DNA of 29,232 nucleotides, taken from positions 1-29,232 of the IMG/VR virus record IMGVR_UViG_3300020187_000153; one strand, written 5' to 3'. The stretch is from a virus. The translations under genes and the position numbers were made by a program. Under the pieces are notes generated by a model. The model saw nothing but the letters and a program-made list of their open reading frames with translations. It was not told where the DNA came from and ran no database searches. Below, one piece after another: positions 1 to 29,232 of the stretch (position 1 is the stretch's first letter; every line of letters begins with the position of its first letter).

Positions 1-213
1 CGCCTCTTCAATGCCATCTAATTTCTCAAAGACACGCTTGAAGTTTTCACGCACCTCTTTGAACTCACGGTCATGTGCAATTCGTGTGGCCTCGACCTGC
101 GCCTTCAGCACTTCGATCTCCGTGTGGTGATTGTTGATCTTGGTGTAGATCATCCAAACGAAAGCGCCGACTGGCACAACGATATATTTCAAGAAGAGGT
201 CAAGTGTTTCCAT
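1..213 (-). CDS. Membrane-anchored coiled-coil protein, partial at window edge
   Basis: This reading frame opens with ATG at 213 and is still open at position 1, so only the first 71 residues are visible. Residues about 5-23 (FLKYIVVPVGAFVWMIY) form one hydrophobic segment. The rest, to residue 71, is charged and helical (EIEVLKAQVEATRIAHDREF), as in a coiled coil. A short N-terminal anchor plus coiled coil fits an inner-membrane spanin or another lysis or virion membrane protein, but neither role is shown. It is the last late gene before the window edge and no strong Shine-Dalgarno sequence precedes it. If the window ends are joined, a second frame (ATG at 17-15) overlaps its end. Confidence 0.6.
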   Translation of the reverse strand, partial: METLDLFLKYIVVPVGAFVWMIYTKINNHHTEIEVLKAQVEATRIAHDREFKEVRENFKRVFEKLDGIEEA

Positions 214-286
214 TGTGCCAGTCCGCTATTTATTCTTCAGCCAGAGATTTAGTCAGCATATCCATAAAGGCTTGCTTCTAGATCGG

Positions 287-538
287 TTAAACCTCCTGTG
301 ATGCCAAGTGTGCAGCATAGGCTGCTTTAACTTCGTCTGTGTGAACCGCTGCTGCGATTGCTTGTACTTCAGCACTCTCACCTGACACGTCTGCATCTGG
401 TGCAACGACATGGCGGCTGAATGAGCGGCTGATCTCTACGCCATCACGTTCAATGACTGTGGCTGTGCGTACTTGGATGTGCTTAAAGTCACCGACAATT
501 TCAATTTTGTCTTCGGCTGTGCGTTCTGTTAGTGCCAT
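287..538 (-). CDS. Small conserved phage protein, unknown function
   Basis: An 83-residue acidic to neutral protein starting MALTERTAEDKIEIVG. A clear Shine-Dalgarno (AAGGAGATAAACACG then ATG) supports the start at 538. It has an alternating beta-like first half (IEIVGDFKHIQVRTATVIERDG) and an alanine-rich helical C-terminus. There is no signal peptide, membrane segment or metal motif. It lies directly downstream of the tail fibre gene in the late operon, so a virion-associated or fibre-accessory role is plausible but inferred from position only. The 73 bases after its stop (214-286) hold no frame I can support. Confidence 0.7.
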   Translation of the reverse strand: MALTERTAEDKIEIVGDFKHIQVRTATVIERDGVEISRSFSRHVVAPDADVSGESAEVQAIAAAVHTDEVKAAYAAHLASQEV

Positions 539-595
539 CGTGTTTATCTCCTTGATGGTGTGGACTGACTACCCTGTGATCCAACAGGGGTGGTT

Positions 596-3490
596 TTAGG
601 CGGTGATATACTGCATGCTGAAAGCTATATCACCATCGTCTGTAAACTCAGTGGACTGCATGTTTGAAGTGCCCGAATTTGTGTCGTTAAGTATTAGGTT
701 GACGTAGTCTACATTGGACCGAAGGTCACCACTTACCTTAAGGCCAGCAGGTCTATTTAACAAAGATGCACGCCCCACGACCAGCACACCAAAGTTGTTT
801 GATAAAGCCTTAGAGTTGAAAGGAAGTCCCTTCAGTTGAACTGCACCAGATACAGAACCAAGGGAACTCAGTACTATACGCCCCTGAACATGCACAAGGT
901 TACCCACTTTGGTGTAAGTTCCCACAGCTATGTTGGGTGTCGCATCGTTAGTACCGTCCGATATAACAGGCGTCCAAGTCCCCTCTTCATAATCGTCCAA
1001 TGTCTTGTCCGCATTGTAAACACCCGCAGCAGTGCCGAGGGTAACCCCAGCAGGGATGATTGCATGGCCGCTGCTGTCGATGCGCATACGTTCTACACCA
1101 CCGATAACCCATGCTTGGTCTTCAGAGCTATTACTCTGGTACTGCCACGTCGGGTTTGCTGTAGTTGCATCATCAGGGTAAATGCGGAAGGCACCGCCAC
1201 CACCAGACGTTGCGTAAAAGTTAAAGTCTCCGGTGGTACTCACATCACTGCGAATAGTCCCAGTGACGTCCAACGGATGTGCAGGCGAAGTCGTCCCAAT
1301 CCCCAAGCTCTCAGCACTCGCATCCCAGAAGAACTTTGGCGTTGTGCCTGTGTCCTCGTAGAAGCTGATGTCGCCGGTTTCGCTTGCCGAAAATACAGTG
1401 CCAGTTACTCCGCCGTGAGTGATGTCAAAGCTTGTTGCGCCCTGATTGTTGTCGCTGTCAATGTCAACTTTAATACCTTGCTTTGCGGTGATGAAGTTGT
1501 TGCCAACAGTGCCAGTGAAAGCAATGCTAGCTCCATCAGCATCCACAGTCAGCCCATCGCTGGTGATAGTCCCAGTTACGTCAATACCTGTGGCGGTGGT
1601 GGCGAGTTTGGTGGCTTCAGAATGTGTTAAAACGACTGCACCGTTTTCATTAAAAATAGCCATGTTCTGACCAGAACCGTTTTGCAGTTTTATTTGATCC
1701 GAAGCCTTTAATATTAAATCACCGCCCCCCGCATCTTCAATATAAGAATGGGTATTGTGGTAAATCTGCAAATCAGACCCAGCGCCGAAGATGGCTTTGT
1801 TGTTGTCACCGAAGGTAAAGTCAGCAGACGTAGAACCACCGTCCATTGCCACTGTGCCAGTGACGTCTACACCTGTGCTGGTGGTTTGAAACTTCTGGGA
1901 GTTGTTGTTATATAACCTAACCGCTCCGTCCTCATCAGCAACTAAAAAGTTTTCTGCACCATTTGAACTCTGTATGCGAATATCAGTGCCTTGTATTTTT
2001 AAATGACCTGTACCCACATCATTAATCACACTATGCGACCCATCATGGTAAATCTGGAGATCTGACGATGCGCCGAAGATGGCTTTGTTGTTGTCACCGA
2101 AGGTAAAGTCAGCAGACGTAGAACCACCGTCTATTGTCAAAGTCCCAGTGACGTTTACACCTGTGCTGGTGGTGGCTAGTTTTTGTGAGCCAGCATTGTA
2201 CAAACGAACTGTACCGCCAGTGTATGCACGGATCATATCAACTGAGTTTACTCCGTCGTAAAGGCGAAGGCTTGGCCCATTTGTGCTGATATTTAGGTTG
2301 CCTGAGCCTACTTCCTCAATCCAACTATTCGACTCATTATGGTAAATCTGTAGGTCAGACCCCGCGCCGAAGATGGCCTTGTCGTTGTCGCCGAACAGGA
2401 TGTCATTACCGCCAGTCGTGTTGCCGTTAGCGAGAACCTCAGACAGTTCGTTGTTGGCACCAACCTGCGCGTCCACGTAGGCCTTGATGGACTGTTGTGT
2501 GGCTAGACCCGCAGGGTCATCTGAGGCCATGTTGTCCTCATCCAAGATCGAAGTGACCGTGACTGTACCCGCGATGTTGAGGCTGGTGTTCGCTGTAACT
2601 GTAGTCGCGGTAGCCGCCGCAGGGACTATACTACCAATAACCACGCCATCCGCTGTACCGCCGTTAATGTCGGCAGTGGTTAATACCGCTGAAGGTACTG
2701 TAATGACCCCTGTAGAGTTTGCGATAGTGGCGGCTGTGGTGCCGTCGTTGGCCGAGATAGACCCCGTCTCCACGTCCGTAGCGTTAACTACATCATCCTT
2801 GAGCAATACGCTGTCGATCGTAACACCTGAGCCCGCGGTGGTCTCGTCAATGGTGTTCGTGGTAATCTTCTGGCCATTATCTACGATAATATCGTTAGCG
2901 CCGGTCGTGTTGCCGTTCGCCAGAACTTCAGACAGCTCATTGTTAGCGCCGACCTGTGAGTCTACGTATGCTTTGATGGACTGCTGTGTCGCTAAGGATG
3001 TGGCGCTGTCAGAGGCCATGTTGTCTTCGTCGAGGACCGCGGTAACTACCGTGCTAGTGCCCAACTGCAGAGATGTCGTGTGGGTCATCGCCTCTACGAC
3101 GTTTGTGCCGTCACAGAACAAGAATGTAGTACGTCCATTGGGGACAAGGATGCCCGTACCCGCAGAAGTCTTAACCGTGATGTTCTGACCCGACGCGTTC
3201 TTAACGATGTAAATTTTAGAGGCCGCAGGGCAGATAACTGTACCTGCACCGGTCAGCGCTACACCCGTGTCTGTAAGCTCAAGCATTGCGCAGCGTGATT
3301 CGGAAGTCGTCCCGTTCGCCGTTGTCAGCGTATGTGAGTTAGTGGTCCACGTATCAATAACCGCGCGGCCAGCGATGGCCTGCTCTACCATGGACGTGAT
3401 GTTGTCGTTTACGACGTCCCCCCAAGTACCACTAAGTTCGCCCTGTACTGGCAGTGCGAGTTTCAGAATCGGTGAATATGCGGTTACCAT
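596..3490 (-). CDS. Tail fibre / receptor-binding protein with internal duplications
   Basis: A 964-residue protein, the longest in the window. The N-terminus (MVTAYSPILKLALPVQGELS) resembles the virion-attachment start of many marine phage fibres. The middle consists of repeated modules: two copies of a block around LDEDNMAS / ATQQSIKAYVD / GANNELSEVLANGNTTG, and three copies of a block around FGDNNKAIFGAGSDLQIYH separated by VTGT linkers. The C-terminal ~140 residues (from DDYEEGTWTPVISDG) form a separate beta-rich domain often found at fibre tips. I see no S74-type autocleavage motif. GAGGAATACAAC before ATG is a good ribosome site and overlaps the stop of the upstream gene. Host recognition is inferred from length, repeats and position. 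Confidence 0.85.
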   Translation of the reverse strand: MVTAYSPILKLALPVQGELSGTWGDVVNDNITSMVEQAIAGRAVIDTWTTNSHTLTTANGTTSESRCAMLELTDTGVALTGAGTVICPAASKIYIVKNASGQNITVKTSAGTGILVPNGRTTFLFCDGTNVVEAMTHTTSLQLGTSTVVTAVLDEDNMASDSATSLATQQSIKAYVDSQVGANNELSEVLANGNTTGANDIIVDNGQKITTNTIDETTAGSGVTIDSVLLKDDVVNATDVETGSISANDGTTAATIANSTGVITVPSAVLTTADINGGTADGVVIGSIVPAAATATTVTANTSLNIAGTVTVTSILDEDNMASDDPAGLATQQSIKAYVDAQVGANNELSEVLANGNTTGGNDILFGDNDKAIFGAGSDLQIYHNESNSWIEEVGSGNLNISTNGPSLRLYDGVNSVDMIRAYTGGTVRLYNAGSQKLATTSTGVNVTGTLTIDGGSTSADFTFGDNNKAIFGASSDLQIYHDGSHSVINDVGTGHLKIQGTDIRIQSSNGAENFLVADEDGAVRLYNNNSQKFQTTSTGVDVTGTVAMDGGSTSADFTFGDNNKAIFGAGSDLQIYHNTHSYIEDAGGGDLILKASDQIKLQNGSGQNMAIFNENGAVVLTHSEATKLATTATGIDVTGTITSDGLTVDADGASIAFTGTVGNNFITAKQGIKVDIDSDNNQGATSFDITHGGVTGTVFSASETGDISFYEDTGTTPKFFWDASAESLGIGTTSPAHPLDVTGTIRSDVSTTGDFNFYATSGGGGAFRIYPDDATTANPTWQYQSNSSEDQAWVIGGVERMRIDSSGHAIIPAGVTLGTAAGVYNADKTLDDYEEGTWTPVISDGTNDATPNIAVGTYTKVGNLVHVQGRIVLSSLGSVSGAVQLKGLPFNSKALSNNFGVLVVGRASLLNRPAGLKVSGDLRSNVDYVNLILNDTNSGTSNMQSTEFTDDGDIAFSMQYITA
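1782..2131 (-). repeat. Exact 62-nt internal duplication in the fibre gene
   Basis: Positions 1782-1843 and 2070-2131 are identical over 62 nt and encode DGGSTSADFTFGDNNKAIFG. A third, diverged copy lies near 2367-2400. The near-absence of silent changes between the first two suggests recent duplication or ongoing recombination within the fibre. Confidence 0.85.
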
Positions 3491-3500
3491 GTTGTATTCC

Positions 3501-4343
3501 TCATGCGGCTACATCTTGCCAGTCAGGGTTTTGTGTTTCAGATACGCCGCCCCACGAAGGAGATTGCGTATTGGCGATAGGGGTCCAACTCGGAAGTTGT
3601 GTGTCGGGTAGTGCGCCCCAGCCGGGGGATTGCGCAGTGCTTATCTCTTGCCAGTCCGGGTTTTGGTCGTCATTCACCACACCCCAGACGTTGACGGGGC
3701 CAATAACCCCGATGGCTGCAAGCCCAACAGCAAATATATTTGCGTTAGCTGATGTGGCTATAGTACCAAGTTCTGCGTTAGCTTGCAATCCCGTTACTGG
3801 AGCTGTAGCGCCAAGTGATACAAACACGTCTCCTATGTCACCGTCGACTTCTACACCTGTCGGGAATACATTAGCTGTACCAGTCATGGTAACAGTGCCT
3901 ACAGCGCCATCGGCTTCTACACCTGTTGGGAATACATTAGCCGTACCAGTCATGGTAACAGTGCCTACAGCACCGTCAGCTTCTACACCTGTGGTTGGGA
4001 CATTGGCTTCAGCGTCTACTGTAAGAGTACCGGTCTCACCGTCAGCTTCTACACCTGTGGTTGAGACATTAGCTTCAGCGTCTACTGTAAGAGTACCGGT
4101 CTCACCTACACCGCTGACAGCCTGTACAAGCACATCGGCTTCTGCGTCGATACCTACGTCGTTTATGTGCCCAACAGCTTCGACACCCGTGACAAGGGTG
4201 TTAGCTTCCGCATCCACGGTTACGGGTGCGGCAATACCGTTTGCGGCTACGCCATCAACAGAAACAATGGTGAGGTCAGTGCCCCAAGCCGTCTGGCCCC
4301 AAGCACCGGAACCCCAACCAATGTATTCTACTGAAGACGCCAT
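3501..4343 (-). CDS. Repeat-built structural protein with W-rich C-terminal repeats
   Basis: A 280-residue protein in three parts. Residues 1-25 are W/G-rich (YIGWGSGAWGQTAWG). The middle (about 35-215) has roughly ten 19-21-residue repeats with the pattern TGVEADGxxGTVTVDAEAN, which look like short beta-strand repeats. The tail (about 225-280) carries four 13-14-residue repeats ending in PxW (QNPDW, QSPGW, QLPSW, QSPSW, QNPDW). Adjacent DNA copies around 3850-3990 are almost identical. It sits between the fibre and a small structural gene, 9 nt from the latter, so a fibre-stalk or virion-surface role is likely but not proven. No homologue with known function is recognised. Confidence 0.75.
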   Translation of the reverse strand: MASSVEYIGWGSGAWGQTAWGTDLTIVSVDGVAANGIAAPVTVDAEANTLVTGVEAVGHINDVGIDAEADVLVQAVSGVGETGTLTVDAEANVSTTGVEADGETGTLTVDAEANVPTTGVEADGAVGTVTMTGTANVFPTGVEADGAVGTVTMTGTANVFPTGVEVDGDIGDVFVSLGATAPVTGLQANAELGTIATSANANIFAVGLAAIGVIGPVNVWGVVNDDQNPDWQEISTAQSPGWGALPDTQLPSWTPIANTQSPSWGGVSETQNPDWQDVAA

Positions 4344-4352
4344 ACAGACACC

Positions 4353-4790
4353 TTACGGAGTAGCAATACGTACGATAGCGTTCGTAGCGTCTGCTGTTGG
4401 GAACTGAACTTGGAAGTCACCCGCTGTAGAAGTTTTGTCTGCACCAAAATCAAGTACAGCTACTGCAGGGTTTGTACCGCCGACTTTGTAGATCAACGCC
4501 CCCCGAGCTGTGATTGTGGCGTCAGTCCACGTAGTATCTGCGAAGTCCAAGAACGCTGTGGTTCCTGTGGACGCAGGGTTTGCCGAGATAGTAAGCGTAT
4601 TACCACCTGCGCTGTATCCTGTACCAGAAACCTCATTCGTCACTGAATACGCAGTTGTAGCTGCGCTCAAATCCGCTGCACTTGTGTACAACGCGATCTT
4701 GAATGTCTGTGTCGTGTCTGCACTGAAATCCATCTCGCCGTTCAAAAGAGCGACTTTGAAGGATGTGCACATTGCCTGTGTGATTGCCAT
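4353..4790 (-). CDS. Conserved phage structural protein, probable tail/fibre-associated
   Basis: 145 residues, rich in A, T, S and G, with beta-strand character throughout (TFKIALYTSAADLSAAT, TNEVSGTGYSAGGNTLT, ARGALIYKVGG). This composition and the block order resemble a widespread family of small phage virion proteins. A strong Shine-Dalgarno (AAGGAGGCCAAC then ATG) marks the start. It lies between an adaptor gene and the repeat protein at 3501-4343. No enzymatic motif is visible. The structural role is inferred from composition and neighbours. Confidence 0.7.
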   Translation of the reverse strand: MAITQAMCTSFKVALLNGEMDFSADTTQTFKIALYTSAADLSAATTAYSVTNEVSGTGYSAGGNTLTISANPASTGTTAFLDFADTTWTDATITARGALIYKVGGTNPAVAVLDFGADKTSTAGDFQVQFPTADATNAIVRIATP

Positions 4791-4800
4791 GTTGGCCTCC

Positions 4801-5430
4801 TTAACTTACTGGGATTCGGAACTGGCCCGAACGGTATGCGTCTTCTCGTAGTTTCCCGTCACCAAGACCCTTGAGTAGGGTTATAGCTTGAAGATACATC
4901 TTATCGTACACAGCAACCATATCTGGTTCACCCTTCATAAAGCGAATAGCTTCAATCAACGCACCATTGAGTAGAGCAGAATCAAACTCGTCCCCAAGCC
5001 ATGTAGTGCCAGCCAAAACGATTGATTGAGGATAATATCCATAGTGTAGCTCCGAGGTGTAGGAAGAATCTGGGGTAGGTCCAACAATGAACGTGTTGTC
5101 GTCAAAATACGCGTAGTGCTTCGGTAGCCCAGTATCCGTAGGGTTTGGATACGCCTCACGCATGAAGTTGACGTCTTTGTTCAGCAGGAAGTGGTAAACG
5201 CCACTACTGTCGATAACCGCCAACGAGTAAGACCACAGGAAGTCAGATGGCGTGGACAGATACTTGTTACTCGTCGTGAGCGTACCAGTCACGTTCTTAC
5301 GCAGCGCGGGTATCTGCACTGTGTTATAGATTTTCTGTTCAGCCTGCTGTGTGAACATAGCGAGCTGCTCATCCGTGAAAGTGTTCTCACAGATGTCTTC
5401 GATATTAGTTTTCAGCTCGGTATAGTTCAT
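4801..5430 (-). CDS. Phage adaptor (neck) protein, DUF6682-like
   Basis: A 209-residue protein with an N-terminal helical segment (ELKTNIEDICENTFTDEQLA), then MFTQQAEQKIYNTVQIPALRK, a beta-rich centre (YLSTPSDFLWSYSLAVID; LPKHYAYFDDNTFIVGPTPD) and a helical C-terminus (ALIEAIRFMKGEPDMVAVYD). These features recall the phage adaptor family that sits between portal and tail in podovirus-like phages. The family assignment is from memory of its conserved phrases, not from a search. It follows a 55-residue gene whose last codons (GGGG) may supply its ribosome site. Confidence 0.7.
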   Translation of the reverse strand: MNYTELKTNIEDICENTFTDEQLAMFTQQAEQKIYNTVQIPALRKNVTGTLTTSNKYLSTPSDFLWSYSLAVIDSSGVYHFLLNKDVNFMREAYPNPTDTGLPKHYAYFDDNTFIVGPTPDSSYTSELHYGYYPQSIVLAGTTWLGDEFDSALLNGALIEAIRFMKGEPDMVAVYDKMYLQAITLLKGLGDGKLREDAYRSGQFRIPVS

Positions 5431-5433
5431 AGC

Positions 5434-5601
5434 TTACCCCATAGGTCCGCGGGCCATAGTACCCTTAGTAGCAGCGCCGGTACCACGGATTTTAACGCCG
5501 GTGGTTTTAACGCCTTTCATGTCAGGCTTCGGAGCATGACCACAGGGTTGTACGCCCTTGTTCTTCGTGATCTTTGGCTCTTTCGTATCGAAAACTTTCA
5601 T
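5434..5601 (-). CDS. Small basic protein, unknown function
   Basis: A 55-residue frame: MKVFDTKEPKITKNKGVQ, then PCGHAPKPDMKGVKTTGVKI, ending RGTGAATKGTMARGPMG. TAGGAGTGTCCCG before ATG supports the start, and the 3-nt gap to the next gene (start 5430) fits a tight operon. It is rich in K and G with no predicted membrane segment. Similar short basic proteins with KGVKTTG and RGTGAATKG phrases occur beside adaptor genes in marine phages, to my recollection. A virion-associated or DNA-contacting role is only a guess. Confidence 0.65.
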   Translation of the reverse strand: MKVFDTKEPKITKNKGVQPCGHAPKPDMKGVKTTGVKIRGTGAATKGTMARGPMG

Positions 5602-5611
5602 CGGGACACTC

Positions 5612-5977
5612 CTACGATGTTATTACAGTTACACGACCTATCTGGCCTGTGCCAATCAGATCGTTCGGGGTTAATCCAAACGGGTCATTACCACCACCTA
5701 CCGGGTTCCAGCCCCACTGTAGGTTGATACTGCTGTAATCCCCAGAAGCAGTGATACTGGTATCAATGCGCGGATCGCGAATAGCCTGCGGGTCGTTGAC
5801 AGGAAACTCACCCAACCGAAGTTGCGGGTGGTCTGGACTCCAACACTCCCGGCACGCCTTAACATCCGTATCTCGACCCTTAACAAAAAGACTGCGTAGC
5901 TCCCGTAACTTGTACTGGAACCCACATACATCGCAGAGCGCGAGTGCTTTTTGGGAAGAGGCGAACTGGTTTGGCAT
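5612..5977 (-). CDS. Zinc-ribbon virion-cluster protein
   Basis: 121 residues. Cys15-x2-Cys18 (CDVC) and Cys42-x2-Cys45 (CREC) form a typical zinc ribbon in the first half. The second half is G/N/P-rich (LQWGWNPVGGGNDPFGLTP) with no recognised fold. The start ATG at 5977 overlaps the stop of the upstream adaptor gene as TGATG, which implies coupled translation. It lies between two adaptor-like genes, so it may be a neck or head-completion component, but this is inferred from position. Confidence 0.7.
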   Translation of the reverse strand: MPNQFASSQKALALCDVCGFQYKLRELRSLFVKGRDTDVKACRECWSPDHPQLRLGEFPVNDPQAIRDPRIDTSITASGDYSSINLQWGWNPVGGGNDPFGLTPNDLIGTGQIGRVTVITS

Positions 5978-6666
5978 CAGGCAATCCTACCGATCCGCGG
6001 CACAAACCGTGCTGACGTCTTCTCTCTATCCTCACCCGCGGCCATCTCGAACTGCTCGTCGTACACAGCCTTCAACATAGGGATGCGGTCCACCAGCTCA
6101 GGGACTTTCATGGCGATGTGATACGCCAGACCCGCCACAAGGCACGGGAAGAAGCGAAAGTTCATATCCGCGGTCTGTACACCACTACCTGCATCTTGAA
6201 TGCGGCGCATACGCCAGTAATACAGCACGTAGTCGTTGTTATCGGGGACTGGCCATACGTTGACTACCGGTGCGTCCCGCAGGCGCTCCACATACAACTG
6301 AATGGGCCGTCCTTGTGATAACTTGTTTGGTATAGACGCGTACGTACTTACACTGATTCGGCTTATGGTAAGGTCCGATTGTGTGTTTGAGTTACCACTG
6401 TTGGTACGTATTTGGTGTTCGAGCAGATCAATGGTATCCGCTGGCAATGTGTACTGAGATGTACCCTGCGTTAGGTTCACGGTACCATCGTCGATGGTCC
6501 ACATGTTAATGCCACGGTTTTGCCACTCGATAGTCATCAAGTTCATGGACCTCCGGGCAGTGCGCAAGTCATAACCAGAACGCATCTCGCGGCCCGCACG
6601 TTCCCATGCTTCTTCCGCGATCTCCGTGAAGTCCATGTCGAATGCTGTGGTGCCCGATGTTGTCAT
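5977..6666 (-). CDS. Putative head-tail adaptor / head-completion protein
   Basis: A 229-residue protein with an N-terminal helical region (DFTEIAEEAWERAGREMRSG; LRTARRSMNLMTIEWQNRG) followed by a beta core (INMWTIDDGTVNLTQGTSQY, TLPADTIDLLEHQIR) and a C-terminal helical pair (FFPCLVAGLAYHIAMKVPEL). This helix-beta-helix plan, with the phrase WQNRGINxWT and a late YTLPADTIDLLE, resembles the P22 gp4 / podovirus adaptor class that docks under the portal. The start overlaps the next upstream frame by 4 nt. The exact family would need a profile search. Confidence 0.65.
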   Translation of the reverse strand: MTTSGTTAFDMDFTEIAEEAWERAGREMRSGYDLRTARRSMNLMTIEWQNRGINMWTIDDGTVNLTQGTSQYTLPADTIDLLEHQIRTNSGNSNTQSDLTISRISVSTYASIPNKLSQGRPIQLYVERLRDAPVVNVWPVPDNNDYVLYYWRMRRIQDAGSGVQTADMNFRFFPCLVAGLAYHIAMKVPELVDRIPMLKAVYDEQFEMAAGEDREKTSARFVPRIGRIA

Positions 6667-6941
6667 TTCTTACGCCTCTTTGTAGGAGCTACACGTTTAG
6701 GTTTGCCCGCTGGTTGGCCTAAACGCTTCTTCTGCGCTACGCGTTTACTCTTCTCTGCCGTAGTCATCTCCCCACTCGTCTTCGGGGTTTTGCTAGACAC
6801 TCGCTTCGTAGGTCTGCAGTAGGGTGTAGACCGCTTCTCGTCCTTCTTACGCCCACACGGTTTACCTGTGCTAACGTCTTTCCAGTCTTCTTTGAACCAC
6901 CGTTTGAGTGCGGCTCCTTTTGCGGTCTTGCGGACAGCCAT
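6663..6941 (-). CDS. Small lysine-rich protein (possible DUF5872 family)
   Basis: 92 residues, very basic (K/R about one third). The first 25 residues (MAVRKTAKGAALKRWFKEDW) precede a cysteine-containing stretch (PCGRKKDEKRSTPYCRPTKR) that recalls a small domain seen in phages and large viruses (KRWFKExW ... CRPxKR). The C-terminus is a disordered K/P tail (KKRLGQPAGKPKRVAPTKRR). Net charge suggests nucleic-acid contact, for example a packaged DNA-binding protein, but no function is known. It overlaps the adaptor gene by 4 nt. Confidence 0.65.
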   Translation of the reverse strand: MAVRKTAKGAALKRWFKEDWKDVSTGKPCGRKKDEKRSTPYCRPTKRVSSKTPKTSGEMTTAEKSKRVAQKKRLGQPAGKPKRVAPTKRRKK

Positions 6942-6943
6942 GC

Positions 6944-7120
6944 CTACTTACCACCCTTCTTCCTGCACTTAGCAATCGCCCCGCTGGCATAGGCACTGGG
7001 GAAGACTTTGTACTGGCGTTTCACCTTGTGGTAGCACGCGTCCTTGACCGTGCCGCCCTTCTTGTAACCTTTGCTACCAGAAGAGCGGCCACAGCCACCG
7101 GATTTGTAGTACCTACGCAT
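6944..7120 (-). CDS. Small Cys/Lys/Gly protein of the KKGG group
   Basis: A 58-residue frame starting MRRYYKSGGCGRSSGSKGYK and ending IAKCRKKGGK. The ATG overlaps the TGA of the upstream repeat protein as TGATG, so translation is probably coupled. It has three cysteines and two KKGG boxes. It resembles the start of the 103-residue protein at 8498-8809 (MRCYYKKGG), so the two belong to one family of tiny basic proteins in this cluster. Function unknown. Confidence 0.7.
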   Translation of the reverse strand: MRRYYKSGGCGRSSGSKGYKKGGTVKDACYHKVKRQYKVFPSAYASGAIAKCRKKGGK

Positions 7121-8124
7121 CACCGTATCTTACAGACTTTGCCGCCACGGGCCATGCCGTAACCACGTATTTTGTTGGCTTTCTTTACCTTGGCCGTGCC
7201 ACCGCTCGACGACTTCTTAACCGCTTTTACCTTACCACCTTTTTTCATCCGGAACATCCCCGTGTCGTTAGTAGGGCCTTCCGCCACGTTTACGGAGGGA
7301 GCAGGGGTCGGTTGAGGTTGAGGTACCGGCTGCATCGGCGTAGGCATCGAACGTACTCCGCTCCGGTCCGGACTCGCCAGCGGTTGCACCGGTTGCACCG
7401 GTTTCTTCGTACGTCGATACCCCGTATCGTCAATAGGGCCCGGATTTACCAGTTTCCTCGGTTGCACCGGTTGCACCGGTTTCTTCGTACGTCGATACCC
7501 CGTATCGTCAATAGAACCCAGATTTACCCGATCCCCCGGTTTCACCGTTTTCTTCGGTTGCACCGGTTTCTTCGTACGTCGATACCCCGTATCGTCAATA
7601 GAACCCAGATTCACCCGATCCCCCGGTTTCATCGTTTTCTTCGTACGTCGATACCCCGTATCGTCAATAGAACCCAGATTTACCCGATCCCCCGGTTTCA
7701 CCGTTTTCTTCGGTTTCACCGTTTTCTTCGTACGTCGATACCCCGTATCGTCAATAGAACCCAGATTTACCCGATCCCCCGGTTTCACCGTTTTCTTCGG
7801 TTTCACCGTTTTCTTCGTACGTCGATACCCCGTATCGTCAATAGAACCCAGATTTACCCGATCCCCCGGTTTCACCGTTTTCTTCGGTTGCGCCGGTTTC
7901 TTCGTACGTCGATACCCCGTATCGTCAATAGAACCCAGATTTACCCGATCCCCCGGTTTCACCGGTTTCACCGGCTTTGTAGTTGTCTTAGCTGCGTTTC
8001 GCTTATCTCTGGCAGCAGTCCGTGCAGCCCTATCTTTGGCCTTTGCAGCTTGTCTGGCAGCAATCCGTGCAGCCCTATCTTTGGCCTTTGTAGCTTGTCT
8101 AACGGGTCTACGCATCGAGGTCAT
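7120..8124 (-). CDS. Lys/Arg-rich tandem-repeat protein
   Basis: 334 residues, extremely basic. Residues 1-45 contain two copies of KAKDRAARxAAR. Residues about 55-240 hold seven units carrying IDDTGYRRTKK, six of them preceded by GDRVNLGS, joined by proline-lysine linkers (PKKTVKP, PVQPVQP). An eighth decayed unit (TNDTGMFRMKKGGK) follows. The C-terminus RGYGMARGGKVCKIR matches the end of the neighbouring protein at 8134-8478. No enzymatic domain is visible. Disordered basic repeats suggest binding to DNA, RNA or an acidic surface. It is placed in the late operon among small basic proteins. Confidence 0.8.
   Translation of the reverse strand: MTSMRRPVRQATKAKDRAARIAARQAAKAKDRAARTAARDKRNAAKTTTKPVKPVKPGDRVNLGSIDDTGYRRTKKPAQPKKTVKPGDRVNLGSIDDTGYRRTKKTVKPKKTVKPGDRVNLGSIDDTGYRRTKKTVKPKKTVKPGDRVNLGSIDDTGYRRTKKTMKPGDRVNLGSIDDTGYRRTKKPVQPKKTVKPGDRVNLGSIDDTGYRRTKKPVQPVQPRKLVNPGPIDDTGYRRTKKPVQPVQPLASPDRSGVRSMPTPMQPVPQPQPTPAPSVNVAEGPTNDTGMFRMKKGGKVKAVKKSSSGGTAKVKKANKIRGYGMARGGKVCKIR
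7390..7975 (-). repeat. Tandem coding repeat, ~87-nt period (one 69-nt unit)
   Basis: On the plus strand each unit contains CGTACGTCGATACCCCGTAT followed by CGTCAATAGAACCCAG. Most units are 87 nt (29 codons); the one ending near 7630 is 69 nt. Near-identity at silent positions indicates recent expansion by slippage or recombination. Confidence 0.85.
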
Positions 8125-8133
8125 TGTTATCTC

Positions 8134-8478
8134 CTAACACATCTTACAGGGTTTGCCACCACGAGCAATGCCGTAGCCGCGGACTTTACCACCGGCTTTG
8201 TAGCCTGACTTGGCCATGCCGCCGCCCATCATCTTTTTGACCTTGCCGCCTTTTTTCATGCCGCCGGTAAGACGCTTGACGCCCTCTGCGCCATAGTTTT
8301 CCATCGGGTCAATGCCGCGTGTACCTTGGCTACCGGGAGTGTTGCCGATCATCTCAGGACGCATCTTGGGGCGCTTGGACTTCTTAGGAGCCGAGTCATC
8401 CACCTCTGGACGCATCTTGGGGCGCTTGGACTTCTTAGGCGCACCGCTCATCTGCTTCTTCATAGCTGTTCTCATCAT
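8134..8478 (-). CDS. Small basic repeat protein with RGYG-ARGGK tail
   Basis: 114 residues with two direct copies of SAPKKSKRPKMRPE near the N-terminus, a G/K stretch (GGMKKGGKVKKMMGGGM), and the C-terminal signature RGYGIARGGKPCKMC shared with the 334-residue protein next door. Very basic and probably disordered. The two genes look like relatives that diverged by repeat gain. Start at 8478 chosen as the first ATG; an in-frame ATG directly follows it. Function unknown. Confidence 0.7.
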   Translation of the reverse strand: MMRTAMKKQMSGAPKKSKRPKMRPEVDDSAPKKSKRPKMRPEMIGNTPGSQGTRGIDPMENYGAEGVKRLTGGMKKGGKVKKMMGGGMAKSGYKAGGKVRGYGIARGGKPCKMC

Positions 8479-8497
8479 GGGTCTACCCTATCTCAGG

Positions 8498-8809
8498 TTA
8501 ACAGTTCCATTTACGCAGGCTCTTGTTGATCCGGCTATCGGGATCATTTGCGGTCTTGGAGCTAGTGTTTCTCTTCTTCATGCCCTGCATACGGGCACAA
8601 AACGATTTTCTACGGTTCGCAGCTTTTGAGCCCTTTTTGAGCTTACTAGGCTTGGTAGTAACCGCGGTCTTCAGCTTGCTTCCGGGATTGGCCTTACGGT
8701 AGCTTGCAACACCTTTAGCGTTGAGGCCACCGGACTCGCTTTTACCTGCTTTGCGTGTCCACGCAGGAGACTTCTTAACAGAGCCGCCTTTTTTGTAGTA
8801 ACACCGCAT
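8498..8809 (-). CDS. Small basic protein (possible DUF6321 family)
   Basis: 103 residues. After an MRCYYKKGGS start shared with the 58-residue protein at 6944-7120, it contains SPAWTRKAGKSESGGLNAKG and later RRKSFCARMQGMKKRN. The sequence recalls a small phage domain with AWTRKxGKxxxGGLNAKG and a C-terminal SFxARMxGM, which I associate with DUF6321; that name should be checked. AGGTGTTCA precedes ATG. It ends DSRINKSLRKWNC. Basic charge and late-operon position suggest a virion or DNA-associated role, unproven. Confidence 0.7.
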   Translation of the reverse strand: MRCYYKKGGSVKKSPAWTRKAGKSESGGLNAKGVASYRKANPGSKLKTAVTTKPSKLKKGSKAANRRKSFCARMQGMKKRNTSSKTANDPDSRINKSLRKWNC

Positions 8810-8818
8810 TGAACACCT

Positions 8819-9097
8819 CTAGCTGTAGAACACAGTCATTGCGCTGATGTTGGTCATCGCAGTGATAAGCACATCATCCTGACACCGTAGACCCCAATCA
8901 GGGATGTTAACGGAGTGAGAATCTGAAGCTAGGAAGTCGAGGTCTAGTACTGTGCTACCACCGGCACCATCTGTGATGGTGAGTCGACCTGCGCCACCGG
9001 CAGTGGTGAGTACCTGAACCTGCCGAATACGTGCAGGGCCAACTCCGAGAGAGGCTGCAGTGGTGACTCGCTTGGACTTTACGTCTGAATTAGACAT
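8819..9097 (-). CDS. Conserved small beta-rich phage protein
   Basis: 92 residues: a polar N-terminus (MSNSDVKSKRVTTAASLGVG) then alternating beta-like segments (RIRQVQVLTTAGGAGRLTIT; STVLDLDFLASDSHSVNIPD; DDVLITAMTNISAMTVFYS). AAGGAGGACTAGGCT before ATG is a strong ribosome site that overlaps the stop of the upstream 47-residue gene. The fold looks like a small virion surface or decoration protein, but no specific family is recognised. Confidence 0.7.
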   Translation of the reverse strand: MSNSDVKSKRVTTAASLGVGPARIRQVQVLTTAGGAGRLTITDGAGGSTVLDLDFLASDSHSVNIPDWGLRCQDDVLITAMTNISAMTVFYS

Positions 9098-9100
9098 AGC

Positions 9101-9244
9101 CTAGTCCTCCTTTTTCGGAGCAGCCTTTTTAGGTGCTGGTTTTGGAGCTGCTTTCGGAGCAGCCTTTTGTACAGGCTTACCGTTAGCGTCTAGGCCACGA
9201 CGTGCGAGTTCTTCCGCGGATGGGGTCTTGAAGCGATCACTCAT
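9101..9244 (-). CDS. Tiny Lys/Ala/Pro-rich protein
   Basis: A 47-residue frame: MSDRFKTPSAEELARRGLDA, then a tail of AAPK-type repeats (AAPKAAPKPAPKKAAPKKED). It fills the gap between two accepted genes with short spacers on both sides, and AGGGGGAATGAAAG precedes ATG, so it is very probably translated. The tail resembles histone-H1-like basic tails. No domain; function unknown. Confidence 0.65.
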   Translation of the reverse strand: MSDRFKTPSAEELARRGLDANGKPVQKAAPKAAPKPAPKKAAPKKED

Positions 9245-9257
9245 CTTTCATTCCCCC

Positions 9258-9482
9258 TTATGCTGCTGCGATAGCTGCGCCTGTGTCAGAACGGAGCCAG
9301 TCAGTGCCGTCCGAGAAAGCAAGGATAGCGGAGCCTGCGGCACCATTTGAAACGTACACAACTGTACCTGCACCAGCAGAAGCGGCAGAGGGAGCGTTTG
9401 CGACAGTGTATGTTGGGACTTTGATGTCACCAATAAAGCCGTTGGTAGAGGTCACTGGACCTGAGAAAGTGGTATTCGCCAT
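9258..9482 (-). CDS. Small conserved structural-type protein
   Basis: 74 residues: MANTTFSGPVTSTNGFIGDI, a proline/valine segment (KVPTYTVANAPSAASAGAGT), then VVYVSNGAAGSAILAFSDGTDWLRSD and an alanine tail. The pattern (a short attachment segment then VYVSNGAxG and FSDGTxWLR) is common at the ends of phage fibre and appendage proteins. It is the first gene after the internal promoter at 9572-9601. AGGACATATTC lies upstream of the ATG. Likely virion-associated. Confidence 0.7.
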   Translation of the reverse strand: MANTTFSGPVTSTNGFIGDIKVPTYTVANAPSAASAGAGTVVYVSNGAAGSAILAFSDGTDWLRSDTGAAIAAA

Positions 9483-9507
9483 GAATATGTCCTCACATGC
9501 GAGTTAA

Positions 9508-9550
9508 GTGAATCTGTCTGCATGTCGTCAGTCGGGCCTGTCAGATTCAC
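9508..9550 (-). promoter_or_regulatory. Stem-loop in the 5' leader of 9258-9482
   Basis: GTGAATCTG (9508-9516) and CAGATTCAC (9542-9550) are perfect 9-nt inverted arms around a 25-nt loop. It lies between the internal promoter and the start codon at 9482, so it would fold in the leader RNA, where it could affect stability or translation. The role is inferred. Confidence 0.5.
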
Positions 9551-9571
9551 CGGGGAGTCCCGATACGTAAT

Positions 9572-9601
9572 AAACTACCACCAGATAACGTAATATGTCA
9601 A
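9572..9601 (-). promoter_or_regulatory. Internal late promoter, sigma70-like
   Basis: On the minus strand, TTGACA (9596-9601), an 18-nt spacer, and TAGTTT (9572-9577). It lies just after the terminator behind the capsid gene and about 90 nt before the ATG at 9482. It would restart transcription of the small-protein and tail genes. The -35 is perfect and the -10 moderate. Confidence 0.5.
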
Positions 9602-9608
9602 CAACGAG

Positions 9609-9640
9609 AAAAGGGGCCACCGAAGCAGCCCCCCTCTTTT
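9609..9640 (-). terminator. Rho-independent terminator after the capsid gene
   Basis: On the minus strand an 8-bp stem (GGGGCTGC / GTGGCCCC, with two G-U pairs), a TTCG loop, then TTTT. It starts 25 nt after the capsid stop. The plus strand reads a similar hairpin followed by CTCTTTT, so it may work in both directions. Confidence 0.7.
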
Positions 9641-9656
9641 AAACGTGTCACCGAGC

Positions 9657-10562
9657 TTATGCGCCGGGTGAACCGTAGATACCCAGTGGGTCAGACACAC
9701 CGAACGAGTAACGCTCACGGGCTTTGTAGCGGCTGTTGCCAGTATCAAAGTCAGCGTCCATCGAAGTAGCCATTGGGCTACGTGTGAAGTGCTTCAGACC
9801 GTTTGGAATGTCGGTCGTCAGGAACCATGCGTTATTATCTGTGAGATAATGGTTGATGGCGTAGCCTTCAGGGATGGAACCGTTAGAGCGCAGTGCGTTC
9901 AGATCGTTGTCTGCTGTACCGACGCGACCCTCAGTTTCCAACAGGCGTGTAGCAACGAATTGCAACGCTGGCGGGATGATGAGTTTACGTGGTTTAGCAG
10001 CGATCAGAAGCTCACGCTCGTCTGTCCATGCCGCAATCTGAATAACAGCCGCTTCCAAGGAAGTTTCGTTAAGGTCAGCTGCAACAGCGGGACGGTTCGA
10101 GTTTGTGCCACCTGAAACGAGTGGGTGGTCAGTCGCACAAAGAGTTTTACTGTCGCCATATGTAGTACCTGAGAAGGCACCGTTCAGGATGGCAGCAGCT
10201 TTAACCTGCTTTGTGTACGCCATAGCACGAGCCAACGCTTTCGTATAACGAGACGACAGTGAGTCGTACAGGTTATCCTCGATAGCTTCCTCAGTGATTG
10301 AGAAGCCCATCGCGATGGTTTCGTGTGTGTAGCGAGCGGACCATGCTTCTTGAGCATTATCATACTCAATAGCGGCACCTTCGCCTTTAACTGGCGCAGC
10401 GGAGAAACCTGAAAGTTTTGTCTCTTCCTCAAAGGAGCGATCCGATGATTCAGTTTCAAAGATTTCTTTGTGTTCTTCGCCGTACTTAGCGTATTCGAGA
10501 CCGAACAGTGCGTTCAGACCGGGGAGCAGCTCCTTGAGCAGCTGGGCGCGTGAAATAGCCAT
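9657..10562 (-). CDS. Major capsid protein
   Basis: 301 residues. Features seen: a helical N-terminus (AQLLKELLPGLNALFGLEYA), an E-rich loop (SSDRSFEEETKLSGFSAAPV), a long helical spine-like segment (ALARAMAYTKQVKAAAILNG), the phrase LIIPPALQFVATRLLE, and the ending FGVSDPLGIYGSPGA. This recalls the Mu gpT-like / HK97-fold capsid proteins of marine phages. Length fits a capsid without a large delta domain; assembly would use the separate scaffold gene upstream. AAGGAGGCTGACTA before ATG is a strong ribosome site. It is followed by a terminator, as expected for a highly expressed gene that needs its own transcript level. Confidence 0.85.
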   Translation of the reverse strand: MAISRAQLLKELLPGLNALFGLEYAKYGEEHKEIFETESSDRSFEEETKLSGFSAAPVKGEGAAIEYDNAQEAWSARYTHETIAMGFSITEEAIEDNLYDSLSSRYTKALARAMAYTKQVKAAAILNGAFSGTTYGDSKTLCATDHPLVSGGTNSNRPAVAADLNETSLEAAVIQIAAWTDERELLIAAKPRKLIIPPALQFVATRLLETEGRVGTADNDLNALRSNGSIPEGYAINHYLTDNNAWFLTTDIPNGLKHFTRSPMATSMDADFDTGNSRYKARERYSFGVSDPLGIYGSPGA

Positions 10563-10574
10563 TAGTCAGCCTCC

Positions 10575-11171
10575 TTATACACCAGTCGTGTTGTTATACT
10601 GGTGACCTGCGTTCCATTTAACGTAGGCTTCAGTGTAACCACCCGAGCTGTTTTTCGTTTCCTCGACAAGACCGACGATGCGGAATGGCAGAGTGTTTGT
10701 GGTGGCAGACGTATCGGAGATCGCACCGCGGGAGTTACCCGAAGCAGAATCACCTGTGTTGTCTACACCTGCGACGTTCGCACCGATGTCTGTCTGAGCC
10801 AGATCGCCGATCGTGGTACCCGAAGATACGACGGCAGCTTTGAACAACAGTTCAGTAGCATCTGCAACGTAGGCGACAATATCGGATGCCACTACGCCTG
10901 CGGGATAGCTCTGGCTGTACAGTTCGTAACCCAGATTCGGGTCCGTGTACTTGCAGCCCATGAAAACACCGATAGGTGTCATAGCAGCGTCGAACGCATC
11001 ACGCTCAACAGTACCACCAGTAACAACTGTAACAGCGTCGCCGAAAAAGATTGCGGTATTGTAACCACTTGCGATCTTCATCTGACGATACACACCACCC
11101 ACGAAGGGAGTGCCGCTCAACAGTTTTACCGGAATCAGGCCGTATGGCCCGCTTACAGTAGGATAAGCCAT
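10575..11171 (-). CDS. Capsid-associated structural protein (probable decoration)
   Basis: 198 residues, beta-rich, G/A/T-rich. It starts MAYPTVSGPYGLIPVKLLSG and includes FFGDAVTVVTGGTVERDAFD, PIGVFMGCKYTDPNLGYELY and a C-terminal FRIVGLVEETKN. Its place, 12 nt upstream of the capsid gene, is typical of decoration or minor capsid proteins. The phrase IGVFMGCKYTDP is a feature I associate with marine phage head proteins. No enzymatic motif. The specific role is inferred from position and composition. Confidence 0.7.
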   Translation of the reverse strand: MAYPTVSGPYGLIPVKLLSGTPFVGGVYRQMKIASGYNTAIFFGDAVTVVTGGTVERDAFDAAMTPIGVFMGCKYTDPNLGYELYSQSYPAGVVASDIVAYVADATELLFKAAVVSSGTTIGDLAQTDIGANVAGVDNTGDSASGNSRGAISDTSATTNTLPFRIVGLVEETKNSSGGYTEAYVKWNAGHQYNNTTGV

Positions 11172-11183
11172 TTTAAGCTCCTA

Positions 11184-11633
11184 TTAAGTTCCGTTACCAA
11201 AAGTAACCCGCGTCTTCCGTTCATTGAACAGAGGCATACGTGGATCATTTTCTCTCATAAGGTTGTTGTCCACGGAGTTCATCTGGGCCTTGGCTTGTCC
11301 CGAGTAATACTCGTTCCGCTCTTCGACCATCTCGCGTGGTGCCTTGCACAGCATCAAACCACCGATAACGATGTTGTCCTTGAAGCGCTCTTGCTCAATA
11401 GAAACCATCATAATCTCTGGGTGATCCGTTGCCTTTACAGGCTCCCAACCTTCTCGCAGTTTGGAAGACACATTAGTGGCGTCTACTTGGCCCTGCGTGC
11501 TTACGCGGACCCAGTGATAATCGTATCCAGCTTCAGGAGTCGGGGACGGAAGCAATTCCGGACGAGTCCATGCCTTTTTACGGGTTGTGCGTTCGCGAGT
11601 CTCAAGCTCGCGGTTGATGCGATTACCAGCCAT
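11184..11633 (-). CDS. Conserved head-cluster protein, unknown function
   Basis: 149 residues, charged: MAGNRINRELETRERTTRKK, a central region (GYDYHWVRVSTQGQVDATNV) and an MC-containing core (DNIVIGGLMLCKAPREMVEE), ending in a basic tail (NERKTRVTFGNGT). Its ATG overlaps the end of the scaffold-like gene by 11 nt, so the two are translationally coupled. Co-expression with scaffold and capsid suggests a head-assembly role. No family with known function is recognised. Confidence 0.7.
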   Translation of the reverse strand: MAGNRINRELETRERTTRKKAWTRPELLPSPTPEAGYDYHWVRVSTQGQVDATNVSSKLREGWEPVKATDHPEIMMVSIEQERFKDNIVIGGLMLCKAPREMVEERNEYYSGQAKAQMNSVDNNLMRENDPRMPLFNERKTRVTFGNGT

Positions 11634-12672
11634 TGTTCTTCCTCATATCTAATGCAACCTGTTTGGCGTATTGTTCGGGTGTCAGCCCCAACTTCCGAGC
11701 GATTTGGACTTGAGTGCGTGTCAACGTCACTTTTTTCGGTGCTGTGCTCCGCGTTGCGGGTGCCACCACCTGAGTCTTCTTCCGCTTCGGTTCGGCACCC
11801 TCGAAATTATCGGGGAAAACCTGACGCATACGAGAGTCAATCGTCTCGTAGTATTCATCACTCTGCGGGCTTACGCCCTGTTTGACGAGTTTGTTATGCA
11901 ACCCCAGAGCTAGACTCGTCATCTCGTCGTCTGCGCCGAACCATTCGTTGGCTTTCTGCCAATTAGCGGCCCGTTCATCGACTTGTACTACCGGGGCGGG
12001 TTGTTCTACCCCCACATTTACAGGTGTTTCTTCCTCCTGTAAAGATGGTAGTTTGAAGTTTGCTAGTCTATCGGACTTAATCTTAGCATTGGTTAGCTTT
12101 TCTTGTGCTTCCAATACTGCATCGGAGTCCCCAGACTCGTACGCTTCTTTATACGCACGCTTCGCTGCAGCTGACTCAATATCGGCGTTCTTCTTCGCCT
12201 GCTCGAGCAGAGCTGCTTGGTTCTTGTTGACGCTACCCTTGAGCTTCTTGTTCTCTTCCATGAGGCTCTGAGCAACGCGCTCAAGCTCCTGACGTTCACG
12301 GTAGGCTTCTTCTTTAGCCCTACGCTCGTCGTGGTAGCCCTTAGAGAAGTGCTGGATGCGTTTACGCACCTTATCGGAGTAGTCCTCTAACTCCTCGTCT
12401 GTGACGTCTGTGGGTGGCTCTGAGGCCTTACGCCCTCGATCTGCCTTAGGAGTGTCGTCAACGATTTCCAACTCAATGTCGTCTTCATCGTCGTCTTCAT
12501 CGTCGTCTGTGGAGACCTCTGCCGTTTCGGGCTCGGACGCTTCCTCTACTTCCATGAAGTCTTCTTTGGTCTTCTTACCGGTGACGTCGATCTCGACTGC
12601 GGTTGTTCCCTCAACTTCCAACTTGTTGTCTTCGTCTTCTGGGAACTCAAATTCTACTTTCTGAAAAGCCAT
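11623..12672 (-). CDS. Scaffolding protein (capsid assembly)
   Basis: 349 residues. Residues 1-95 are highly acidic with a run of D and E (STDDDEDDDEDDIELEIVDD), residues 110-210 form a long charged coiled coil (EEAYRERQELERVAQSLMEE and following), and the C-terminus is basic (KKVTLTRTQVQIARKLGLTP, then YAKQVALDMRKNNGW). An acidic, coiled-coil protein with a basic C-terminus placed between portal and capsid is the standard profile of a phage scaffold, whose basic C-terminus contacts the capsid protein inside the procapsid. No protease gene is visible nearby, so the scaffold may exit intact. AGGGCATAAAC precedes ATG. Confidence 0.75.
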   Translation of the reverse strand: MAFQKVEFEFPEDEDNKLEVEGTTAVEIDVTGKKTKEDFMEVEEASEPETAEVSTDDDEDDDEDDIELEIVDDTPKADRGRKASEPPTDVTDEELEDYSDKVRKRIQHFSKGYHDERRAKEEAYRERQELERVAQSLMEENKKLKGSVNKNQAALLEQAKKNADIESAAAKRAYKEAYESGDSDAVLEAQEKLTNAKIKSDRLANFKLPSLQEEETPVNVGVEQPAPVVQVDERAANWQKANEWFGADDEMTSLALGLHNKLVKQGVSPQSDEYYETIDSRMRQVFPDNFEGAEPKRKKTQVVAPATRSTAPKKVTLTRTQVQIARKLGLTPEQYAKQVALDMRKNNGW

Positions 12673-12674
12673 GT

Positions 12675-13049
12675 TTATGCCCTCTGGATGCCGGTGGGAT
12701 CGGCTACTACAGCCTCTACTGAGTCATCGTTCATAAGCCGATACTCAATACCACCGATGGTGAAACGTGTTCCAGAGTTCATGCGGAACATAACAAAGTC
12801 GCCTTCCTTACACCAAGCTCCGTCTGGGAACCGGTCTTTGTCGGCGTACGCACCGCTACCCATGTCAATGACCAAACCAATAATAGACATGATGTGGTCT
12901 TGTGACTTGGCGGACTCCGTCTTCAGAATAGACGAACCGTCAAAAGTCTCTTTGGGTTGCGGTAGAGCCACGAGGATACGGTACCCCACGGGCTTTGGTA
13001 GTTGTAGTTCCAGTTCAGCGTCGCTGATTTTAACTGCTTCTTCAGTCAT
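12675..13049 (-). CDS. GroES-like co-chaperonin
   Basis: 124 residues from MTEEAVKISDAELELQLPKP. VGYRILVALPQPKE (21-34) matches the first GroES beta-strand. DHIMSIIGLVIDMGSGAYAD (51-70) corresponds to the post-loop GxVxxxGxG strand. EGDFVMFRMNSGTRFTIGGI (82-101) and EYRLMNDDSVEAVV match the C-terminal GDxVLFxxxxGTEVxxxGxEYxxMxExDIxAV pattern. GroES partners with GroEL to fold proteins; phage versions (such as T4 gp31) help fold the capsid protein. The start at 13049 was chosen because it overlaps the previous stop by 8 nt and the upstream residues (MRRTIWMTM) are read from another gene's acidic tail. Placed between portal and scaffold. Confidence 0.8.
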   Translation of the reverse strand: MTEEAVKISDAELELQLPKPVGYRILVALPQPKETFDGSSILKTESAKSQDHIMSIIGLVIDMGSGAYADKDRFPDGAWCKEGDFVMFRMNSGTRFTIGGIEYRLMNDDSVEAVVADPTGIQRA

Positions 13050-13239
13050 CATCGTCATCCATATAGTTCTTCGCAAGGTCTTCCACGTAGTTAATGCCAG
13101 CCTCGAGACCCCGAATTAGGCCGACAACTTCCTTGTATTGGGCGAAGTCTTTCGCTCCACCGTTCCCAAGAAATTCCAGTGCAGAGGACTTATCGTCCTC
13201 GATCTTATCTTTCAGCACGTCAAAGACGGTTTTAGCCAT
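13042..13239 (-). CDS. Small acidic helical protein
   Basis: 65 residues: MAKTVFDVLKDKIEDDKSSA, LEFLGNGGAKDFAQYKEVVG and LIRGLEAGINYVEDLAKNYM, then DDDDD at the end. All helical with no membrane segment. Small proteins with the phrase KDFAxYKEVxGxIRGL lie just after the portal in related marine phages, to my recollection. Overlaps the GroES-like gene by 8 nt. A portal or packaging accessory role is possible, unproven. Confidence 0.7.
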   Translation of the reverse strand: MAKTVFDVLKDKIEDDKSSALEFLGNGGAKDFAQYKEVVGLIRGLEAGINYVEDLAKNYMDDDDD

Positions 13240-13248
13240 GGTGTTCTA

Positions 13249-15738
13249 TCACTCCCCGTTTGGCTTACGAGTGTTCTGCGCCTGCATCATCCGGGCCGCT
13301 TCAAGCGTCATTTTATCCCGGTTTGCGCGGCTGGACTGCTCCAGCTGAACACCCTTAACTTCAGCTTCAATCGCCAGTTCTGCTTGGTCGATCTTCAGCT
13401 TCTCTGCTTCCAGCATCGCGTTACTGGCCTCTTTGGCCTTGCGTAGCTGGAGGTCTTCTTTCTGCAGCATCGCATCAGCCTGATCTTTCTGGGCCTTGCG
13501 CTGCTGTTCTTGCTGCTTGACCTGCAATTCAGCCTGTTTCATCTGAATAATCGGGTCTTGCTGCTGTTGTTGAGCCTGCTGCTGCGCGGCCTGCTGCTGG
13601 TTAGCCTGTGTAAGCTGTTTACCCGCATCAGCGACCAGTCGTGACAGCTGTACCTCAATATCTTCTGGCAGCTCCTCGTTCGGAGCGGGTAGCGGTACAC
13701 CCAACTTTTCTTCGATCTTCTGGCGGTATGAGAACCCAAGGTGCTCGGCGATGTGTGCCTGCAGTGAGGCCATAATCTGTTTAGCCTGTGGATTCTGTCC
13801 GATCATCTCAGCCATCATCGGGTCTTGCATGAACGATGTATGCGTAGCGATGTGTGCCTCATGATCTTGGTAGATGAACGCCTTCACTGGCTTACCAATG
13901 AGCACGTCCATGTTCTCGCTGATCGGATCAGTCGGTTTCGCGTCGTCCTTGGTTGGGACGAGTTTATCGGCGTTCTTCACGCCCAATACTTCGATCATCT
14001 GGCGGTGGAGCTGTGGCAGGTCGTAAATCTGCGGAGCCTGTGCGGACATCTGCAGGACAGTCTGATACTGCACAACCCGCTGGGCCATAGTGGAGTTATT
14101 AGGGTCACTGACGGGGATCACGTCCACCATCATGTAGTCAGCCCGCTTGGCACTCACTTCGCCTCTCAGGGGCTGGTATGCGTACTCTGTGGGGGCGTAC
14201 TCGGCCATGATGGCCTTGAGGAGTTTAAACTCCTGCTTCATCGCGTAGTGTACGCGTGCTTGCACCGCAGCCATAGGCTTGAGTGTGCGCTCCAGCAGGG
14301 CCAGTGTCGTGCCCACAGGAGCGTTTGCGGACATGTCAGAGATGTCCATGTCACTGATCGCACCCAACCGACGACCTTCAGTCGTAATCTGGTTCAGGAG
14401 CGCTAGGAGCGTCTGTGAGGGCTCTTTGTAGGGCAGGGGCATGATGTTGTCACGGATAGACCCTGACGGTACGTCTACGTCCTTAAACTCGCCCGGTTCG
14501 ATAGGCGAGTCGTCCCCTTTGATCCGCAACCCACGTGACTTCAAGCCACCCGGCAGGTTGGAGAGCGTACCAGCATCAACGAGCTGACGGATCAAGGAAG
14601 TCCCTGCACGGGCATACCCACCGATGATGTGGATCAATCCGAGGCCGTAGAACCCGAATCCCGGCACATAAACATAGTGAACGAAGTGCTGACGCTTCAG
14701 AGTGAGTGGGTCACCCTCTTCGTAGTTCCTACGGATCGCCAACACTTCGCCACTGCCACGCTCGATTGTAACAACATAAGGGCGAGCGATGTCGTCCTCG
14801 TCATCTATACCCTCAATAACGAGGTCGGCGTGTATCTCATAGATCGCATAGCGGTCGTCGTTGGTGAGCGAGTAGCCCCCCTCTTCCGCTTTTTTCTCTT
14901 CAATATCAGTGTGATACGGTTCCGGCTCATCGAGCTCTACATCGCGGTAGAATCCGGCAGCTTGGAGCTTCTTCAGCTCGTTCTTTGTCTTACGCATGAC
15001 GTGCGTTACGCGCTCTGCAGACTCGATATTAGACGCACCGTAGGGCACAATCACGTCTTCTGCGGAGATATAAATGGCTGCTTGACGGCCCAAATTAGGG
15101 TCAAAATACACCTTTTTGAAGGCAGAACCCGCCAAACCGAGGCTATACAGCATCCGTTCGTGCTCTGGACGGTACTCAACCATGTTCTCAGTGAGCTCAT
15201 AGTTCATATCCGCACTGACACGGGCCGCTGCTTCCTCTTTTTCCTTGGTTTCTTCCCCAAGAATCTTGGTTCGAACCGGACCTGCAGCTGGCATGGTCTC
15301 GCTCATGGTCTCCGCTTGGAAGCGAATGGCTGCTTCAGCCAAAACAGTGGAGTTTACCCCGCAGGCACCCTCCCAAGGGCTCATACGCTCTTCATATTTG
15401 AAGCCAAGTACGTCCAGACCCTTAACAAACGTGTCCGCCCAGTCCTTACGACCCTCAATATCGGTCTGCACCTGCCCTACAAGTTCGTCGGAGAGCTCAT
15501 TTAGGTGTCCCTCGTCCAAAACCTCTGCAAGATTCATGCCAAACTCGGTAAAATCGGCCTCATCGCCGGGGATCAGCGTGATTTCCATGCTTCCGTCGGA
15601 AAGAGTGACCGCTTCTGGGTCTAAAATCTCGATTTCCAACGCAGCATCCGACATCTCTGACTCTTCCACCGTGTCAAAGTCGTCGTCTCCTGCGGTCAAC
15701 CCAAGTGGGGAAGCGTAAAGTCCTTTTTCGATAGCCAT
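13249..15738 (-). CDS. Portal protein (P22-type, long form)
   Basis: 829 residues. After an acidic N-terminus, the portal core includes RMSPWEGACGVNSTVLAEAA, EYRPEHERMLYSLGLAGSAF, FKKVYFDPNLGRQAAIYISA and GFGFYGLGLIHIIGGYARAG, all characteristic of the P22-like portal family. Twelve subunits would form the channel for DNA at one capsid vertex and dock the terminase. Residues about 685-820 form a Q-rich, then charged coiled coil (QQQAAQQQAQQQQQDP and beyond) that could be the C-terminal barrel seen in long P22-type portals. AGAGGTGTAGCT precedes ATG. The gene starts 11 nt after the large terminase stop. Confidence 0.9.
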   Translation of the reverse strand: MAIEKGLYASPLGLTAGDDDFDTVEESEMSDAALEIEILDPEAVTLSDGSMEITLIPGDEADFTEFGMNLAEVLDEGHLNELSDELVGQVQTDIEGRKDWADTFVKGLDVLGFKYEERMSPWEGACGVNSTVLAEAAIRFQAETMSETMPAAGPVRTKILGEETKEKEEAAARVSADMNYELTENMVEYRPEHERMLYSLGLAGSAFKKVYFDPNLGRQAAIYISAEDVIVPYGASNIESAERVTHVMRKTKNELKKLQAAGFYRDVELDEPEPYHTDIEEKKAEEGGYSLTNDDRYAIYEIHADLVIEGIDDEDDIARPYVVTIERGSGEVLAIRRNYEEGDPLTLKRQHFVHYVYVPGFGFYGLGLIHIIGGYARAGTSLIRQLVDAGTLSNLPGGLKSRGLRIKGDDSPIEPGEFKDVDVPSGSIRDNIMPLPYKEPSQTLLALLNQITTEGRRLGAISDMDISDMSANAPVGTTLALLERTLKPMAAVQARVHYAMKQEFKLLKAIMAEYAPTEYAYQPLRGEVSAKRADYMMVDVIPVSDPNNSTMAQRVVQYQTVLQMSAQAPQIYDLPQLHRQMIEVLGVKNADKLVPTKDDAKPTDPISENMDVLIGKPVKAFIYQDHEAHIATHTSFMQDPMMAEMIGQNPQAKQIMASLQAHIAEHLGFSYRQKIEEKLGVPLPAPNEELPEDIEVQLSRLVADAGKQLTQANQQQAAQQQAQQQQQDPIIQMKQAELQVKQQEQQRKAQKDQADAMLQKEDLQLRKAKEASNAMLEAEKLKIDQAELAIEAEVKGVQLEQSSRANRDKMTLEAARMMQAQNTRKPNGE

Positions 15739-15749
15739 AGCTACACCTC

Positions 15750-17300
15750 TTAGTAAAATCCGCCGCGGCGTTGTTTAAAGAACCGTTCTTCCTCGGGTTC
15801 ATCTGAGGGAAGTCGAATGAATCCCCCCTGTCTAAAGCGCATGAGGGCCATCACTGTAGAGTCCACGAGGTCATCGTTACTCATAAAAGGGAATCCTGCA
15901 ATCTCTTCGACCACTTCTTCTGCCCACCGTGTCTGTGGCACCCAGCACAGGCCAGACGCTACAATGTCAGCGACAGAATTAAGTCTTGCGAGCTTGTCAC
16001 CTGATCCTCGGTGCGGAGTATATTCAGACACCGGTAGACCCATACGTCGCATCTCTTGATACAAGGCCACACCGGAACTTTTCTTCTCCACAATGAAGGA
16101 GTCTGGTTCCCAGTCTCGATACTCTTCCATCGCAAGCTGCTTTAGTTCTGGAAACTCCATACGCTGTTTGATGCTATTTAACAATATAATATTGTAAGCG
16201 TTGTCTTCCTCGTTCAGGAAAACACCCCATGTGGTAAGTGCTGTAAAGTCTGCACGGTTGTGCTTCTCGGCTGCGGCGTCAAGCGACATGATAATATATT
16301 CGCAGGAGGGGGGTTCTTCGGGGGTCCACTCGTTCCACCACTCTCGCTTAACTAGAGCAGCTTCTTCTGTGGTAGGCTGCTGCTGATACTGTGAGTTCCA
16401 CTGGAACACCGGCATAGATGCTTTGGTTCTGAGGAGGGCTTCCAGATCGAAGAACTCAGGCCAGAGAGGCTTCTCAACCATCTTCTTGGTCTTTTTGTCC
16501 TTGATTTCTAGTATCGCGGGAAACTCAACCACCTCGTACTGGTCTGCACGCTCGTTCTTAGCCATATCCCGTGTCACACGGCCTGTGAGGTCGTCAAGAT
16601 GCCAGCGAGTCTGGATAATAGCCACACGGCCTCCGGGCATCAGACGGGTACGGGCACCGAAGGTGAACCACTCGTAGGCCTTCTCAAACACCCCAAAGTT
16701 GCCGTTAATCACGTCTTGCTCTGAGTGGGGGTCGTCGACAAGTAGAAGGTCAGCACCACGTCCCGCAAGCGCGGAACCAATACCACACGCATAGTACTCT
16801 CCCCCTACGTTTGTGTTCCACCGCCCTGCAGACTTACTATCGGCAGCTAGTTTTACCGTAGGAAATATGGACTTGTACGTATCCGTAGCAATCAGGTTAC
16901 GCACCTTACGTCCGAAGTCGACCGCCAGATCAGTGGTGTGAGACACCATCATGACCTTCTTATCCGGGTTACGACCCAAGAACCAAGCAGGGTAGAAGAT
17001 AGACACGAGCTGTGACTTACCGTGACGTGGTGGGATGTTAACACATACCCGGTCCTTATCCCCTCGCTCAATACCCATGAGCATGTTCGCAAGGATGCGG
17101 TGGTGCCTGCCCACAATGAAGTCCGGCATCATCAGTTTGCAGAACTCAATCAGGTCGTCGTACGCGGCTTTGTTCGTGCTTCTCGTGTGCAGCTCGTCGA
17201 CCATCTTGTCGATCTCAAGCACTTCTTCAGCGCTAAACGCGTCCAGATTAGCGAGCATCACTTCAATGTCGTCTTCTGTGAAGTCAGTCAGCTCAGTCAT
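15750..17300 (-). CDS. Terminase large subunit
   Basis: 516 residues from MTELTDFTEDD. ATPase motifs: Walker A PPRHGKSQ (about 90-97) and Walker B LLLVDDPHS (about 185-193). The C-terminal nuclease region includes IIMSLDAAAEKHNRADFTAL (first metal-binding Asp), FIVEKKSSGVAL and the late SNDDLVDSTVMALM. The protein drives DNA packaging into the procapsid and cuts the concatemer. I chose the ATG at 17300, which overlaps the small-subunit stop by 8 nt, over the upstream ATG at 17312. Full-length with both domains intact. Confidence 0.92.
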   Translation of the reverse strand: MTELTDFTEDDIEVMLANLDAFSAEEVLEIDKMVDELHTRSTNKAAYDDLIEFCKLMMPDFIVGRHHRILANMLMGIERGDKDRVCVNIPPRHGKSQLVSIFYPAWFLGRNPDKKVMMVSHTTDLAVDFGRKVRNLIATDTYKSIFPTVKLAADSKSAGRWNTNVGGEYYACGIGSALAGRGADLLLVDDPHSEQDVINGNFGVFEKAYEWFTFGARTRLMPGGRVAIIQTRWHLDDLTGRVTRDMAKNERADQYEVVEFPAILEIKDKKTKKMVEKPLWPEFFDLEALLRTKASMPVFQWNSQYQQQPTTEEAALVKREWWNEWTPEEPPSCEYIIMSLDAAAEKHNRADFTALTTWGVFLNEEDNAYNIILLNSIKQRMEFPELKQLAMEEYRDWEPDSFIVEKKSSGVALYQEMRRMGLPVSEYTPHRGSGDKLARLNSVADIVASGLCWVPQTRWAEEVVEEIAGFPFMSNDDLVDSTVMALMRFRQGGFIRLPSDEPEEERFFKQRRGGFY

Positions 17301-17889
17301 CATCGAACCCAAACTCTTCGTTCAAGTCGTCCTCAGAATCGTTCATGATAATCACGGCGTCTGGCACTTCTTCTGGCGGATTTACCAGCTTTGCGAGCTT
17401 ACCGCGCAGCTTCTCTTTGATGTCGTCCGTTGTTTGGTGTGTGATCGTTACCTCAGACTTCTCTGTGAACAACCCTACGTCTGAAATCTTACCCAGCAGC
17501 TCCAGAGCACGCATCCGCACACGAGGGTCGGGATTCTCCGACTCCATAATGAGCTTGTTCGTGACGAGATTGCGCAGTTGCTTCGATGACTCCACCACAG
17601 AATGGTTAAATTCCTCAATGATAGCACCTGCCATCTTAATAGATGCCGGAGTCAGCTTGGCTGCACGGGTAGTCGTCACCTTACGGGAGGTTTTTTCGGG
17701 GTCTTGGGCAAATGAGGTGGCCAGTGCAGCTGCTACATCCTGATCGTCGGCATCTGGTGTGGTGTCCAGTCCATGATCTTCCAGCAGGGACACTGTTTTA
17801 GCCAACGCAGCAGTGCGTTCTGGTAGCGAAATGGTCTTCGCTTCATCCTCTAGAGGTACACCCAGCTCTGGCGTTACGTTCAATGTCAT
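17293..17889 (-). CDS. Terminase small subunit
   Basis: 198 residues from MTLNVTPELGVPLEDEAK. The conserved core is helical: KLTPASIKMAGAIIEEFNHS, SSKQLRNLVTNKLIMESENP and DPRVRMRALELLGKISDVGL, then FTEKSEVTITHQTTDDIKEK. It recognises the packaging site and stimulates the large subunit. The tail is acidic. A start at 17949 is possible by frame alone, but the promoter at 17921-17949 would place that ATG upstream of the transcript, so the start at 17889 is preferred (leader of about 25 nt). Confidence 0.8.
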   Translation of the reverse strand: MTLNVTPELGVPLEDEAKTISLPERTAALAKTVSLLEDHGLDTTPDADDQDVAAALATSFAQDPEKTSRKVTTTRAAKLTPASIKMAGAIIEEFNHSVVESSKQLRNLVTNKLIMESENPDPRVRMRALELLGKISDVGLFTEKSEVTITHQTTDDIKEKLRGKLAKLVNPPEEVPDAVIIMNDSEDDLNEEFGFDDD

Positions 17890-17920
17890 CTCTATTCGCA
17901 GGTTGTTAACCGGTGACGCA

Positions 17921-17949
17921 ATAATAGGGTGCAAAAAATTTTTTGACAA
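17921..17949 (-). promoter_or_regulatory. Main late promoter, sigma70-like
   Basis: On the minus strand, TTGTCA (17944-17949), a 17-nt spacer that includes an A/T run, and TATTAT (17921-17926). Both boxes differ from consensus by one base. It is positioned to start about 25 nt before the small terminase ATG and would drive the late operon. Confidence 0.7.
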
Positions 17950-18288
17950 GGGGTTGTAAAAACAGGGTGGGGGGTATCGAGAATTGGGGTTTCGTTGTGT
18001 TTGGTGGTAGGTTTTGTGGAAATTGAAAAAATACAGAATTGTTCGAGTAGATTAGTAATACAGAGGTAGTGCGGAGTCCCACTGAGCCAAGCGGGGGGCG
18101 GGGGTAGGGTATGGTCGCGCCAATGTGCCTTTTAGGGAATCCCCTAAACTATCGAGACGTGCCATGCGATGCCAAGCCGTGTCGTTTTGTGCGGATTTAT
18201 CTATATCAAAACATGTTATCAGATGCCATAAAGGTTACATCGAAGGGCAATCAAGCTGCTTCGAATTGTTCTTGAAAGGAACACAACC
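17950..18288. other. Divergent control region without genes
   Basis: 339 nt between the late (minus) and plus operons. It contains the upstream part of the late promoter, a G-rich stretch (GGGGGGCGGGGGTAGGGT, about 18091-18109), and palindrome copy 1 at 18131-18148. I see no strong plus-strand promoter; TTGAAA near 18024 has only weak partners. The plus-strand gene at 18289 has the ribosome site GAAAGGAACACAACC. Confidence 0.6.
18131..18148. repeat. 18-bp palindrome, copy 1 (GAATC core)
   Basis: TTTAGGGAATCCCCTAAA: 7-bp arms around AATC. It lies in the divergent control region, 140 nt before the ATG at 18289. Confidence 0.9.
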
Positions 18289-18801
18289 ATGGGTAATTTT
18301 ACCTTCCAATCCGAACTAGCCAACGCAACTACCGCGCACGTAAAGGCAATCACTGCCGCCGAGAAAAGCGCGGTCAAAATGCTGGACGTCTACCGCGCGT
18401 TGAAGATTCCATACACACACATGATATCGCCGCGCTCAAAGGATAGCACGTGCCCAAGCCAAGAATGGCGCGACGGCCAACGTGACGCAATCGTCGCGGG
18501 ATTTAGCGCCGATGAAAAGCGTATCTTGAAAGCGCCCACAGCGTCGCTGGACGATGCCGCCAAGAAATACAAGGCTAAGACGCAAGCCAAGATTGGTAGT
18601 GTCATGAAAGACATTAAGAACGGTCTTATGCGCAATCCGGACGGCAAAACGCCGACGCAAGCCAAAACAGGTCTGGACAAGGCAAACGCCGACTTCCAAG
18701 CGTATCTTGGCAAGGTCCAGAAATACGAGGATATGCCGTTCGATGTTGTCGAAATGGTAGCACTGCTCAACGCAATGGGCAGTAAGTTTAACCTCAAGTA
18801 A
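18289..18801 (+). CDS. Unknown helical protein, first plus-strand gene
   Basis: 170 residues, basic and helical: MGNFTFQSELANATTAHVKA, IPYTHMISPRSKDSTCPSQE, WRDGQRDAIVAGFSADEKRI and KYKAKTQAKIGSVMKDIKNG. No membrane segment or catalytic motif. GAAAGGAACACAACC before ATG supports the start. Codon choice looks different from the later plus genes (more GCC/CGC and GAC), but I have not measured this. As the first gene beside the divergent region it is a candidate early host-takeover or regulatory protein, inferred from position only. Confidence 0.75.
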   Translation: MGNFTFQSELANATTAHVKAITAAEKSAVKMLDVYRALKIPYTHMISPRSKDSTCPSQEWRDGQRDAIVAGFSADEKRILKAPTASLDDAAKKYKAKTQAKIGSVMKDIKNGLMRNPDGKTPTQAKTGLDKANADFQAYLGKVQKYEDMPFDVVEMVALLNAMGSKFNLK

Positions 18802-18808
18802 ATCAACG

Positions 18809-18829
18809 GCGCGTCCCAATGGGGCGCGC
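18809..18829 (+). promoter_or_regulatory. Intercistronic RNA hairpin
   Basis: GCGCGTCCC-AAT-GGGGCGCGC, a 9-bp stem with one G-U pair. There is no U tract, so it is not a standard terminator. It is followed by CCAACCCAACCCAACCCA (tandem CAACC) and then the ribosome site of the next gene. It may stabilise the upstream message or modulate the next start. Confidence 0.55.
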
Positions 18830-18865
18830 TATCCAACCCAACCCAACCCATAGGAATCTAAGACC

Positions 18866-19126
18866 ATGAAAAATCCGACAACCAACGCCCACAACCTTTA
18901 CGCCTCAATCGTCGCCGTTATGCAAGGCGACGCACAGGAAATGTTAACCACCGCCAAATACCTCACCAACCTACATAACATTGACCCCTATTGGCGCGAC
19001 GATGCAGTGAACTTAGCATTGGGTGTTCTCGAGCGTGACGCGCGCGACTTACTAGAATGTGGCGACGAACCTGACCCTATGCTGCACGACGTGCTGGCAT
19101 GCATTCACGAATACCATAACACATAA
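18866..19126 (+). CDS. Small helical protein, unknown function
   Basis: 86 residues: MKNPTTNAHNLYASIVAVMQ, GDAQEMLTTAKYLTNLHNID, VNLALGVLERDARDLLECGD. Predicted all-helical with an acidic C-terminus. AGGAATCTAAGACC precedes ATG. It is 64 nt after the 170-residue gene and immediately upstream of a strong terminator, so the pair form a two-gene operon. No family recognised. Confidence 0.7.
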   Translation: MKNPTTNAHNLYASIVAVMQGDAQEMLTTAKYLTNLHNIDPYWRDDAVNLALGVLERDARDLLECGDEPDPMLHDVLACIHEYHNT

Positions 19127-19132
19127 TCAATC

Positions 19133-19163
19133 GGGCTGGACCTTCGGGTCTGGCCCTTTTTTT
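19133..19163 (+). terminator. Rho-independent terminator with TTCG loop
   Basis: GGGCTGGACC (19133-19142), TTCG, GGTCTGGCCC (19147-19156), then seven T. A 10-bp stem with two G-U pairs. It closes the two-gene operon at 18289-19126. Confidence 0.88.
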
Positions 19164-19188
19164 GTGTCCGCCGTTTGGCTGGACGCTC

Positions 19189-19216
19189 GATACCAGTTCC
19201 TTAGATAGCGTAGCGC
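19189..19216 (+). repeat. 28-bp direct repeat, copy A
   Basis: Begins GATACCAGTTCCTTAG and ends TAGCGTAGCGC. It lies between the terminator and the small-RNA promoter, without a palindrome beside it. Copies B and C differ by at most one base. Confidence 0.9.
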
Positions 19217-19223
19217 CATGCTC

Positions 19224-19252
19224 TTGCAAAGTGTAACGCCTTGGCATATACT
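19224..19252 (+). promoter_or_regulatory. Promoter of the predicted small RNA
   Basis: TTGCAA (19224-19229), a 17-nt spacer, TATACT (19247-19252) with G at -13 (GGCATATACT). A good sigma70-type match, about 7 nt upstream of the predicted RNA start. Confidence 0.6.
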
Positions 19253-19258
19253 GGCACT

Positions 19259-19317
19259 GCATTGCACCACAATGCCTCAAACTGTCTAACTAGGCCCGCT
19301 TCGGCGGGTCTTTTTTT
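19259..19317 (+). ncRNA. Predicted ~59-nt small RNA
   Basis: A transcript from about 19259 to 19317 is bounded by the promoter at 19224-19252 and a terminator (GGCCCGC at 19293-19299, TTCG, GCGGGTC at 19304-19310, seven T). The body includes GCATTGCACCACAATGC (19259-19275), which can itself fold as GCATTG / CAATGC with a 5-nt loop, so the RNA would be two hairpins joined by a short linker. No reading frame with a ribosome site fits inside. A regulatory or copy-control RNA near the candidate origin is inferred. It could also be a decoy or antisense to a distant target. Confidence 0.55.
19293..19317 (+). terminator. Terminator of the small RNA, TTCG loop
   Basis: A 7-bp stem GGCCCGC / GCGGGTC with one G-U pair, a TTCG loop and seven T. 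Same architecture as the terminator 160 nt upstream. Confidence 0.85.
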
Positions 19318-19319
19318 GT

Positions 19320-19337
19320 TTTAGGGTATTCCCTAAA
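19320..19337. repeat. 18-bp palindrome, copy 2 (no GANTC)
   Basis: TTTAGGGTATTCCCTAAA. It follows the small-RNA terminator directly and lies 5 nt before 28-bp repeat copy B. Confidence 0.85.
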
Positions 19338-19342
19338 CGCCT

Positions 19343-19370
19343 GATACCAGTTCCTTAGATAGCGTAGCGC
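19343..19370 (+). repeat. 28-bp direct repeat, copy B
   Basis: Identical to copy A over 28 nt, placed 5 nt after palindrome copy 2. Confidence 0.9.
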
Positions 19371-19527
19371 GTCGCGCCATAACACATTACATACAAAGAT
19401 AGTCCTTCTGTGTAACCAGATTTTCTGTTGACTCTACTTTGTTAAGGCATACAGCAGCAGTGCTGTGTAGTTCACCAGATGTAACCTGTTACCACGAGAG
19501 GGTGATACCAATGTCAGCATTACTGCG

Positions 19528-19545
19528 TTTAGGGAATTCCCTAAA
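19528..19545. repeat. 18-bp palindrome, copy 3 (perfect, GAATTC core)
   Basis: TTTAGGGAATTCCCTAAA, the only fully symmetrical copy. It lies 6 nt before 28-bp repeat copy C, the same arrangement as copy 2 with B. Confidence 0.9.
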
Positions 19546-19551
19546 ACATCT

Positions 19552-19579
19552 GATACCAGTTCCTTAGATAGCGTTGCGC
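19552..19579 (+). repeat. 28-bp direct repeat, copy C
   Basis: Differs from copies A and B by one base (GCGTTGCGC for GCGTAGCGC). It marks the left border of the iteron region. Confidence 0.9.
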
Positions 19580-19990
19580 CTACCGTGTTCCAAACGGGTT
19601 AGGGCACGTTTGTGCAGCAAACTGCAATGGGCGACAGTTCGCCCTGAAAAAATAACATTAAGAACACCCGCTAAGTCATTGATGTTCCCCGTGTTCCAGA
19701 AAAATAGGGTCAAAAACAGGGTTAAGTCATTGAAAAGAAAGGTTGTTCCATTTGTTCCAAGATATATAGTATATATATAAACCTTTTATTGGACTCTGTG
19801 TGTAAGCACTTACACAGATAAACCCGTTCAGATTCCGAGGGTATACTTTTGGAACATTTGAACTTTGGATCATTCCTTTAAAATCAAGGACTTACAGCGA
19901 CACGTGTTGGAACATACAGTCACAAACCACGGAACACCACCCCTCACCACGAAACACCACCACGTGACAGGCAAATCTTGGAACAGGGCA
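19580..19990. other. Candidate replication origin (mirrored iterons, AT-rich core)
   Basis: TGTTCC(A/C) occurs at 19586, 19683, 19692, 19744 and 19753. Its reverse complement (T/C)GGAACA occurs at 19850, 19908, 19930 and 19979. The two sets point at each other across an AT-rich stretch (GATATATAGTATATATATAA, 19761-19780), a likely unwinding element, and an 18-bp inverted repeat TGTGTAAGCACTTACACA (19799-19816). TAAGTCATTGA also repeats at 19672 and 19732. No protein gene with a ribosome site fits here. This is the classic layout of an iteron origin, but no initiator gene is identified in the window. Confidence 0.55.
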
Positions 19991-20054
19991 CTTCCCCTGC
20001 AATATCAACCACTTGCACACAACACTGTCACAGAACCCCACGAAACACCCTTTC

Positions 20055-20083
20055 TTGACACACCCCGATACTTGTGATACTGT
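20055..20083 (+). promoter_or_regulatory. Early promoter P1, sigma70-like
   Basis: TTGACA (20055-20060), 17-nt spacer, TACTGT (20078-20083). The -10 region and its left flank (ACTTGTGATACTGTG) are almost the same as in promoter P2 at 20508. It would drive the zinc-ribbon gene; palindrome copy 4 lies about 40 nt downstream of the start point, in an operator-like place. Confidence 0.7.
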
Positions 20084-20129
20084 GTTATGAGTAGGACATT
20101 AAAAATCCTGCCAAAGACCAGCTCAACCT

Positions 20130-20147
20130 TTTAGGGAATCCCCTAAA
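20130..20147. repeat. 18-bp palindrome, copy 4 (GAATC core)
   Basis: TTTAGGGAATCCCCTAAA, with symmetry extending to 20 bp (T and A at the outside). It lies between promoter P1 and the ATG at 20177. Confidence 0.9.
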
Positions 20148-20176
20148 ACCCAAAAGACCAACCAATGGAGACCAAC

Positions 20177-20458
20177 ATGACTTGCTTGAATGTAAAAGAA
20201 CTACGCACCCCCGACGCATCGGACGCTCTGATGGACCCGATCAATGAAACACACTTCGAAGATTCCGAGTGCCATGAGTGCGGTGAGACGTTCCCAATGA
20301 AACGTGCCATGCTTGGGTACAACGTGTGCCTACAGTGTGGTGACATCGTCGCTGCCAGCCAACGTGCAAGCTGGTGCATAGTGGGCCTTCCCAAGCAGGG
20401 CGCTACGCTCATCACCAACAAAGCAGACCTGCTGCACCTGAACCAGAAACCACGGTGA
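20177..20458 (+). CDS. Small zinc-ribbon protein
   Basis: 93 residues. Cys32-x2-Cys35 and Cys51-x2-Cys54 (CHEC ... CLQC) form a zinc ribbon around FPMKRAMLGYNV. The C-terminus includes GATLITNKADLLHLNQ. Similar early proteins with a ribbon followed by an LITxxxLL motif are present in podoviruses, to my recollection, with no settled function. GGAGACCAAC before the ATG at 20177 decides the start; the earlier ATG at 20165 lies inside that ribosome site. First gene of the P1 transcript. Confidence 0.75.
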   Translation: MTCLNVKELRTPDASDALMDPINETHFEDSECHECGETFPMKRAMLGYNVCLQCGDIVAASQRASWCIVGLPKQGATLITNKADLLHLNQKPR

Positions 20459-20507
20459 CAGCATAACTTGACACCGTAACGTACTACACACCACAGGATC
20501 ACATAAC

Positions 20508-20536
20508 TTGACACAGGCTACTACTTGTGGTACTGT
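20508..20536 (+). promoter_or_regulatory. Early promoter P2, sigma70-like
   Basis: TTGACA (20508-20513), 17-nt spacer, TACTGT (20531-20536). A second copy of CATAACTTGACAC lies 40 nt upstream (20462-20474) with no good -10, perhaps a decayed duplicate. It drives the DUF3150-like gene and probably the ATPase-VWA cassette. Confidence 0.72.
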
Positions 20537-20572
20537 GGTGTTACGTTACTAATACAACCAATGGAGACTAAC

Positions 20573-21496
20573 ATGACTGACCAACTACACGAAAACATCC
20601 TCAACGGTTTAGGGGATTCCCTAAAAACCAACGCACCGAGCATCGCATCAGCTGCCATGGTGGTAGACTTCAACGCCTCTGTGTGGACAGCCCGCAAGAA
20701 AGACCGCAAGGCATCGGATGACATCACCAACATGAACTACGCTGCCAAGGGTGTGGCCAACGTGTCTAAGAACTTACTAGGTGACTGCGAGGAATTACGT
20801 GCGGTGCAGAAGTTCGCGGCCAACGTGCGCAACATACACTACAGCATGACAATGCCGTGGTCGGACAACGGCTCGCGACTGCTCACCACCAAACAGTATT
20901 TCAGATACAACGAGGTGATGACTGACTTGCAGAACGAGTTTCGTCGGCTCGTGGATGTGTTCTTGCAGGAGTATGAGTGGGAGATCACGCAAGCCCAAGC
21001 CAAGCTGGGTGACATGTTTAACCGTGACGAGTACCCCACACGCGACAGTCTCGAGTCCAAGTTTGGGTTCCGTATATCCTACACACCACTGCCAGAGGCG
21101 GGTGACTTCCGTATCGACATTGGTAACGAGGCTATGACGCAGATCAAGTCACAGTACGAGACACACTACACGCAGGCAATACAGACAGCCATGAACGACA
21201 TATGGCACAAGCTGCACGATAACCTCACCACACTCGTGCGACAGCTCGACGTCAATGACGAGGGTAAGGGCAACCGCCTGTATGATAGTGTGTTTGACCG
21301 TGCGCTCGAACTGACCGAGATGCTCGGAACCTGTAACGTGACACAGGACACACAGATGGAGGCCATGCGACAGAAACTCGAGCAGGCACTCTATGGTCTC
21401 AACCTCGAGCAGATCAAGAACTCACCCACGCTGCGTGAAGATACACGCAAGAACCTCAACGCTGCACTCGCAGCCCTACCAAGTCTGGATATGTAA
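20573..21496 (+). CDS. DUF3150-like protein, partner of MoxR/VWA cassette
   Basis: 307 residues, almost entirely helical: an N-terminal section (SAAMVVDFNASVWTARKKDR), a central section (YFRYNEVMTDLQNEFRRLVD; FLQEYEWEITQAQAKLGDMF) and a C-terminal helical region (RALELTEMLGTCNVTQ and LEQALYGLNLEQIKNSPTLR). The length, the W-T-A-R-K-K-D-x-K phrase and its position just upstream of a MoxR-type ATPase recall DUF3150 proteins of phages and plasmids. This assignment is from memory. Palindrome copy 5 lies inside codons 12-18. The start at 20573 is set by GGAGACTAAC; the leader is nearly identical to that of the zinc-ribbon gene. It ends in TAATG, overlapping the next ATG. Confidence 0.75.
   Translation: MTDQLHENILNGLGDSLKTNAPSIASAAMVVDFNASVWTARKKDRKASDDITNMNYAAKGVANVSKNLLGDCEELRAVQKFAANVRNIHYSMTMPWSDNGSRLLTTKQYFRYNEVMTDLQNEFRRLVDVFLQEYEWEITQAQAKLGDMFNRDEYPTRDSLESKFGFRISYTPLPEAGDFRIDIGNEAMTQIKSQYETHYTQAIQTAMNDIWHKLHDNLTTLVRQLDVNDEGKGNRLYDSVFDRALELTEMLGTCNVTQDTQMEAMRQKLEQALYGLNLEQIKNSPTLREDTRKNLNAALAALPSLDM
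20608..20625. repeat. 18-bp palindrome, copy 5 (GATTC core, inside coding sequence)
   Basis: TTTAGGGGATTCCCTAAA, the only copy in reverse orientation. It lies 35 nt after the ATG at 20573 and is read in that gene as part of GLGDSLK. Confidence 0.9.
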
Positions 21497-21594
21497 TGAG
21501 ACTACGCGACATCATTGGAGACATCATCGGTGTGATCGCCATCTTCGGCGGCGGCTACGCCTTCCTCATCATCGGCTACGGCCTCGGCTACTAA
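21496..21594 (+). CDS. Tiny membrane protein
   Basis: 32 residues: MRLRDIIGDIIGVIAIFGGG then YAFLIIGYGLGY. A positive N-terminus (R2, R4) precedes a single hydrophobic segment (about 10-32). The ATG overlaps the stop of the DUF3150-like gene (TAATG), so translation is coupled. Small single-span proteins could anchor the ATPase/VWA complex at the membrane or act in holin-like fashion; both are guesses. It has no cysteine and no signal-peptidase site. Confidence 0.65.
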   Translation: MRLRDIIGDIIGVIAIFGGGYAFLIIGYGLGY

Positions 21595-21602
21595 CAACAG
21601 AG

Positions 21603-21620
21603 TTTAGGGAATCCCCTAAA
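21603..21620. repeat. 18-bp palindrome, copy 6 (GAATC core)
   Basis: TTTAGGGAATCCCCTAAA, between the tiny membrane protein stop and the ATPase ATG (17 nt downstream). Confidence 0.9.
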
Positions 21621-21637
21621 AACAAACGGAGACTACA

Positions 21638-22735
21638 ATGACTAATCAAGCACATCAAATGTATGCACTGGGCCTCGACCAGATCACAGATGCAATCAAG
21701 GCGGTAGGCCACAAGCGCACCATACTGGTGCAGGGTGACATGGGCACAGGCAAATCATCCATACTCAAGACACTGGCAACTGAGATGCCCGACCACCTGC
21801 CATGTTACTTCGACTGCACAACCAAAGACCTCGGTGACATCACGATACCTAACATCGCCAAGCTAGATGACGGGACAGGCTATGTCACATACCTGACCAA
21901 CGAGGAATTGGGTGTGCACAACAACCAACCGATTGCCCTGATGGTAGACGAGTTTGGTAAGGCTAACCCCGCCGTGAAGCTGGCCCTGCTACGTCTTATC
22001 CTCGAGCGTAAGATCGGCAGCTACACGCTGCACCCCGACAGTGTGATCTTCGCCACGACCAACAAAGGGTCAGAGGGTGTGGGTGATATGTTACCACCAC
22101 ATGCGCGTAACCGTATGACCGTGGTGCAGTCACGCAAACCCAACAACATCGAGTGGATCGAGTGGGGTATCAACAGCGGTATCGACCACAGTCTACTTGG
22201 CTGGTGTAAGGACAACCCACACCTGTTTGCATCCTTCGAGGACGTGAAAGACCCTGACGAGAACCCCTATATCTTCCACCCCAAACAGCAACGTGCGGCC
22301 TTTGTTACCCCTCGCTCGCTCGAGGCTGCGTCTGACATCCTACATGAACGTCACTTGTTTGATGACCAGACACTCACGGGTATGCTGATGGGCACTATCG
22401 GTGACCGTGGTGCGATGGACCTGATGGCCTTTGTGAAGCTGTCCGACCAGCTGCCTAGCTTGCAGTCTATCAAGGATGACCCGATGAACGCCAAGGTTCC
22501 CGAGAGTGCAGCTGCCGTGTGTATGGTGGTGTATCGCTCGCTCGCGGCAATGGAGTCTAACTGGCTCAATGCGTGGATGGACTACATGCCGAGGCTCGAC
22601 CGTGAAGCGCAGGGTATGTTCGCCAATGGTGTGCGCGCCCCCAAGTATTCCAAGCAGTCTATGGTGATGACCAACAAGAAGTTCACGCAGTGGGCCATGG
22701 ACAACAACTATATGTTCGCAGCGGATAAGAAGTGA
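21638..22735 (+). CDS. MoxR-type AAA+ ATPase
   Basis: 365 residues. Walker A GDMGTGKSS (33-41), Walker B IALMVDEFGKA (about 99-109), sensor 1 IFATTN (137-142) and arginines in HARNRM (155-160) identify an AAA+ ATPase of the MoxR/CobS-like type. Such ATPases work with VWA-domain partners to insert metals or remodel target complexes. GGAGACTACA precedes ATG. The VWA protein is two genes downstream, so the pair matches the known MoxR-VWA gene order. The C-terminal lid includes TPRSLEAASDILHE. Target unknown. Confidence 0.85.
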   Translation: MTNQAHQMYALGLDQITDAIKAVGHKRTILVQGDMGTGKSSILKTLATEMPDHLPCYFDCTTKDLGDITIPNIAKLDDGTGYVTYLTNEELGVHNNQPIALMVDEFGKANPAVKLALLRLILERKIGSYTLHPDSVIFATTNKGSEGVGDMLPPHARNRMTVVQSRKPNNIEWIEWGINSGIDHSLLGWCKDNPHLFASFEDVKDPDENPYIFHPKQQRAAFVTPRSLEAASDILHERHLFDDQTLTGMLMGTIGDRGAMDLMAFVKLSDQLPSLQSIKDDPMNAKVPESAAAVCMVVYRSLAAMESNWLNAWMDYMPRLDREAQGMFANGVRAPKYSKQSMVMTNKKFTQWAMDNNYMFAADKK

Positions 22736-22744
22736 GGAGATAAC

Positions 22745-22915
22745 ATGACTAAAACTTACTACGTGACAGTGGAAGGCATTGTAGCGCGGGAGTTCCGCGT
22801 CGATGCAGAGAACTCATATCAAGCAGGGGAATGGGCCAAAGCCGATTTCAAAAACGAACTGGGCACTGACGTGGCTCAAGTAATCAGAGTAAACAAGGAG
22901 AAGACCAATGACTAA
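22745..22915 (+). CDS. Small protein of unknown function
   Basis: 56 residues: MTKTYYVTVEGIVAREFRVD, AENSYQAGEWAKADFKNELG, then TDVAQVIRVNKEKTND. An alpha/beta pattern resembling a small beta-beta-alpha unit; no motif. GAGGAGATAAC precedes ATG. It overlaps the next gene start by 8 nt. Probably part of the ATPase operon. Confidence 0.65.
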   Translation: MTKTYYVTVEGIVAREFRVDAENSYQAGEWAKADFKNELGTDVAQVIRVNKEKTND

Positions 22916-23423
22916 GCAATGGGCAGAAAAAGAAGTAGTGACACTGGGTAAACTACGGCGCAGTGGCACGTCATACCGAACTATTGGTGAGATACTTGGG
23001 CGGTCCACCGCATCGTGCCGACAAAAAGCGTTCCATCTGGGTGTCGCTAAACCACATCGCAAAGAGCAGCCTGCGCAGGAACAACAAAGGAAAAGACCAA
23101 TGGCTAAACGTAAGAATACCAAGTGGACCAAGGAACTGGATGCGGAACTGGTATCACTGAGAGAGCTGGGTGTGAAACCGCGTGACGTTGCTACCATCAT
23201 GAAGCTACCGCGCTCTGTAATCTACAGCCGCAGTGCCACACTCGGTGTGACGAAGACCAGTGCGCAGCTCGAGATGGACCTGCAGGTAGCACCCGCTACC
23301 GAACCGACCAAACAGGTAGCACCCGCTACCAAAACAGAGTTTAGGGAATCCCCTAAAACACAAATCGACCAACCCAAACCAAAACCCACATGGTGGAAGC
23401 AGATGATGTGGTGGAGAAACTGA
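22908..23423 (+). CDS. Double GcrA-like/HTH DNA-binding protein
   Basis: 171 residues with two tandem tri-helical units: residues 5-46 (WAEKEVVTLGKLRRSGTSYR ... AFHLGV) and 73-114 (WTKELDAELVSLRELGVKPR ... SATLGV). Both follow the W-E-L-L-L-G-x-S-I-L-S-R-LG pattern of the GcrA N-terminal domain and related Myb/HTH proteins. In Alphaproteobacteria GcrA activates genes with GANTC-methylated promoters. An internal ATG at 23100 has its own ribosome site (AAAGGAAAAGACC), so a 107-residue single-domain form may also be made. The C-terminal linker contains two APAT repeats and palindrome copy 7. The tail is W-rich. Transcriptional regulation is inferred. Confidence 0.72.
   Translation: MTKQWAEKEVVTLGKLRRSGTSYRTIGEILGRSTASCRQKAFHLGVAKPHRKEQPAQEQQRKRPMAKRKNTKWTKELDAELVSLRELGVKPRDVATIMKLPRSVIYSRSATLGVTKTSAQLEMDLQVAPATEPTKQVAPATKTEFRESPKTQIDQPKPKPTWWKQMMWWRN
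23285..23330 (+). repeat. Two identical hairpins in the HTH gene
   Basis: GGTAGCACCCGCTACC occurs at 23285-23300 and 23315-23330: perfect 6-bp stems with ACCC loops, 30 nt apart, in frame and encoding VAPAT twice. Palindrome copy 7 begins 9 nt later. Confidence 0.85.
23340..23357. repeat. 18-bp palindrome, copy 7 (GAATC core, inside coding sequence)
   Basis: TTTAGGGAATCCCCTAAA, read in the HTH gene as FRESPK and placed 67 nt before the ATG of the VWA gene. Confidence 0.9.
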
Positions 23424-23424
23424 T

Positions 23425-24621
23425 ATGCTATCAATAGGTAAACAACTTACACCCGAGCAACGGCTATCCAAGGCCGTTGTTGACATCATGGGTAGAGCGC
23501 AAGCCCTGTCAGGTGTCATCATGATCGGTGATCGCACAGTAGAACACGATGAGGCCAAGGTTCCTACAGCCTGCACCAACGGACGTGACGAGATGTATGG
23601 TGCTGAGTTTATGGAACGGCTCAACGATGCTGAGTTGCGGTTCCTCGTCCTGCACGAGGTGTATCACAAGCTGTATCGTCATCTGACAACGTGGCGACAC
23701 CTCTACAAAGAGAACCCACGCATGGCCAACGTAGCCTGTGACTATGTCATCAACGACAAGATCATGTCCGAGTATGGCAAAGATGGCTGGGCCAAGATGC
23801 CCGAGGGTGGGTGCTACGACCCCAAGTATTCTGGGTGGGACACCGCTCAAGTTTACAATGACCTCAAGCAGGATCAGGATGACGACGATGATGGCCAAGG
23901 TGACAGCCAACCCCAAGGGTTCGATGAGCATGACTGGGATGGTGCGCAGGAGATGAGCGCAGACGAGCAGCGTGAACTGGCCCGAGATATTGACGAGGCT
24001 GTGCGTCAAGGTGCGTTGATCGCAGGTAAGATGGGTAGCGGTGGTGATCGTAACCTCGACGAACTCATGCAGCCTCAAGTGGATTGGCGTGAGGTGTTGC
24101 GTGACTTCGTGCAGACAACCTGTGCTGGCACTGACTACTCTACATGGCGACGTCCAAGCAGACGGTATATAGGTGCGGGTGTCTACATGCCTTCGGGTAT
24201 CAGCGAGCAGGTGGGTGAACTTGTGGTGGCTATCGACACATCAGGTTCCATCGGTGGACGTGAGCTGTCTGCGTTCCTGTCCGAGGTCAAGGCTGTGTGT
24301 GACACGGTGCACCCCGACAAGCTGCGCCTGTTATACTGGGACACCAAGGTCTGTCGTGACGAGGTGTATGAGGTTAACGACCAAGACGATCTGGTTAACT
24401 CTACCAAACCAGCAGGCGGTGGTGGCACATGTGTTGAGTGTGTCCCCGAGTATCTGCGTGAGCACAATATCAACCCGCAAGCCTGTATCGTCTTAACAGA
24501 TGGCTACTTGTATGGCGGCTGGGGCCAGTGGGCTAACCCTGTGTTGTGGTGTGTGCTCGACAATGAACGTGCCAAGCCCGACGTGGGTACGGCTGTGCAT
24601 ATTAAATCAAGGGAGATGTGA
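23425..24621 (+). CDS. Metallopeptidase-like/VWA protein (DUF2201 type)
   Basis: 398 residues. An N-terminal domain carries the zinc-protease motif HEVYH (77-81) in LRFLVLHEVYHKLYRH. A disordered acidic linker follows (DQDDDDDGQGD, about 150-160). The C-terminal VWA-like domain has the MIDAS motif DTSGS (271-275), a G-rich loop with Thr (GGGGT, 331-335) and TDG (358-360). This matches DUF2201 proteins, whose domain order is putative metallopeptidase then VWA-like. They are partnered with MoxR ATPases. GGAGAAACTGAT precedes ATG. Catalytic activity is unproven, although the HExxH is intact. Likely partner of the ATPase at 21638. Confidence 0.87.
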   Translation: MLSIGKQLTPEQRLSKAVVDIMGRAQALSGVIMIGDRTVEHDEAKVPTACTNGRDEMYGAEFMERLNDAELRFLVLHEVYHKLYRHLTTWRHLYKENPRMANVACDYVINDKIMSEYGKDGWAKMPEGGCYDPKYSGWDTAQVYNDLKQDQDDDDDGQGDSQPQGFDEHDWDGAQEMSADEQRELARDIDEAVRQGALIAGKMGSGGDRNLDELMQPQVDWREVLRDFVQTTCAGTDYSTWRRPSRRYIGAGVYMPSGISEQVGELVVAIDTSGSIGGRELSAFLSEVKAVCDTVHPDKLRLLYWDTKVCRDEVYEVNDQDDLVNSTKPAGGGGTCVECVPEYLREHNINPQACIVLTDGYLYGGWGQWANPVLWCVLDNERAKPDVGTAVHIKSREM

Positions 24622-24622
24622 G

Positions 24623-25021
24623 ATGGGGTATTACAGTGAAGTTCACATCGCCGTGGCGTTTGCCAATGCGGACGACCTCAAGGAAGTTGTGGCGGTCTAC
24701 ACTATGGACCCACGAGTGCAGAAGCATAACCTGTTACAGGAGCAGTGGGACGTGCAAGAGGACAACATCCTGTATTATCACGCTGACTATGTGAAGTGGT
24801 ATCCTAACTACGAAGAGGTGGAGGGTATCGAGCACATGCTGCATCTGGCTGATAAGTTCTATGAAGAGCGTGACATGGCTGTGGCCTATCGGTTCATCCG
24901 TCTCGGCGAAGAGAATACAGATACGGAGGATAGATACGAGCACGGAGGTGACGATGGCACCCTGATCAAGAAACTGTTAAACGGCATGTCAATAACCAGA
25001 CAAGTGGAGATAGCACTATGA
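24623..25021 (+). CDS. Conserved phage protein, unknown function
   Basis: 132 residues: MGYYSEVHIAVAFANADDLK and VHIAVAFANADDLKEVVAVY, then KWYPNYEEVEGIEHMLHLAD, acidic. The MGYYSxV start is seen in several phage proteins of unknown function, in my recollection. AGGGAGATGTGAG before ATG at 24623 sets the start. It overlaps the next gene as ATGA. No enzymatic motif. Confidence 0.7.
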   Translation: MGYYSEVHIAVAFANADDLKEVVAVYTMDPRVQKHNLLQEQWDVQEDNILYYHADYVKWYPNYEEVEGIEHMLHLADKFYEERDMAVAYRFIRLGEENTDTEDRYEHGGDDGTLIKKLLNGMSITRQVEIAL

Positions 25022-25191
25022 AGAAAGAGATTAACTGCCCCGAGTGTGATGGCACTGGCGACTGCGAATACGAACGTGCAGTGCCCATGTCAAACTCAAA
25101 CCCCTATGGCTACCTCGAGGATTACTGGGCCGACTGCGAGAACTGCGGTGGAACTGGTATCATAGAGGCTAACACAGAAGACGACGAATGA
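25018..25191 (+). CDS. Small zinc-knuckle protein (DnaJ-type motifs)
   Basis: 57 residues with two CxxCxGxG motifs: CPECDGTG (7-14) and CENCGGTG (40-47). These match the zinc-binding repeats of DnaJ's central domain, where they bind zinc and unfolded protein. The intervening loop is AVPMSNSNPYGYLEDYW. The ATG overlaps the previous stop (ATGA). A protein-binding or adaptor role is inferred; it lacks a J-domain. Confidence 0.7.
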   Translation: MKKEINCPECDGTGDCEYERAVPMSNSNPYGYLEDYWADCENCGGTGIIEANTEDDE

Positions 25192-25193
25192 AC

Positions 25194-25211
25194 TTTAGGG
25201 AATCCCCTAAA
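25194..25211. repeat. 18-bp palindrome, copy 8 (GAATC core)
   Basis: TTTAGGGAATCCCCTAAA, 2 nt after the stop of the zinc-knuckle gene and 20 nt before the ATG at 25232. Confidence 0.9.
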
Positions 25212-25231
25212 AAACTAATGGAGACTAATCA

Positions 25232-26266
25232 ATGGCACTAACATTCACAAACTTTGAATCATTCAAAGAAGTAGAGGCGGCGTACAACAACATCACACCC
25301 CTACGTGGTAGCACCAACGCTGGTAAGGACATCCGACCTATCGGTGATCGCAATCGTAAGTGGGAGCGTATCGTCAAGATCAGCCCCAACTGCTACGCGC
25401 TATCTGAGGGCTATCACTTCGGTGACGAACACTTCGGCCAGTGGTTTTATGGTGCGAACTTCACACCCACACTGAAAGGCATGGAGAAGTATGCACCCAT
25501 CGTGTGGCGTAAGAAACGTGATGGCACAGAAGAAGTTACATTACGCAACGGGTTTGGTGAGAGTGCGCACATCGGACGGTATCAATTCCTATACCGCCAT
25601 ACACCCAAGGGTATGTGGTACCGCAATCGCAACAATAAACACTTCATCCAGAACGGGGCTACAGACCACTACCACTACATTGCCAAGACACGCACTGCGC
25701 CGAAACCCATGTACGACGCGATCATGAAAAACACGTCAACACATTACTGGCAGAAGCGCCACAAGAAGTGGGTTATGGCGCACGACGACAACTCCGCGGT
25801 TACGTTCCGTAAGAACGAGCACGGTGGCTGGGATCACGTCGAGGGCACAGGCAGAAACTTAGAAGAAGCCAAGAGACCAACAGTCAAGAAGGAACTCAAA
25901 GCCAAATACAAAGACGCAATCAAGTCGTTCTTCGAGTGGGGTATGACCATGTCACCACTGCTACCGCTGGAAGACCGCGGCTATCGGCACACTCACTGGC
26001 ATGAGCTACAAGAGCATTTCGCAGTCAGACACAGCCCTGTGCGGGGACTGCCGAAACCCGTGGACCTGCGCAAAATCGTGTCGGACGAGGACCACCCAAT
26101 GCGCCTGTCACTGTGGGTTCTGTTTGCCGGTGACTGCACTGAAAGTGAGTGGGTTAAAAATCGCAAGTTTTACTGCAAGACCGTCGAGACTAAGGAAGAC
26201 CTGCAACGTGTGCGCTCACGCTACAACACGTTCATCAACAAAAAACTAGCCTTCATGACTAAGTAA
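25232..26266 (+). CDS. Unknown 344-residue phage protein
   Basis: An N-terminal region (FESFKEVEAAYNNITPLRGS) is followed by a beta-rich part (IVKISPNCYALSEGYHFGDE, GQWFYGANFTPTLKGMEKYA), an aromatic basic centre (GMWYRNRNNKHFIQNGATDH) and a C-terminal helical region (KELKAKYKDAIKSFFEWGMT). Rich in W, Y, H. GGAGACTAATCA before ATG matches the conserved leader of the other early genes. Proteins like this accompany the next gene in related phages, in my recollection, but no function is known. Confidence 0.72.
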   Translation: MALTFTNFESFKEVEAAYNNITPLRGSTNAGKDIRPIGDRNRKWERIVKISPNCYALSEGYHFGDEHFGQWFYGANFTPTLKGMEKYAPIVWRKKRDGTEEVTLRNGFGESAHIGRYQFLYRHTPKGMWYRNRNNKHFIQNGATDHYHYIAKTRTAPKPMYDAIMKNTSTHYWQKRHKKWVMAHDDNSAVTFRKNEHGGWDHVEGTGRNLEEAKRPTVKKELKAKYKDAIKSFFEWGMTMSPLLPLEDRGYRHTHWHELQEHFAVRHSPVRGLPKPVDLRKIVSDEDHPMRLSLWVLFAGDCTESEWVKNRKFYCKTVETKEDLQRVRSRYNTFINKKLAFMTK

Positions 26267-26281
26267 CCAAAGGATCAAATC

Positions 26282-27151
26282 ATGCCATACGAACATACCC
26301 CTGTAGCAGGACTACATATAGCTACCCGCACGCAACCATACCAACTAGAGGAGTTTGCCCAAGCCCTACGCCGAACCAACCGAAAGCTGAAGACAGAGCC
26401 GAGAGATGATACCTCTATGTGGGTGTATGCCGACGACGAACTCATGACACGTGGGTGGATTGGACACGGCAACTTTGGGCGCGCACGGCACGGTCAAAAC
26501 AAGTTTGTTGTATCTGCTCGAAGTATAACAAACTGCAAGTATGCAGATCACTCTGTGCAACATCATATGAAGATGTCTGTGAACATGGACCCAGTGTTGA
26601 AAGCTGCCAAAGGCCACCTGACCAAATACACCACGCATGAGGTGGAGAGGGTATACCGCCGCGCGGTTCGAGAGAAAGTCAACAACAAGCGTGACACTCT
26701 GAGAAGCCAAGAGCTTAGTGCGTTGTCCAGCACAGGGCTGTCGGTATACGGAACATCAAACGGAAAGATAATACAGGAGTTAAGACACCTAGTCATGTCG
26801 GGACACACGTTCGCTGACCCGCAGTTTGGGCAGGACGTACAGCTGTTGTTGGAGGCAAAGGAAGCCCTGAGTTGTCTACCTAACGTAGTGCCTATGGACT
26901 TTGTACACATCTACCCAACCCCATGGGAGACCCGTGCTGACATACTGGCTGTGCCTGACGCACTGTCAGCTTTTTACGGTGGCACACCCACACAACTTAC
27001 ATGGGTGGCTGAGGAACTGCCCGAGAGTGTCATGGGTAAGATCGCTGTCATGCAGATGTGTGAGGACGGGCAGTATGTCGACGGTGTTGGCTTGCGCGTA
27101 AACGAGAGCACGTTCTACCTACACAAAGAAAGTGATGATACATGGAAGTAA
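26282..27151 (+). CDS. Unknown 289-residue phage protein
   Basis: Mostly helical in the first two thirds (EEFAQALRRTNRKLKTEPRD, MSVNMDPVLKAAKGHLTKYT, RRAVREKVNNKRDTLRSQEL) and more mixed later (PMDFVHIYPTPWETRADILA). AAGGATCAAATC before ATG is a good ribosome site; the gap from the previous gene is 15 nt. No motif recognised. It overlaps the next gene by 10 nt. Confidence 0.7.
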   Translation: MPYEHTPVAGLHIATRTQPYQLEEFAQALRRTNRKLKTEPRDDTSMWVYADDELMTRGWIGHGNFGRARHGQNKFVVSARSITNCKYADHSVQHHMKMSVNMDPVLKAAKGHLTKYTTHEVERVYRRAVREKVNNKRDTLRSQELSALSSTGLSVYGTSNGKIIQELRHLVMSGHTFADPQFGQDVQLLLEAKEALSCLPNVVPMDFVHIYPTPWETRADILAVPDALSAFYGGTPTQLTWVAEELPESVMGKIAVMQMCEDGQYVDGVGLRVNESTFYLHKESDDTWK

Positions 27152-27393
27152 CCGATGATAATACCTACCGCGTGTTGATACAGAACAATACCGAACACGT
27201 CGAGGTGATGTGTTTTGGTATGGATAGTGTTGACCCCGACGCGGAAGGTAGGTACAATTCTGTACACGACTTACCCATTTGGATTCAGACTAAGCTATCT
27301 ATGTTAATGATGCTGGACGTACCGCCCCCTCTAAACGAGGTCAAAGGTGTGGGTAGCCGCATAGGTCCGTCACTCTACTGGGTATACAAATAG
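27142..27393 (+). CDS. Small acidic protein, unknown function
   Basis: 83 residues: MEVTDDNTYRVLIQNNTEHV, EVMCFGMDSVDPDAEGRYNS, then HDLPIWIQTKLSMLMMLDVP. A beta N-terminal half and a helical second half. It overlaps the previous gene by 10 nt and ends 2 nt before palindrome copy 9. Function unknown. Confidence 0.68.
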   Translation: MEVTDDNTYRVLIQNNTEHVEVMCFGMDSVDPDAEGRYNSVHDLPIWIQTKLSMLMMLDVPPPLNEVKGVGSRIGPSLYWVYK

Positions 27394-27395
27394 CT

Positions 27396-27413
27396 TTTAG
27401 GGAATCCCCTAAA
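27396..27413. repeat. 18-bp palindrome, copy 9 (GAATC core)
   Basis: TTTAGGGAATCCCCTAAA, with symmetry extending to 20 bp (27395-27414). It lies between the 83-residue gene and the VRR-NUC gene, 33 nt before its ATT. Confidence 0.9.
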
Positions 27414-27446
27414 AGTCACGCGGAACTGGTATCAAGGAGAGAGCCG

Positions 27447-27749
27447 ATTACACCTGAAGCTAAAGTTAAAAAAGTTGTCGTCAAACACCTCAAAGACTTA
27501 GGTGCGTACTATTTCTACCCCGCTACAGGTGGATACGGAAAGAGTGGGGTTCCCGATATTGTCGGGTGCCACGCAGGTCTATTCTTTGGGTTCGAATGTA
27601 AGGCTGGCAAGAACACAGCCACGCCCTTGCAGGAGAAGAACCTAAGAGAGATCAAAGCAGCTGGTGGGTTAGACCTCATCGTAAACGAAGACAACATGCA
27701 CGATGTATCAGACATCCTGACATCGTGGGCCAACATCAAACAAAGCTAA
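27447..27749 (+). CDS. VRR-NUC family nuclease with ATT start
   Basis: 100 residues. Motifs: GGYGKSGVPDIVG (28-40) with the catalytic Asp of PDIV, FECKAG (49-54) with the E-x-K pair, and Gln62. This is the PD-(D/E)xK signature of the VRR-NUC family, which cleaves branched or flapped DNA; stand-alone phage versions are common. No ATG, GTG or TTG lies near the ribosome site. AAGGAG (27434-27439) is followed by 7 nt and then ATT, and the sequence after it (TPEAKVKK) matches the usual N-terminus of this family, so ATT is called as the start. It ends 10 nt before the next gene. Confidence 0.75.
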   Translation: MTPEAKVKKVVVKHLKDLGAYYFYPATGGYGKSGVPDIVGCHAGLFFGFECKAGKNTATPLQEKNLREIKAAGGLDLIVNEDNMHDVSDILTSWANIKQS

Positions 27750-27759
27750 GGAAAATAAA

Positions 27760-28254
27760 ATGGAAACTGTGAACGTATTTATCGAAACTCAACTGGACAC
27801 CAAGACAAGTTTTGGGGTTCGCACCGACAACGGCGAGAGTGTGTTCCTCCCTGCACGACTGGTTAAGAAGCACGACATCGTAGAAGATGAGACCTACGCG
27901 CTGGTCGTCCTACCCAATGCAGGGTCCGACAGCAGTAACACCCCATGGAAAGCTATGGGTGTATCAATGACCAACACAACGACCACCCCTGCCGCTGAGG
28001 AAACACCCCGTGTAGAGGTAGCCAAGCTGGAAGACCGTATCATGGCGTTGTTTGGTTTGGAGGACAACCAATACCCGCACAGAGCATCTGAACTTGCCGA
28101 AGAGTTAGGCGAAGAAGACCTGCAGATGCAGATGACACTGACCCGTATGCACATGACGGGCGAGGTTGCCAAAGCACAGGTGTGGGCTAAGGGCAGTCAA
28201 GAGAAAGCATCTTTTGTGTTGTGGGCACCATCAACAGATTGGTTCACGATGTGA
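27760..28254 (+). CDS. OB-like plus winged-helix-like protein
   Basis: 164 residues. Residues 1-55 (VNVFIETQLDTKTSFGVRTD, ESVFLPARLVKKHDIVED, ALVVLPN) have the strand pattern of an OB or cold-shock-like fold. An acidic T/P linker is followed by residues 88-160 (EDRIMALFGLEDNQYPHRAS, ELAEELGEEDLQMQMTLTRM, EVAKAQVWAKGSQEKASFVL), which resemble a winged helix. Nucleic-acid binding is plausible. AAGGAAAATAAA precedes ATG. It overlaps the next ATG as TGATG. Confidence 0.68.
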   Translation: METVNVFIETQLDTKTSFGVRTDNGESVFLPARLVKKHDIVEDETYALVVLPNAGSDSSNTPWKAMGVSMTNTTTTPAAEETPRVEVAKLEDRIMALFGLEDNQYPHRASELAEELGEEDLQMQMTLTRMHMTGEVAKAQVWAKGSQEKASFVLWAPSTDWFTM

Positions 28255-28445
28255 TGGGGGACAAGGACAAACTAACACCCACCCTCGAAGCAGAGCTGCG
28301 GTTCCTACGTCAACAGGTGGATTTCTGGCAGCAGCAGTCGTCCAACAAGGACGCATCACCCTCTGCAAGCCAGCGGTACCACTACGCCAAGAATGACCTG
28401 ACACAGTTTGTGAGCAACCGACGCAAGGAAGGATACAACATATGA
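28254..28445 (+). CDS. Small coiled-coil protein A
   Basis: 63 residues from MGDKDKLTPTLEAELRFLRQ; includes QQVDFWQQQSSNKDASPSAS and KNDLTQFVSNRRKEGYNI. The N-terminal half is a short coiled coil. The start is chosen because it overlaps the previous stop as TGATG; an in-frame GTG lies directly before it. It overlaps the next gene by 4 nt. Function unknown. Confidence 0.65.
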   Translation: MGDKDKLTPTLEAELRFLRQQVDFWQQQSSNKDASPSASQRYHYAKNDLTQFVSNRRKEGYNI

Positions 28446-28627
28446 TCGCGTACCAGATGATCAGCAGCCTGTTGAACAGCCTCAACAACGAGACAGCCAA
28501 CGCTCAGAAGTGGCAGTCCAAGGCGGCGCTGCAAGCAACTGAAATCAAGCGGCTCACTGACCAAGTCGAGCGCCTACGCAAAGACAAGATCAAACTGTTG
28601 GCAGACTTAAAGGAAGCCCTGAAGTAA
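28442..28627 (+). CDS. Small coiled-coil protein B
   Basis: 61 residues, strongly helical: MIAYQMISSLLNSLNNETAN, AQKWQSKAALQATEIKRLTD, QVERLRKDKIKLLADLKEAL. A clear heptad pattern from about residue 30. AAGGAATACAAC precedes ATG. The first 22 nt of the gene recur inverted at 29003-29024 (see findings). It is the last plus-strand gene before the terminator. Confidence 0.65.
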   Translation: MIAYQMISSLLNSLNNETANAQKWQSKAALQATEIKRLTDQVERLRKDKIKLLADLKEALK

Positions 28628-28644
28628 GCGGTGACGACACATAG

Positions 28645-28682
28645 AAAAGCCCGCGCACCTTAATTGGTCGCGCGGGCTTTTT
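28645..28682. terminator. Bidirectional terminator between convergent operons
   Basis: AAAGCCCGCGC (28646-28656) pairs perfectly with GCGCGGGCTTT (28670-28680) across a 13-nt loop; A and T runs flank both sides. It ends the early block on the plus strand and the right-hand genes on the minus strand. Confidence 0.9.
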
Positions 28683-28702
28683 GCGTTCTGGTGGGCGGTC
28701 CT

Positions 28703-28942
28703 TTAGCGTGGTTGTTTTGAGGCGGCGTATGCAAGGCGGTTTTCGACGCCCTGAATTAGCCCCTCGTTAAGCATCGCAGCGGCTTTCTTGTGATCGCCGC
28801 CCATGACCAAAAGCAGAATGGCTGACACAGTGCCTTCAAGTGTCACCATGACTGCACCTCTGTCTGTAATCGGGTCTCGATCTGCGAGGATTTCTTTGGC
28901 GGCTGCGATTGTGCGCTTGGTGTCCCTTTGGGGATCGGTCAT
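28703..28942 (-). CDS. Small conserved phage protein, unknown function
   Basis: 79 residues: MTDPQRDTKRTIAAAKEILA, ADRDPITDRGAVMVTLEGTV, SAILLLVMGGDHKKAAAMLN. Helical with a weak hydrophobic stretch (about 44-50) too short for a membrane span. It overlaps the upstream gene as ATGA. It is the last gene before the bidirectional terminator. No function known. Confidence 0.7.
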   Translation of the reverse strand: MTDPQRDTKRTIAAAKEILADRDPITDRGAVMVTLEGTVSAILLLVMGGDHKKAAAMLNEGLIQGVENRLAYAASKQPR

Positions 28943-29127
28943 GCCAATGCCTCGTATGCTTCTTCGCGTGGGTCGTGTTCTTTCCAGTCAAGGGCGGATT
29001 TTTGATCATCTGGTACGCGATCATCAAGGCTAACTGAATGGTTTTTCCAATACTTTACGGAAGGGTTTGATGTGCGGAATATCGCGGATCTAACATGGCA
29101 ATACATCTTTGCGTCTTCATAGGTCAT
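28939..29127 (-). CDS. Small conserved phage protein, unknown function
   Basis: 62 residues: MTYEDAKMYCHVRSAIFRTS, NPSVKYWKNHSVSLDDRVPD, DQKSALDWKEHDPREEAYEA. The phrase YEDxKMYCHVRSAIFR and KYWKNHxxxLDxRVP is typical of a small phage protein, in my recollection. AAAAGGACCCGTTGCCAC before ATG is a good ribosome site. It is 17 nt from the membrane-protein stop upstream. Confidence 0.72.
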   Translation of the reverse strand: MTYEDAKMYCHVRSAIFRTSNPSVKYWKNHSVSLDDRVPDDQKSALDWKEHDPREEAYEALA

Positions 29128-29144
29128 GTGGCAACGGGTCCTTT

Positions 29145-29232
29145 TTATCTAATGAGCCAAACAGCAATTGCTGCCGCGACTAGTGCTGATGGAATTGCAA
29201 CTGCAAGCATTGGAATAAATGCAGCCAATCCA
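29145..29232 (-). CDS. C-terminus of a small membrane protein (partial at window edge)
   Basis: The last 28 codons are visible: GLAAFIPMLAVAIPSALVAA then AIAVWLIR and a stop. It is one hydrophobic segment ending in a positive residue. The start is off the window. If the ends of the window are joined, an ATG at 17-15 would give a 34-residue protein MALKRR plus this segment (see findings). A holin-like role is possible for such a protein but unproven. Confidence 0.55.
   Translation of the reverse strand, partial: GLAAFIPMLAVAIPSALVAAAIAVWLIR

Follow-up and report, generated by a model that had tools for sequence, protein, structure and literature searches.

A dispersed set of exact early-block palindromes that changes sequence together with one phage protein: candidate operators in uncultivated phages

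Introduction

What purpose might nine copies of one palindrome serve in a marine phage when all of them are confined to one half of its genome? The question is raised by the window, a complete virus record of 29,232 bases. A sequence-only reading had proposed that the copies are an operator or RNA hairpin set co-ordinating the early block, and had named no described system with such a motif. Here, the sites are compared across related phages, together with the proteins that could read them and the ways in which such a protein might act.

Results

TTTAGGG-N4-CCCTAAA occurs nine times in the window with both 7-nt arms perfect in every copy (Table 1), and no further copy appears even with three mismatches allowed; shuffled sequence contained a mean of 0.73 copies and never nine. 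The coordinates in the sequence-only reading were exact, as was its description of constant arms around a variable centre, for which four types were found (AATC in six copies and TATT, AATT and GATT in the remaining three). The sites span positions 18131–27413, all within the plus-strand half (the early block), and the earlier observations also stood that the minus-strand late half, which holds the terminase, portal and other virion genes, is free of copies, that sites 4, 6, 8 and 9 are placed 17–33 nt ahead of a start, and that two copies (sites 5 and 7) fall within coding sequence. The two clear promoters of the window are near-copies of one another.

Table 1 Palindrome sites, genes and promoters of the early block, in positions of the window
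Feature	Position	Strand	Context
Palindrome site 1	18131..18148		Divergent intergenic region between terS (-) and S1 (+), 140 nt before S1 start
Palindrome site 2	19320..19337		Noncoding leader region
Palindrome site 3	19528..19545		Noncoding leader region
Palindrome site 4	20130..20147		Leader of DksA-like zinc-finger gene
Palindrome site 5	20608..20625		Within 5' end of DUF3150-like gene
Palindrome site 6	21603..21620		17 nt before ATPase start
Palindrome site 7	23340..23357		In small HTH gene (22908-23423), low-conservation C-terminal part; 67 nt before VWA/metallopeptidase gene
Palindrome site 8	25194..25211		20 nt before gene 25232-26266
Palindrome site 9	27396..27413		33 nt before VRR-NUC-like nuclease gene
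S1 gene	18289..18801	+	First early-block gene, 170 aa, proposed operator-binding regulator
DksA-like zinc-finger gene	20177..20458		Downstream of site 4
DUF3150-like gene	20573..21496	+	Weak Pfam match
AAA ATPase gene (phrog_1297)	21638..22735	+	Marker gene for finding relatives
VWA/putative metallopeptidase gene (DUF2201, phrog_1314)	23425..24621	+	
VRR-NUC-like nuclease gene	27447..27749		Apparent start downstream of site 9 is an unusual ATT; label from sequence, not from a family search
Sigma70-like promoter TTGACA-17-TACTGT	20055..20083	+	Upstream of site 4
Second promoter of the TTGACA-17-TACTGT type	20508..20536	+	Upstream of DUF3150-like gene and site 5

With the ATPase as query, 80 related uncultivated loci were retrieved, and the set was then extended with S1 proteins and a second ATPase to a total of ~200 uncultivated phage loci. 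When palindromes were counted de novo in each locus, nearly all loci were found to have one strongly repeated palindrome whose sequence was specific to the lineage (hereafter its dialect), typically in 3–11 copies and usually in 7–11 where the early block was intact. At least a dozen dialects, with palindromes of 17–18 bp, occur across the extended set, including TTTAGGG-N4-CCCTAAA, GTTAGTG-N3-CACTAAC, GTTAGTC-N3-GACTAAC, the GTTATAG and GTAGTG types, TTCGGGCANNTGCCCGAA, TTTACGGAATTCCGTAAA, GTTAGGGANTCCCTAAC, GTTAGTCCNNGGACTAAC and TTTACGCAATTGCGTAAA. Relatives' contigs reach 62 kb, and the palindromes are restricted to ~10–15 kb of early block. The idea that related contigs should share the motif held for the nearest relatives, which have it at equivalent places, whereas distant relatives carry another palindrome there. 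In L132, a phage of the GTTAGTG dialect, two TTTACGGAATTCCGTAAA sites persist at positions that correspond to sites of the TTTACGG phage L125. L166 and L180 have mixed site sets. These cases resemble relics and transitional stages. Among cultured phages, the best TerL matches (HTVC027P, HTVC023P, 023Pt_psg01 and DSL-LC04) had no comparable repeated palindrome (50 kb each), and no such ATPase/VWA block was found in their annotation. The early block of the window had no blastn match in the phage collection. Single-copy matches to the 18-mer pattern occur in the viral collection, many of them expected by chance given its size.

Site contexts are equivalent from dialect to dialect. Counted over loci that are partly non-independent, some coming from the same contig, a site preceded the ATPase start by 0–120 nt in 139 of 182 cases (median 19 nt), the F20 start in 70 of 90 (median 18) and the helicase start in 36 of 42 (median 33). 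The same was true of VWA in 88 of 172, and in 161 of 183 loci a site stood ahead of DUF3150 or within its first 200 nt; S1 is also among the genes with a site before the start in relatives. The starts of F8, F13, F9, F14, F16 and F5 had no site within 200 nt in any locus. Placement relative to gene starts is strongly non-random rather than scattered. The copies that lie inside coding sequence could be taken as a sign that the repeats are neutral, selfish or due to chance, but chance is excluded by the shuffles, and many lineages retain the positions even as the site sequence changes in step, which makes such an origin barely credible.

The S1 gene, fast-evolving and divergent from terS, was present in each of the 127 loci in which both its flanking genes remain and is the only universal early-block gene whose type follows the dialect. 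Pairwise identity predicted a shared dialect with an AUC of 0.94 for S1, 0.77 for the ATPase, 0.75 for VWA and 0.65 for TerL, with the caveat for S1 as partner that the nearby DUF3150 tracks dialect fairly well too (0.90). Parsimony placed 17 dialect changes on the S1 tree and 26 on the ATPase tree (minimum 14 each). The near-isogenic phages L124 and L369 are 99% identical in terS, 98% in the ATPase, 88% in DUF3150 and 86–97% in flanking DNA, but 17% in S1, and all their sites are switched in place, from GTTAGTG-N3-CACTAAC to TTTACGGAATTCCGTAAA, with no cross-dialect site in either genome. Between phages G010 and G001 the core genes are mostly 60–93% identical (one is at 45%), and S1 is the sole universal block gene without a match. 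A few small ORFs are likewise unmatched, two of which directly follow S1.

Sequence comparison traced the correspondence with dialect to a short stretch of S1. The GTTAGTG dialect pairs with the motif YWQQQIGA[RK][RI][NG]DF, and the TTTAGGG and GTTAGGG dialects both pair with GS..KD[LI][KR]N; in the GTTAGTC dialect K[IVM] replaces D[F], while L169 combines an intermediate site, GTTAGGG, with an intermediate S1 protein (KYWQQQIGSKMKDLRNAL). Covariation was scored in 30 protein clusters with [GT]TTAG sites. The best-covarying partner of half-site base 7 was D106 and that of base 6 was N105, while base 1 paired best with R94, Q98 and adjacent residues (permutation p ~0.002 each, 500 permutations). 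These permutations correct only partly for relatedness, and the stretch was picked after the data had been seen. Three or four clusters (L374, L380, L363 and L379) break a simple residue code. Two S1 proteins modelled with AlphaFold2 (pLDDT 88 and 85) came out all-helical, with the covarying stretch on a single long helix (residues 87–118 in one and 89–115 in the other, S1 of the window). By helical spacing, residues 94, 98, 102, 105/106 and 109 would share one face of the helix (87–118), with the base order kept. Searches of Pfam and PHROGs gave no HTH match for S1, and neither by sequence nor by fold was a relative worth naming found in Pfam, PHROGs, PDB or BFVD; in the fold search with the two models, PDB gave no match and the best BFVD hit (E 0.03) was an uncharacterised protein of an uncultured phage. 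As neither an HTH match nor a fold relative was found, the proposed DNA binding by S1 rests on the covariation.

The sites might instead be read by a host factor or another phage protein, with S1 linked to them by chance or hitch-hiking. The MerR-like F10 and the HTH protein F13 are plausible DNA-binding proteins, and the correlation of DUF3150 with dialect also leaves room for another reader. However, both F10 and F13 were rejected as cognate proteins, their recognition regions being common to different dialects, and S1 is the sole universal block gene replaced in the near-isogenic switches, with covariation concentrated on one helix face; a reader other than S1 is highly improbable. These genome comparisons point to S1 as a previously undescribed, phage-encoded DNA-binding switch protein.

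Every site lies in a transcribed leader or 5' end downstream of a promoter, with a potential stem of 7 bp and loop of 3–4 nt whose length and sequence differ within a single genome, and the sites could accordingly be hairpins in early mRNA leaders, with S1 as an RNA-binding regulator of translation or termination. GTTAGTG genomes mix 3- and 4-nt spacers, which would be expected of an RNA loop but is uncommon for a rigid dimer. The window has no Rfam match. Against the hairpin explanation, the one-mismatch sites of the non-redundant set (671 exact, 67 one-mismatch) are mostly pair-breaking transversions (56 of 67), and in just 7 could the transcript still form a G-U pair. Symmetry also extends into the would-be loop, with inner AnnT in 88 of 117 TTTAGGG and 74 of 75 TTCGGGC sites and inner AATT in all 19 TTTACGG sites, so that the inner bases are symmetric to within 0–2 nt of the centre, where an RNA loop could not pair. 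Reverse-complement centres are also used, with a strand bias in some dialects. Because of the inner symmetry, the intolerance of G-U changes and the use of both centre orientations, action as DNA rather than RNA is favoured, and RNA hairpins appear quite unlikely.

Discussion

We propose that the nine palindromes are dispersed, stoperator-like DNA operators of one phage-encoded, autoregulated early regulator, S1, a reading to which we assign a probability of roughly 0.6. The conserved positions, the exact sequence and the co-evolution with one phage gene support the earlier suggestion of a set that co-ordinates the early block. A symmetric, probably dimeric S1 would read both arms via one long helix, binding the site upstream of its own gene and those in the leaders and 5' ends of early operons, downstream of promoters. 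Relative to sigma70-like promoters, sites concentrate 50–175 nt past the -35 hexamer and are almost absent from -175 to +50, a placement compatible with a bound repressor stopping elongation. Bound S1 would most likely act as a roadblock that stops or attenuates transcription elongation in stoperator fashion, with a block of initiation as the alternative, and its accumulation may shut down the S1 gene and other early genes. S1 could also repress an incoming or co-infecting phage of the same dialect, which would give dialects a reason to diversify.

S1 might additionally influence late transcription, since site 1 lies in the divergent region adjoining the late operon. This position, together with the number and dispersal of the sites, would also suit an S1 that activates or organises (through middle-gene activation, replication control or DNA compaction) rather than represses. 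However, activators seldom work from downstream of a promoter, which is where the sites lie, and the sites keep to particular gene starts; we consider an activator or organiser unlikely.

Repression by S1 would operate in phages that appear not to integrate, since a tyrosine or serine integrase was looked for in 13 long contigs (several >60 kb, some incomplete) and not found, and a prophage search of 84,980 bacterial and archaeal genomes yielded no confirmed S1 relative; other forms of persistence are possible. A further-reaching proposal is that S1 represents a new DNA-binding family with a novel fold, its helix residues mapped in order onto the half-site bases, which runs a dialect system re-specifying ~ten operators at once in non-lysogenic phages, probably driven by competition among co-infecting relatives. 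This is tentative, and we rate it at somewhat less than an even chance.

Dispersed operators with a matched repressor are already known in principle. In the Cluster A mycobacteriophages L5 and Bxb1, dispersed stoperators are matched to the phage immunity repressor (PMC6550527, PMC9283540), stoperator and repressor sequences diverge together among relatives, and the L5 repressor at stoperators blocks elongation (PMC6550527). The present system resembles this in that a single site recurs in numerous dispersed copies, for the most part not at promoters, and changes together with a partner protein across relatives. However, Cluster A stoperators are asymmetric 13-bp sites in one orientation, with up to ~30 per genome, whereas ~10 exact palindromes are found here in the early block only; the Cluster A repressor is a known monomeric protein, whereas S1 is an unrelated helical protein with no homology to L5 or Bxb1 Rep in Pfam, PHROG, PDB-sequence or fold searches; and Cluster A phages are temperate, whereas no integrase was detected here.

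The SAS/ESAS repeats of Cluster K mycobacteriophages occur at gene starts (PMC3203893). They are similar in lying just upstream of the starts of a subset of genes and in being kept at orthologous genes, but the SAS described there is an asymmetric 13-bp sequence at the translation start that overlaps the ribosome site, differing in motif and geometry, and the ESAS is an imperfect 17-bp inverted repeat with a variable spacer, unlike the sites here; lineage-wide switching with one protein is not described in the part of the source drawn on here (PMC3203893). Known HTH phage repressors have a recognisable HTH domain, whereas S1 is without one. Dispersed repressor sites within one phage genome also include the P1 c1 operators and the SPbeta SPBRE repeats, which belong to temperate phages and have a different site architecture and unrelated proteins.

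With the terms used, a literature search for a comparable lytic-phage system found none described. The earlier statement that no described system has this motif is only partly upheld: dispersed repressor-matched sites (PMC6550527) and start-associated repeats (PMC3203893) are known, whereas the motif, the protein family and the integrase-less setting were not found described. As far as searched, novelty lies in the palindromic site set, the S1 family, the integrase-less setting and the extent to which sites switch in place. The ~100 natural regulator–operator pairs, together with the near-isogenic switches, relic sites and mixed genomes, make it possible to study directly how specificity shifts at once in a repressor and in every one of its scattered operators, with the recognition code of S1 readable from natural variation. 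The system suggests that self-shutdown, or immunity of the repressor type, exists in phages where no lysogeny module was detected; a new fold for DNA recognition may also come to light.

A second repeated element

The window carries a second repeated element, GATACCAGTTCC, in six exact copies, against an expected count of 0.1 at ≤1 mismatch. The plus-strand copies lie in noncoding leader, and at the minus-strand copies the mRNA is complementary to the element; it is a candidate for either a second DNA site or antisense pairing. Across 105 loci of related phages, GA[TA]ACCAGT occurs 247 times on the plus strand within the early block that carries the palindromes versus 18 times outside it, frequently 0–10 nt downstream of a palindrome, and, unlike the palindrome, does not vary with dialect (the lineage-specific palindrome sequence). 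The perfect 12-bp inverted repeat AAAAGCCCGCGC/GCGCGGGCTTTT is a likely terminator closing the plus-strand block.

Repeats and the nuclease gene in the window
Feature	Position	Strand	Remark
GATACCAGTTCC	19189, 19343, 19552	+	noncoding leader
GATACCAGTTCC	23144, 25150, 27422	-	complementary mRNA
CGATAC...GTATCG repeats	7388-7910		within ORF 7120-8124; spacing 69-87 nt
AAAAGCCCGCGC/GCGCGGGCTTTT	28645-28681		inverted repeat
VRR-NUC-like gene	27447-27749	+	apparent start reads ATT ACA CCT GAA

Variation among related phages

The VRR-NUC-like nuclease gene has an apparent ATT start codon, preceded by AAGGAGAGAGCCG; the related locus L120 also has an apparent ATT start, and ATG stands at the equivalent start in other relatives (for example, G001 and G010). 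Sites of two dialects occur together in single genomes (L180, L166 and L132), possibly representing transitional or relic states.

Follow-up and report, generated by a model that had tools for sequence, protein, structure and literature searches.

This locus raises the question of why a phage should carry a cluster of short, oppositely oriented boxes around an AT-rich core, and which protein would read them. The window, i.e. the whole stretch of DNA analyzed here, is an IMG/VR virus record of 29,232 bases and represents a piece of a ~62-kb uncultured aquatic phage. Structural genes run leftward from ~17.9 kb and early genes rightward from ~18.3 kb, and the region of interest (19580–19990) sits in a non-coding stretch of ~900 bp within the early side. 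Megablast comparison of the window with phage records gave no match. By terminase, the nearest cultured phages include the Pelagibacter phages HTVC027P and HTVC023P and phage DSL-LC04 (44–48% identity); Propionibacterium phage PA6 was considered as a relative and dropped because its gene content did not match. A scan of bacterial and archaeal genomes revealed no host, only one weak match (27% over part of an ATPase), and Rfam search of the region returned sub-threshold matches only. The reading favored here, with a probability of about 0.78, is that the region is an IHF-assisted iteron origin of this integrase-less phage, and that its boxes would be read by the phage's own primase-DUF927 helicase.

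The initial annotation described five TGTTCC boxes on the left and four GGAACA boxes on the right facing an AT-rich core, and this arrangement was borne out. In the left arm, all on the + strand, TGTTCCA is present at 19586–19592 (L1, an outlying box), 19692–19698 (L3), 19744–19750 (L4) and 19753–19759 (L5), and TGTTCC at 19683–19688 (L2). In the right arm, all on the − strand, TGGAACA is present at 19850–19856 (R1), 19908–19914 (R2) and 19979–19985 (R4), and GGAACA at 19931–19936 (R3); the GGAACA hexamers start at 19851, 19909, 19931 and 19980. Orientation is uniform in each arm, every left copy pointing one way and every right copy the opposite way. Nine of the 19 copies of the box in the window fall within these 411 bases, compared with 0.14 expected at the background rate of the window (Poisson P 5.9e-14). 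Even the outlying L1 is retained in close relatives, at ~180–210 nt to the left of the reference point. When the window was first scanned for pairs of boxes a set distance apart, no hit was obtained. Identity with LexA-type or DnaA-type boxes was entertained and rejected; the boxes are spaced 8 to 11 nt apart.

The AT-rich core, placed by the initial annotation at 19761–19780, was also confirmed: the AT-richest 40 bp of the window start at 19750–19752 (82.5% AT). By AT content, the presumed unwinding site is AGATATATAGTATATATATAAACC (19760–19783), and a TATATATA core is retained in close relatives. The 18-bp inverted repeat reported beside it is present at 19799–19816 as an imperfect palindrome, TGTGTAAG-CA-CTTACACA. 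By eye, it was found in one relative (L002) and was absent from two others (L003 and L009), and is therefore not a conserved part of the region.

A repeat said to accompany the left boxes with 60-nt spacing, TAAGTCATTGA, does occur there in two copies on the − strand (19672–19682 and 19723–19733), with a spacing of 51 nt rather than 60. This repeat is the reverse complement of TCAATGACTTA and fits the IHF consensus, WATCARNNNNTTR. A third copy, inverted and with one change, lies in the right arm (19884–19894), where the consensus match AATCAAGGACTTA covers 19882–19894 on the + strand, inverted relative to the left ones; a further match, TATCAACCACTTG, is found at 20003–20015 (+). In 50 regions, 61 full matches to the consensus were counted against 3.9 in shuffles, which preserved base composition within each half but not dinucleotides; L090 and L091, which are coding repeats, and L117 are excluded from this count. 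The orientation of the core motif is mirrored, with 69 reverse and 1 forward in the left arm and 44 forward and 3 reverse in the right arm. Variation of the site among relatives is concentrated at the N and R positions of the consensus (TCAGATACTTA, TCAACGTGTTA, TCAAGGACTTG). By consensus and orientation, these mirror-placed elements are candidate IHF sites.

Relatives were collected from viral contigs by a DUF3150 protein scan (25 loci) and by a MoxR-type ATPase alignment scan, from which the best 80 of 340 confirmed loci were taken. Of the loci obtained, 74 that were distinct and had upstream DNA of 1.5 kb or more were scored for a mirror array of one hexamer. A score of at least 5 was reached in 68 of the 74 loci and of at least 7 in 54, whereas the corresponding numbers were 8 and 0 of 222 dinucleotide shuffles, and 5 and 0 of 64 stretches of downstream DNA. 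The loci scoring below 5 were L105, L121, L123, L126, L141 and G007; the G007 contig begins after the region, and its helicase is identical to that of G003. L117 was counted as a match; its array is lopsided (9+1) and possibly of another nature.

Conservation of box spacing in relatives had been named beforehand as a check that could refute the origin, and the spacing was found to be conserved, for example −82, −73, −62, −20 and −12 on the left and about +80 to +106 and +145 on the right of the reference point. The box sequence itself varies between relatives (TGTTCC, TGTACC, AGTTCC, TGTTCG, TGTTCT, TATTCG and others) and is often uniform within a genome. In most of the ten near-complete relatives, the GC skew has a turning point close to the region; since gene orientation turns there too, the skew decides nothing about an origin. 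Rollin and RHph_TM27A, two cultured phages that encode a related helicase, gave no array scoring at least 7 in a scan that ignored all-A/T words and would have overlooked boxes made of A and T alone.

The initial annotation argued for host dependence on the ground that no polymerase is visible. This argument is not supported, as it rests on a cut-off contig: polymerase A and the primase-DUF927 helicase are encoded in all ten near-complete relatives (60.7–65.9 kb). Genome G001 also encodes a PD-(D/E)XK exonuclease, a SNF2-type helicase and a gp2.5-like SSB alongside, and the expected places of these replication genes lie past the right end of the window. A tyrosine integrase (PF00589), a resolvase-type recombinase (PF00239) and a Rep_3 initiator (PF01051) were each found in none of the ten. 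In G001 the helicase gene (44534–47344, 936 aa) is separated by 16.9 kb from the origin region, whose core lies near 27666. The proposal of a host-dependent origin is thus retained in its first half, the origin being favored by comparison (arrays in 68 of 74 loci, IHF sites, core and co-variation), and is unsupported as to the host. It was also observed that the Rhizobium phage RHph_TM27A has the same gene order (ATPase, metallopeptidase, polymerase I, RecB-type exonuclease, SNF2 helicase, DUF927), and that its DUF927 helicase relative (L333:22248-25331) is annotated as a 'putative integrase', which is probably wrong.

The 936-aa protein of G001 contains DUF927 (PF06048, E 8e-23), and its N-terminal primase-like part weakly matches the PrimPol AEP domain 6zp9 (E 0.23). 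Sequence matches were obtained to the SaPIbov1 initiator, SaPI Rep (8tch, E 6.6e-14), and to SCCmec Cch (5dgk, E 0.006), and on these matches the helicase belongs with SaPI Rep and Cch. According to the accessible part of one report, the C-terminal domain of SaPI Rep recognizes its iterons, the origin being made of short repeats, and the DUF927-containing Cch is related to SaPIbov1 Rep (PMC7581432). The C-terminal 197 residues of the phage helicase were modeled from 38 sequences (pLDDT 80.5). Foldseek gave 5dgk as the best match to this model (E 0.058, probability 0.93), and VIA-align placed 5dgk (Z 8.8) and 8tch (Z 8.2) first, followed by winged-helix DNA-binding domains; these Z values are only modestly above those of unrelated models, and chance matches occur at such values. 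The model suggests that the domain shares the 5dgk/8tch fold and is a candidate for the iteron-reading domain. Residues 903 and 918 correspond to model residues 164 and 179 on successive strands (161–165 and 178–184) after the last helix, and in the model they lie in the wing.

These two residues were found by comparing helicases between box classes, a separating column being one that is invariant within each class and different between classes. In the first six genomes of the window's branch, five helicase columns (169, 675, 739, 903 and 918) separated the TGTACC and TGTTCC classes. Of these, 903 and 918 alone remained when G028 (TGTACC, Q/R) and G031 (TGTTCC, K/W) were read after the columns had been chosen, and a third genome read in this way, G052, with AGTTCC boxes (T at position 4), has K/W. 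Nine genomes of the branch contain both boxes and helicase; among them, Q903/R918 is present in 3 of 3 GTACC genomes and K903/W918 in 6 of 6 GTTCC genomes, the boxes of G005 (AGTACC/TGTACC) having been read by eye where the automatic scorer picked another word. Over the 12 protein families common to all nine genomes, 903 and 918 are the only ones of 4032 ungapped columns that separate the classes strictly, and when these genomes are divided 3/6 in the 83 other ways, 6 of the divisions give as many strict helicase columns. The co-variation rests on nine genomes and three switches, all in relatives, the window stopping short of the helicase gene. Suspicion as box readers had first fallen on the HTH protein and on the early proteins of 344 aa and 289 aa, and none of these was seen to follow box class (1 loose and 0 separating columns in the 344-aa and 289-aa families).

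In a tree of 21 helicases from which the C-terminus was omitted, the state A at the fourth box position requires 3 changes and forms one clade in 0 of 200 bootstraps; this tree leaves out G010, G017 and G019 (no array called) and G022 (mixed boxes) and keeps G012 with its array score of 4. Common descent therefore does not explain the match between box and helicase, and on this tree the boxes switched at least three times. In a larger tree, the 48 sequences of the branch comprised 26 KW, 20 QR and 2 TR pairs and never KR or QW, QR requiring at least 5 changes. In the deep branch, K903 was found in 11 of 11 T-type genomes placed in the tree, including G012, whose array is below threshold. Also in this branch, G022 has K903 though 2 of its 7 boxes are TGTAGC, and G039, with ATGTCG boxes of ambiguous alignment, has R903.

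On the basis of the anatomy of the region, its conservation, the consensus matches, the helicase family and the co-variation, all of which were observed in the sequences, we infer the following course of binding, bending, melting, loading and direction of copying. The C-terminal winged-helix domain of the helicase would bind the hexamer boxes on both sides, and host IHF would bend the DNA at the sites inside both arms, bringing both box arrays to the AT-rich core. The core would then melt, and the helicase, acting as a self-loading initiator, would be loaded as one ring per side. The fused primase would lay primers, after which phage polymerase A would take over for two-way copying. The box would serve as a changeable address, the base at box position 4 being read, or its recognition strongly influenced, by wing residues 903 and 918 (Q/R for A, K/W for T). 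It may tentatively be proposed, at somewhat under even odds, that helicase and origin share a readable code in which 903 and 918 set one box base, and that this pair and all the boxes switched together repeatedly in free-living phages. Such switches would give mutually incompatible replication addresses, perhaps escaping satellites, decoys or co-infecting relatives that use the same helicase.

The surroundings of the region contain several other elements. A sigma70-like promoter, TTGACA...TACTGT, was read in the sequence at the right edge of the region (20055–20083, +); a consensus promoter scan did not list it. It belongs to one of two similar early promoter regions, 20054–20084 and 20507–20537 (similar copy at 20508), which have CTTGACACA and TACTTGTGRTACTGTG in common, as if there were an extra shared element. 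Two terminators lie left of the region. At 19224–19312 (+), a promoter-like site (19224–19252) is followed by a short hairpin and a terminator (19292–19311), possibly giving an RNA of ~60 nt; by eye, relatives carry a similar form, and Rfam matches were below threshold. The 28-bp element GATACCAGTTCCTTAGATAGCGTAGCGC occurs in three copies (19189, 19343 and 19552), and in relatives of all box classes looked at by eye similar elements usually come directly after a palindrome. The ORF at 22908–23423 (+) encodes a 171-aa protein in which two Myb/GcrA-like helix-turn-helix units stand in tandem; in several relatives a single unit is present, its place in the early operon varies, and in G001 it lies beside a DUF5710 part.

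The palindrome in question, TTTAGGG-4 nt-CCCTAAA, is present in nine stoperator-like copies of 18 bp on the early side, mostly in intergenic gaps (18131, 19320, 19528, 20130, 20608, 21603, 23340, 25194 and 27396). In relatives its arms change to TTCGGGC, GTTAGGG, GTTAGTG or TTTACGG, and this switch is independent of box class. The sequence type of the 170-aa gene left of the region (18289–18801, +) tracks palindrome class and not box class: one type was found in 10 loci, all TTTAGGG, with TGTTCC or TGTACC boxes, and the type of G001 has matches only in TTCGGGC genomes among those compared. The protein model is all-helical (pLDDT 84.9), fold search gave no useful match, and the protein is a candidate palindrome-binding regulator. 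A conserved small protein of 83 aa (27142–27393, +) has an identity that follows palindrome class, against the trend of neighboring genes, in the middle branch; the window itself departs from this trend.

Other functions can be considered for the region. Rather than an origin, the boxes and IHF sites could form an operator array that controls the early promoter at 20055, and the location in the early operon, the promoter 70 bp past the last box, the two terminators on the left and the palindromes of another regulatory family all fit transcription control. This is nevertheless unlikely: among proteins, co-variation with the boxes was found for the primase-helicase alone, which is no regulator, the early proteins and HTH-type genes that were inspected show no such link, and mirror arrays around the AT maximum would be needless for a single rightward promoter. 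Alternatively, an origin of the same kind could be read by another phage or host initiator, with the helicase residues following by coincidence or through an indirect link. The HTH, 344-aa and 289-aa proteins are missing from some of the nine genomes and are thus less fully tested in this role. The column counts of the latter two families (1 loose, 0 separating), the wing position of 903 and 918 and the precedent of SaPI Rep favor the helicase, and a different reader appears improbable.

A packaging site (cos or pac) bound by small terminase and IHF, as in lambda cosB, would account for the nearby terminase genes and for IHF sites beside repeated boxes. Moreover, the contigs of three of the ten near-complete relatives (G010, G013 and G014) end between terminase and the DUF3150 gene, near the region, which could reflect either an assembly break or a real genome end. 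The protein beside the large terminase (17293–17949; 25613–26428 in G001), to which a putative small-terminase role is assigned from its position, has 0 of 197 columns separating the box classes, the arrays point inward from both sides, and G011 closes into a circle through a 127-base overlap, probably an assembly overlap; packaging is considered very unlikely. In the lambda attP plan, an AT-rich core is flanked by arm-type boxes and IHF sites, and the region resembles it in this arrangement. An attachment site is scarcely credible here, given that neither PF00589 nor PF00239 occurs in the ten near-complete relatives and that the scan of bacterial and archaeal genomes gave nothing beyond the weak ATPase match.

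The iteron origin read by the primase-DUF927 helicase can be compared with several known replicons. In R6K, pSC101 and oriC, initiator boxes, an AT-rich unwinding element and an IHF bend are combined as proposed here; these systems differ in that the boxes are one-sided and the initiators are of the Rep_3 or DnaA type. In satellite phage P4 (ori1/crr), the alpha protein is a primase-helicase that recognizes short repeats beside an AT-rich region. Alpha belongs to a different helicase family from the DUF927 helicase.

A close parallel is with the SaPI/PICI replicons. In the SaPIbov1 Rep replicon, of the DUF927 class, two iteron sets flank an AT-rich region, according to a figure legend (Fig. 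2 of PMC6092414). In the phage region, too, an AT-rich core lies between two sets of short boxes that face inward, and the candidate initiator is a DUF927 helicase with the same predicted C-terminal fold, here fused to a primase-like part, and in both cases specificity differs among relatives. Unlike in SaPI/PICI, where the origin is directly downstream of rep, origin and helicase gene are far apart (16.9 kb in G001), the genome is that of a ~62-kb phage without integrase, and IHF-consensus sites occupy mirror places. The element is not a PICI, because no integrase was found, the origin is distant from the helicase gene and the phage genome is large.

A parallel for the joint change of box and reader is provided by the PLE satellites of Vibrio cholerae, in which, as far as the accessible text goes, the DNA-binding domain of RepA and the origin iterons change together, more than once, apparently in escape from an origin-cutting nuclease of the parasitized phage (PMC8263062). 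Box and helicase residues likewise co-change repeatedly here. The accessible account of PLE describes RepA_N, ~30-bp semi-palindromic iterons and whole-domain swaps, unlike the two-residue switch seen here. By analogy, it is conceivable that the phage address changes under pressure similar to the one that PLE escapes. The accessible text of the literature surveyed (including PMC6092414, PMC7581432, PMC8263062, PMC11447400 and PMC9599517, with few subscription papers) contains no description of this origin or of the 903/918 pair.

The plan and the initiator family are thus known from SaPI/PICI replicons, and here they occur in a large group of integrase-less phages. Naturally occurring box and wing variants offer a direct means of testing how a self-loading helicase recognizes its origin, and how origin specificity changes without killing the replicon. 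Moreover, the presence of a SaPI/PICI-like plan and helicase family in such a phage group bears on the source of the satellites' replicons.
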